Positions 1-64,000 of a stretch of DNA of 64,000 nucleotides are shown piece after piece. Origin of the DNA: Poronia punctata (lineage: Eukaryota; Ascomycota; Sordariomycetes; Xylariales; Xylariaceae); assembly GCA_022579005.1 (NCBI GenBank), contig MU401488.1:62001-126000 (forward strand), written 5' to 3'. Positions within the stretch are counted from its first letter, which is position 1; every line of letters begins with the position of its first letter. The notes beneath the pieces were generated by a model. The model was not told the DNA's origin. It saw only the letters and a list, made by a program, of their open reading frames with translations, and did no database searches. A program made the translations under genes and the position numbers.

Positions 1-995
1 GTCGACTTTAGGGATCATTGGGATAAGCTCCGACGGCCCAAGAAAGATGGCCTGGCAAACGGCATTCCTCTCCGAGTCATGCTCATGGGCGCCTCGATGA
101 CGCTGGGTGAACATTCGACGGGTGAGAGGGGTTTCCGTAAACAACTCCGCGACTGGATCGTGGAACAGGGGAACGAGGTAAACTATGTCGGTCAGGTAGG
201 TTCATCTATCCCTTCGAAATAGCCCAAGCTCCAATCCAGTCTCTGGAAGCAACTGGTTGCTCCCCAGCCATATTCATCATCACCCGAATCCCTGAATCGG
301 CTTGTCCCTATGCTGATTATCAATTCTGGCAGAACCGGTACGGCGATTTCCTCGACAATGACGTGCAAGCCTTTGGCGCACAGCCTATCAAGCCGACGCT
401 CGACCGCTGTAAAGACATCGTGCCCCAGACCCAGCCGAATCTCATTCTGATCAACGCGGGTTCGAGCGATTGTTTCCAACCCCAACATTGGGGCTCCTCG
501 CTAGTCTTTGTAAAGATGCGTGAGCTGGTGGATTACGTGTTGGAAGCCTCCCCCCGCGCAACCGTCATCATGTCGACCGTCATTACCAGTCCGTGGCCCA
601 ACGTCGAGGACTGCGTCAGGTCGGTGAATGCGCAGATCCGCCAGGTTGCCCATGACCTGATCCGTGAGGGCAAGCCCGTTGTCTTGGCAGAAATGCACCA
701 TGATCAAGGGCTGCCGAATCGCGTGGAGAAGAAGCATATCGGCAAGGATAATATGCATCCCATCGACGAAGGCTACTTCATCATGGGTGACATCTTCATC
801 GAGGCCATCCGTGAGGTCGAAGAAAAGGGGTTCCTCAAACCACCGGTGAATAATGGTATCGCTTACGACGGTGAAGCCGAACGGCACGCCGAAGAAAACA
901 AGAGCGACAAGCAAGTTGAAGAAAACAAACCGGAAGAACAGAAGAAGAAGGAGGAGGAGGATAAAAAGGCTGCAAGAAGGAGACGACAATGGTGA
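1..995 (+). CDS. SGNH/GDSL-type hydrolase, 5'-truncated by the window edge
   Basis: The reading frame is open from base 1, so the start lies upstream. Exon A is 1-195. A 137-nt intron (196-332; donor GTAGGT, branch-like CTGAT, acceptor CAG) leads to exon B, 333-995, in the same phase. The block I motif reads MLMGASMTLGEHS, with the catalytic Ser expected in GAS. A block III-like INAGSSD follows, and block V reads DNMHPIDEGY with the Asp/His pair. This order is typical of SGNH-fold esterases and lipases, which cleave ester bonds such as those of acylated carbohydrates; the substrate here is unknown. The last 45 or so residues are a Lys/Glu/Arg-rich low-complexity tail ending RRRRQW, which is unusual for a small hydrolase. 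I cannot judge a signal peptide because the N terminus is missing. Confidence 0.82.
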
Positions 996-1650
996 GAAAC
1001 AATACTAGAGATCTAATGGCTCATTTATTGGTCTCTCCCCGGGGGTGGAGTTAACACGCAAGACCCTTTAAGAGGACGAGATGAGATGGACGACTTCAAA
1101 GTTTCTTAAGATCTTTGACATGAATGATAGAGCATCGAAACTCGATGCAAGATAACGGGTCTAGATGCTGTCTGTCCGAAAGGAGACACCGGAAGTGTTT
1201 GATAGTGTACTGATAGATGACTAGAACATTTTTTGACATTATTATAATTACTATTTACGACTGCATTCGGAAGTTAAACCCGTCGTGGGGGAGATATAGT
1301 ACTACTGTTTATTAAGCGAGTATATGTGATGCGAGTAGGTAAGGTAGTAAGTAGTACAGCCATCTTGTGCAACTTTACATCCGCCACACAACCATCTTAC
1401 AAAGAAAAATTTGCGGTACGCTACATACTTCCATCTGCTTTTCCTCCGCTATCAAGATATCAATCATTTGTTTCGCAGCCAAAATCTGCTCTCATTAGTG
1501 TAGCGGCTGGTTCGAAGTCGAGGTCTTAAACTCTTCCGCCCTATCCTCACACCTTTCGAAATCATCTGGTTTTCTTTTTCTTTCAGTCTGGTTTCAGGGC
1601 TCTCTTTTTGACAAAAGAGTCAGTCGTGTCGTGTCGTGTCGTGTCGTGTT
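996..1650. other. Intergenic, between convergent genes
   Basis: This is the 3' flank of the SGNH hydrolase and, on the other strand, of the Kex2-type precursor gene. It is AT-rich and holds no coding frame I would defend. The only structure noted is the TCGTG tandem array next to the downstream gene's stop codon. Confidence 0.6.
1624..1648. repeat. (TCGTG)5 microsatellite
   Basis: Five perfect tandem copies of TCGTG end two bases before the stop codon (on the minus strand) of the repeat-protein gene. It therefore lies in that gene's 3' untranslated region. Confidence 0.9.
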
Positions 1651-3894
1651 TTAAGAAGTCGGATTCGTAACAGAAGACCCAGTAGCCCGGGGCAAGTCAG
1701 GACATCCGATCAGACAAGTCTCGAGACAAGTGGCGATAGCTACGAAGTCAATCCCTTTGATACACTTGTTAGTGCATCCACACGGGACAGTCGGGATGGA
1801 TGTAGGAGTAGTAGGTACCTGACGCTTATCGAATATTCCCGTGCCAGATTCGAAGGCAGACTTGCAAGCAGACTTGCAGCTAAACGAACCCTGCGAGACA
1901 CCAAACACGATCCCGGCGTTCTGGAACCGGCCCTCGCATCCGTAAACGCAGGCATCGTAGCCGCTCGCGCCGCTGCCGATGGCGGGGACGTCGGGTGATA
2001 CTTGACGTTTCTCGACAGTTTCTTCCGTATTAGGGGTGGAGCGGCCGGAAATGATTCCAACGCCCATGCTGGAGAATTGCGCGCATGATTCCTTGCAGGC
2101 GGTCGAGCCGGACGAGACGCCTAGTAGGAACCCGGTTTCCGAGTATCGGCCGTTGCAGCTCGATAGGCAGGCATCGTAGGCCTCTGCGCCGGTGAAGATG
2201 GAAGGACCGCTCTGGAGAGGAGCGGGTCTGGAGGCGCGCCCCTCGACGACGACGTGATCCTTCTTGTCTAGGATGCTGGTGTCGAAACCATAGGCTGAGG
2301 CGCAGCCCGCCTCGCAACTTCCTCTACCCTGGGAGACTGTGAAAACGATGTCGGCGCTCTGGTAGCGACCCTTGCAGCCGGAGAGACAGGCTTCGTAACC
2401 ACCTGCGCCGGTACCGACGGCGGGGACGGCGGGGAGGTCGAGGGGGTTGGCTAGACGGGCGTCATCGACGGCGCTGTCACGCTTGTCCAGGATGCCGGTG
2501 CCGAAGCTGGAGCCGCTGGCGCATGCTGCCTCACAGTCATACTTGCCCTGGGAGACCTCGAAACCGATGTCGGCGACTTGTTGCTTGCCCTTGCAGGCAC
2601 TGACGCAACCTGCGTAGTCCGAGGCGCCGGTGCCGACGGCAGGGATGCCCGTGTCTACGGGGAGGACGGCTTTCTTGTCGTGTTTCATGTTCATGCGGGA
2701 CGGGCTATGAGCGAGACGGCCGATGCTGGGGGTTGTGGCGTCGCAAGCGGCTGGGGCTGGGGCGGCGGCGGCCACGACTGGGACCACGGCGGCATTTCGG
2801 ATGCCGAAGCTCTCGCCCGCGGCGCTAGCGCAAGATGTGTAGCACTGGGCCTTGCAGTTGGAGACGTTGATGTCGGCGACCCGGCACTTGTTGGAGCAGT
2901 ACTGGGTGCATTGTTCGGCTTCTACGGCCGAGCCGGTTACGGAGGGGGCGGCCACGGGAAGGATTGAGGGGGTCACCGTCGTGGTGATGAAGGAGACGAC
3001 GGGGGCCTGGGCTGTCGTCGGGACCGCCACGGGGGTGAGGATAGTGGGGACGGCAGCTGGTAGCGATGGTACTACGGAAGGCAGCTCGACAGGGAGAGAC
3101 GGGACTGCGGCAGGAAGAGATGGGATTGCGGCAGGAAGCGATGGGACTGCGGCAGGAAGAGATGGGATTGCAGCGGGGAGGGATGGGACTACGGCAGGTA
3201 GAGATGGCACTGCGGCAGGTAGGGAGGGAACTGCAGCAGGTAGAGATGGCACTGCGGCAGGAAGGGAAGGGACCGCGGCAGGTAGGGAAGGGACCGCGGC
3301 AGGTAGGGAAGGGACCGCGGCAGGAAGGGATGGCACTGCTGCGGCCAGTGATGGGACCACAGATTGGACTGTTGGGACCACTGATTGCACTACTGGGACA
3401 GCCGATGCAACTGATGGGACGACGGATGGTACAGCAGCAAGAGGCGTTGCCGGAATGACTGGGAGGATCTGTGGTGCTGCTGCCACTGGTACGATTTGCG
3501 GGGCGCTGACAGCATAGACTGAACAACGTATAGTCAGTATTCTGTGTTTGGCCAGAAGATCTTTTGTGCCCGGTTGGATGTAGAACTGTGGAAGAGGAGG
3601 TATCATATCAGACAAGAATCTACTTACTCCCCGGAACCTGACGGCGCTCCATCATCTCTTCTTCCATCTTGGCAGCCTCAACGGTCGCCACCGGCTCGTG
3701 TTCAGGCCATACATGCGGTGTGGCACTGTGGTGCATGACACCGGCTGCTGTCTCCCCTTTCATCCTGACGGTTCACATAACAAGTCAGTATCACGTGGGT
3801 AAGGTGTCTATATCGGGTGCGAAGTGCTTGCTTACATGATGGGTTTAGCCATGATGCCGGGGATGAGCCCGGCCAGGATGATGTTGGTCAACAT
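1651..3894 (-). CDS. Secreted Kex2-type precursor with VPSLPAA repeats and CX3C-X19-CX3C cysteine modules
   Basis: Three exons: 3894-3836, 3764-3628 and 3518-1651, giving 687 aa. Introns have GTAAGC/CAG and GTAAGT/CAG borders, the second with a clean CTGAC branch site. The start is placed at 3894 because the first 18 residues (MLTNIILAGLIPGIMAKP) form a short signal peptide; an upstream in-frame ATG would bury it. Exon 2 ends in a dibasic site (ERR-QVPG). Then come about 13-14 tandem heptapeptides of VPSLPAA type. After these come a Cys-rich module, four modules of about 50 residues each with CX3C-X19-CX3C (spacing identical in all four), and a C-terminal Cys cluster. Modules end in FGTGILDKR, FDTSILDKK, VEKR and GIFDKR, which look like Kex2 sites. 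It should enter the secretory pathway and may be cut into several Cys-rich peptides. I recognise no named family. Confidence 0.8.
3053..3360 (-). repeat. 21-bp tandem repeat coding for VPSLPAA heptapeptides
   Basis: About 14 imperfect 21-bp units lie inside exon 3 of the precursor gene. Variation is mostly silent or V/I at position 1, with A/V or V/E changes near the end of a unit. Copy number is likely to vary between strains. Confidence 0.85.
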
Positions 3895-6800
3895 CTTGAT
3901 AGAAAGATGTGAAGGATGTAGGCGGTATAGACGAACGAGTGTATAAGTTGAGATGCTCCTTGAAGTCTGAAGAAGAAGAACGAAAAGCTCTATGGGATGG
4001 CGGAACTCATCCAAGCTTTATACATGAATTTCTTCTCCATCTTCTCTGTGTCTCTTTTCTTTCTCTTTTCCCGCATAAGCTCTTGGCCCATTCCCGAATC
4101 ATAATCTCGAGTCTTTGATTTTCATCTCGAAAATCTGCGTCATGCAGGACGGCAATAGTAATCTGTGAGACATACTCTGCCGTCTGTTTCAGACAAACTT
4201 CTTTCTTCCTCTTCTGCCGCTCTTAGTTCTTGTTTATCACCCCGCGTAATTCCCCCCCCATTCCAGTGATGAACGCGCGCGGGTGCTCCCGTCTGAACAC
4301 ACTACCAAGTATGCTTGCTTATTTACTATCTACTCAAATCTCATCTCCACCAGTTTCGTCTTGTAATCAACCCGTCCCGCGCCAACATTGCATGGGCAAT
4401 AATTCTCTGCACACATCAAATTAAACTAATGGCAACATCTTTTTAGTTTTCATTCCGAGAAGTGTCTAGCTATCTGCTCTAGACTCACGACCTGGCTTTT
4501 TTGGTCATATTACGGTGGCGTCTGGAACTTACCTATAGAGAGGTGAAATAAAATTATCGTCTCTCCGCGTTTTTGGATAAGATACACGAATCAACCCGTA
4601 ACGTATTATTCGACCCGTGTTCACAGCTCCGTCCACCAGAGAGACTGTCTGATTCTGCTTCTGGGCCAGTCAGGATATATATAGATAGCTTACCTGGTGA
4701 GGTATCCATGGAGATGTCTGGATGTCTTCAAGAAAATGAAGCGATACATTATCCCATTGGCTCCAGCTAATCAGTCCCGAGGCCATGTTATTTGAAGCCA
4801 GGCCCGGAAAAGTAAAACACTTGATTGATCGCCGCTCACGCCCCCATGTCGTGGCGGTGGGAGAAGGTTGCTGTGTCAATGGTATTCGTCTGGGTAAATA
4901 ACGAGTGTCTTGCCTTTTAATATGGTGGAAAGGGTCGTCGGTCGGTTCTTCTTCAGCTCTTTACCTATCCTAGTTGTCGAGCTTCATCAAGCATAGGCTA
5001 AGCTAACACTACTGTGGCTGGGTAGATTGTAGAGATCCATCATTACATATATAAAGAAGTTTATTAGAAGCTTTGCCAAGACCTGGTAATATTCATAATC
5101 AACTATTATGTAGCTAGGTAATATGGGGAATAATCGCTTCTTGGGGAAATGAGAACAAGCCGATATGAAAGGACAGGCGTTGTAGGTACTTAGCTAGACT
5201 TACCTACCTTACTCACGCGTTGGAATACATAGTTCTCTTCACAAAATCTACCCGTTTCCAAAGGTGACACATTTGACCAACTCAAGATTGATCGCGAGAA
5301 TAGAATATCTTGGGCAACTACATACTCGATGAAAGGCTGCCCGAGTTCATGACGAAATGATCAGGGTATACGTGTAGATAAGGTAGAGGATCAAAATGGG
5401 CATTGTCTACATGTCTCGAAACTGACCCCTCAAACTTGCTGTTGTTTGCTCCGTATCGAAAGATAATGTAGGAAGCACACTATACATGGAAATGACGCAT
5501 ATGATGATTGCCGTACGTGACATGCTCTCCTGCTAATAACTAACATGTATGTACAATAGGGGAGAGGAGCTACCCTATAACGCAGACCGGCGAAATGTCT
5601 ACCAAACCTCATCACGATTCAAGACTCCCCTGTTGGGATTGATTACCCCTGGAAAAATGTATATTGAATACGATGAGATTAAGAGGTATTAAAAATGTTT
5701 ACAATGGTTTTTGGGTTCCGTACAAGGTTCCATAACAACGATGAGCCGTTGACGTTACGGGCTATCAAACTTGGCTTTTCGAGATTTCTCCGCTCTTTCA
5801 ACCTCATGATTCTTCTATATGACAGCTACGATATTTCGACAAAGAATGCCGTTATCTATCATCAACGGAGCCGATCGAGCTATCAAAAGTCCCCGATGAT
5901 TTTACGTACGTATCAGGCTACCTAGACGCCTCTGTCAGCCTTTATATGCGGGAACTCTCTTCCTCCCCGACGCCCCGATTTGACGATGCGGTCTGTAGTT
6001 CAACACGCGTGCTTAACACATTGTTGACAAGAGGAGGATTTGGCCTGTTGGATCCAGACAATGCTTGTGTTGGCCTGGGGGGTATACTGCTGATTTTAGA
6101 AGACAGGCCGGACAATAAGCATATAAGTAGACGTTAATTAATGAAAGTCAGTTATGGCTAGATCTTGATGTGTGGCCTTTTTTTATAAAAATGTTCCTAT
6201 ACTCGTAAGAAGTTGAGTACGTTTAACAAGTTGGCTAAAGAATATCTAGGTTAGAAACGAATCCAGACTCTTCGTAACAGTATAACGCCAACCATGTAGG
6301 CAAAGAAACCACGCTTTATTTAATTCTAGCGCCGTTGGATACGTGGATACTCACCCTTTAATAATTAAACTACTATTTTACCAACTCGTCTCCATAAAGA
6401 GTAATACCTCCGGGAGGTTCCGGCCAAGTTTGCATACAATCGGGTTGCTTTACGCGAATATCTACTCTAGACCGTTTAACGCGTAGATCTTAGATATCTT
6501 GACGCACAGACGCGTTGCAGCTGCCTGACAATGTCATTCAGGTTCTAGTACGACAACATCCTTTTACTTTACCCGATGTCTGTGCTTCCATCGCTTTCCT
6601 GCCACGTTGAATTTTTGATGGCTTGTACAGTTACACGAGCCATTACTCCCAAGTCTGATTGTGCCACAGCGACAGTTTGACGAATCACATCTGCACGTAT
6701 CATCCGCACCCGTTAGACGGACCGAGGAGTATCGCTCTCGTCGCCGGCAGTAAAAGGGGGGTTATACTTCGTCCCTTGCTCTTGAGAAGAGGAACTATGA

Positions 6801-7952
6801 TAAGAGGGAAAAGGGAAAAGGGAAAGATGTCATTGCCCGGCGGCACCTTCTGGGGGAAGACAAGCATGTTGGATGGATGTATGAGTTTGTCAAACCAATG
6901 CCTCTTAACGTAGCTCACTAACCTAGGTTAGGCGTCCTGAAAAGTAGCTGATAAGGACCAAAGGTTTACCCATATACAAGTACAGAACCCATGGCTCTGA
7001 TGAGAACGATAACATCATCGGTGCCGAGAGATGGTAATAGATATGATACTCTTGAGGTTAGGTGTGGCAGGTGTGGCAGGCAGGCAGGCAATCATCATAT
7101 ATTACTCGTACAGTAATAAAGGCTGGGGAAAGTGCTATGGTTTTTTCTTGCGCGTCCGAAACTTCTAGCTCTGTTTTGTCGCGCTTCTTTTTTCTCTCAG
7201 CTTCGCGTCATAACCCGCCTTTTTTTTTCTTTGAAGTTGCTTGTCCACGTCTTCGGGACTTGGTGATACTTGGCGGACAGGGGACATGATATTTTGTCCA
7301 GTTGGAATTGAAGCGTAGTACCCACCAGTGCTGAGGTGGGGTTGATCAGGCCTGATCAAGCATTTTCAGCTGTTGTCGCTTCTTTGTTCACCGAGCCTAG
7401 CAGGAGCTAGTATAGACTAGCCGTTAGGTACAAAGTACCTATCCACTTTAGCACTTTTACACGTACATTATCCATCATCACGATAAAGTGCCTTTGGCTT
7501 TGACTGAGTTGTACGAGTAGATAATGTATAAGTAAAAATCGAACTTCTTGTTAGATATACAAATATTCTGTATTACACATAAAGGTTCAAGTATCAATAA
7601 ATCTACTGTTCTCTGTGACATCACCCAGGTGGTTGTTCGTACCTGATAAAAAGTTTTGTCGAATTGTTCGGGTTGCGGTGGCTGGTAAAACCCCACGACG
7701 ATACCCAATACAGCACTTACCCAACCACCCATCGTCTTCGTTGTCACCCATCACCAACCCGCCTCGCGCATTATGCCAGTGGCCTTAAAACCCTCTGGGC
7801 GCCAGGTGCGCTATCGACATGCACTTGCATCTGGACCTGCATTTGCATCTGCAGTCTGTATAGTTTTTGACCGATTAATTGGCTGAGTTGTCCGAAGCGG
7901 AGGAGAGGGATACGGTCGCATTTTTTAGCCTGTACAACGCACCAAACCAAAG
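3895..7952. other. Gene-free region, about 4 kb
   Basis: No open frame here has family motifs, a plausible signal peptide or supporting splice signals. Composition is uneven, with AT-rich tracts at about 5.0-5.9 and 6.15-6.5 kb that could be old repeats mutated by RIP, though I could not identify any element. TACCTACC-type runs (about 5.2 kb) and TACGAGTA-type octamers (6200, 7103, 7512) occur. The last few hundred bases should hold the promoter of the downstream membrane-protein gene. Confidence 0.5.
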
Positions 7953-10801
7953 ATGAGTCTCGGCTCTCACTATGTTGAACCTAATCGTACGTCGTCCCCT
8001 CGAGACCTGCTGGCTTTTCTGCCAGAAAATCCTTTTTTCATACGTGTAGACGTGGGCTCAGTATGCTGACCTCTTCATCACCTTTTCCAGAGTCGAGAAG
8101 ATATTATAGACCGAACAAACGGACGGACTCACCACCCACCACCGACTCACAGGTGACTATCGTCCACGATCTTCGGCCGGAGCCCGAATTTCGTGAGCCA
8201 CAGCAGCAGTCTTCCGGCCACCCAACGACATCGTCGCAGATGACCGGGATACACTTTGCTCCTTCACCTCCAGAAGCTCCAACGTTCGCTTCAGTACCCT
8301 CAGAAGAAGAGGTTTACGGACCAGAGCGATACTCTGGCTACCGATACCATGTACCGTCTTATGCCTCCTCGACACCGAGGCCAAGCCCGGCTGTTCACTT
8401 CAACCAGACGCCGTTCCCCATAGGCACACAAGCAGACCCCTTGGTACACAGGGACTTCAAAGACGAGCTTACGAGGGCCGCAGGCGCCGTCACCCCTGGC
8501 GTGAGCGACGTGCCGTATATTCGTTATGCGTTGGAGGCTATGTCACAGCGGAGGGCTGAAGATACTGACAGCGAAGATGTGTACATGTCGCGGCACCAGA
8601 TCATCCCGCAGTTCAGCGTCAACGTCTCCCGGTCCCCTCCCGCACGGGAGTCCCTGACCGCTGCCGTTGATCGAGACGAGCCAGTCATACCGGAGCACTG
8701 GCCTGTCCCCCCGTCTACCCCGCCTACTGCTTCCAGTAGTGCTGGTTCTACTACCCCTTCCCCACCTATAATCAGCATGCCAGCAAGAGAAGAACGGCGA
8801 GCAATAGTCGACCGCGGAGAACAACCTGAGGAGCCAAATCCTTACCTGAGGCGGCTCGATGACATAACACGTTACTACAACCACGCCATAGCTCTCCACG
8901 AGCGCGGCCCCCCAACTGCCGAACCAAACCATAACCCACCAAGAAATGTCGACGTGTGGCAAGCACATCCAGACAACTTCACACCCGAAGATCTGGAGGC
9001 GATGGGGTTCAAAACGCCCCCGCCCCCCCCTCTTACGCACAAGCCTTGGATCCTCCGGATGCCGTCGCTTCTCCTGTTTGCCACGGCCTGCATTTTGATG
9101 ATAACGGCGCTGGTCTTCTCGGCCGTGTATTCGATCGGCCAGCATGGCTTTACGCCCTATGCCGGCTCGATTTACGGCGGGCAATACTTTGTCTTCCGGG
9201 TGCTTCCCCAACTCGTCGGTGTTTTTATGCTAGTCTACGCACAGTGCATCGCCGCAGCCGTTTCCCGCGTGTTTCCCTTCTCCGCCATGGCCTCGGACGA
9301 TCGGCGCGAGCGGCGCGACGCCGTCTTTTTACCGCTCTACCCTAAGACATTCCTTTGGCCTCAGCTCTTCGGCCCCTGGAACGTGTGGGTACCCACGCTT
9401 GTTATCTGGCTGACCAACTTCTCAGTGCCGCTCCTCAGCTGCCTGTACACCGTGGACCTCGTCGAAGACGTTTGGACGTGGTCTACCGTACAGGGCGTGG
9501 CATGGACCTTGGTCGCTGTGTACGTGTCGCTGCTAGCTTCGACGGCTGTCCTATTGGCATACTGGCAACGCAGAAGGACAGGCATGATCGAATCGTGGGA
9601 CGTCAGGAGTACAGCCGATATCATCTTTCTCGTGGCGCAGAGCAATTCGCTACCGCAGTATAGGGGTCTGGAAACTGCGGCCACGCGCAAGAAAATGAAG
9701 GATACCCTCGACGGCACCGCAGAGAGGTTGGGTTACTGGACCACGCCCGAGGCCCCCGAGAACTCGATTTTCTGGGGTTTCGGCGTGCCCACAACCGAGG
9801 AAGACCTCGAGGCCGAGAAGTGGGATAGGCGGGACTGGGCCGCGCAGCGTAGCAAGTCCCGGCCTGTGACGCTGGAAGATGTCGAGAACCAGAAGGAGCC
9901 TTGGTCCGTGCGGTACCGGTACCTACCTTGGTGCTTCCGCGATTCGCAGATTATCTTTTTCGTCGTGGCCGGGACAGTCTTGCTAGTCGCTATGGTCACG
10001 GTCTCTTTTCTGCATTCCACCGACATACGCAACGGGTTCCTTCCTGGTCTAAGCGCGGCTCCGGTCCGGGGCACATTCTCGCCTGCTGACTTTCTCTATG
10101 CCTTTATCCCCTCGCTCATCGGTCTCCTCCTGTTCCTCGCATTCCAATCGCTCGACTTGACCCTGCGCGTACTCGCGCCCTGGGGTGAATTGGCGCGCGA
10201 GGAGGGGTCACCGGCCGAGACGTCGCTGCTGCTGGACTATGCGGCCTGCCTACCGTGGCAGTCAACATACAAGGCCGTCAAATACAGGCACTGGCGAGTC
10301 GCCTTTATCACCTTCCTCTCTCCGCTCTTCGCGCTGCTTCCTGTGCTCGGCGGCGGCCTGTTCATGGCGCTGACGGCGCCATCCGGTGTCGTGCTCATGT
10401 ATTCCAATGTGTCGATCTTTGGGCTCATCCTCGCGCTCTTGTTCCTCTACCTAGCGGCTCTTGCGTCCCTCGTCCCGCAACGAAAAAGCTTCCGCCTCCC
10501 CCACGCGGTCACTTGTCTAGCGGAGATCATGAGCTTCTGCTGCAACGAGCAGCTGCGCACTGACGAGGCCTTCAACCAGGCAAGGTCGGTCAAGCGCGCC
10601 TGGTTCAAGGAAGCGCTCGACTGCGGAAAGGACCGTGATCGCCAGGGTCGCTGGACATTCGGCGCTGGAAAAAACAACGAGGAACGCCTCGGCATCAAGC
10701 GACACAGCAAGTTCACCGTCAGCCCTAGCAAGCTGAAGCAATACGAGAAGCCCATCTCAGCGCCTGTGCTCCGGCACAGTGGGTCTCCTTATGGACATTA
10801 A
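7953..10801 (+). CDS. DUF3433-type multi-pass membrane protein
   Basis: Two exons: 7953-7986 (MSLGSHYVEPN plus one base) and 8091-10801. The intron 7987-8090 has donor GTACGT, branch GCTGAC and acceptor CAG. The continuous second frame also contains an ATG at 8063, but that lies inside the intron and overlaps the branch site. The protein has about 914 residues. The first 320 are Pro/Ser-rich and disordered. Then come two similar halves, each with about four membrane segments (for example LLLFATACILMITALVFSAV and IIFFVVAGTVLLVAMVTVSF), separated by a soluble stretch of about 150 residues. The layout and the PVLGGGLFMAL motif fit the fungal DUF3433 family, whose function is not known. The C-terminal 80 residues are basic and probably cytosolic. 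Confidence 0.8.
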
Positions 10802-11642
10802 AATCTTTTTCATCATCAGAGCGGATCATACTATGATTAGGGTTGGGGAAGGATGGGATGGTTGTATATCTTGTTGGGCGCAGTTTGAAGAATATGACAT
10901 TCTCATGGCTGAGGAAAGATCAGCTTTCATACATAATTTAGTTTTTGGCTTGAGGGAGTTAATTTACGTGTATTGGCATGTGGGGATCGGGTTGGGTGTT
11001 TTAGGGATTTTGGAGTTTTATCTACATGGTTGGTACGGATGCATGAGATCATGGCGTTTTACGAGTTTGGAATGAGTTTTTTCCATGATCTGGTATGAAT
11101 GGTCTGAGACATGATGGATCTAAAACGATCTAATGCATGCAATCATAGAGGGTTTTCGATAGACCAAATGCAACATGCATTTTTGCTGTATGGCAAGCCG
11201 CAAGACATTTTGAATACTGATTTTTGGTGGTCTCACGTCTATCATATGACTTGAATGCTTGAGCCTTGAATTTATCGTTCTACTAATATAGGACATAACA
11301 AAGCATGCACCAGGCCCTCTGATATTAATTGAAAAGGAAATATTGATTGTTGTCGTAGTAGAGTACTACCTAGTAGTGTTCCCAAACCCCCATGGGCAGG
11401 GAACGTCTTGATATGAAATACAAAAGGAGTGTGTTGTCCCGCTCTTCTGTTGCGTTTTGATACATGATAAAAAACAAAAATCCCACCCCCCGCCAACAGC
11501 CGTACTAAGTTGTAAAGTCAATCACACAACCCTAACCAACGATTCTGCTCGTTGTTGCATATTTGTGCGGGTTGACCGTAAAGCAGGACGTGTCTGGTAG
11601 ATATTTTGCTTGACCACTCCTGCTGCTGCTTCTATGATCGCT
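10802..11642. other. Intergenic, between convergent genes
   Basis: AT-rich 3' flanks of two convergent genes. I see no coding frame, RNA gene or repeat of note. Confidence 0.5.
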
Positions 11643-12871
11643 CTAAGCTGCGTCCTCCGGCTTCTTGATATCGGCAGCAGCCACGCCCTCATCCATGTAG
11701 GCAGGAGGGGCTTCGACGTCCTCTTGATTCTCCATCAGGCCCGACTTCTCGTCCTCGGCAACGGTATTCTCACGCTTAGCTACTTTACGAGCGTATCGGC
11801 AGCGGTGAGAGCTTCGAGAACCGGAACGGCGGAAAAAGGTGCGCCAGACAAAGACGACAAAGGTGCCAACCATCATACCAATACTATTCACAATCAGTAT
11901 ATGTACATATATAAGTAGGTCAAGATAAAGAGATTTGGACAGAAGGGGATAACTTACATGCTGGCAGAAATACCGGCTACAATACCCACTAGAACTGGCA
12001 GGAGGATGTGCGAGACAAAGGCCATGAAAATGGTACCCCACTGGTGCTTTTGGCCCATGTGATGATTATGTCCGACGGTGCCGGCGTGGTGATGCATATC
12101 ATGGTGGGGGCCTGACTGAGAGCCTGCCTTAGAGCCGCCACAACCCTTGAAAGCAAAGACATGCGATAGCTTTTCGAAAAACAGGGTCTTCCATTTGCAA
12201 AGCGTGGTGTTGCACGTCTTCTGTGTCTTTCCGGCTTCTGTCGGCTTGGCATCGATTGTGTCGATGGCACCGATGCCAAGCTTGCCCGACTGGCTTGTGA
12301 TCAGTTTCACCTGAACGTTGGGAATGGTTTCCATGAAGACATTGCCAACTTCGATGATCTGAATCTCGATATTGACGAGTTTCATGTCGTGATCTTCGTC
12401 GGTAGCCACGGTCTGAGTCTGCATGCCGAAGCCGAGGGGTCGGTTCCGCAGAGGTCGGTTTTTCCCACCTCTGAGAAGAGGGGGAACGCCAATATGTCGG
12501 TCGGCAAAGTCGGGAACGACGGGAGCCACGAGGGTGTTGGTGACGGGGTCCGGGTTTGGATACAGTTCGTATCCGTTCACGGTAAGACGGTCGGCATCTC
12601 CGGTTGAGTCAACGGCAAAGTCCAGCTTCAAGTGGCTCGGAATCTCCGTTCGGGCCAGAGGGTTCGGGCCACGTCGCAGACATCCGGGACATTTCAGAGC
12701 AAGGGTTCGAGTCTCTGGAAGCTGGGCAATCGCGGCGTCGACATCGACTTCGGTCGTGACGGGAAGAGTCGAGATGGTATCGCCATCGGTCATGGAAAGA
12801 TCGGGAGGCAGCAAGAGCGCGTTGCTGCTGGCGGCCAGGCCAACAGCAGCGACAAATGAGTGAAGTTGCAT
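11643..12871 (-). CDS. Secreted-type single-pass membrane protein of a fungal family of unknown function (possibly DUF7728-like)
   Basis: Exons 12871-11958 and 11883-11643, joined by a GTAAGT/TAG intron with branch CTGAT, give 384 aa. I start at MQLHSFVAAVGLAASSNA because it is a good signal peptide; an ATG seven codons upstream is less suitable. The lumenal part has a KCPGC motif, then a beta-rich stretch (LKLDFAVDSTGDADRLTVNGYELYP and on, here only cited in part), a CNTTLC pair and a His-rich linker (HHDMHHHAGTVGHNHH). The intron falls within one long hydrophobic stretch (FVSHILLPVLVGIVAGISAS and on into the second exon), followed by an Arg-rich stop-transfer segment and an acidic cytosolic tail containing PPAY, a possible WW-binding site. 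The DUF7728 label is from memory of the pattern. The role is unknown. Confidence 0.72.
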
Positions 12872-13862
12872 TTTGTACCGCGTTGTCCGCAAAGTAGTGT
12901 TGAATAAAGTCTTAAGCGTTCATCAGTCGATATACGGCGAATGTAATAAGAGTTCTTGATTGTGTTGATGAGAATAAAGGGACAGTTTACAGAGCGGGTT
13001 AAGTGGATAGGATAGGATAGGATAGGTGGGTGGCTAAGTCGTTTCATGTCTGATGACGACGCACTGGGCCCAGGTGTTCCGAATATAGCTATACAGTACC
13101 AGTTTCAGAGGATACACTGTATCAATTCCGATGATTGCACCACCAACACCTGCACTCACTGAGCTGAGCCACTAGGTAAGGTTAGGTCACTCAAACACAC
13201 CCCGGGCCCTGCCCTTGTCCCAGAATTCTCTGTCACACAGCTGAAACCGGCTGGTCAGTACCATCATCTTTTACGAGTACGCAGAACAATGATTGTTCAT
13301 TTTGATTACGTGACTGTTGGGCCACCCAGTTAATGTATAGGCTTATTTCTTTCTACACATACAACAAACAACAGAGAAACTGATAAGCAAGACTCAGCTG
13401 GATGAGAAGGCTGAAAAGTGAAAACACTTGTCCACTGGAGTTCGAAACCTCGTCTTGATGGTATCAAATCACCTGAGGCTAACCAAAATGAGAGAGCCAC
13501 GCGATGAACTGCCCTTGGCGTTAGAAGCTGATATTGATAACCTGCTGCGTCCCTGCGCGCCGCGCCTAATCGCTTGGGCTTCTATTTGAGGTAGGATAAC
13601 AGTCGATCGATCAAACATTATACGATACGCGTGCGTATTATTACCTATCCTACGGTCTCCTACGAGTACGTACTTAACTTGTTATTGTAACTTGAACATT
13701 CATTGTTGTTTACCTACTACCAGCATAGGTTTGCATCGTACGAGGGTCCTTGTGCTACGATTTTCCAGGAACTTGAAAGTGACATGCCACTGCTTTTGGT
13801 TCCTGGCGGACCTCGTCTTCTGTAACAGTATTTGAGCCATTAGGTACCGATCTAGACCGAAC
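12872..13862. other. Divergent intergenic region
   Basis: Shared upstream region of the membrane-protein gene (leftward) and the unknown-function gene (rightward). It holds TACGAGTA octamers at 13272 and 13661 and a GATAG tandem near 13010. No coding frame is supported. Confidence 0.5.
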
Positions 13863-15005
13863 ATGACATCAAAGGAACTCCTAGGAGACGCCGTCGTCAC
13901 CTTGACAAAGAAAGCCCGACGGTCCTTGGCTTCGAGGAAGGGGAAGACTGGATTTCGTCAGGCCTGTAATGGAGAGCATGACCCTCAACAAGAAGGCATT
14001 CTCAACCCCGACAGCCTGGGCCCAAAAGGTCTGATCGCCCCACAGTTTGCTTCCACCATCACCGTTAATAGCCATGCGGAGAGTTGCAACGAATCACCCA
14101 GCACTCCCCGATCAACGGAATGGGTCGACGATGAGCCAAAGCTATCTCAACCTCACGTCTCAGAGCGTCAGGTGACTGACCAGGCTATCATCGACCTGGC
14201 TACTTCTAGCTTTCCGACCGTCCCAGCAAATATAGAGTTACCACGCCTTACCAAGCCGGTCTTGATTCCGCGCGTAGCCCCAGGAAGCTCGGTGCCGTTT
14301 GCTCGTGCGTGGGCCCCAGCTCTTACAGAACTCGCCGTCACGAAAGAGGACTTCGTGACGTTTGTCGATAATATGAACACTATGATCACTCCACATGCCG
14401 CTTTCCGGGCCCTTCAAGTCGCGGCTATTGTGGTTAGCTTTATACCATATGATGCAGCCGAGGGGGTCGGTGGTGCGCTGGAGGCCATTGCCATCTTGGG
14501 GGCTGCCGCTATGAATTACAAGCGTGTCAAGGGCTATCTGTCTCTTATGAATGAAAACTACTTTCACCCCCGTGGTTTGCACGTGAAGATTGTAGACACG
14601 AAGCGGATGAAGAAAATGGTCGGCCTAGATAAGAAGGACCATTGTCTTGCACCCCTCACCGAACAGACACTGGAACTGTCAATTCAAGGCAGATGCCTCC
14701 GGTACCTGTCCAAGTATACCTGTGACCTATCATTCGATGTCCCGGCTCCAAGTCCGGCAACTACAACACTGGCGAAGATAACGACCTGGGAGATAAGGCA
14801 CAAAATCCGCCAGGCGGATAAGAGTGCGAGGCAGAGCCGCAAACGGACGTGGAAGAGATATCAGAAAGGGAAGAAGCTCCAGGGACGCTGGGAGGGACGG
14901 GGGGAGAGGCAAACAGTCAAATCTCTTGACTGGTTACTAATACAGGATCTAGACGAATGGAAGGCGCAAAAAATGGAAAAGGAAGCGAAGAAAGAAGAGA
15001 AATGA
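13863..15005 (+). CDS. Fungal protein of unknown function with PFARAWAP and FHPRGL motifs
   Basis: A single uninterrupted frame of 380 aa starts at an ATG with A at -3. The first 120 residues are polar and probably disordered. From about residue 139 comes PFARAWAPAL, then a helical segment (EDFVTFVDNMN), then two Ala/Gly-rich hydrophobic helices (FRALQVAAIVVSFIPY and GALEAIAILGAAAMNY) and ENYFHPRGLHVKI. This order is shared by a large family of ascomycete proteins that, as far as I know, has no assigned function. The Ala/Gly-rich helices could pack on a membrane or on each other. The C-terminal 90 residues are strongly basic. A cytosolic or membrane-associated location is a guess. Confidence 0.72.
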   Translation: MTSKELLGDAVVTLTKKARRSLASRKGKTGFRQACNGEHDPQQEGILNPDSLGPKGLIAPQFASTITVNSHAESCNESPSTPRSTEWVDDEPKLSQPHVSERQVTDQAIIDLATSSFPTVPANIELPRLTKPVLIPRVAPGSSVPFARAWAPALTELAVTKEDFVTFVDNMNTMITPHAAFRALQVAAIVVSFIPYDAAEGVGGALEAIAILGAAAMNYKRVKGYLSLMNENYFHPRGLHVKIVDTKRMKKMVGLDKKDHCLAPLTEQTLELSIQGRCLRYLSKYTCDLSFDVPAPSPATTTLAKITTWEIRHKIRQADKSARQSRKRTWKRYQKGKKLQGRWEGRGERQTVKSLDWLLIQDLDEWKAQKMEKEAKKEEK

Positions 15006-17500
15006 CGGACTTCAACTTGGCGCAGGGCATGAAATCTTTACATGAACATCGTGGTGACATACGGTTCCAAAAGGGGCGATGGACGCGGGAGGCCTCCGGG
15101 CTTGACAGCGAGATATTCAAACTGTCCGACTCCTAAGAGCAGTGAGAAGAAAAAAGTGGGAGAAGCTGTTGGTTTCCGTACTGCCAACATGGGCTATCCG
15201 GGTCAGTAGATATCGACAGAACTAGCAGACGCCAACATAACGATGCCCTCGTTGTCAGGAAACGGGATGTATCCATTTCCACAATACTACCGCAATCTGA
15301 CTTGTGAAGTGAGTTTTTTGGTAGATTATTTACAATATCTACTCGACAGTGTCCACTCGGCCAAGCATTCGACTCTCCCCATGGGCCGCTCTATAAATTA
15401 TGAGTGGTTATGATTTGACGAATCCCCGACAGGCGTGATTCGTCAGAGCCAAAGGAAAGGGAGGGAGGGCGGTCATAGACCAGCTCCTCATCTGAGACAC
15501 CGGTACCGGCCGATAATTGGGATATCTCAGCTGAAGATAAGCGAAGTAGAGAACTTTGAGCGTTGGCAGTTGGAAGCATAAGGTACCTATAGGATGGAGA
15601 AGGAGTACCTAAAACAGTCTGCAAATATTCCAAAGAATAACCGGGATACTAAACACGGGCATGACGGAAAGGGAAAGAAGAAGTAAGCACGGCCATTCCC
15701 CAAGTACGGTCATGGTACAGGTTCACATTTACATCGCAGTGCATACAAACGATGATGCGCTACGCTACTAATAGGCCGGAACTAGAGCGTCCAGGGCCAT
15801 GTGCGGGATAGTACATACGTTCTCCGTATGGGGTCCCTGCAATGCATTTCTTTTTCTTTCTCTTCCAAGACTTTCTTCTTTGGTTTACCTAAGTAAGGTC
15901 TCCTTACCTACGCGTAGTTATACGCGCATACAATGATATTTTTTCGATCTTTAATGTGTATACTCTTATGTTGTGTATAGGTCATATCCCCAGGCGGTTG
16001 AGGTGATTTCTATTTAGCCTACACATAAGCCTTGACCCTAGCTCTGCAGATAGTCTGATAGCTCCTTGGTGTGTATTCCTTGTGAAAGGCTGGGGAAAGA
16101 AGACATCCGTGCTACCGATCACATGTGTGTGGATATAACTTGGCTTTAGGTTTTAAGGTTCTTTTTAAGCTTAAGCGAGAGCCATTAGTATGCTAACCTA
16201 GGTATACATAGATACGTGAGTATACACGTAATAAAATGTCAATATTTGGAGGCGAGCTGCGAGGCGCCGATGACTGGTGCGTGGTACTTTTAGTTTCCGC
16301 GGATAGATATGGGGCGGATGTGGGCCATGGGCAGGCATGGGCAGTGCTAGACCACAAATGCATGGACGGATGGATGGTGACCATCGGTGATGGATAGAAT
16401 CGGTGAGTGAAGGTGGGTTGTTGTTGGGCTTCGATGCGGCTCGGTTGGGTTGTGTTATGTGATCGACAGTTCAAGGGAGTTTATCTCGCGTGGAAGAGAA
16501 GGGTTGCTTTTCCGGTATCTCGGATCTCTCTCCAACAAAATGTAAATCTCTCCACTCCCCCTCTCCCAGCGAGAGGGCACACATATGATCTACCCTGAAG
16601 TTAACAAATCCGTAATGAAGCGTCTTAAAAATAGAAACCCGCGTTTGTATTTGACAATGAATATCAATGAGGCTCATTTGATAACATACATCAAAGTTTG
16701 TCAAACCCAAAATACCGTGCCAGGGTGCGTACCTAGACTAGTTGTTGCTAATTCATATTCAAGACGGGATATCGAGGAACTTGCGCCAATTTAGTCTTCC
16801 CCGGATCTTACTATGGTCAAATCCCGCAAAAGGGCCCCTGAGTTTGGCATTGTTTGCTCCTTGCCCAGTCATAAGGGCCCTGTGACTACGACATATTAGG
16901 TCCTAGCGCAACGAGCCAGCGAGGAATGGAGAGTAAAAACAAGACGGATAGGTCGGCATTCATGACAGATTACCGACGCCAGGCGAATTTGAGGCATGTT
17001 CAGTAGCCACAAAGCGACCAGGCTCCTCGTCAACCGCCGAAATGCGTAGAGAAAAGAATCATCCCTCTTTCCCATTTCTAACCGTGTGATTACGACAGTA
17101 GCTACCTGTCTCCATGCCAGGGCTTTTGTTGCCGCGTATCCGGTTGGCAGGTACAGACGAATGGACCTGCTGCGAATTTTGACGAAACAAAACGATCAGA
17201 TCACGTGGTAGCCCCCACGGCCAAAGACGGCCCAGTCTAGATGCCCCTCGCGCTTGCATGCTTTGAGCTCTCGGCCAAATGGTCCGGACATTCATTCTCC
17301 TTCTGTCCCAGGCGCTTAGCTGAATCTGCTTCGCGACAATTGACGAGATGCGTGAGATTTAACAAAAGAAAAATAGTCGCTTCGACACTCGACACCCTCT
17401 CTATAGACCTTTTCTAGCGTCAAACTAGACGGCGCGACAAGAAGCTTCACGATAGCGAGGTATGGTCCGGGTCAGATATTCCAAGAAGGGAAATACACGG
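15006..17500. other. Gene-free region upstream of the xylanase
   Basis: About 3 kb separates the previous stop from the xylanase start. I find no frame with convincing coding features here. Parts are AT-rich with scattered TACCTA-like runs. The last 500 bases before the xylanase are described separately as promoter. Confidence 0.45.
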
Positions 17501-17548
17501 GGCTATCCCCGGCCATGGCCTCCGGTGGACCCGTGCAAGTTTGATTTA

Positions 17549-17555
17549 GGCTAAA
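17549..17555 (+). promoter_or_regulatory. GGCTAAA, candidate XlnR/Xyr1 site
   Basis: GGCTAA/GGCTAR is the established core of XlnR/Xyr1 sites in fungal xylanase promoters. This copy is about 490 bp upstream of the xylanase ATG. A single short motif is weak evidence. A CreA-like CCCCGG (SYGGRG on the other strand) lies about 40 bp further upstream. Confidence 0.35.
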
Positions 17556-17931
17556 TAGATGAGTACCGACCAAAAGACTAGCCAGTGACAGCCAGAGAGA
17601 GCATCACCAGTCCGAGCTCCGGGCAGGGTGTCGCAGGATCGCGTCGTAATCGTCTTGGATTATGTTCTAGATCTCGAGTACAGCGTCTAATCGCCGATTT
17701 CTCGCTTGCTGGGCAGACAAGTCACGCGGCCTCGACGACGCATACTCTCTTCTCCAGCTCCGCCTCGTCAACGACGCCAGCGCTACGACGGACGTAGAGC
17801 CCGCCTCTGCATGGAACTGCTCAGAATGCGTTCTAGCTGGGAATTCGAGATCCATCGTCGTCGACTACATGTCTTCGTCCTTCGCAAACGATGCCCGAAA
17901 GGGGTGACGAGCTGAGGCTTCAGAAAAGACT

Positions 17932-17939
17932 TATAAATA
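17932..17939 (+). promoter_or_regulatory. TATA box of the xylanase gene
   Basis: TATAAATA lies 107 bp upstream of the ATG and is followed by a pyrimidine-rich CT tract, a common layout for strongly expressed fungal secreted-enzyme genes. Confidence 0.7.
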
Positions 17940-18025
17940 TGCCCTTTCCCGGCCGTGTTTCTGTCTCTCTCTCTCTCGATCTCGACACAACCCACACTCA
18001 AGTCATCAGGACAACAGCGGGATAA

Positions 18026-18964
<939 letters not shown>

Positions 18965-20670
18965 ACACCGGACCGGCATGGTCCCCTCGCAACCTTAGTC
19001 CTGTTCTGGGTGCTTTATCCCGGTCTCGACTCTTTTGTCCGGTTCGAGTTGTGTTGGGAATAAGTGGCTGTTAAATAGGGGCTGTTCATCTTGTATCTAT
19101 TTATCCATGTCATTAGGCGGTAAGCCGATAGTTTAGATGAGATGGATAGTTCCTTCGGGGATAACGAATATATATAAAGTTTTAAAACTATCTCTACCGG
19201 GTTTTATCTTGAAGTCTAGTGAGATTTGGTGACTTTATTTTTTATTTTCCACCATTTTCTTTAGTATTTATTTGCGTTCCACCCGTGACTGACATGGCAG
19301 GGTTATACCTTTATATGATTTCCTTACCTACCTACCTAGGAAATAAAGAAGGAAAAAAGGGGGTAAGACAGACTCCGGACCGACCATATATGCGAACGCG
19401 GCGTGTTCTGTGGCAGGCAGGCAATCAATATCTATATCGGTCTAAGCGAAACGGTACCTTAATCTATCTATCCATAATTTAAGACAGGTTAAAGAAAGAC
19501 AGTCTCGATATCATTACTAACCTAGGTTAGATATTCAACTTAGCTTGTTAGATATGTCTTCGATCTAACCTGGATTATTTGGTAGGTGGGTACGCGTGTA
19601 TAAATCCAGTTTTTACTCGTCTTTCACTTCTTCGTTTTCAGATTGCTTGCTTGTAATAATTTAATTTACTTACCTACCAGTTAGGTAGTTATTTAAAGAG
19701 CGTTAAATCAAAGATATATCATATGCTAGCTCCTTTACCCCTTTCTCTATCTATCGGTTGACAAGTGAGTGCATAGGTAGCATCACTCAGTCCCCCCCCC
19801 CCCTTGCCCCCTTTTATATATATATTTAAAACGTATAAGTAGTCTAGGCCTTGGGTTAAGTAAATATAGATAGTCTCCTACATCACATCTCTTCTATCTG
19901 CCTTTTGACAACCTACACACTTACACTTACACTTGATAGACGACGCAGACAATGAAGCAAGAGTAAACAAACAAACCTACCTACCTGAGCTACCTCGTAG
20001 TAGCATATCCTATGGTAGACTTGACCTCATCCTCCTCCCCTTGACTACAGAATGCAACAAGAGAGAAAGAAAAAAAGAAAAAAAAAAAAAACAAGCTCCC
20101 GGGATGAGGTAACGCCTGGAGCTTGTGGTATGGCTACTCGTACATACACTGTACACAGCAACTCCCTACAAGATAATGTATGTATCCAAGGCGGAAGTGT
20201 ATTAAAGGGGAAAAGGGAAAACTTTTTATTATACGACTTATATATATACAAGGGGAATAAACCCACATGCAAATCCAAACTTTGAGCTGGGTGTAAGTAA
20301 ATGCACTTGTACGTGTATTTATTCCATATACCAAAACCTGATAGGCATCAGACCCTCGACGGCATTTGTGCAAGTTTCCCTGTCACACATAGTGAAGGCC
20401 AGGTAGTTTGACAGGATGTTAACAACCCTGAAATATGTATATGGAATATTGTATGCCCTAAAACAATACGAAACACTAGTACTAGCCGTTTATAAGGAAT
20501 AATGAGTACCGCCTGGTGAGAGCAAATCAAAAATGCCCCAAAACGCCAAACGATCCCACATATTTATCATTTAAAAAAAAATCCTCTCTTCATCTCATAC
20601 TTGAATTCTCCTCTTGCCGCCACTCTGGCATGCATTCTGTGTCATCGCCATCATCACCATCCGAGGTTCC
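18965..20670. other. Intergenic, between convergent genes
   Basis: Rich in short repeats: a TACCTACC run near 19326, another near 19671, a TACCTACCTACCTGAG run near 19977, a 12-base C run at 19792-19803, an A run near 20080, and a TACTCGTA octamer at 20135. No gene is supported. Confidence 0.5.
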
Positions 20671-21444
20671 CTAAGCCCTCAGGGCCCGCAACCGCTTCTG
20701 CAGCGCGTCTTCCACCTCGGGCGTCGGTTCGTTGGTCTGGGCGGGAGCCGGATCGACCTTGGAGGGCTGGGCAGCATTGAGCTCGGTATTAAGCTGGACG
20801 CCCGCGTCATCCGCGAGCTTGCCTAGGAGTTCGTGGACCGCGTCTTCCGAAACTTGCTGCGATGTCGTCTGGGAGATGGCGTCTTGGTATATCCCGTTGT
20901 TTACGGCGTATTCTTCGTTTTGCTGCTTGAATTGTTCGAGGGTCAAGAGGGTCTGCGTACGCCTAGCTGTTAGCCAAAAAAAAAAGGTTATTTTTGTAAT
21001 AAATACGAGATGAGCATAACATACACGCTCGGGATTCATATTCTTCTGCGCCGCATTCATCGTCCGCGACGACTGACCCATCATATTGGTCATGCGATTC
21101 ATGCTGTTATTCGCCTGGATCTGGGCGACGCTCAGTTCGGCCATGTCGGCCATCTGGTCCATCTGCTGCGCCAGAGCCTGTTTCGAGAGAAGCATCTTGG
21201 CTTTCTGGTACGCTTTGGCCGTTTCGCCTTTCTTCAACAGATCTTGTATCTGTTTCTTAAGGAGAGGGTCTTGTTTGGCGGCTTTTTGGGCCTCGCGGCG
21301 GGCTTGCTTCGCTTGGAACTAAAGAGGGAGGGAAGCGCATGTTAGTTTAAATGGGACAAGTATATATATCAGTAGATTGGGTTATGGGCTTACGCGAGCT
21401 TGGAACTCGACTTGCATGTCGCGCGCTAGTTGTCGGTTCGACAT
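20671..21444 (-). CDS. did2: ESCRT-III subunit Did2/Vps46 (CHMP1)
   Basis: Exons 21444-21394, 21318-21025 and 20952-20671 give 208 aa, the size of CHMP1 proteins. Intron 2 has donor GTATGT and a GCTAAC branch; I chose the CAG at 20953-20955 because it restores the frame and leaves a normal branch-to-acceptor distance. The N-terminal half is basic and helical (LLKKQIQDLLKKGETAKAYQ), followed by the Met-rich helix (MNRMTNMMGQSSRTMNAAQ) typical of Did2. The acidic C-terminal half ends in DALQKRLRALRA, the MIM1 motif that binds the MIT domain of Vps4. Did2 works late in ESCRT-III assembly at endosomes, helping Vps4 disassemble filaments during multivesicular-body sorting. The gene is divergent from the DUF427 gene. 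Confidence 0.93.
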
Positions 21445-21963
21445 GATGGATGATTTTTGTGTGGAAGACGGTGGCGGGCGGGGTGTTGAAACCGAGGGAT
21501 GTCGAATGTTTGTTAATCCCTTGGCGGGACTTCAAGCCGGGACAGTCGTGAAGTGGTAATTAGGTATGTCACGGGATGTCCACACGGTTGGTGGACACTG
21601 ATAAGGTGGTTGCGGAGATTGTGGTTTTACGTTTAAAGGTCGATGGCGATCGCAAAGGCAAAGGGCTGATGTCTAGATGTTGTACGGAGGACCGGCGGTT
21701 GGAGCGTGCTTAGCCGCTTGGTGGGGAAAGCGTTCCTGTTTGCAGGCGCAAGCCCAAAGGATGACGCAACCCCCTGATTGGAAGGCCTCTAACTCAGTAA
21801 AATGAACTGGCAAGCCACAAACCACTGTATTCACAAAGAAGGACTGCGCCTTATTAACAAGCCGACAGCCATCCAATGTCAAATGTAGCCGCATTACATT
21901 TACACGTACAATAATATAAAAACTACTTCAACTCAACGCCTTTTCCTGAATTGAAATAAACAA
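21445..21963. promoter_or_regulatory. Divergent promoter region between did2 and the DUF427 gene
   Basis: A 519-bp spacer separates two genes transcribed away from each other, so both promoters must lie here. No specific element is recognised. Confidence 0.55.
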
Positions 21964-22515
21964 ATGGCTGGCCGTGTTAAACTTAACGTGCAGTCTTTTC
22001 CCCGACCGCCCTTAATCGAGAAAACCCCCAGGCATTTACGAGTCATTTTTAACGGGAAACTAATCGCAGATACGACGGATGCCTATTGGGTTCTAGAAAC
22101 CCACCACCCGCCGAGTAAGGCCGACGTAGCACGCGTGTCTTTTGCTTCCCAATCTGAGAGAGAAGAAACTCATGTTATACATTTTCCAGCATACTACCTC
22201 CCACCTTCCTCGCTCCATGTAGCGTTGAAGCCGACGACCCAGTCGTCCTTTTGCGAATGGAAGGGCAGGGCCACATATTATTCCTTGAGCGACAACGACG
22301 GCGGCGACGTCGTGAACCGCGTGTGGTCGTATAACAATCCCACCGAGCCCTTCAAGTCCATTGCAGGCTACCTGTCGTTTTACGCCGGTCCTTGGGACTG
22401 CTATGTGGACGGCGAAAAGGTCGAACCTCAGCCTGGCAGCTTTTACGGAGGCTGGGTAACGAGCGATATTGAGGGGATAGTTAAAGGGCGCATGGGAAAT
22501 GTTGATCCTTTGTAG
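21964..22515 (+). CDS. DUF427 domain protein
   Basis: An intronless frame of 183 aa. The order of motifs matches the DUF427 family of small beta-barrel proteins found in bacteria and fungi: FNGKLIADTTDAYWVLETHH near the start, FPAYYLPPSSLH in the middle, SFCEWKGRATYYSL, then IAGYLSFYAGPWDCYVDGE and a C-terminal GGWVTSDI. No enzymatic role is established for the family. There is no signal peptide, so it is probably cytosolic. The protein is full-length for the family. Confidence 0.88.
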   Translation: MAGRVKLNVQSFPRPPLIEKTPRHLRVIFNGKLIADTTDAYWVLETHHPPSKADVARVSFASQSEREETHVIHFPAYYLPPSSLHVALKPTTQSSFCEWKGRATYYSLSDNDGGDVVNRVWSYNNPTEPFKSIAGYLSFYAGPWDCYVDGEKVEPQPGSFYGGWVTSDIEGIVKGRMGNVDPL

Positions 22516-25500
22516 AAATCCCCATCACTTGTTTTAAGTAAGAACGTATGTTTCCTTGGCTTGGCATTCTATCCTAAAAGTTGTGGCTCGCGGTGGCTCG
22601 CTGTGATAGATGCGGGGGGTTATACCCGTTTCGGCATGCCATCCCCATTCCGTTCATCGATTTTCGGTGCGGTCTGCCTGCGTGCCTTTGTGCCTGCAGA
22701 GTGCTCGTGCCTGCATAGAGGTAGCATACCCAGCTCATAATGTAGTCAGGTAGCCCACTCGGTGGTGTGGTCCGTGGAACAGAGCAGCCATCGCGGCTGG
22801 TTTACCTCCTCGTGGGGAGAACCTGGGGAATGTCTAGTAGGTATCTCGGTGTGGCAAATGCAAGATAGATATGCTCCTGACCTTCTCATATACAGTACTT
22901 ACCTCCCTGTGGGTTCATGTTTCAATGTCTCAATAGTGTTTGTATCCCATCTTGCTGAAACAGACTATCGTGGTAGTGTGGCAATCTTTTAAAGACAAAT
23001 ATCTGCTACACAGGGGCTTGTGTCAACCCATTCCCGACATGTTTTACCTACCTCATACGAGTACAAATGGTATGTAACTCTGAGAATCGAGTAGAAGGTG
23101 GAGTGCGGGAGGAAATGAAGGGGCCTAAAACCGTAGATCCGGCGGACAGCCGGTCATTATGGAAGAGTGTCAAGTAGGAAAATGGACGAAATACTAGATT
23201 CCTTCCATAAGATTCTCTGATCAATTCCAATTCTTCAGATATGGCATATGAAATTAAAGTTCCCTGCAGATGCGGAAGAGGTCTAAACGCTTTCCCGGTG
23301 GTTGTTTTTTTTTAACCAATTTTTCCATTTTCCCGTCCGATCCAGGCCATGGTTAGAATTTGGGGCTCGGCTCATGCCTCGCTAAGTTGATGCGTTAGGG
23401 TTTCGTGCTGTCACATTCATTAAGGGTCCCATCGGGTACGCGGGGAAAATCTGGGGCAAGCGTGGCCCACGAGAGGTCGCCTCTCGAGGATCTGAATGCA
23501 CGGCGGGAATTTCGGTCCTGCCCTGGCATAATACCTATTGCGAGAGGGGCGACTCCTTGTTCAAACCTAGTCTGGGCGAGACTGTTTGGGAGCCGCGGTG
23601 GTCTCAATTTGAGCCGGGCCTAGACTGAAACTTTGATCTACAATTTGCAAATACTTGTGAGACTTGGACTTATTACTACCTGAATACCTATTGGATTGGG
23701 TATCTTAGAGCTAAGTATTAAAATTACTTATACAAGGTGAAACGAAGAAACAAACATCAAGTCAAGACATTGTGAATCAAATCCAATGCCGAATACTGGG
23801 TATATTATTACCAACGGTAAAACTCAACCGGGTTTAGTAAGGCATTTTGACTCTACTCTACCACCCGCACTCTATATACACCAAAAAAGCCGCATATTTA
23901 CTCCATCCTGGCCCTGGATAGATTGCAACACAAGCCGGGATGTCGGGGCTTGGCGACGTCTCGGCCGTTATAGAGAACAATTTGTGTTTCTTCAATGAAA
24001 TGCCAAATACTATCGCCCCAGCTATAACTCGGTAGAGTGGCAGCGTCGAGTCCCTGAGAACCCTTCTATACTACTATACTCGTACCTACCGCGCATATTA
24101 TCCCGGGTGCGGTTGTTATTCAACCCCAGACATAGAATTCGACGGGCCGGACATCTGAACTCACGTGCCGATGAATCTTACTGTTAGCGAGCTCTCTATT
24201 ACAGCTAGATAGTTACTTAGGTTGAACCTGATTGGTTTCACCCACAACCGGCAGACGTGACGAAGCTACGAAGCCTTGAGCGGATCACTAATGTACGAGT
24301 AATCGTAGCACGGAGCTTTAAACTACCGATAGACTCAACTAGTGAATCTGGAAGTCATTTTAGAACCAAGGCGATAAAGTTCTAATCCCAGTATAATCTG
24401 GGGTAGCGATCGATGAGTTCCGATGATCCGTAGTCAACGGCGGGTTTGACGATAGAGCAACGGGCCACGCCAAGAGCAAATACTGTCGGGATCACACTGG
24501 CTTTCTCCTTTCGTTCCAACTTTCTCCATAACTTCTGGAAGAAACATAGCCAATCCTGCAATCGTTTCATGAGTACGAATCATTGTTCACTTCTGTTTGG
24601 GACAATTCTTAAATGACAGGAGCTACTATTTTGGACTGAGGAGCAATTACCTGCCAAGTTGAATCGTATAGACTGCCGATCATACTCTTTCTAGGGGACG
24701 TTACTTCGATAGCGTTGGGTACTATTTATAAATACCTACTGTATCTGGGTACCAGATTTACCACGAGAATAAAAAGATGCACAACACTGGGCGTGATATG
24801 TAGGTACCTTTACATGTAAGCACTACGAGTATGGATTCCAAGCGACATCTATGCTGTAGGAATGCATTAAATGGAACATGTCGCCATCCAAATGGTAGGT
24901 CGAGTATGTGATAAGCATTACCTACCTGCTGCACCAATTCCTTCCTACGTAACATGCGCAACAGCACTCATTATACTAGGTATTCTAATTAAAGCAACAA
25001 CGAGCGGCGTAAGAGCGAAAATATGTCATACGAGTAAATCCTGATAATGTGCTATAAGGTCCTGTCGCTGTGGCCGTACCTTCAGACCTACTTGGAATAC
25101 AAGCGGTTACTCGTCAAATCTAAACGTCACAGATGGAAGCTTGTATTGTGGCGAATGAAACAAGAACGACATACTCGGGGAGTCCTGACATTAGAGTCCT
25201 GTTTTGCCGTGAGCATAACTACGAGCAAAGCTTAAGTAGTGCCGGCTATACTCGGTCAGTGTGTTACAGAGCTGCCGTGCGTGCGAGCAAACAACTAAAA
25301 TGGAAAACGTCTTGGATGCCGAAGCCGACTCTGAAGAAGGACCGCAACGTGAGATACGTCTAGGCCACCGTCAAATGGTCCGGACCCTGAAGATGCGCAC
25401 ATAGATTGCGGACATGGCCTGCCGTCCTACGTTCCTACTAAGACGGCTAAGCCAACCTTCATAGGCAACTCGATATACTGGAGCAGAGTCGGGGCCTTGC

Positions 25501-26192
25501 ACTCTTGCATAAAAGATTGATCAGCCCAGGGTGTGCAGGGAGTATCAATATTACGCCCGTAATGAGACAGTCGAGAAGGAATGTAGGAACATCGAACCGT
25601 AGGGGCGCAAATCCACTTGCCAATCTAGGACTGCTCGGCGTTGTCTATTGCACCTTGCCATTCTGAGCTCGGTACGAGAATAGACCGTGTGGGACTGTGG
25701 GGTACTGTATAACGGACTGTATTGGTATGAGGTTGGCTTACGAGTAGTCAAGTTTGCACCGCCGGATGTCAAATCCATACAGTGCCAGAAGGTTGACGGG
25801 CTTCTATTCCTGTGGGCCTGCCCCAATCAAGGGGGTTATGACCGCCCCTCCGGCCCCCTTTCCAGTTGTAACTTGTACCCAATATTCCTCCTGATTCTGC
25901 CCCACTCCCTGTTTTTGAGTTGATTGAATTCGGGGAAAGCCAATGAACAATGGTGGATGAACCAGGTCAACCCTTAAATGGTGCTGACACTGGCTCGCTG
26001 CCCACTACCTACCTATCAGCGCTGCTTAGATAATCGTCATCGATCAAATGGACACGTTGAACATAAAGGAGTTGGTCTTCCCACCTTCTTGGTAGTCGCC
26101 TTCCCGCAACCTCAACAAAAGAACACTCTGTCTTCAATTTGCTCCCCACACACTCACCCCCTCCCACAAGCAACCACAACGCCATACCCGTG
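22516..26192. other. Gene-free region, about 3.7 kb
   Basis: No open frame here has recognisable domains or splice support. It carries five TACGAGTA-type octamers between 24077 and 25746 and one at 23056, plus TACCTACC runs near 23045 and 24921. The right end leads into the hacA leader. Confidence 0.45.
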
Positions 26193-26296
26193 ATGGCAGA
26201 CAGTAAAGCTGTCTTTTGCAAGTGACTGAGTCATTGATGGCCCCTCTTTTTCTTTGAATGGATGTTTAGGCAACCATGATAGCACACTACTTGTAG
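26193..26296 (+). promoter_or_regulatory. Cluster of short upstream ORFs in the hacA leader
   Basis: Five very short frames precede the hacA start: 26193-26225 (10 codons plus stop), 26237-26257, 26258-26269, 26262-26279 and 26276-26296. Upstream ORFs that repress translation of the basal transcript are known for hacA/hac1 genes of filamentous fungi. Whether they are in the mRNA here depends on the transcription start, which I cannot see. Confidence 0.5.
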
Positions 26297-26486
26297 CGAC
26301 TTCAGAAGGCAGTCAAGGCAGTATCTCTACTCGACATCAATCATCATTGTCATCATCACCAAACACACCAACGCCTGTTACCATTGAGTCTGGATTGGGT
26401 TCTCAACCAAATTCACGGCATACCCAAGTTACCCTATACCATAGTGTCCTTCGTCATTGTTCCCTCGTCGCCTCAAAACAACCAAG

Positions 26487-27843
26487 ATGGCTAGTTGGGA
26501 AGACCAACAAGTCATGTCGACTTCGACACCCCCTGTCAAATTGGAGCCATCGCCTGCGGAATCTTTTCTATCAACTCCCGGCGAAATGTATCCTTCTCTC
26601 TTCGACAACACAACTGCCGACCTTTTAAGCAGCATCATGACCCCTCGGTCATTAACTGGCGAGGATATCGCCACAAGTTCTGTCGCCACAAGTTCTGTCG
26701 CCGCAAGCTCGCCTGCAGCCACACCTGCACCTTGCACACCCGGCTCTCAATGCGCCGACTCGGAAAAGAGACCGGCCAAGAAGCGGAAGTCGTGGGGTCA
26801 GGTTCTTCCGGAGCCGAAGACCAACCTACCTCCGAGGTAAGCACACTATTCACTCCGACCCGTGTTAGCTTATCAATACTAACATGTGCTAGAAAACGAG
26901 CCAAGACAGAAGATGAGAAGGAGCAACGGCGGGTGGAACGAGTTCTTCGAAACCGCCGCGCTGCTCAGTCTTCGCGGGAACGCAAGCGTCAGGAAGTAGA
27001 GGCCCTAGAACAGCGCAATGCTGCCCTAGAGGCAGCACTACTTGAACAGCGGAAACACAATGTCATGTTGTTAGAGCAACTGACTAAACTACAAGGGACT
27101 GCCACTGTCGGCGGTCAAAGCCCGTCTCTAGACGCGTTTCAGCCTCCGCCACTCACGCTTTCCCAGTCACTATACCAGGGTTCCGCCGGCACTGCCGCAC
27201 GGGATGAGTCTGCTATGGAAGACTTCATCCTGTTACCCGAACAAGATGGAACGGTAAACCTAGCCTCCATCTCACCCGAACTAAACCCTATCCCCGATAC
27301 CAACCTAAAGACGCCAAGCACGACAGCGACCGAGGCGGAAACAGGAACAGCGCCCACCACGGCCGGTACTTCTTCTGACGTGACACAACATCCAGCAGCG
27401 ATGTTGTGCGACCTGCAGTGTCCGTCAGTCGGAACGCCACCGTCGTGGGTAGCTTCGAATCCCATGTTTCAGCTTCAAACGTTGCTGATGGTCTCTTCTC
27501 TTCTGATTTCGGCATTTCGTCGCCCTCTGACACTGATAAGTGGGGCGCTCAAGACGAACCTAGCCCTTCAGCCGACGCCCTTACTTTTGAGTACAATCAT
27601 ATGGCTAGTGACCCTACCGCCACTCTTCCCGAATTCGACATCAGTCAATTCCTCAGTGACGAAAATAACTGCGCAATCTCTGGCGCGATGGCGGGACACG
27701 ACTCCATCTCTCAGGAACCGGACTCCGGTTTCAGCCTCTTCGACTTTGAGAATCAAATCCCTTCAGAAACTTTTAACCAGCAGCCCCATCCTGGCGCGTC
27801 CACTCATGGATGCGACGATGGAGTTCTTGCGGTTGGTGTCTGA
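26487..27843 (+). CDS. hacA: HacA, bZIP transcription factor of the unfolded protein response (spliced, active form)
   Basis: Exon 1 is 26487-26836. A spliceosomal intron (26837-26892, branch ACTAAC, acceptor TAG) leads to exon 2 from 26893. Removal of the 20-nt nonconventional intron 27396-27415 joins the frame ending at 27843, giving 426 aa. The conserved KKRKSWGQVLPEPKTNLPPR segment precedes the basic region, which carries the NRRAAQSSR signature, and a leucine zipper. The junction codes for DVTQHPAVSV, which I recognise from Aspergillus HacA. The C-terminal residues GASTHGCDDGVLAVGV also resemble that family's end. HacA activates chaperone and secretory genes in the nucleus after IRE1 cuts its mRNA at the ER. 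The start at 26487 has A at -3; an upstream in-frame TTG is not used. Confidence 0.95.
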
Positions 27844-28177
27844 GGGACGCGATGATCGGGTCGAGGGACTGGCAAACGGATCCCCGGATACCAAGGGAGA
27901 TCAGAGCCGTGGACTGCTGTTTTGGCCAGAAGGCACCAGCTTACCGTCCCGCGAAGTATTACTCACATTATTGTGGGCCATTAGAGTCGAAGAAAGAAGA
28001 CAATCATCACAGGAGAAGAAATATGCCTCCTCGCCGTCATCTCGACCTAGATCAAGCGTCTTTCAAAAGAACACACCAACAAATCATCCCATTGTACTAT
28101 CGACAGTTTTAAAAGAGAAGGGTGACGATTCAGTTAACGATATTGGGAAGCGACTAAGGCTTAGTTTTGGGTTTTAA
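26487..28177 (+). CDS. HacA unspliced-form product (alternative translation)
   Basis: If the 20-nt intron is kept, translation continues in the original frame from 27396 to the stop at 28177, for 544 aa in total. This is longer than the active form, and the two frames overlap over 27416-27843. The tail contains two hydrophobic stretches, FQLQTLLMVSSLLISAF and PLLLSTIIWLVTLPPLF, then a stretch with MEFLRLVSEGRDDR and LPSREVLLTLLWAIRVEERR. The last 334 nt are coding only in this form. In yeast and animals the unspliced protein has regulatory roles; whether this one accumulates is not known. Confidence 0.6.
27386..27422 (+). other. IRE1-type nonconventional 20-nt intron of hacA with both stem-loops
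   Basis: The intron is 27396-27415, CAGCGATGTTGTGCGACCTG. The 5' site sits in loop CAGCAGC (27393-27399), closed by a perfect 7-bp stem, CAACATC (27386-27392) with GATGTTG (27400-27406). The 3' site sits in loop CTGCAGT (27413-27419), closed by a 3-bp stem, GAC (27410-27412) with GTC (27420-27422). Both loops fit the IRE1 consensus CNG|CNGN. The length of 20 nt matches other filamentous fungi and shifts the frame as required. Confidence 0.93.
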
Positions 28178-29689
28178 CGGGGCGTCATAAATGGAGCATG
28201 AACATTGGCGTCAGGATTGTGTTACATGACTGGTACCAAAATGGATTCCATCATAGGAGAATATACTTGTATTATTAGTGAGAGCTGATGATACGCTGCT
28301 TTGCAATCTTATTACAGCTTGATTCCCGGCGTGAAATGCTGTTTCGTGGTATCAACCAATTCTATTACAGTCTCATCACGTATAGCTTGATTCCCCACGT
28401 GATGACGGTGTTGCAATAATGTCCAAAATTACCTATCTAAGGTAGGTACCTAACAATTACAGAATGCATACATTGCTCAGACGCACACTGTAGGTTACCC
28501 AAGTAGAGGAAAATCCATCATATGGAACAGTCATCCCTTCCAGGACTCTTAAAGAAACCCGTTGTGCACGTAGGTCGGTAGACTCTTCACGTATAACAAC
28601 AATGCAAAAGCAGGCGCAATGTTTGGAACCGTGAGTTTGCACAAAGAACCCTACCTCATTTTGCTCCTGTAGCCAATCAAACCCGGTGTTGCTCAAGATC
28701 TGATTGAGTCACACAGTTCAGGCAGTCGCCCCACAGAAAAACGTAATTCTGCCAGTCTATACCGCCTTCAAACAGGCTATATAAACCTCCCTTCCCTCCC
28801 AGCCTTTTACCCGATTTTCCTTCTTTTCTTCTTCATCCTAGTGCACGGGCTTTACGCGTCACAATGAGGAGCAATCCGAGTGCGTGTTTTTGCTAGTTGA
28901 AAACTATACTATGACCACTCCTATTTGGCTTCGGCCGGGTAGGGAATTTTTGTAACACTATTCTCCTTGTATGGAAAATGCCCTTTTTATGTTTTTTTTC
29001 ATCTCCTGCGTTCCCTTGTAGGAACGGGGCGAAGAAGAACCTGTTCGTATTGGGTGCATTTCGGGCTAAGTACAACGTTTGCAGGCATACGTTCGCGAAA
29101 ATATTTTGGTAGTAAACGAATCTGTATTCTAGACAAACCTTGAATCTCTTGACGCGTCCGAAATACAGTACACAATTTGTTTAATAGTGGATGTTTCAAT
29201 AACGCGCTTCGATTGACTCGTGCCATACTGCATCGTCTCGAAGTCAGGTGATGAATAGCTTCATCTACATTGGTAATACTCTCTATCTACTATGTCCTTA
29301 GACGCTACCTTACGACTGTGGCTATAAACAAGTGATCGTGCCTCAATACCTGCACTTGTTAACATCCTCGCCAGCAGCCCACGCGCGTTCGAAGGGACTT
29401 CCCACACCCCGCGGCGTCTCCCCCGGTAGTATGTAGCATCGCCCGAGGTGGCATCTCTGTCCTACCTGTCGATTTTTGTATATACTATATATACCCGACG
29501 TACCTACCTTGACGCCGTGGCTCGGCCTTATAGGTAGTCTTCTGACTGACCTGTGTTTGTTCCCGACCTTTGCTGTTGAATGTGGTGCAATGTTCGCCCG
29601 AAGAGCTGTTGTCCGAATATCCAGGGCTGACGAACAGGGCCGGGCACGTAGACGTGTTTATTCTTGCTCAATTTGGCCGCAGCTGCGTT
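28178..29689. other. Gene-free region with one promoter-like stretch
   Basis: Between hacA and the C2H2 gene I find no supported coding frame. It contains a TATATAAA at 28778-28785, followed by a pyrimidine-rich leader and an 11-codon frame, listed separately. Confidence 0.45.
28778..28896 (+). promoter_or_regulatory. Promoter-like stretch with an orphan mini-ORF
   Basis: TATATAAA (28778-28785) is followed by a CT-rich tract and then ATG at 28864, opening only 10 codons (MRSNPSACFC) before TAG at 28896. The layout is that of an expressed fungal gene, but no body follows. A GTGCGT inside the mini-ORF could be a splice donor, but I could not find a convincing second exon. Confidence 0.35.
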
Positions 29690-30310
29690 TCAGTCCGTAG
29701 GGAATCGTGGATTGTAGACCTCATACCCTTCATCTTCGGTATCGCTCTCGACGTCCAGGTTCTTGGCTGCTACCGACGTATCCTCTCTACCAGGAATAAT
29801 CGGCGTCGTCTCCGTCTTCGTCTCGGTGTTGTTGCTGTTGTTGTTGTTTTCCGCACTAGCACCACCACCACCACCGACAGACGCAAACGCACTCTTGAAA
29901 CCCGACTTTTTAAAACCGCCTTTCTTGAACCCGGTACCGCCAGTGTTGTTGTTGTTCGTGTCGCCTAGCTTGATGCTTATCAAGCCGTCGGCTTTGGATT
30001 CGGCGCGGCGGGCTCGTTCGGCTGCCGTCGGGTCCTTAACCATCTGCTTCATGTCCTTCATGCGTTGTCGGTGACTGTGGTCGTAGCTGCCTAGATGGGC
30101 TTCGTAGTCGTTCATTCGAGAGTAGCCTTTACTGCATAGTTCGCAGTAGAAGGATTGTAGGGCCGCGCGGGCAGACGAGGTCTGTGCTGGTGGGAGGGTT
30201 TGATGACGCTGTTTGTTCCAAAGTTGTTGGTTAGTATATCCTTTCGTTACTCATTTCGCGGTCTTACGTCCTGTTTTGCGGGTGTTGGTGATTTGACTTA
30301 CGGGCGGCAT
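29690..30310 (-). CDS. C2H2 zinc-finger protein of the GPATCH8/ZNF804 finger type
   Basis: Exon 1 is only nine bases (30310-30302, MPP). The intron has donor GTAAGT, branch ACTAAC and acceptor CAG, and exon 2 is 30208-29690, for 175 aa. The single finger, FYCELCSKGYSRMNDYEAHL followed by GSYDHSHRQRMKDMKQM, has the long C-terminal helix seen in GPATCH8/ZNF804-type U1-like fingers. The rest is low complexity: an Arg/Ala helix, an Asn run, Gly-rich segments and an acidic C terminus. Related fungal proteins are annotated as C2H2 proteins; a link to RNA processing is likely but not shown. The gene is divergent from the Mcp1-like gene, 346 bp away. Confidence 0.82.
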
Positions 30311-30656
30311 TTTTACTCGGTTGGAATTTTGATGTTGATTAATTATTGTTAATAGTCGCTTGGGTTCGAGATGCTACGTATTTGCGTAATGCCTATCGGG
30401 GTTGGGGAAATTGGAGATCGGATCTGAATCGTAGGGTGGAGTGGGAACTTTGAAGCTTTTGGAAAGGTTAGGCTGGGGACTTTTGTCCCTCCTCGCATCG
30501 TCATTCGCCGTTATTTGGTACCTTTCACCGAAACATTTATTTTTAGTCCGTCAGCCCATATAGTTTCTTTTTAACTACAACAAATGACACTCGAATTGAA
30601 CTTGTTTTTGTATAGACCTTATTAGCCTTTGCAGTCTGTTTGGCACATTTGCCATC
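30311..30656. promoter_or_regulatory. Divergent promoter between the C2H2 and Mcp1-like genes
   Basis: A compact 346-bp spacer serves both genes. It is AT-rich near the C2H2 start. No named element is identified. Confidence 0.5.
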
Positions 30657-31706
30657 ATGGCTTCCGAGCCGACTTTAAAGCACGAGGACTCGCAGGAGAC
30701 GATAATATCCCTGCAACAACTGGATCCCTCGCCCATCGACACCCCATACGAAGAACTCTCCCCTCTGTCTGACGAGGGATTGGAATCGTCCACGTCCACT
30801 TTAGTATCACCTCTCGGCCGCTCAGCCTCGTCGCTGGGTCTCAGCGGTAACGGTCATGGGCCGATATTTTACTGTTCGTCTCTAACCTAACCGATGTCCT
30901 ACTTCCTTTGCCGGTTGACCTCCGTGTTTAGATACTGACGTGACCCAATTACAGTAACACGCATACAGCGTTATTCAAGTTACACATTCACCTTCTTCGC
31001 CGGGTTACATCTCACCAACACATCTCTAATACCGATGATCTACCGCTCCGTCCCGTACTCCGAGCCCTTCTTCCTCCTGACCCGCGAACTGTACCAAACA
31101 CGCTTCACCGAGCCGTTACTCGTCGGCCTCCCGGTCCTCGCCCACGTCGCATCGGGCGTCGCGATCCGCTTAATAAGAAGACACCAGAACAAGAGGCGGT
31201 ACTATGGCGACTCGAAGCCCCCGAGTTCCTGGACTTCCTCGTCGGCTCGTATATGGCCCGCATTCAACAACGTTGCGGCCTCGGGGTACGTCTTCACCGC
31301 CGTGCTCTCCGCACACGTGGCCATGAATCGTCTCCTCCCCTTAGTCATCGACGGCGATAGCAGTAACATCGGTCTCGGCTACGTAGCCCACGGGTTCGCG
31401 CGCCATCCCGCCTCGGCTTGGGCTTCGTATATTCTTCTCCTGTCCGTCGGCGCCGGACACATGGTATGGGGTATGGCCAAGTGGTTGGAGCTTGCGCCGC
31501 CTGCGAACTGGAAGAAGATCACGTTCGACAAGGCCATGCGGAAGCAGAGAAGGCGTGCCTGGTGGACAGTCAATGCCACTGCTGCTTCCCTCGCTGCCTT
31601 GTGGGCTGTGGGCGGACTCGGCGTGGTGGCGAGGGGTGGACTTGCATACGGTTGGTTGGCGACTGTTTATGACAGGATCTATGCCGTCGTCGGTTGGACT
31701 AGCTAG
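30657..31706 (+). CDS. mcp1: Mcp1-like mitochondrial membrane protein (DUF1691)
   Basis: Exons 30657-30846 and 30955-31706 give 313 aa. The intron has donor GTAACG, branch ACTGAC and acceptor CAG. The first 60 residues are polar and acidic and contain the Pro-X-Pro sequence QLDPSPIDTP. Then TRIQRYSSYTFTFFAGLHL begins a set of about five membrane helices, with conserved NTSLIPMIYRSVPYSE and two further hydrophobic pairs. This matches the DUF1691/Mcp1 family. Yeast Mcp1 is an outer-membrane protein whose overexpression bypasses loss of the ERMES contact site, and it recruits the lipid-transfer protein Vps13 through a PxP motif in its N-terminal tail. The same role is inferred here. Confidence 0.85.
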
Positions 31707-32468
31707 TTAGTTTGCATCTTTTTGGACGGTGCTTGCTCTCTGTCTGTCTGTCTGCTTGTTCTTGTGTAGCGGTAGCGAACTACAATGTATGATAGTCTAG
31801 AAGCTAGATTTTACACTACCTAATACCACTCTTAGATCGGTAGGTCGAAATTGTAGATTTAGTCTTTCTTTCTGTCGACCAGCAGCTACACTCGTAAGAC
31901 TCGCTGTAAACGAATAGCTTCGAGCTTCTACTTCCCACTCCCAGCTGACTCTGGTGAATCGACCCCCTACGAGTATATCAAACCATTGCTCCGACCCAAT
32001 ATGGTATCCAAGCGACGTATGCGATAAAAACGATACAACATCTATACCCATGATTTGATATATCGCAAGAGTCCGTTACCCCAAGTACGAAGTCCTTCCT
32101 CTTCCTCCTTGAATTGTTCATGATGCGGATACGGAGGACGGTTGCGATGTAAACATTTCTACACCGTTTGCTGACTCATCATGAGAAATGACGTCACATC
32201 TAAATCACCACCAGTACTAGGTACACGTATAAACCCCCCCACCTCCATCTAACAACCAACAAACGACGTCTACGTATCTTGTTCTCATGTAGATCAACTA
32301 AGAACAACAACACTTGAACTTGAACTTGAAACCAGTAAAATCTATATCAGCCTAATACGGACAGTCCTACACTCACTCGCCTGTATACACGTACAAGGAG
32401 TCCTTAATAAAAAAAACACGTAACAACAGCAAACAAATCCCAAACAAGAAAACAAGAAAACAGAAAGA
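31707..32468. other. Intergenic
   Basis: 3' flank of the Mcp1-like gene and 5' flank of the next gene. It contains a TACGAGTA at 31968, and the AC-rich stretch near 32,260-32,460 looks like a 5' untranslated leader. Confidence 0.5.
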
Positions 32469-32885
32469 ATGTCTCCAACATCATCATCAACAACATCAAC
32501 ATCAAGCAGTTCCCAATCCTTCTCCTACAGCTTCACCACCACCTCTTCATCTTCTTCATCAGGTGGCGGTAATCCACCGCGTAAGACCGAATACGCCTTT
32601 GCGGAACGTAGCTATACAGATGGTTCGGGAAACGTCATGACGGAACGAATGCATCGACTTCCTGGACAAGAGCCTGTTTATGAATCTTCTGGAAGGTCTA
32701 GACAGGTTGTTGGAGGGGTAGGGAACCAGAACCAGAACCAGAATCAGAATCAGAATCAGAATCAGAATCGTATTACGGATGTTACAGATCAGGAAGAGAG
32801 AGGGGGAGAGGATGATGATGATGTGGGTAGGAAGTATGAGGAGAGGATGGAGGATGAATATGCTAAGAGGGAGGGGGGTGCTTGA
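32469..32885 (+). CDS. Small low-complexity protein, Ser-rich with an Asn-Gln repeat
   Basis: An intronless frame of 138 aa with A at -3 of the ATG and an A-rich leader. The first 32 residues are almost all Ser and Thr. The middle (KTEYAFAERSYTDGSGNVMTERMHRLPGQEP) looks like real, non-repetitive protein sequence. It is followed by a run of about eight NQ dipeptides and an acidic, charged tail. I have seen similar short Ser/Thr-rich proteins in other Sordariomycetes but know of no function. There is no signal peptide or membrane segment. Low complexity lowers confidence, but the conserved-looking middle supports it. Confidence 0.6.
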   Translation: MSPTSSSTTSTSSSSQSFSYSFTTTSSSSSSGGGNPPRKTEYAFAERSYTDGSGNVMTERMHRLPGQEPVYESSGRSRQVVGGVGNQNQNQNQNQNQNQNRITDVTDQEERGGEDDDDVGRKYEERMEDEYAKREGGA

Positions 32886-33675
32886 GTGAAGTGAGTAAGT
32901 AAGAAAGAAAGAAAGAAAGAAAGAAAGATATTGGGATTGACTGATTAGATCACGCGGGGAATGGGAAAGGGAGTGAGTATGGTTGTTTTGAAGTTTGGTG
33001 CCTACGAGAGACAGAGCACGAGGTAATTACCTACTCAACCTTTAAATGAGGGACACATACAGACAGGAGAGTCAAGACAAGACGGGACTGTATAGACACC
33101 TAACATAGTGAAGAATCATAACTAATGAATACCATTCTTTCCTTCCCTGCACTCGTTTTATTTCTTAGCTCTCAATGTCTGGAGCTCCTCATCCCTATCA
33201 TAGTCGTCGAATTGTAGCAGCTGTCTTCACCTGGCATAGCTGTGCAATAAGTATAATTGATAAAGATAGGTTACATACCTACCAGATTACCTAGTAGATC
33301 CAACAGCCCTCAAGTAGGTAGGCAGTAGGTATGTGCCTAGCCAACAGGAAACCGACCTTCAGTTTTACAAGAAAGCAGCAAAAGGCCATAATAATTCATT
33401 GCTCTTCGAAAGAACCTGGGCCAACGTTGGAGGTCTATGAAACGTCCATATATAAATCACTTGGTGCGGGCATAGGTTTGGCCGGGTTTACTCTGCGGGG
33501 TAGTATCACTATCAAATAGTAGTAATCAACAACGACCTCGGTCAATTGAAATTGTTACACTCTCCTCTCCAAGTCCGTGTCTCGATTGGTATGTATATTC
33601 GTGTACCTTGTTTTGAACTGATACTTCCAGGATAAAGTTCTTATTCGGCCGGACGTGACAGCAAAGTATACGGAA
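32886..33675. other. Intergenic, includes a possible 5' UTR intron of the epoxide hydrolase
   Basis: Apart from the AAGA array, the notable point is GTATGT near 33589 followed by CTGAT and CAG near 33630. Together they look like a short intron in the leader of the next gene. No coding frame is supported. Confidence 0.4.
32901..32928. repeat. (AAGA)7 microsatellite
   Basis: A run of seven AAGA units lies 16 bp after the stop codon of the small Ser-rich protein, so it is probably in its 3' untranslated region. Confidence 0.9.
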
Positions 33676-34860
33676 ATGGCGACAGGAATTGGAGGAGCAC
33701 TTGGCTCGGAAAAGGACCTTGCCCCGCTAAGACTGCCTGATGGCATCACGGAGAAGTATGTGGACTGCCGGAAATCCTGCGACCTGAAATGGCACGTGCT
33801 GGAAGCCGGGGACCGTGGGAAGCCTCTCGTATTGTTCTGCCACGGCTTTCCGGAACTCGCATATTCGTGGCGCAAGGTCATGCCGCGCATTGCTGCCGCC
33901 GGGTACTATTGTGTTGCCATGGACCAGAGAGGGTACGGGCGCACAACCGGATGGGCAGGCCCTCCATTTTTCGAGGCGGATTCGCACGACTTCGTCTTCA
34001 CGAACCTAATCCGCGACTTGGTCTGTCTGGTTTACGCTCTGGGGTACCCCGAGGTATTCAGCATCGTAGGGCACGACTTCGGTGCCGTGAGCTCGGCCAT
34101 GGCGGCCTTGATGCGCCCGGACATGTTCAAGTCCACGGTCCAGATGAGCCACCCGTTCCATGGGCCGCCAACCCCCAGGCATGTATATGAGCAGGGGAAG
34201 GCTATGCTCGACCTCCAGGACGATCTTGAAAAGCTGCATCCGCCCCGCAAGCACTACAAATATTATAACGCGAGCCCACCTGCTGCTTCTCACTGGGATT
34301 GTCCAGGCCAGGGAATGGAGAAGTTTCTGCGTGGTTACTTCCATCTGAAGAGTGCCGATTGGCATAAGAACAACCCTAAGCCCCTGAAAAAGTGGACTGC
34401 TCGCGCACTGGCCGATATGCCAGAGTATTACATAATGCAGAAACGTCATTCTATGCCAGAATCCGTCGAATACAACATGCTAGGCGAAGACTACGCGAAG
34501 ACAGAGCGATGGCTCCCACAGGAAGATCTTCAGGTTTACCGTGACGAGTGGCAGCGTACAGGCTTCCACGGCGCGCTAAGCTGGTACCGCGCCCAGATCG
34601 CCACAACGCCGAAATCGGCCCGGGACATGTTACTCTTTTCCGGCAGAAAGATAGAGGTCCCCATCACTTTCATCAGCGGTAAGCAGGACTGGGGAAACTT
34701 CCAGCAACCGGGTGCTCTAGAGAGTTACGAGGACCCCGACGTTATCAAGCCCGGCTGCTACAGAGCCATGACACTCATAGAAGGTGCTGGGCACTGGGTA
34801 CAACAGGAGCAGCCAGATGCTGTGGTCGATGCTCTCCTGCGGTTTTTCGACACACTGTAG
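33676..34860 (+). CDS. Soluble epoxide hydrolase (alpha/beta hydrolase fold)
   Basis: An intronless frame of 394 aa. I use the ATG at 33676 (A at -3 and G at +4); an in-frame GTG lies seven codons upstream. The oxyanion motif HGFPE is at 56-60. The nucleophile is Asp134 in VGHDFGA, which marks epoxide hydrolases or dehalogenases rather than Ser esterases. The acid is probably Asp338 (SGKQDWGN) and the base His373 (GAGHWVQQE). The lid between them carries Tyr residues, including FHGALSWYR, expected to hold the epoxide oxygen. It adds water to epoxides to give diols, in detoxification or in making oxygenated lipids or metabolites. There is no signal peptide. No other biosynthetic genes are near. 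Confidence 0.9.
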   Translation: MATGIGGALGSEKDLAPLRLPDGITEKYVDCRKSCDLKWHVLEAGDRGKPLVLFCHGFPELAYSWRKVMPRIAAAGYYCVAMDQRGYGRTTGWAGPPFFEADSHDFVFTNLIRDLVCLVYALGYPEVFSIVGHDFGAVSSAMAALMRPDMFKSTVQMSHPFHGPPTPRHVYEQGKAMLDLQDDLEKLHPPRKHYKYYNASPPAASHWDCPGQGMEKFLRGYFHLKSADWHKNNPKPLKKWTARALADMPEYYIMQKRHSMPESVEYNMLGEDYAKTERWLPQEDLQVYRDEWQRTGFHGALSWYRAQIATTPKSARDMLLFSGRKIEVPITFISGKQDWGNFQQPGALESYEDPDVIKPGCYRAMTLIEGAGHWVQQEQPDAVVDALLRFFDTL

Positions 34861-35828
34861 TTTCAGAAACTTTGGACCTGAGAGGCGTGAAGGTTGTGGG
34901 TGCTTTATCTCCATCCGATGAGCTTTCCGAGGAGTCATGTTTGCTAAGAAGTAGCGGAAATACAAAGTAATACGTCACCTACCTACCTAGGCGGGTATCT
35001 CATTTGCTTGTGTAACACGAACAACTTCGGAAGAGGGTCATTTAAGTCTCCTAGTAGCACTTAACCTACCCTCCTTGCTGTCAACAAACTGCAAATGCGT
35101 ACGAGTATACTGAATCCTCTACATGCCCCATGAAGTTTGGGCTTTGTTCAAAGCTACCACCTCGAAAGTGGAATGAGGTATACTCGTAAATAGTACATTA
35201 CTGGTTTAAGAACCCCAACCAGGTTTCTACTAGAGACATAAGATACTCAGCCTTTAATGTGTGATGGAGAACTTTACCTGAGTGCAGGTATAACGTACCT
35301 GTTACGCTGTACTCATTTCTGAGATTCCGGGGCCGGTTAAGTGCAGTTTCATATGGGCTCCTTGTTCTTATAGTTCCATCTTTCAATATCAAACATGGTC
35401 AAGGTATGTGAGGGCCATCGTGACCTGGGTAGATCTATCTGTTTGCTTTTTGTCTAGCTTTATGTATGTATGTAGGTACCGACTTTATCATCAAATGATA
35501 TACCGCCAACTGCAGGTATGTACCTAATGAATAGGAGCTCAAAACAACATTGCAACTCCATTCAGATACATACATAACTCAATACATGTACCTTTTACGT
35601 GTTGGTAAGGTACCTGCCTTATCAAACCTTACGAGTACAGGCGAGGCAAGGACCCTCTTGAGTCTTGACCACCTGCCTGCAGGTCCAAGTTGTTCGTTCC
35701 TCCCCTCGGTGTATCCGCCTCTTAAACCCCAAGTAGCACCTTCTTTCCAACCAACAACCGTACTAGAGAAATGGGTATGTATTAAAGCTACAATGGCCGA
35801 CTGGTAATGAAGTAATGAAGCTAATACA

Positions 35829-35900
35829 AATCATGTGTTGTACAGTTAACTCATCGGCCTCCTAAGCCGAAGATTGTCGGTTCGAGTCCGACGTGCGGTG
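35829..35900 (+). pseudogene. Degenerate tRNA-Arg(CCT)-like sequence
   Basis: The 3' half is intact. The anticodon stem is TCGGC/GCCGA (35854-35858, 35866-35870) around loop CTCCTAA, anticodon CCT (35861-35863). The T arm is GTCGG-TTCGAGT-CCGAC with a perfect box B (GGTTCGAGTCC). A 3' acceptor strand GTGCGGT follows. The 5' half does not match: no upstream strand pairs well with GTGCGGT, and box A is degenerate. A T7 run follows at 35908. It is either a tRNA that lost its 5' half or a tRNA-derived element. The left boundary is approximate. Confidence 0.6.
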
Positions 35901-35907
35901 TTTACAA

Positions 35908-35914
35908 TTTTTTT
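35908..35914 (+). terminator. Pol III-type T run after the tRNA-like sequence
   Basis: Seven T residues lie eight bases after the last tRNA-like base, as expected for RNA polymerase III termination. Confidence 0.55.
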
Positions 35915-36293
35915 GCTGATTCCTTTTCAAATGGTCATAGCACAAGTCCTTTTCAGTTTTTTTTTTGAATGCCTGCTGGTATTTCTGTTTTTTTATTCTC
36001 CCGTAGATACTTCTTTGCATGAATGTCTTCACACAAGCAATTCTTTTTAGTGCTTTGTGTACATACATCTTTGTAAGCCCAGTCAGTAATCAAGTCCACC
36101 AGCACACCTTGATCACAGTCTGTATTATCGATGTTGTTAAACATCCTTACAAACAGGAAGTTATTCATCTAGAACACCCCCTTGGATGATTGGGAGTGCT
36201 AAACATTTAATTGCCTGCCAAGGCTTTGAACAAACACCTATTGACCTACATACATCATGTACATAAAGTTGAGAGGTCAGTTAAAAGCCACAT

Positions 36294-36312
36294 CCCCCCC
36301 CCCCCCCCCCCC
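36294..36312. repeat. 19-base poly-C run
   Basis: An uninterrupted run of C in noncoding DNA. Length errors are likely in sequencing such a tract. Confidence 0.85.
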
Positions 36313-37073
36313 AGGCTAGACTGACTATACCTACATACACCAGCCTTTCACCAAGGGAAGCAAAACCAACTTGAAGATATTGTCACATCAACACTCTATC
36401 TACTCCCGATCCAGGTACCTTATTAGAGAACAAGCTGCAATCCATAACTCTCCCTTTACTTGTCCTGTATAAAAGATATCACTCAGTGGCAAAGATACCC
36501 CTGAAATAAACCAGTATTACGTGTACTCGTAAACGCCCCTTCTCCCTTTTCATTAGCATCTACTTAAACTTGATTTAATTCAACTTACTTACGAGTACTT
36601 ACTTACTTATTGGGCCGGGTTTATCTTAGGTTAGGTAAAAAGTTTTTGCTTGCTTAACAAGCAAACAGAAGGACGTTACCTATTGTAAGTGATCAAACTG
36701 GCAGCTGATCAAATCATTTACACTACTAGGTACGTACCTACATAATCTTGTGTACCTCGAGATTATCCGGGATGGCCTTGTTATATAATGTAGGTACACT
36801 ACAGTGTTAGAATGTACTCGTACATGGTGAGAATTGAAATACAAGTCCTCAAGCACAAGCCACACACACACATCCATACACACACACCTACTCGTCGGTT
36901 AAAGAAGAGAAGTTAGCATGCGGCACACCTTCTAGGAGTTCCAACTATATAAGGTATGCAATCCCCCTCTCTCTCCTAATGAAAACAAACAAACGGACAT
37001 TTCTTATAACTTAAAACTAGTACGTCTACTACTGCCATAAGAAAAAGGGGAAGGAAAAAAGAAAAAAAAAGGG

Positions 37074-37082
37074 AAAAAAAAA
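37074..37082 (-). terminator. Pol III terminator of the 5S gene
   Basis: Nine A on the plus strand (T on the transcribed sense) follow directly after the 5S 3' end, with more T runs beyond. Confidence 0.8.
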
Positions 37083-37201
37083 ACGTACAACACCAGGGAT
37101 TCGCTGGTCGTCACCGACCCAACTACTGATCTGGCCCTCACCGGCTTAGCTATGGGGGAGCGGACGGGACCCCGCGTTCTCCAGTGGGTATGGTCGTACG
37201 T
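37083..37201 (-). rRNA. 5S ribosomal RNA
   Basis: The minus strand gives a 119-nt sequence that starts ACGTACGACCATACCCACTG and ends GTGTTGTACGT. The ends pair perfectly (ACGUAC with GUACGU). The internal stretches GGTCCCGTCCGCTC, AAGCCGGTGAGGGCC and TTGGGTCGGTGACGACCAGC match the fungal 5S pattern as known from Neurospora. It is a single gene set between protein genes, as in Sordariomycetes whose 5S genes are dispersed rather than in the rDNA unit. Confidence 0.95.
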
Positions 37202-37771
37202 GATTTTTTTCATGTCTTGTGGAGGTATATATACCTACACTTACTTACCTTACCCTAAACACACATTACAGGACCCAGGTAGGTAGGACATAAGGTAATG
37301 TCTATTGCCAAGGTTAAGTAAGGGGTATGTAAAGTAAGCGACGAGTACTCGTAGGTAAAAATAAATAATGATGAAACCCTTGCCTGGGAACGGAAACCAG
37401 CCCTGAATGTGTGTGTGCCCCCCCGTCAACTTCTCGCGACTGTGGTTCTGACTGGACAGTGATCGATCCGGACTGGTTTCCAATGGGATATACCGGCTGG
37501 TGTCTGGTGCCTGTTATACGAGTACGCGTATTTCTACAAACGTATTTTGTGTTCCTTCAAGTGACAGCAGTCGTTCGATCAAGTTTCATAAGTATACCCT
37601 ATCCATATATAATTTTTTATAATCTTTACGCAATTAATAATGTACGAGGTATATCCGAGCGGTTCCTTAAAATCACAATGCCATGCCACACCACGCCACG
37701 CCACGCCACGCCATCCCATGAAAATATCCCGTACCGTTAATCATAGTTTTTTTTTCTTTCCTTTTTTGTGT
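37202..37771. other. Intergenic, upstream of the 5S gene and downstream of the PPC ligase
   Basis: It contains TACTCGTA at 37346, TACGAGTA at 37517 and a CCACG tandem at 37685-37712. No coding frame is supported. Confidence 0.5.
37685..37712. repeat. CCACG/CCACA tandem repeat
   Basis: Five to six imperfect pentamer units of CCACG type lie near the 3' end of the PPC-ligase gene. Confidence 0.8.
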
Positions 37772-39025
37772 CTAGTTCGTCGACTTGGCATCTACCTTTC
37801 TTTTGGCATGAACCGCCTGGACATGCTCCGTGTGTAGTGCCTCTACCGCAGGGATAATCAAACTTTCAATCTCCAACTCGGGCTCGCCTTCAGGGAGAGA
37901 AGCGGGATCCATAGGTTCATCGCTAGTGTTCTCCTCGAGGATCGCACCACCACCTTCCCTCTCCGCCACGCCAATCAGATCCTCGAGTCCGCTCCCACTC
38001 TGAGTCTTCTTGCGGCGGGAGATGGGGACGCGAATCCACTGGTCTCGGCGGCCGGGGCTGACGAATACCACTTCCCATTTGCGCGTCGTGAGCAAATTGC
38101 CGATCACAAGATGGTGCTGATATCTGTCAAGCGAGTACTTGGCCTTGTGCACGAGAATAGCTGGGTCCGTCTCGAGCTTGAAGGACACGATCATGCCCTC
38201 AGGCGCCCAACCGTCGACGAGATTCTTGAGGAATTTGGGGACAGGGTCCAGATCGACAATCAGCCGCTTGCTGCGAGGAACGGCGGGTGACGAGTCGAAA
38301 TTATCGAAAGTCTCCTCCTCATTCCCGCCTTGCTGCTCCCGCTTCTCTGACGTGATGGTGGTAGGTCCTTGCTGCTTGGAGAAACCCTCCGTTGCATTTG
38401 TGCTTTGGATCTTGTGTTCCGACATGCGCTCCGGCGGGACGAAGAAGTCGCTTACGGCAGCGGCTAAATAAAGAAGGCCATTAGGCCCTAGTGGGCGCAT
38501 CAGCTGCGCCACGGCTCGTAGCTCATGCAGGTAGTCCGTGATTGTTACGAACGGTAGCATGAGCAAGAGGTTCTGGCTCTTGGCGGCGTTGTACTTGCGC
38601 AGCACTCGTAACATCTTTTGCTGATGGGCGGGGCCGACCACGACGCTCCCGTTGTCGCCTTCACATAGATGGTCCAAGAAGCAGTCTGTCGAGTGGCTGT
38701 AGTGACGACTGTATGGCAATAGACTGAATTGGCGATGCAAGAATATCACGGCATAGCCAGACTCGAGGAAATACTCGGCCGATGTGGCACCACGGGTTCC
38801 GGCACTGAAGTTGTCGATGAAGCGCACCGTCTGCTTCTCCAAAGGCACAGTCGTACCCCCTGAGGTGACGAGGACGACACGCCTGTTGGCAGCAGCATGC
38901 TGATTTATGAACTCCTTGGCGGCAGCAACGTGCTGCTGTAAAGCCTTAGGAGGCGGGTTGGAACTGAAGTAGGCATTCTCTACTTGGAATGAGGATGCTG
39001 ATGTGTGGGTCGAGTTACTTGCCAT
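37772..39025 (-). CDS. Phosphopantothenate-cysteine ligase (coenzyme A synthesis)
   Basis: A single frame of 417 aa from the ATG at 39025, which has A at -3 and G at +4. An in-frame ATG at 39184 would add 53 Ser-rich residues but has a weak context. The protein opens with the NPPPKALQQHVAAAKEFI helix common to eukaryotic PPC synthetases. It then has the nucleotide-binding LVTSGGTTVPLE, the RFIDNFSAGTRG motif and LAAAVSDFFVP, the hallmarks of the DFP/CoaB fold. An Asn/Gln/Glu-rich insert follows, then FKLETDPAILVHKAKYSL and VIGNLL. It joins 4'-phosphopantothenate to cysteine using ATP or CTP, the second step from pantothenate to CoA, in the cytosol. Yeast Cab2 is the counterpart. The charged C-terminal tail is long. 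Confidence 0.9.
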   Translation of the reverse strand: MASNSTHTSASSFQVENAYFSSNPPPKALQQHVAAAKEFINQHAAANRRVVLVTSGGTTVPLEKQTVRFIDNFSAGTRGATSAEYFLESGYAVIFLHRQFSLLPYSRHYSHSTDCFLDHLCEGDNGSVVVGPAHQQKMLRVLRKYNAAKSQNLLLMLPFVTITDYLHELRAVAQLMRPLGPNGLLYLAAAVSDFFVPPERMSEHKIQSTNATEGFSKQQGPTTITSEKREQQGGNEEETFDNFDSSPAVPRSKRLIVDLDPVPKFLKNLVDGWAPEGMIVSFKLETDPAILVHKAKYSLDRYQHHLVIGNLLTTRKWEVVFVSPGRRDQWIRVPISRRKKTQSGSGLEDLIGVAEREGGGAILEENTSDEPMDPASLPEGEPELEIESLIIPAVEALHTEHVQAVHAKRKVDAKSTN

Positions 39026-40477
39026 ACTGTCCTGCGATGTGGAAGAAGAAGTAGACGACACAGAGTATGACCGCGAACGATCAAGGCCTTGGGCGATGTT
39101 GAATGATAAACTCAGTGAAGGATGTGGTTCCCCCTTTTTGCCGCTACTGTGTAGCGGTTGATTTAATTCTGTCTGTGACAACATTTGGTCAAAAAGGGGT
39201 TTTCGCACTTTGCTCTATAGGCTAAGATGATTGGCATATGATAGTACAAGAGAAAGAGCAAAACGTAGGCAAGTTGTGGTCGACAAAACAGACTCATATA
39301 TATGGAAACCCTCCCGAAACATGGGGTCGGCTGCAGTGTGTCAATTAAGCTTTTGAATTACTGCGAGATGCTCATATTACACTCACCACCCCTTCAGACC
39401 TGCAGAAGTCGGACTGGGATCATTGATCAAGATGTAGGAGGGTTCCCCGGGAATTCCACTATTCCGGGCAATCCGAGGTAAAAACCTCGGTTCCCGGCGC
39501 TTCTAGTTTCGGTGGTTGTGGGAAAGGGCGGGGCCACTCATGGTTCTTTAAACTCGGCTAGAAGCGCAAATAGGAAAAGAATCGAAAAGCACTGACTTCT
39601 CGTTCCCGAAAGCTACGCGTACGTCTTACCGACGCATACGTCGGGGACGATAACCAAGACGGCCGAGAGGCTTCGGCGATTTATCTTCCTCCGAATCAAC
39701 CTAGTCAAAGAAAGTGCAAACTTACTGTATGATATTTGAGGTACAGCAACTTGGGTCGGCGCCAGTCGCGCTTGTGACAGAAAGTCCTCTTGACACTCCG
39801 GGAAACTAGGCGGATATGTAAGTCTCGCAGGTGGGAGGCTACGTGCGTCTGACACAAAAGGGGGGTTCGATCGGGAATCTGGGTCGAAGGATTTCGAATG
39901 CTTGCTTGCTTTTCTTGTCTGATTTGTTGTTGAATTACGGCGGTATCATGTATGTCATAATAAGCCTCAGCGGAGAACAACCAATGGTCAAGAGTCGATT
40001 GAATGAACGCTAACCTATTCGAGTATACATTGATACCCCTTATAAATTAGGTAGGTGTGAACCAGCCGCCAGCCACACCTGCCAGCCATCATGAGCACGT
40101 GGAGGCCCCATGTCGCAGGCGTATGATAGGGGCTGCAGTCCGTACAACCTATTGTCAAAGGGAAGTTACATGATCTATCCTTATATGTCCTATTAAATCT
40201 TAATACATACAGATGTCCATTACTTTTATATACCATTATAAATAATACCCCCCTATCATCTGTAGTCTATTCATAAAACAAGGTGTCGAAGACCCTTTTC
40301 TACATTGCTCTTTATCTTTTTCGCCATACTACTCCGAACTTGAATTGTATCATAGTGTAAATCCACTAGCCTCCCGAAGGCCACTGGAGGTCATTATATC
40401 GTAAACGAAGGAAACTTTTTCTCCCGGAAGTCTGCAGTTTTTTGAGAACCTCTAGACTCAAGTGACTCCGAGCTAGG
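39026..40477. other. Intergenic
   Basis: 5' flank of the PPC ligase and 3' flank of the transporter, both leftward. No supported gene. The first 160 bases are open in the ligase frame and could be coding if the upstream ATG is used. Confidence 0.5.
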
Positions 40478-41972
40478 TTAAAAAATGGTTCTCGGGTCCC
40501 AGCCGACACTGACGACTTTAGAAGCGTATATGGCTCCGAACGACAAGACTTGAGTAAGGCCAGTGAAGACAATCAAAGGCCAGAATGCGCCGTCGGCGGC
40601 GGTGACGATGCTGCCGGCAATCGGGATGCCAATAAGGCATGCTATTGAGACGATGGTGTAGCAAGTGGCGTAATACCGCCCATAGTGGTGGATAGAACAC
40701 AGCCTGCTTACGCAGACTGGTGTGATGGAAATGTTGTTTCCGGTCGAGAATCCGAAAAGAATGGAGAAAATGACAAGACCGGGCGTTGTGGCGCCGAATG
40801 GCAGCCACACTACGAAGCACGCGAAAATGGTGATGCCAAGGGAGATCATGTTGGAGTTGAAGGGCCCAATCTTGTCCGCCCACCAACCTGGCACGGCCCG
40901 GCCAATAACAGACGCCCCGTTCATTATGGGCAGCAATTGGAAGGCAAACCCTTCGCTAAAGCCGTGGGCGAGGGCATAACTCGAGATGTATGCCAGTGGG
41001 ATAAACAGCCCGAATTCAAGCAAAAACACGCCGAGCGTCAGAAGGAAAAAGGCCTTGTCCTTGAGAATCCGGAAGTCTGGGTGGGGGCTGATGTTCTTGG
41101 GTGCAGGAAGCCGTTTCTTCAAGAATATGTTGGAGAAGATGAGCAAGAAGAGGCAGATGAACCCTAGAGTTCGAATAGCCCAACCCCAGCCGACGCGCTT
41201 GAACAAAGACTCCAGCATCAGAGGGAAGATTACTCCGCCTACACCACCTCCTGTACTAGCTATACCGGAAGCGAGGCCCCTTTTTTCGCGGAAGTAATGC
41301 CCTACAGCCGTGATACTGGGGGTGAAGAGGAAAGACGAGGCTATCCCGTTAAGAAACCCAAAACATAAGATGAAGTGCCAATACTCTGTGCAGATGCAAA
41401 AGATTAACAACGGGCTCAGGATATCGGTGGGAGTTCCTAGCATCTGAGGTGCACTTACCAGTACATATGCTCGTGATCATCACAGCCGCTACGACGACGA
41501 TGCTTCCTGGGCCTACGAGCCATCGCGGGCCATATTTATCGAATAGGGGCCCGATATAGACGCCGCAGAAGAAGACCAGAGCGGTGTACAAGCTAAATAT
41601 CCAACCGACTGTGCCTTCGTCATAGTCCGAGAGCTGGTGTCTCGCGACATATGTTTGGAGCGCCCCGATACTGTTCAAGATTCCTAGGGCGGCTACCAGG
41701 CCGCACCAAGAGCCGAAGACTACAAGCCATGCTTCCAGGCCGCCTTCTGGGTATGTCTCCTCGCCAAGGAGTGTGACGGCGCGACCGGATTCTTCGTCAC
41801 CTTTCTCGTTCTCTGTCTGCGGAGCATCGGCCTGCACCACAAACATCTGGGGACTCAGGTTCGGATGAAGGTTGACATCTTGTCCTTCGGCCTCGCACTT
41901 CTCTGGGACAACACTGGGGGCCCTCGAGAAGTCATATTGCGACGTTCGTGCGGAATCTCCCGGGTCTCCCAT
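40478..41972 (-). CDS. MFS transporter, monocarboxylate-permease (MCH) type
   Basis: Exons 41972-41459 and 41385-40478 give 473 aa. The intron has donor GTAAGT and acceptor CAG, and joins SICT to EYWHF in phase. A soluble N-terminal tail of about 80 residues precedes YPEGGLEAWLVVFGSWCG, the usual start of fungal MCT-like permeases. About 12 membrane helices follow. Motifs include GPLFDKYGPRW (the MFS loop 2-3 signature), GIASSFLFTPSITAVGHYF and REKRGLASGIASTGGGVGGV, which is highly typical of this subfamily. Members move monocarboxylates, riboflavin or other small molecules with protons at the plasma membrane. The substrate cannot be told from sequence, and no metabolic neighbours help. Confidence 0.9.
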
Positions 41973-43257
41973 CTCGTGGGAGACACTCTGTTTAACGGAA
42001 ATGGAAGATCTTCTTATGACTCAAGAAAGGTAAAGGTAGATAGACTGTGGAGGAAACAGTATTATTCTTTTTCTTTGTCTTCTTCCCTTTCCCAGGAGAA
42101 TTCTGTGACCACCACACTGGGCTAGCTTGTTACTCGGCCCGTTCAAAGATTCGGTCGCCACTTGCTCGGATATACCCCTTTAGATATTACACAATGGCAG
42201 CCGTGGATTGGAGTTCTAGGATCTATATTATTTACAACAGACTCGGTCTCGGTTGAGACTGTACAGATTTTTCTTCTCTTTTACCTGAAAAAAAGTAGTT
42301 TTCTGTCCCACGGAAGGCGCCGACTTTCCCAGCCCACTTATTCCTGACCGCCCCGCCATAAGAAAATGAAGTCTAGAATTTTTAGGGGGAGAAAATAGAA
42401 TGGGCGAAGAAAATAGAATGCAGAAAGGAACAATTTTGATAACCATTACGTTTACAATACGGACTTATCTGGGGGAAACGGGCCTATCTAGGGAATCCCC
42501 TTGTTAGAATTCTGCGTTGCCCCCACATTACGGGCACAACCTGAGTGAACCTGTGTGACCGTTGAAACCGTTGGTGAATGATAGTGTCAGGCTAGCGGAG
42601 TTTATTTGCCGGACTGGAGTCGGAAATGCATGTGTTCAGCCTAGTAAAAATGGGCTATTTCAGGTCCGAGCTCCAGAGTCTTGAAGAGCCCCTTCTTCAC
42701 GCCTTACTTCTTCTCGTAATGTTACCTTGACTAGAGGTAGTGAACAGAATGCTCCTTCTGGTGGCATTTGGGATGTTGTATTTGGGATGTTGTAGGCGGT
42801 GCTAATGCAATGCTAGGTATATCCTTAGGTTAGTGCCTGCAGTAACCGAGCATCCAATTTGAAGTCTTGACTCCATCGCATATTGAGCAATGCTACGTAG
42901 ATGCTACCTAGGTAGTTTCCACATCTGATGGATTGCCGGTGTGCATACTACAAGATGATCCTAAACCAGGCGCAGTATACTCGCAGTGCCTCTTTTCTCC
43001 CGTTAAACCAAAGAACAGGTCAACCCTAAATAAGTATGTATCTGACTGGTATCATATAAATTAGAAGAGGTGCTATTGAACAATCGTGGTTGTGCTTTAT
43101 GATAAGGTTGAGGAGTGTGATAATACATACGATATGGGGAATCCACCGTCGATCACAGCTTCAACATTGGAACCCTTGTGAAAAAAGGGGGCATATTATA
43201 TAATATTGGGTATCATTTGGATAACATGGCGACATCTTTTCAGTCACTTTATATCCT
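41973..43257. other. Intergenic
   Basis: 5' flank of the transporter and 3' flank of the WBP11-like gene. I see no coding frame or RNA. A short duplicated phrase (GGGATGTTGTA) occurs near 42770-42794. Confidence 0.5.
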
Positions 43258-44166
43258 TTAAACTTCGTTATCATCCGCTACTTCTTCCACAGTGGCTCGT
43301 TGAGGCCGGGATATGGGTGCCGCTTCAGTATCGGCAGCAGGGGCCGGGGCGGGAGCGCCCTTCAAGTAACCTTCTTTCTCAAGACGATCCGCTTCCTCCG
43401 GTTCTATTAGACCGCCCTGCCCTTTGCTTTTGTTGAGTTTCATCTGGACGGCCGTGGGCACGAATGCGCTGACAGCTTCCTTCCGTAAATCGCGGACCGC
43501 AGGTTTAGCCTCGTATACCGTTTTGACTTCGACAGGAGGCGCTGGTGTTCTCTCTTGATGGTGAGACGGTCGTCCTGCTCGGTCACCCAGTGGTGTATTG
43601 TTCGCATTGGTCGGTTGGTCTGTATTCCTCGCCGCCCTGCGCTTTGCGTACCATTGATCCATTATTTCCTTCGGGATAGGGGGTGGCGTATCTCGTGGCA
43701 TGGGTATAGATTTAACGTCTTCGGGGATATCGTCGTCGTCGCTTGAAGCATCCTCGCGGCCTCTCCTCCTCTTGCCAAGCACCCCTGCATCCTTTCCGTC
43801 GGATCTTGAGCCGCCGTGGCCAAAGGAGGGCGCCCGATCACCTAACGCTTCTCTCGCTTTCAACACTGCTCGGAGATCACGTTCCAAACCCTCCAGAACA
43901 TCTTCTTCATGTTTTGTGAGCTTGCCACCGGCCGAAGTTATTTGTTTCAAGTCGTCAATTTGCTTTTGCAATCTAGCGGGATTCCGGTTTGCAAGTTTCT
44001 CGTTTCTACGCGCAGCAACATCGGCCTTCCCTAATGAGAGAAGTTAGAGTAGCTCTATTTCAACAGCCGTCCACTGGGCTTATTAGAGCTCACCTTTCTT
44101 GATCGCTTTAGCTTTCTCGGCTTTGCGCTGGGCCTGGACAGGATTGAAATTGCGTTCCTTGGGCAT
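43258..44166 (-). CDS. WBP11-like splicing factor
   Basis: Exons 44166-44094 and 44030-43258 give 281 aa. The intron has donor GTGAGC and acceptor TAG. The N terminus, MPKERNFNPVQAQRKAEKAK followed by AIKKGKADVAARRNEKLANR, is the diagnostic Wbp11 domain. Next come a coiled-coil-like ARLQKQIDDLKQI, an acidic Asp/Glu patch, and RDTPPPIPKEI, a Pro-rich site of the kind bound by WW domains. A helix at about 215 (VSAFVPTAVQMKL) is shared with the family. Human WBP11 is much longer (about 640 residues), so this is a compact fungal form. It should act in the nucleus in pre-mRNA splicing. The gene is divergent from the COT1-type kinase gene. Confidence 0.88.
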
Positions 44167-45173
44167 TTCGACAGATTGAAAGGGCTATCGCAAGGCAACA
44201 ATTCTTCTCTAATGCGTGAGCTAACTAGAACTATGTGTGTTGCAAGGGAAAATATCTCGACCGAGGCTGTTGTCGGAGAATAGAAGTAGGTACGAGTAAG
44301 CAAGTGGTTTGTTTCGTTTGCGTCACTGTAGTGTTCCACGCGAATTAGATGTCAGATACAGTAATCAAACGCGCGCACACTGTGTTGACGAATGTCCCTG
44401 ATGCACTTTCAGCGAGTACCTATTTCTGCCTGTTCTTGCCTGAGCTGTACTTACATACGAGGGATGTCTCCCTTGTGCTCGTACTAATGACACTGTGTGC
44501 TTCCAGTGCTCTCGTAACACCAGTCACCCAGTCTCATTACACTATCGCGGTCCAGCAATGAAGGTTCGGCAACTTGGCTTGGTTTCTACAGACTACTCGT
44601 ATACGAAAGATAAGAGCTGCAGAGGTGTGGTGCGGCTGGATGCAAGGACCCAGACATATCTGTTTGATAGGGTAGTACCTACAGATCTATTAAGACCCTG
44701 CAATTCTAATTACTCGTACTAGGGGAGGTACATACCGGCTGCTAGGGCGACGGGGTAACAAATGTTTACAAGTCACATCTTACCCCGCCAAATACCAGTG
44801 CCTTGTTGCAGGGTACCTAACCAAGCCATTGTACGAGTACTGGGTAAATTCCAGAGCCCAATCGTTTTTGGACCAGCATCATTTGGACCTCGTCTCATCC
44901 AAAATCTGGCGATCGCCTGCATCGTCCCTGTCCCACCGTCTCAAACTCATTGAGACGGAACTTTTCTTTTCTTTTCTAGATCATCGTTCTCCGTTTCCCT
45001 CTCCGCCTGCATTTTGATTGGACTTAGCCTCTACATTTACGCCATTCTTGTTAGGCCCCTCTGACCGCGAGGGCGTCCCCGCGGTTCTGATTTGTTTACA
45101 GGCGGATTTATTAGTTACGGGCCGAGGCTCCCTTGTTCATACTCCTTCTTAACGGCACACACCAGTCGACGAC
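44167..45173. promoter_or_regulatory. Divergent promoter between WBP11-like and cot1-like genes
   Basis: A 1-kb spacer with four TACGAGTA-type octamers (44291, 44594, 44711, 44832), the densest set near gene starts in the window. No other named element is recognised. Confidence 0.5.
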
Positions 45174-47340
45174 ATGGCCAGCTTCATATCTAATATGCTG
45201 GCTTCCTCCCACGCGTCGAAAGGCACGACAAAGCCTTTCACCGATGAGCGGCCAGGCACGCCAGGCACACCAGCCAAGAATGCATTTGTTGATCCCGTTT
45301 CAACTCCCCAGGGCAGCCCAAGCAAGAGGACGATACCCCCCGGCGCCCATGAACTGCCCGCAACTCTGGACAATGCTTTGAAGCTGAACACCAGCGTCCT
45401 CGACACCCCGGTGAAGCTCGGTAGACCTCAGAGCAGCGGCAGTCCTTTGTCGCCCAGTAAGAACAACATACAACCGACCGATGATGGATACTTCTCGGCT
45501 GCGGCCGCCCCCAGCGTTGACCACAGCATCATACACAAGACCGCACAATCGCCGGAATCTCCCACGAAGAAGCAGGGCCAAGAAAATACACCGCCTGTTG
45601 CGCGATCTCGTATTCCCATGCTGAACCACAACCAAGCCGCCCTCTCGCGCCATGAATTATACCAGCAAAGAGATAGTAGACCTATCACTCCGACTACCAA
45701 GAAGTTTAATACTGCTCGCGGACTGACTCCGGAAGAGCTCGAGATCCTAAAGAAGCCCTCTGTCCGGCGCTTAGTTAATGTCACTCAACTGTGTAAGCTG
45801 CTTGGCGCGCCCTCGCTTCTTCCTTTGCGCCTGGAGCTAACGTGACTGATTGCAGACTTTCTTGACTACTATTTTGACCTCCTCACTTATGTCGGCTCTA
45901 GACAGAATCGACTGAAGGCCTTCAAATCGGAGATACCACCACCACCCGAAACGGACCAAGAAGAGTATGACAAGATGTGGCAAAAGTATAGCGGAAGGGA
46001 GCGCGCGGCTTTGCGCAAGCGTCGGGTACGCCTTCGTCATGGCGATTTCCAGATCCTTACGCAGGTCGGTCAAGGAGGCTATGGACAGGTCTTTCTCGCG
46101 CAGAAGAAGGATACGAGGGAAGTGTGCGCGTTAAAGGTCATGAGCAAAAAGCTTCTCTTCAAGCTGGATGAGATTCGTCATGTGCTGACAGAACGAGACA
46201 TCTTGACCACTGCCAATAGCGAGTGGCTCGTCCGACTCCTCTACTCGTTCCAAGACGATAAGAACATATATCTCGCCATGGAATATGTCCCTGGTGGCGA
46301 CTTTAGAACGCTTCTCAACAACACGGGTGTGCTCTCGAACCGACATGCCCGCTTTTACATTGCAGAGATGTTCTGTTCTGTGGATGCACTCCACAAGCTC
46401 GGCTACATTCATCGCGATCTGAAGCCGGAAAACTTCCTGGTGGATTCCACTGGCCATGTCAAGCTGACTGACTTTGGTCTAGCCGCTGGCAACGTGGCGT
46501 CGTCCAAGATAAACTCGATGCGTATTAGACTGGAAAAGGCGTCGGAGACGGAGGTACCGTTCGGAAAGGCTATGGACCAAAGGACAATGGCCGAGCGCCG
46601 TGAGGGATACCAGACAATGCGCGAGAAGGATGTTAATTATGCCAAGTCGATTGTGGGATCTCCCGACTACATGGCGCCCGAAGTGCTTCGTGGTGAGGAG
46701 TACGACTTTACGGTCGACTACTGGAGCTTGGGATGCATGTTGTTTGAGGCTCTTACAGGCTTCCCGCCATTTGCCGGCTCAACGGCGGACGAGACGTGGA
46801 GAAATCTGAAGCATTGGCGTGAGGTATTGAAACGTCCCGTCTGGGAAGACCCGAATTACTTCCTCAGCAATCGCACTTGGAACTTTATAACCACGTAAGT
46901 CGATTCGTTATCGGTGACGTATCCGGTCGTGACCGTCGACGGGACATGACCGTGGCTGTAATCGGGGCGGACTGACAAACCATAGGTGTATCAACTCACG
47001 TTCCAAGCGCTTTTCGGATATCAAGGACATCTGTGAGCATCAGTACTTTGCAGAGGTAGATTGGAAAACTTTGCGACAGTCCAAGGCCCCTTTCGTGCCC
47101 GAGCTTGACTCGGAGACAGACGCAGGATATTTTGACGACTTCAGCAACGAGGCAGATATGGCCAAGTATAAGGAGGTGCACGACAAACAACAGGCTCTAG
47201 AGGGTATGGCCGATAGGGAGGAAGAGATGGGTAAGGGACTGTTTGTTGGCTTTACATTCCGTCATCGGAAGGCGACTACGGATGACGGCAGTCCGCGCAA
47301 ACGGATCCAGACGGACGGGAGCTTCGGTACTATGCTCTGA
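45174..47340 (+). CDS. cot1: COT1-type NDR (nuclear Dbf2-related) Ser/Thr kinase
   Basis: Exons 45174-45792, 45856-46894 and 46986-47340 give 670 aa. Introns have GTAAGC/CAG and GTAAGT/TAG borders. The first 180 residues are Ser/Pro-rich and disordered. Then comes the Mob-binding region (YFLDYYFDLLTYVGSRQNRL), followed by an Arg-rich helix. The kinase has a Gly loop at about 278 (GQGGYGQVF), the catalytic loop HRDLKPENFLVD and DFG. It also has the long NDR-specific insert before IVGSPDYMAPE, with Ser as activation-loop site. The hydrophobic motif near the end is LFVGFTFRHRK, with Thr as the second phosphosite. Neurospora COT-1 controls hyphal tip growth and branching with MOB2, and the same role is expected here. 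Confidence 0.95.
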
Positions 47341-49388
47341 GGTGAAACGTTTCGTTCTCTTGTTTGTGCAACTTTGAGTGGTGTTTTGTTTCGGGAGCGT
47401 CCCCATGGGCCTTGACGGGGGGTTGAGCAGTTGTGTTTGATGGCGGCGATTTGCCCGCAGGTGGGTCTCAGGCGACGTCAGTCGTTCGCCGTTGTGACCG
47501 TAATTGTTCGGTCTCGCAGAGAGACGGACCCAGTCTGGCGTCACTTTACTTTTGAGCATGCTGTTGGGAGTTGGGCTTGTTTGTCACAGCATGATGAGAG
47601 AAGATCCTTGCATTGTCACGAAGACCATGAGACTAATTGACAACAGATGGTTATGAAGGAAAGACAGCCGTGTACAACAGTGTCTTATTAGACTACTTGC
47701 TTGTTTTTTAAGCATCCCGATCTCACATTGGTATGAGATGGCCGTGACGCAAACATGGTGAAGTTATGTCTGTAAATTCCTACTATTGCAAAGGGGATGA
47801 TAACTCCTTACCGTTACTACCTAGATATTCCTGGTAAGATGGGAAACAGATGGGCATCCAGACACTATTGACATTTCAAGCTATGTTAGTTATACGAGTA
47901 TATAATATACCTGGTACCCAGTTACCCGGTATGTACGAGTACACCAAAACTCCCGTCTATTAAAGGCAACCCTCTCAAGGTAGTATAAAGATGCCCGAGG
48001 ATAGAGTACACTGTACCTAGTGAAACGACTTGCGGGGGCTTTGACCAATGATGTAGATCCTGGCTACGCTGCGTATGCTCTTCCGATTTGACAATTCATT
48101 GCGAAGCTTCCAAGGAACAGAGGCAAGGAGGACGTTGATGATTTGTCCCTTTATATTCTCCGTGCTTTTTGCTCGGTTCCGAAAATTTGGTTCGTAATTG
48201 CCTTTTCGGGGCCTCCTGGACTTCATTGGCCATTGTTGATTGGCTGGCGTGACGAGGAACCTCCGGACATTTCCCCACCTCGATCTCCGCATGTTCACAT
48301 GGTAGGTACCTGGACTATCTACCATCAACCTAACCTCTCTCCCAACCTGACACCATGACCATTGTGTACTTCATTAGCTTGATGGATGCATTCTCTACTT
48401 ATTATATATATGCTGTTTCCCTCGTATCCGATTTATCCTCAAACCCAAGTAGTGTTGCCCATTCTGCAGATAGCGATAACGTTCACGTGGCGGGGCATCA
48501 CATGTACATAAAGTATGTAGTACCACCTGCATGTACCAGTGTCCGGAGATCGAAGGTGGGTGAAATTGGGTGCGAGGACGGACCCTCGCACTTTCTTGGG
48601 TTGTTCCTGTCGTACAGCACAATGATGAAAAAGCACAGCAGCTGCACCTTGGGGGAAATCTGAAACTCGGTGAATTCTCCGACTAAACTGGCTCCATGAC
48701 GATGCAGGGAAAGTCGAATCGAGAGAAGAACATTGTTACCAAGGTAATTGCCCGTGAAATCATAGATCCCCAACTTAATTCTACAGAACATTCTCTTGAT
48801 GTAGGAGAATATTCGATTGTAATCACGGCGTATGTAACTATGAGGTTAGACGGGAGGGCGTAGACACGTCACTGCGCCAGCTGGGCTTCGCCCATAAGGT
48901 AAGACCCCTTCATAGATCACAATGCATCATGGTCAAGGACCGGGTATCCAACATTTGAAGACGGCGCCGTGTCGATATCTTTTTGAAGTGGAGGATGCCA
49001 ATTACGTGTCCTTTGAGGCGGACACACAGGTACGAGTTATTTCTTTCCGGCTAATTATATCATAGGGCTCCTGTTCGAACCCTGAACGATTACGCCAGCT
49101 CTGGTCGGCGAGAATGTTCTGTTCTGGATCGACAGATGCCCATGTAAGGTGGGAAGAACTGGATGAACACGAGCTTATGAATATACCTAACTACCTCAAA
49201 TCAGTTATGCTTATAAGACTCCCTCTTCTCCCACCCTTCTTCCCAATAAAGACTCTGACACCATCCCACCGAACCAATCTACAGAAGACAACTTGTTATA
49301 CAGAACCAAGCTACCGACTGAGCCAACACACAGAGAACTCATACTCAATACACTTCATCTTCCTCACGAATAGACCTAATCTACCAAC
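47341..49388. other. Gene-free region, about 2 kb
   Basis: No supported gene. Two TACGAGTA octamers (47893, 47934). The AC-rich stretch before 49389 looks like the leader of the GPI-protein gene. Confidence 0.5.
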
Positions 49389-50467
49389 ATGAACTGTGTT
49401 AGTTCTTCGGTCTTGGTCGTCATGGCCCTCGCGTCCACCGTTTTGGGCGGCGGACAGGCCGGTAAATGGTGGCAGGGAGCACCCGAGTGTGCTGTGAGTT
49501 ACCATCCCCTCATCCCTCGTTATTGTATTGTGTCTCGCCTCAGGGACATAAGTTATAACTAAAGTGTCTGCGTTGTTTAACTAACCCATGACTTCTTCTA
49601 CTATAGCATTCGTGTCTCTCGGCTGAATGGGACGGCGCTGCGAAGACCACCGACGGCGGATGGCCGCACCAGTCCGAGTACTGCGATGCGGACAAGGGGA
49701 AAAAAGTCGGCGACTGCATCAATGACGCATGTGGCAAGACCACCACGGCATATCCCTCATACAGCTCCCTTTCAGCATCCCTATGTTCGAAACACGCCTC
49801 GTGCACCGAGGCAGGCAGCACAGGTGTCCACAGCCTCACATACCCCGGAGGCCCGGTAACGTGGGCAGCGCCCGGCGGATGGAAGAAGTCGAACTTCAAC
49901 AATGGCGGTGGTGATAAAGATAACGACCACAAGGCACCCTGGAACAAGGACGGCAACAATGGGGCGTCATGGCACGGGAATCATGGTGCGAAGAATGCCT
50001 CGCAAGCCTCGCCCAAGTACTGGTCAGACTGGGCATCGGCCTACAGCGGGTCCAAGACGTGGACGGGAGGTGTGGTCACTGTAACCGGCTGCGCGTTCGA
50101 GGGCTCGCCCTGGTTCGTCGGCCCGGACTGCGGCTGGAACGGCCTGGGCGGTTTCAACGGCTGGGTCGGCTGGGGCTCGGGCTGGAGCTGGGGTCCCACT
50201 GAGACCAAGACAGTCACCGTCACCACCACGGACGAGAAGGGTCAACAGACGACCGAGACTGGCAAGGCTACCGTCGCTGTCGCTATCAGCGGCTCATTAA
50301 CTACCTCATCCATCATCGGTGCTGTCCAGGCCAAGGAGACTAGTGGTTCTCCTACCTCCCCCAATGCTGCTCCTCGTCTTTCCGGCCCGGGTCCAGAGGG
50401 GTCCATCGTCACCATCTTGATGGGGCTTGGTCTTGGTGCTGTTATTGCTATTGCTGGTCTTCTATAA
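49389..50467 (+). CDS. GPI-anchored secreted protein with an N-terminal Cys cluster
   Basis: Exons 49389-49493 and 49607-50467 give 321 aa; the intron is phase 0 with GTGAGT/TAG. The signal peptide ends near STVLGGG. The N-terminal domain has seven Cys residues (APECAHSCLSAEWDG, SEYCDADKGKKVGDC, DACGKTT, ASLCSKHASC). This recalls CFEM domains but lacks the CxCxxD core, so I do not call it CFEM. A Gly/Asn/Trp-rich middle contains GCAFEGSPWFVGPDCGWNGL, a motif I have seen in other fungal cell-wall proteins. A Thr/Ser-rich stretch and a hydrophobic tail (VTILMGLGLGAVIAIAGLL) signal a GPI anchor. It should sit in the wall or plasma membrane outer face; function is not known. Confidence 0.85.
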
Positions 50468-50963
50468 TATTGAAACCGCACGTTGTTCCCAATTTCTACG
50501 AGCTGGGTAGATTATGAACTCCCTACCCTGTCCCATCCTTTTCTTCTCTCTCTCTCTCTTTTATATTCCCTATGTCTCACTTTAGTTATTACAAGATTTG
50601 TACGTCATTGGGACACTTGGGAGTCCCGTATATTCTAAGCATATCAGATGGGGGAAGATCCGGGATATCTTTCATTTACGATCTCAAACGATTTTTACGA
50701 ACCTGCAAGATAATCAGAATATTTGAATTTTTTTGGAGGGGGAGGGGCATGGAAAAGAAAATTGGCGAAGTAGGAGATTAAGTTAGACAGAAAGTAATAA
50801 AGAAAAAAACCCACACATTCCTTTTATAAACAACCGAACTGAGAAATTTATTACATATATATATATATATATACGCGAACGCGGTAGGTATCTCTATTAG
50901 TAAATCCTTATGAAAACGAAAAGAAACCCCCGGTCGAAATTCCCCTCGGACTACCTAATCTAC
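50468..50963. other. Intergenic, between convergent genes
   Basis: 496 bp of 3' flanks with an (AT)n run at 50855-50872. No gene is supported. Confidence 0.6.
50855..50872. repeat. (AT)9 microsatellite
   Basis: A perfect AT run in the 3' flanks of the GPI protein and the WSC sensor. Confidence 0.85.
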
Positions 50964-51321
50964 TTAGTATCTATACAAAATACTCGAACCCACAGAAGCC
51001 GAAGCCGAAGAAGGCGTCTTCTCACCACCATTCTTGTCACCATATCTCCACCCGAAGCTTTCCCCTGATACTATGGGAGGTAGGACAGGAGGGTCGGGTT
51101 TGTTATCATCATTATGATTATTATTATTTGTCGAAGACGAAGTACTATTACTTCTTCTTCCTTTTTTGTTGTTGTTGTTGTTGTTGTTATTACTGTTGCG
51201 TCCTAGAGATAATAGACGACGACGACCTCCTAGGATGGGAGATTCTGATGATGATGAGCGAGGACGGTTTTTTGGGGAGAGTGTGGGTGTGGAGGGGAGA
51301 GTTTGATTATTATTGTTGTTT

Positions 51322-51353
<32 letters not shown>

Positions 51354-53134
51354 AAGTAGTAAACCAACATGTGATTGTTGTTGTTGTTGTTGTCGTTGTT
51401 GTTGTTGACGTGGTGGTGTAGGAGGTAATGGCATACTAGGTGGACCACCTACCGGTGGTTGGAAGGAAGTTGATATTTTTCGACGATGCCAGGCTCGGTC
51501 TCCTAGGGGGTTTGATATTTTTGCTGTTGATGTGGGTGGGGGTGGAGGAGGGGGGATAATGAAATTGAAAGTAGAAGGGGAAGGGGAAAGGGAAGAGGAG
51601 GAGGATATTTGACGTTTGTGTATTACGGGGGTGGACGTGGTGGGAAAGTGAGTATTGTTGTTGTTGTGGTTGGTAGTGATTGGGCTGGTTGTTGTTGTTG
51701 TTGCTCCTCCTCGCCATTGAACACCTGATGATGAACCGGAACCAGAACCGGATCGGACTTCTTCCATTAATGTGCCGTAGAGAAGACTATCTCTGTTATC
51801 TCTCTCCCTGTTCTGTGACGTGCCTCTTTCCCATTCTTCGGAGGGGGGGTAAGTGTCTATTGTATATGCCGAGACGGCGGAACTGGAAAATGTTGTTGAG
51901 ACGGAGGAGGGGGTGTTTCGCGCGTGTAGTAGTGATCCTATCCCGTAGTATCTGCTATCGCCCGATTCTAAAGCGGGCGTAGTAGGGATTATGAGTCTGT
52001 CTTCGTCATCGTTTTCTTCGTCGGTCCTGCTCCTGGGGGGTTGTTGTTGTTGATGTTGTTGTTGTTTCTTTTCAGCGGGGATTATTACTGGGATGTTATC
52101 TGATGATATATTATGTATATCGTCGGAAGAAGTGACGAGGGGATGTGGTTTTCTCTCCAACATGGCTTTCACGTGTTGTTCTTGAATCTTCTTCTTCCGT
52201 CCATGGGCTCGACAACAGAGTGTTAATCCCGCTGCTAGCAAGGCTATTCCGGAGAAACTTCCTGCTATGGCGGCTACTGTTGATGTTCGGACTGGTTTTG
52301 ACGTTGCTTTTTCGTCATCTTCTGGGGAGCGGGCTATGTCTGTGTCTTCGTCTGTGCCGGATGATGCTGTAGTTGTTGCGATGGTCGTCGTCGTCGTTGT
52401 CGACTTCTTGCTTGGGGATGAAGATGAAGATGGCGATGACGATGATTTCTGGCTGTGGGGGACAGAGAGTAAGTTGTATACGGCTACTTTGTCTTGCCCG
52501 CCGCATGATTGGCGTCTATCCCCTGGACAGGGAGCTGTGCAGTTGTCGTTTGGTAGCTTTTGGGCATCTTGGGAGAGTTGTAGGGCGCATATACATTCTC
52601 TGTTCGGACATTTAGCTGACCGACAAGAACTTCTCATTCTCATAAACAGAAGAAGAAGAAGAAGAATATACAATGGCAAGGGAGTGAGCGAACATACATT
52701 CCATTCCTTAGTCCAGCATAGACATACGGCCAAGAACCATTACCCTGTGAACTACAGCCGTCTAAACATCCTTGTATGGTGAGCTTGTCCTTTGGCAGTC
52801 TCTCTTCACGATCGTCACCGACGAATACGTTGCCTCCCTTTTCCCCGTAGCATCCCAACAGCGCATATTCCGAGGTCTCGGGGAGCAGGGTCGGCTTATA
52901 CGCTATGGTGGTGGTGATGGTGATGGTGGCCGTCATAGTGGCCGTCTTCGTGGTGGTGGACGACGACGAAGACAAGGCCGGATCTGCCGTAGTAGGCGGT
53001 GACGGCGGCGGCGGCGGCGGCGGCACATCATCGCCGAGTGAGCCATAGAAAAGAAGTCCGCTCCATAGTAGTAGAACCGGTAGTAGGCAAAAACGTCTCA
53101 CCCTCAGATATGATGGGGAGGTCTGATGGGACAT
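50964..53134 (-). CDS. WSC-domain cell-wall sensor with a poly-Asn cytosolic tail
   Basis: Exons 53134-52698 and 52599-50964 give 690 aa. Donor is GTATGT. Of several acceptors I use the CAG at 52600-52602 because it alone joins GLRNG to IECICALQLS, the WSC core. An N-terminal signal anchor (RFCLLPVLLLWSGLLF) and a Pro/Thr-rich stretch come first. The WSC domain runs from YALLGCYGE through CLDGC, ECICA and CTAPCPGDRRQSCGG. A Ser/Thr-rich linker follows, then one membrane helix (VAAIAGSFSGIALLAAGLTL) with a basic stop. The cytosolic part is about 480 residues of low complexity, with poly-Gln, poly-Pro and runs of up to 11 Asn. Wsc proteins in yeast sense cell-wall stress and signal through Rho1. 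The same is inferred here. Confidence 0.87.
51160..51400 (-). repeat. GTT/TTG trinucleotide arrays coding poly-Asn and poly-Gln
   Basis: Several long runs of (TTG)n or (GTT)n on the plus strand encode Asn and Gln tracts on the minus strand in the sensor's tail. They are likely to vary in length between strains. Confidence 0.85.
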
Positions 53135-53899
53135 TTCTTTGCGTCTTGTCCGTGTAGTCGGCGATGAGGCGTCTTGTGATTCGGGAAAGTGACTGACACT
53201 GTCATATCGTAAATACGAACACACCCGCCCCTAACGCTCTGCCCTCCCGTAGAGACAGGCGTGTCTCGGTGATTTTGTTCTGCCCTTCATCGTCTTCGGC
53301 CACGGCTGAGACAAAGAAGAGAGCCATCCTCGGGCTAGGACAAAGACAGCAGTCTCGAACGCGGCTTTGGCTTTGAGAGCCGAATTCGATCAATCGGGAG
53401 ATTCATATGAGGCATCGTATTGTCAATGAAGACATTATGAAGGGGTAAATTTGCCATTTGCCCCTCGTGCACCAGATAATGAGAAATATGAAGGGTCGGT
53501 ATAAGAGAAATGTCAACAATAACGCGTACAAGATAAGGCATTACCTTGCGAGCTTTATGACCAAACGTTACCTTGAGGAGTTAGGCCAGACAAAGAGAAG
53601 AGATATGCCCCGTTCTTGTCTAGATTATGCAAGTTACTTTCGCTAATCTCCTTATGCGAATGACACGAAAGTGCCAATTTCAAGGCCCTGACGCCATCGA
53701 TACGGCATTATTTTTAGTTCCTCACCAAGAGATAGGACGGCAAGGCTGCCTATCAGCTACGTATAAATATGAGTCCAAACCCTTTCCTGCAGCTTTATCA
53801 GTGGCCGATGGCTTGGGAGGCGCCCCGGATGATGCAGGCGTCATCGCGTGCTATGCAAGATCGCGCAGTGCCGATTAGATAGACCCGGTCTCATATCTA

Positions 53900-53900
<1 letters not shown>

Positions 53901-53922
<22 letters not shown>
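53901..53922. repeat. (TA)11 microsatellite
   Basis: A perfect TA run followed by a short GT run, in noncoding DNA. Confidence 0.85.
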
Positions 53923-53930
<8 letters not shown>

Positions 53931-54716
53931 AATACTTATCTGCGACATCTCGACACTTCCCGTCTCTCTGGTAGGTACGTGGCAGGTTTCGCAGCCATGT
54001 CTAGCTCGTTCTTGGCTTCACCAAATTGCCGTGAGCTTTACCATGATATCATGTCCAGATGTGACATGTGAGACGTGTGACCTGCCGCTTTAAGTGTCGG
54101 GTAAGGGAGCCGGGCAAAAAGATAAGAAGGCGATACAGCAGCCACGGCCGTACCACTCGGCCGGGTGCTTGCTGGCAGGCTGCAGGACCGCAATTGTGTA
54201 TTAATTATATCAAGGCCACCGCCAGTTCTTCGAGATAGTGCCTTCTACGATAGTGCGGTCCACCCATCTACAACTTGTGTCAAGCACAGGGAAGGAAGAT
54301 GGTGTCAGTACCCGGTCAGTTCCACCGCCGACGGAGCATCCCGATGCTCCGCTTGGACAAGACAGGCAATGATTTACACCGAGGAGCTAGTACATACATA
54401 CTTCAGGGTCATCTTGTAGCTCCTTTGTCGCCCACTCCATATGGTTCTTGATACTGGTATCCAGAGGACGACGAGAAAAGGGACGTGTGGTGCGTACGGC
54501 ATAGGTAGGCGAAACGAACCATGTCATCATGTCGGCCGCGGGTCCTGCCTAGCACTAGGCAAGGGGGGAGGTCAAGACTCAAGACAACGAACTTCTAACA
54601 ATGGCTTGGGGCGGACCACTCCGTTGGAGTGATGGGCATATTTCACCAAACTGAGTTGAGAGACAGGTCGCAGAGGAGAAACAAAGACTGAAAGCCCAAT
54701 AGCAGATGAGCACAGG

Positions 54717-54769
54717 GAAGGAAGGAAGGAAGGAAGCAAGCAAGCAAGGAAGCAAGGAAGCAAGGAAGC
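54717..54769. repeat. GAAG/GCAAG tandem array
   Basis: An array that passes from GAAG units to GCAA and then mixed AAGGAAGC units, in the gene-free region before areA. Confidence 0.85.
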
Positions 54770-56924
54770 GATGGACCCCTCCCAGATCAACTCAGATGGC
54801 GCGCCCCGCTAAACACCCCACCCCACTGAACGACCCTACCAAAACACAAGCACAAGCACAGGCCGCCGCAGAGGCAGAGAGACCTTGTCGTGCTTGTGGG
54901 CAAAAGCAGAACTTCTGCACAAATCCCCAAGCCCCCTCCCAAAAAGCCCTAGTTTTATACAAGCAATACTGAAAAGAAGGACATTCAGACAGACACCACG
55001 ACAGGGATGGACCCCCACGCGCCATTTCATTTCGTCTACCCATTGGAGCGCATTCGCCTCAGCTGCAACAATCTGCAACTGGAAATCATGACCGAGGGAC
55101 CGCCCTCGCTTTACTTTTGACCCCACTCGTCCGGCTTACCATCTTTTGTGACCCGGATGGATGCCGCAGGGGCCAGATGCGCCAGCCTGCATATTGCAGA
55201 CCGCAGACCGCAGAGTGCAGATGCATCTGACGGTCCCTACAGAACACCTTGCCACCTTTGTCTGCCACTGCTGCCGCTTGCCGCTGCCTTGTATCAGAAT
55301 ATGTCGGTGCAATACGCGATGCTCTTGAACCATGGGCAAAATCATATCCTGTACAGTAGCATCACGCTGTGGACAGGCGCTGTACAGCAAAAAAGAAGTG
55401 CGTTTTATATCCATTGTCTTCAATAACCGGTAGACGAGACGAGACGATAGGATGTTTTGCGGCCATCGTTACATCAGTTTAGGATTTGTGCTGAACCGAG
55501 TGAAATGTTTGGTCTAGGGCCGACAAAAACCTTTCTCTCCTCTTTTACCTTTTCTGTGTCTCCTCCTTTGGCCGGGAGGATTCAGCCTATAGTCAAATAA
55601 GTAGACGGTGTCTACTTTTCGACGTTGACCTCAACAGTCTGTAATGTGACCGGTTGTTAACCAGTCGGGACGTACACTTACGCGCCATAGCGACAGACAT
55701 CCACTCAGCCACAATATAGCTGGACAGCAAAATGCCGTCTGCAGAAGGAGAATCGTGTGAATCCCTGCAGATAGAAATCAATGTCAGCATTGAGATATTA
55801 CTCAACTCTCGGACTAACGAGAAAACCATACCACTACGAGTACGTACAATAGGAGTTCGGAGCGCCGCGCTTATGTCTTTTGTCCACGCCATATCCCCCA
55901 ACGGTCAGCAGCTCTTCACCTTTTCCTTGTGATTTGCGGAGTTTGGTGGCTTGACGACCTTACCGAAGTCGGCGAGCGAAGGATTCCTTGGAGGAAAACG
56001 AAACCACTCACGATCTACAGAGCACCATCCCGACCTAGGACCTCTCGAGGGTACCATCAGACATATAGCACTAGTCTAGTAGGTATGTAGGATCTGAGGG
56101 TCCAAGTTGCCAACGGCCCTCTTTAAGCGCGTTCCGATTTATTGTCGTCCTTCAAGTCTAGCAAGACTCTAAAATGATCTACTATCTGCATGGTCATGTT
56201 GTATGTCGGGGTGGGATGGGGCAGGAGGAAATGATCAAACGCGGCTCGACCGACGACCGGGCCAAGTAATTCGTGCTACACTTGCTGGAGTATTTGCCGC
56301 GTGGGTGGGTTGTACGTGTACTCGTAGACTCCTTACTCATACGAGTACTGGCGTGAGGTTTGCGGCGCTCGGTCCCTTTGAGCACCATGCTCAGGGATGT
56401 GGGGGTATTTCCACTGGAGATCCTATGTACGCACTTGGCATTTGCCAGGATCTCGGCTTGCCAGATCCCAACCCCAAAAGGCTGTTTGGTCTGGAGATTC
56501 ACCGAAGACCCTACTGTGGGCCAATCATTCCCCAAGTTGGCGGCTTCACCCTGTCGAAGGCGTATATTCCTGGACCTCTGTATTCCTCCTGTTCGTCATG
56601 GAGGCCGTTGACTAGGTATTGAATTACCTAGTTCTTTCGCACTACCTACCGACTTGTCAATAATAAGCAAAGCCTTACGGGCACCCGACGATCCAAGGGC
56701 ATGTAAGTCAAATTATTCCCTAGCGGTAAAATTCCATCAAGTTTCAGATACGCAACAGGGTCTAACGTTGGACGAAATCGGAGACTTAAAAAGGTAGGGA
56801 TTCGACAACATGTCCCAGACATATCTACGTACGTCACGTACGTGTAGACGCCAGGATTAGATGATATATAATGAAACACAGCCGTACGTATATCATAATA
56901 CTTGTAAGTCTAGGTTCTTGCATG

Positions 56925-56945
56925 GTTGTTGTTGTTGTTGTTGTT
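56925..56945. repeat. (GTT)7 microsatellite
   Basis: A perfect GTT run in noncoding DNA. Confidence 0.85.
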
Positions 56946-59900
56946 CTGTGTGCATGAGGAGTCCGGATCACGGAAATTATCCGCAGGTTGCCCATCCTCT
57001 CAAGTCAACCTCTCACCTCGAATTTGCAAAAAACCGGTAAAAATGCACCGTGATTATTCTAGTTTAGCAGGACATTGGAGGAGTACCTAGTACATTTATT
57101 GGGCAGTAAAACTTGGCAAGTTTAGCGTGACATGTGAAAGCGTATCCAATCATATTATTTGCCTGCATGCCTAGCTCACCTAGATACCAAGACAGGTTAG
57201 GCCCAAGACTAGTCGTTGCGCAATTACATAAGTGGGGCCCCTTTCCCGAGTTCCTTCTCGCTTCTTTTTACAAACGGCACTAAGGTACTAGACTGGATTT
57301 CTTACTTCGTCCGATATAGACAGGGAGAATAGGCACTATTATACGGCGATGCTTGAGAGGCCGAAGAAAAGGTCTGCTTGTGCAGTCCCGGCCAGCCAGG
57401 GCCAGGAACCTACCTACTAGTTTGTGGGTTCTTTGCACTATGCATACAGCCTTGCAAGCCGTGGATATGCGGGTCTCCATCTACAGGCCGTATGCGACGC
57501 TTAAAAGGCGGGTTGATACATACGAGTACGTATAGTTGAAGTGTTACATCCTGTGGTGCAGATGGCATGAATATCGATGGGCTGGAGACTTGGTCAACAG
57601 CCTCTAAAAGGACAAACTTGGCCTTCGGTATTCAGTCTGTGGCTGTTGGGTTAGTGAGGTCACCGAGACACGGCCCAAGCCCAAGAAGCCTGATGTGCAT
57701 ACTATTTGCTTCTTGGTTTGCTTATTTCATCATTGTCGGCCGGTACTCCGGAAAAAAACCAAACTAAAAACCCATCTAGGTAGACGATTCTGCCCCCCAT
57801 ATGCAAAAAAAAAGGGGAGAAGACCCGATTCCTGCCGAAAGCCCAGACCTCGAGAAAAATCTAGGGGGGAGGGAGTCCGCAATAGACACCGAGCACCGCA
57901 CCGAGCAAAGACGCCAACAGATGATAAATCGAGTTAGGATATAGAAAGTTCCCAGGCTATTTAGAATAAAAGATGACGCTCTCCGCCCCTCTCAATGTTA
58001 CGCGTTTCCGACGTAAGGTTGGTTCTGGTTATTCGCGGCTCTTAGCAGTCGGGAAAGGTTCCGAAATAAGCACCCCCGTCGCGAAACTATCAAGGGGTAG
58101 GTAATTCGCTTGCCAGGATATCAAATTCTGCAGACATCGTAGGCGCGGGATGGTCAATTTTTTTCTCTCGGGCCTGGTTGAAATATTACATCTTTTTGCA
58201 AGCGTCTGGCGGGATCAGAAGGAAAGGTGGGTTTACGAGGAAGGGATCATAAGTTCACCGTCGAAGGAAACCTTCTAGAACATCATAGGAGACACACATA
58301 AGCCTTGGAGTTTGGAGACTCGGAGGAGAGCCAATAGACGTGTTTGGCTTTTCATGTAGTCTACTATCTGTGTAGTATACATCATTGACCCCCCGTTTTA
58401 GTGAAAATAACGGGCGATCACAGTCCCGTAGTTTACTTGTTAAGCTAGCCATATTCTCGCTGTGTATTAGGTTGATCTGTGTAGGTAGTTATGCGGGCAA
58501 TCTCGTTCGATTCTGATGCAAGTAGTGAACTTTGCTTCTCACACTCTGTACCTCGGCCGTTGTTGAACTTGAAACCTACCTACATTTGCCAGGTTAGACA
58601 GCTCGAGCTATGATGACAAACGTCTTTCACGACCTAACGACGACATGTGAGAACGGAAGACCCCGCTACGCCACGCCGTGGTCCTTGTCGCTTTACCTAT
58701 TGATTCCAGGGACTGGTTAGGAGGACGCTTCCCCTAAGGTTAGTGGAAATTGTGATGAGACATGGATAGGAACTCCCGGATTGCGATGGGGAGAATGGTA
58801 TTATCGCTGGAATACCTATGTGAAATATCCAACCTTGTACATAGCTCAACGACGCGCTATTCCAGCCGGGCTATCCGATTTCTACTCCATCTTCGGCTTT
58901 CCTCCACGTATTCATCGCCTCATTTCGTCGGATTTACACATTGTATTATTCCTAGCTGTCAAGAAACTAGTACCTCGCCGTCTCATTATCTCGAACAAGA
59001 TGCTCTTCGTAGTGTAGGTAGAGATTATCGAGTACTAGCTAATGACATATTACGTAGAACCCCAAGTCCAGTTGCCTAGCACAATCTAATTATAGTTGGC
59101 TCATGACGGAAGACCGCTGGAGCTTTTGTATGCGGGCACTAGTTGAGCGCTAAAGCTACTAGGTTCAGGGTAGCTAGAAACGCACAGCACTGTGATCTTG
59201 GCTCTCTTTCGGCCTCCTGGACTACCAGTCGAATAGGTAACAAATCACAGACTTGTATTTATATCCATGATTTCTATGCTTGAAATTGAGTATTACCTAC
59301 AAGTGGTTACAAGTACTTCATTATTCCTGGCGGGGTGCTCCGATGAGACGGACGCGGCCCCTCTTTCTACCTACCTACACGTACCTACTCGTACTTTACC
59401 TTTGTACCTACCGTAGGTAGAGAAATATGGCTGACAGGACAGACGGACTCAACTAGAGTCTCGGAGCAACCAGAGTCAAGCGCGTCCGTTTTCGCAGCTT
59501 GGTATGTGAGGTACCCAGATAGTTCGCCCTAGCCATATCCACTTATGATGAGAGGTGCCGAACTCGGTATTGTCTACGATGCGTCCAAGCCAGTCGTCGT
59601 CGTCGTCAGCCTTCAGGACTGCCTACACAGTAGACAGACACCGGTTATGCCAACATTTACAAGCAACATTCTATGGATGGGCTCTCGGCCTCATTGCGCT
59701 CTTCATTGTTGCATGTGTTTGTTTCAGTGACGCCACCCCCGCTGCCAATAATCGACAGTGCCTACAGAATACAGCATACTCGTATCATAGTTTGCAGATC
59801 CACACATCGCAACTTGTGATAATACTACTAGGCATGTAAGGGTGGCATCAGTTTGCATCAATATTGGATGCTTAAGCGCAATGTGTACGGAATATGCGGT

Positions 59901-61479
59901 ATGATAGGTAGCGCACACACATAGATGTACATCTATCTATCAGCCGTTGGTAGCTCTAATAGGCTAACGTTCAAAGCCATGCCTCGCCATCAACAACTTG
60001 GCGAGGAATCAAACGACAGGTATATGGTGGTTTGTTGAAAATAGGCATAGCATATTCAGTGTTGAACAGGTTGGATGCTTTCTTGTCAGGGGAGTGTAGT
60101 GTGGCAGTTCGAACTGCCATTGTACTACAGGATTGGCGGGTTACCTGTCTGGGCCTACGAAATCCAAATCGGCCCCTTCCCAAATCTCAAACTTCAGTAT
60201 ACCTTACGTGTACACGTACATACTCGTAGGCACCTGCTGCACCTGGCGCCTGAGTAGCGGGTCTTCCCCACGCCCCGAAAGACGGAAAGGAAAGGTAGAC
60301 CGACCTCCTTGAAGCACACCAATTGTCATTATTCTTGCTGTCATGGAGCACCTGTGACGAACACAAGTCCCATGTTTGTCCGGCCTTGTTAGGTAGTGTC
60401 TCCCGGATAACTAAGTCGCCGGATACTTAGAGTTTCCTATAACACTGCGAATCGAAACAGGAGAGGCCAGACAGGTGGTAGTAGGTGGCGGCACGAGGAT
60501 TGAAGAAGATGCATGCAGACAAGTTGAAGGTAGGTCACCCACCTACATAAGCTTACGAAACATACTGTAAGGTAGGTGAAATAAGGTGGTTGTCTACGAG
60601 TACGAATTCTAGGGATTGTCCTGTGATTTTTACTTGCAAAGCAACCGGCTCGTCTAACCTATTAAAACTCATTACTTATTACCTAGCATACCCACATATC
60701 CCTGCACACAGCAAAGCGGCACGATCCACTCGCACTCAAACCCCCCCTTGCTATTCAGCCGAACCCTACAAGTTCGGTTTTCTAGACTGTTGAGTACCTA
60801 GGTACACTGTAGCTTTGGTGACTTGAGTGGATACCAGGGCTCCATCTCGTCACTCGTGCCCACCGCCCACTCCCACCACTCCAAAATGCCCACGCCCTTG
60901 CTTTTGCTAGCTAGCAGCCCACCGACACCGATGTCTCTGTTACTGTGCTCTCTCTCGCTGTGACTGCTGCGACTGCTGCGACTTTGCTTGCGACTTGCCT
61001 GTTCCTCCACCCGCCACACCTCAGGCTCGACCGAGAGGGGACGGACGGAGAAAGAATACGACGTTAACAACCGACTATACATTGCCCGCTTCCGATTTCA
61101 ACCACCCATGCACAGCAGTAATTGACAGCCAGCCAGACGCTCAACCAGACACACAGCCGGACACACATTCAGCCAGCCAGCAAGCTCCAATCGATATTTC
61201 GACGATTTTTCGATTCCCAATGTTGTACGAATCTTGTCGTCAGTCCCTCTAGGAAGTGATTAGCGGTATTTAAGGTCTCGAGTAGAATTTAAGACCTTCT
61301 GATTCAATCCACCGGCCGAGGAACGGCGCCAGCCGAACCTTAAACTTGCTCTTGGAAGTGGACGTGGGGAAACAACTAGTTGACCTGTCATACGGCCTAG
61401 ACAAGGTCAAAGAACAACTTCCCCCAACCAAAGAACTGGAGGGGTTTTCTGCCCTTTTTACCTCTTGCCATTGTACAAC

Positions 61480-64000
61480 ATGCCTGCGAGCGCAACTTCA
61501 CCGCTAGCGATCCCAGATTTCGAAATGGCCCTAAATCCCACAATAACAGAGCACGACTTCCGCTTCCCTCGGCGGCCCTTTGACGAGCCTCCGACAGGAG
61601 GAGGCGGCGTCGAGGGTGAGGATGAAACCAGCCCGGGCGACCTGCGCATGCGAGAGCTGAATCTTGAGATGGGTGCAGCACCAGGCACTGCCGCGCGGCA
61701 TGAATTACTGAAATCTTCGCTGTTTCCTCATCTTGAGAATGACATGTCTGATTCAAACGAGACGCTAGACGATCTGCAGGCAAAGGACCCTCTGGCCGTG
61801 CAAATGTGGCGATTCTTCAGCAAGACCAAGCAGAACCTACCAAGGCAGGATCGAATGGAAAATATGACATGGCGAATGATGCATATAAACCTTCGAAAGC
61901 AGCAAAAACAGCTGGGGCGGGCTAGGCATGACGAGCGCACCCCTGTGAATGGCGAATCTTGCCGACCCCCAATTTCCACTAATTCAACGTCCACGACTAT
62001 CAAGGCCACATCTTCCTCCTCCGCTCTCCGCCATAGCAGTAGCAACTTGTCGGCGAGCATTGCCAACGCTAATGCCCCCAGCGGAATCGCTCAACTCAGA
62101 AAGGCGACGGACCAAAATGTATCGCAGTCAGAGCCCATGAATCTGGACGACTTCATCTTCCCCGACAACGTGGCACTGCCCGCCGGCCCTACCCCGTCGC
62201 TTGACAATCGAAGGCAGGATGCGAAGAAGGCGGCGGCCCGTAGCACAACTGCTGGGATCCCTATCAAGTCTCGCAAGCCGTCCGGACAGCATTTTGTGCC
62301 CCAGTCCGTGCCAACTCCTGCACACCAGAGAACTCAAGATGAGTTTGGATATGTTACTCGACATCACCGCAAAACTAGCATCGACGAACGACATGTAAGT
62401 ACCGGTTTCTCATTTCGACACGCAACAGGCGAAACCTCGGACGGCTGTGGCTGCCTCAGTTATCGTCGTCGCAATCGGGGTTGCTGGCTAATTGGTATTC
62501 TAGGCCCGAACCCTCAAGCGTCCGGCAAACTTCTCGCCCCATGTGTCTGCTCTTGGCGGCAACGCTGCCGGTGGTCATGAGTTGGATGCTGATGCTGACC
62601 TCCACAACTATAGTCTAGATATTCCCAATCATGCCGGCTCATCTCACATGTCCCAACACCCTGCAGTTCCATTTGCACTAGATACTTTCCAGATGGAAAA
62701 CGAATCTATGCTAGCCTCCGGCCAGTTCCCGCCGAGCTTTATGTTTTCGCCATCGACTTCTCCTATGGTTACGCATGGCCCGTTCTCTAACGTTTATGGC
62801 CATGGCCAGCATGGTGGTTCTATCAACAGCGCCGATTATTACTCCCCTCCCGGGTCTGCATATCCATCTGCCGTGTCGACTCCGCATCCCATGGCGGAAA
62901 ACGAGAACATGTTCTTTGGGTCTGACATGCGCCAACGGGCCCAAGGTTTCCGCCATGTTCCCGCTTCGATCGGTCATGTGGGCCAGCAATTCATGTACTC
63001 TTCTAACGGCGGCTCGATATTTCCAACGACGACTGGTTCTGATGGCCCTTCCGGTTTTACAACCGCGCCTAGCTTCGGACACGTGGACCCTACCCAGGTA
63101 TTCCAAGCTGACCAGACAGCCCGTTCGCCTGGTATTGGCATGATGCAGGAGAATATGTTTTCATTTGGGAATGACTCGGATAATGAGGACGAGGATGGCG
63201 GCGCATTTGCAGACCGCAATATGAGCGTGCATCACGACGTGTCACCGAACGAAGACGCAGGTATGGATATGAACGCCCCGAACGCCTTGGGATGGGATGC
63301 GACTTTGCCTGGCAACTTCAGTACGCATGCCGCGCGTTACCCGGCTGGCCCGCCCCGAAAACAAGTCACAATCGGGGGTACGACCACGGACTACGTCGAT
63401 ACAGGTGACTGGAGTAGTCAAGGTTTACCGCGGTCACAGTCATTCCGTAATATGGGCGATAAGCGCCAGAAGATACCCCGCAATGCCTCAACGCTGGGCG
63501 GGCACGGAAGCCTCTTTGACCGCTTAGCCCAGTCCAACCCCAACTCGCCCCCTCCGGAGGGGGCAGGAACCGTTTCCGGGTACTCCTCTGTTGCTCCTAG
63601 CCGACCGGCATCCCCGGGTGGCTCTAAGCACGGATCGACAACCAACTTGCAAGCGGCCGGTGCTGACGGAAATACTCCGACGACATGTACCAATTGCTTC
63701 ACACAGACGACTCCTCTCTGGCGGCGCAATCCTGAGGGGCAGCCGCTGTGCAATGCCTGTGGTCTGTTTTTGAAGTTGCATGGAGTTGTGAGACCGCTTA
63801 GTCTAAAGACGGACGTTATCAAGAAGCGTAACCGTGGATCAGGTGCAAGTCTGCCGGTTGGTGCCGGTAGCTCCCGATCCAAGAAAGGTGTTGGTGGTGC
63901 ACCCGGCACCACGTCGGGTCCAGCTTCGCGCAAAAATTCGACGCTCACAATGTCGGCCCCGAACAGTGCGGCTCAAGTAACTACGCCCCCATCCATGACC
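61480..64000 (+). CDS. areA: AreA/NIT2-type GATA factor, nitrogen regulator (3'-truncated by the window edge)
   Basis: Exon 1 is 61480-62394. The intron 62395-62503 has donor GTAAGT, branch GCTAAT and acceptor TAG. Exon 2 runs from 62504 past the window end; 804 residues are visible. The start [16 protein letters not shown] fits the family. The DUF1752/AreA domain appears at about 107-145 ([16 protein letters not shown] and [13 protein letters not shown]). A long Ser/Pro/Asn-rich part with an acidic patch ([11 protein letters not shown]) leads to one GATA finger, CX2C-X17-CX2C, at 63686-63760 with [14 protein letters not shown] and [12 protein letters not shown], then a basic arm [10 protein letters not shown]. 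AreA activates genes for use of poor nitrogen sources in the nucleus when ammonium and glutamine are scarce. The NmrA-binding C terminus lies outside the window. Confidence 0.95.

Follow-up and report, generated by a model that had tools for sequence, protein, structure and literature searches.

We propose that a gene on the minus strand of the window, the 64,000-nucleotide stretch of Poronia punctata DNA analyzed here (contig MU401488.1, positions 62,001 to 126,000), probably encodes a precursor that kexin processes into helical-hairpin mini-proteins, much as plants do with their modular alpha-hairpinin precursors. The proposal is built on a cassette of diverged four-Cys modules, each closed at a fixed place by basic residues, in the window protein and in homologous proteins.

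At least five relatives were found outside the window: P0001 of X. nigripes, P0002 of X. intraflava, P0004 of X. multiplex, P0005 of X. hypoxylon, and P0006, which carries no species name. The protein-collection searches scored approximately 8000 candidates richest in common short words, at certain lengths only; i.e., more relatives are possible. P0003, an incomplete prediction of the very gene in the window, was not counted as a relative. When three single-module queries were run against the fungus's own 45.05 Mb genome (E up to 0.001), they hit this gene only.

The gene runs from 1651 to 3894, and the limits given in the initial annotation were correct. Its three exons (3894-3836, 3764-3628 and 3518-1651, with the stop codon at 1653-1651) are separated by two GT-AG introns and join into an uninterrupted frame of 687 residues, including 29 Cys. 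The first 19 residues of the window protein are identical to those of P0004 at 16 positions, and likewise in P0005, which supports the exon 1 call. A probable signal peptide, judged by eye, covers residues 1-16 (3847-3894), and a near-identical leader is found in P0004 and P0005. Across the six proteins inspected, a hydrophobic leader was seen by eye in these three gene models and was not seen in those of P0001, P0002 and P0006. The pro-segment (residues 17-61; 3641-3846, across intron 1) closes with ERR followed by Gln, a site common to the window protein, P0004 and P0005 and written ERR/Q here, the slash marking the putative cut. Three features were also noted in the window: a perfect GTCGT array of 5.4 copies at 1623-1649, just past the stop codon on the gene's strand; an adjoining plus-strand frame at 363-995, which resembles GDSL-type lipases/acylhydrolases (PF13472, E 3e-7; 31.5 bits, below the cut-off of 32.9); and a minus-strand frame of 559 residues at 50967-52643 with a partial WSC match under the cut-off.

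The proline-rich region behind the pro-segment (residues 62-264; 2923-3640, across intron 2) is free of Cys and contains 23% Pro and 18% Ser+Thr. Within it lies the VPSLPAA heptad array (residues 120-221; 3052-3357). Counted as 13-14 repeats at first, a fair estimate, the array holds 12 heptads that fit [VI]PSLP[AV][AV] and two more that are degenerate (VPSLAAA and VPSLPVE). Pairwise differences among the 12 number 20, 11 and 245 at codon positions 1, 2 and 3, respectively, indicating that the heptads are a constrained coding repeat. A proline-rich region stands upstream of the modules in all six proteins (17-23% Pro, 16-24% Ser+Thr), with differing repeats. Such a stretch, rich in Ser and Thr and placed ahead of the modules, would suit a modular protein of the cell wall or cell surface that stays uncut, in which a proline-rich stalk carries a string of disulfide domains, the basic ends serve as linkers for charge or solubility, and kexin cuts at ERR/Q only. 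However, inspection of the window protein by eye showed no tail resembling that of a GPI-anchored protein, and the module ends described below bear on this reading further.

Behind the proline-rich region, the six-Cys module M0 (2815-2922; CX3CX3C-X9-CX3CX3C) is followed by four four-Cys modules of 55 residues each: M1 (2479-2643), M2 (2260-2424), M3 (2041-2205) and M4 (1822-1986). A Lys-Lys pair (residues 347-348; 2671-2676) lies between M0 and M1. Cys324 (2743-2745) stands alone in the same interval and would be unpaired if each module closes its own disulfides. The CX3C-X19-CX3C motifs begin at C370, 443, 516 and 589, an exact period of 73 residues, confirming the four modules with identical spacing that had been described. 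The modules had been given as approximately 50 residues ending at or near DKR, DKK, EKR and DKR. The DKR, DKK and final DKR ends stand, whereas the conserved unit measures 55 residues, with an 18-residue linker, and M3 ends in SGR at the homologous place. EKR is a separate site in the linker behind M3 (EKR/Q; Lys-Arg at residues 569-570, 2005-2010), its final residue 12 positions past the SGR arginine. Identity among the four modules is 36-62% at the amino-acid level and 51-65% at the nucleotide level, indicating that they are old copies; M3 is the most diverged. Behind the last Lys-Arg, a C-terminal piece (1654-1821) holds a six-Cys cluster with its Cys core at 1702-1782, for which no counterpart was found in the alignment of five homologues. 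Cys clusters had been noted on both sides of the modules, and both are present. The one in front is a six-Cys form of the module itself, whereas kinship of the one behind with M0 is only suggestive, with similar Cys spacing and a BLASTP E of 0.006 in a single comparison.

The same architecture recurs in the relatives. Each of the six proteins has a single six-Cys M0 with 4 to 7 four-Cys modules behind it, 29 of the latter in total; because these were located by the four-Cys pattern, the invariance of their Cys is by construction. The Cys spacing is X19 in 27 modules and X10 in two, module 2 of P0004 and of P0005, in which the loop is 9 residues shorter and all four Cys and the basic terminus are retained. 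The unit is accordingly 55 residues long, or 46 in the two loop-deleted modules; it opens with Pro in 28/29 and closes with a basic pair in 27/29, and Lys or Arg occurs three residues past Cys2 in 26/29. M0 has X9 spacing in the window protein and X11 in the others. The linkers between units (n = 23) range from 9 to 39 residues, while the module layout and the basic end stay fixed. All 22 Cys of P0004, P0005 and P0006 fall in modules, as do all but one in P0001 and P0002; in the window protein, the Cys outside modules are Cys324 and those of the C-terminal cluster, six in number. A tree of the modules (55 columns) had poor resolution, with 4 of 26 inner branches well supported. The modules of P0004 and P0005 paired by position, with three of four pairs well supported, and window modules 1, 2 and 4 were grouped without strong support. 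Module 3 took the longest branch (1.82), beside a P0002 module; it is also the window module that lacks a dibasic pair, and the EKR site lies in the linker behind it. As read from these sequences, the tree suggests positional inheritance combined with lineage-specific duplication.

The position of the basic site carries most of the argument. A dibasic pair stands exactly 12 residues past the last Cys in 27 of the 29 four-Cys modules, and P1 is basic in all 29; the modules are related copies, so these counts and those of site context below are not independent and we claim no probability from them. When the stretches behind the modules were shuffled (5000 trials), at most 6 pairs fell at any one offset. 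Both exceptions, SGR in window module 3 and PR then K in module 1 of P0004, retain the basic P1. The relatives thus keep dibasic sites in nearly all of their Cys modules, and the comparison did not yield the refutation proposed in the initial annotation, namely orthologues that have the modules without these sites. The weight comes from the homologues, since the window protein alone has 5 dibasic pairs in 348 residues, a number compatible with chance (2.5 on average in shuffles, P 0.09). A pair at +12 was absent from M0 in 6/6 proteins, P0004 and P0005 having RK three residues further on, and from the C-terminal cluster of the window protein.

The missing pair in M0 accords with an uncut protein, as does Lys-Lys at 13/29 module ends. 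On the other hand, the fixed basic P1, the hydrophobic P4 and the frequent acidic P1' exceed what a general need for charge would ask for, and the site keeps its position although the linkers vary in length. The coincidence of the unit end with the basic site, next to linkers of variable length, counts for cleavage at the module ends. We therefore regard an uncut protein as unlikely and continue with a processed precursor.

The context of the sites agrees in part with the Kex2 processing originally proposed. P5 is Ile or Val in 29/29 sites, P4 is hydrophobic in 27/29 (background 21%) and P1' is Asp or Glu in 18/29 (background 10%); Arg occupies P1 in 16 sites and Lys in 13, and P3 is Asp in 10. 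Kex2 is described as preferring an aliphatic P4, tolerating variation at P2, requiring an invariant Arg at P1 and disfavoring Asp at P3 (PMC8528282), and acidic residues are enriched at P1', P2' and P4' of kexin sites that are actually cut (PMC2515848). The P4 and P1' contexts thus argue for kexin, whereas a P1 Lys or a P3 Asp argues against full efficiency. Three sites of the window protein read RR/Q or KR/Q, among them the end of M4 (DKR/Q), and pyroglutamate-led peptides have been detected from a kexin-processed repeat protein of Coprinopsis (PMC9769878). The P_proprotein profile gave one genomic match above its cut-off, in a frame holding 4 stops, as introns would give, suggesting that the fungus probably encodes a kexin of its own.

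These preferences raise a reading that overlaps with ours: Arg ends may be cut and Lys-Lys ends left intact, yielding single modules and longer chains in a mix that depends on the species. Lys-Lys closes 8 of 12 modules in P0004, P0005 and P0006 vs 5 of 17 in the window protein, P0001 and P0002, a distribution that, together with the invariant Arg, speaks for such partial processing. However, KK is among the kexin sites admitted in published surveys (PMC7329392; PMC6339444, as a second choice; PMC9769878), and within a single protein some modules have Lys where their neighbors have Arg. We consider partial processing rather unlikely, though a little less so than the uncut protein, and prefer cleavage at all module ends. 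If so, the family would suit a test of the tolerance of fungal kexins for Lys-Lys.

Repeats between kexin-like sites are also a feature of dikaritin-like modified peptides made through the UstYa pathway, and the genome contains at least 27 matches to the UstYa family (PF11807). However, none among the 27 matches listed falls on the contig of this gene, and units of 55 Cys-rich residues are far from the quoted dikaritin cores of 8 to 14 residues. A dikaritin-like precursor is thus highly improbable, and we return to the mini-protein precursor.

Processing would begin with removal of the leader by signal peptidase. Kexin would then remove the pro-segment at ERR/Q and, judging from position and sequence context, cut after the basic residues at the end of every 55-residue module; a Kex1-type carboxypeptidase, as in the general pathway, would trim the basic residues. 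If all dibasic sites were used, the window protein would yield four mini-proteins, 59 to 83 residues long and each different in sequence; the predicted module-bearing pieces after trimming measure 62, 71, 83 and 59 residues. Two further products would be the proline-rich stalk, with the six-Cys M0 attached to it, and the C-terminal six-Cys peptide.

Each mini-protein may be a helical hairpin stapled by two disulfides. In alpha-hairpinins, the disulfides join Cys1 to Cys4 and Cys2 to Cys3, and the same pairing could apply here. The predicted 61-residue M4 piece (1822-2004) was modeled as two helices with one CX3C pair on each (mean pLDDT 55, pTM 0.37, low confidence). M0 also showed two helices in the model of the whole tail, which reached a mean pLDDT of 39.9 and a pTM of 0.19. 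The best Foldseek match had an E of only 5.1. Plant alpha-hairpinins were among the weak structural matches, and unrelated chains scored an equal Z. The helical hairpin proposed at the outset draws its support from the Cys spacing, a low-confidence model with two helices per module and weak fold matches.

The charge of the four window module pieces at pH 7 was -2.3 to -5.3, and that of the relatives' four-Cys pieces about -4 to +2.5, as computed on pieces cut at every dibasic lacking Pro behind, which splits two Cys regions of P0001 too. Because the window pieces are acidic, membrane-active cationic peptides are not our first guess. Instead, we infer extracellular mini-proteins with several targets; the hairpins may serve as stable extracellular binding proteins, in competition or in contact with a host, and antimicrobial and protease-inhibiting activities are also candidates.

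The initial annotation spoke of a new class of peptides. This was too strong, since kexin-processed repeat proteins (KEPs) already have a name as a class (Le Marquer 2019, Umemura 2020; PMC6339444, PMC7329392), and modular CX3C...CX3C hairpin precursors are known in plants (PMC7191063, PMC11591084). What looks new is the combination of a KEP-like precursor with CX3C hairpin modules in a fungus. Searches mostly outside the subscription journals found no publication that joins hairpinin with Kex2 and none recognized, by title and start of abstract or, for PMC8707630, by a passage of its text, as describing this precursor family. If the protein is cut as its sites suggest, fungi use the kexin route also for sets of folded, diverged disulfide mini-proteins.

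KEPs are defined by three or more repeats, each 8 to 100 residues long, between KR, KK, RK or RR (PMC7329392). By this repeat-and-site rule as written, and by it alone, the four homologous modules place the window protein among KEPs, with which it shares a probably secreted type of precursor and at least three repeats of under 100 residues between dibasic sites. It differs in its units, 55-residue Cys modules with the mutual identity given above, against the quoted dikaritin cores of 8, 13 and 14 residues; the surveys filtered repeats with an identity score of 0.6 on 40-residue seeds and with FIMO (PMC7329392, PMC6339444). The Rep1-type effectors of Ustilago likewise arise when Kex2 cleaves one repeat protein to give several peptides (PMC8528282). 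Their peptides are short, unlike the units here. We know of no counterpart of the disulfide modules in these effectors. Small Tim proteins carry twin CX3C motifs on a helical hairpin; however, they are mitochondrial and not secreted modular precursors. Two small Tim chains appeared as weak profile matches (E 0.24 and 0.54, not significant), and the module-only profile matched none among PDB chains.

The closest parallel is with plant alpha-hairpinins, which are sought by the 4C motif CX3C-X4-20-CX3C and the 6C motif CX3CX3C-X4-20-CX3CX3C (PMC11591084) and are released from precursors that string together as many as 12 modules (PMC7191063, PMC11591084) by plant proteases (PMC7191063). With X19 or X10 in the 29 four-Cys modules and X9 or X11 in M0, the fungal spacings all lie within X4-20, and the six proteins are modular precursors in the same sense. 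No sequence kinship with plant alpha-hairpinins was found: the module profile matched no PDB chain at E up to 10, and the protein-collection searches, which are word-based and can miss distant kin, gave the four Xylaria proteins and P0006; we therefore file the fungal protein as working like them and not as a member. It differs in its fungal origin, its kexin-like module ends, its long proline-rich stalk and, in the window, its acidic products. What it shares with MiAMP2, Tk-AMP-X, Sm-AMP-X and EcAMP is a probable signal peptide and a cassette of diverged CX3C...CX3C modules, in 4C and 6C forms, whose proteolytic release is predicted in the fungal protein. It is quite possible that Xylaria-type fungi independently reached the strategy of plant alpha-hairpinins, in which one gene encodes a secretory precursor with a cassette of diverged disulfide hairpins; here kexin would separate them at the site that forms part of each module end, and a single transcript would supply several related mini-proteins for separate targets. 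If true, the family would be a convergent parallel to the defense peptides of plant seeds.
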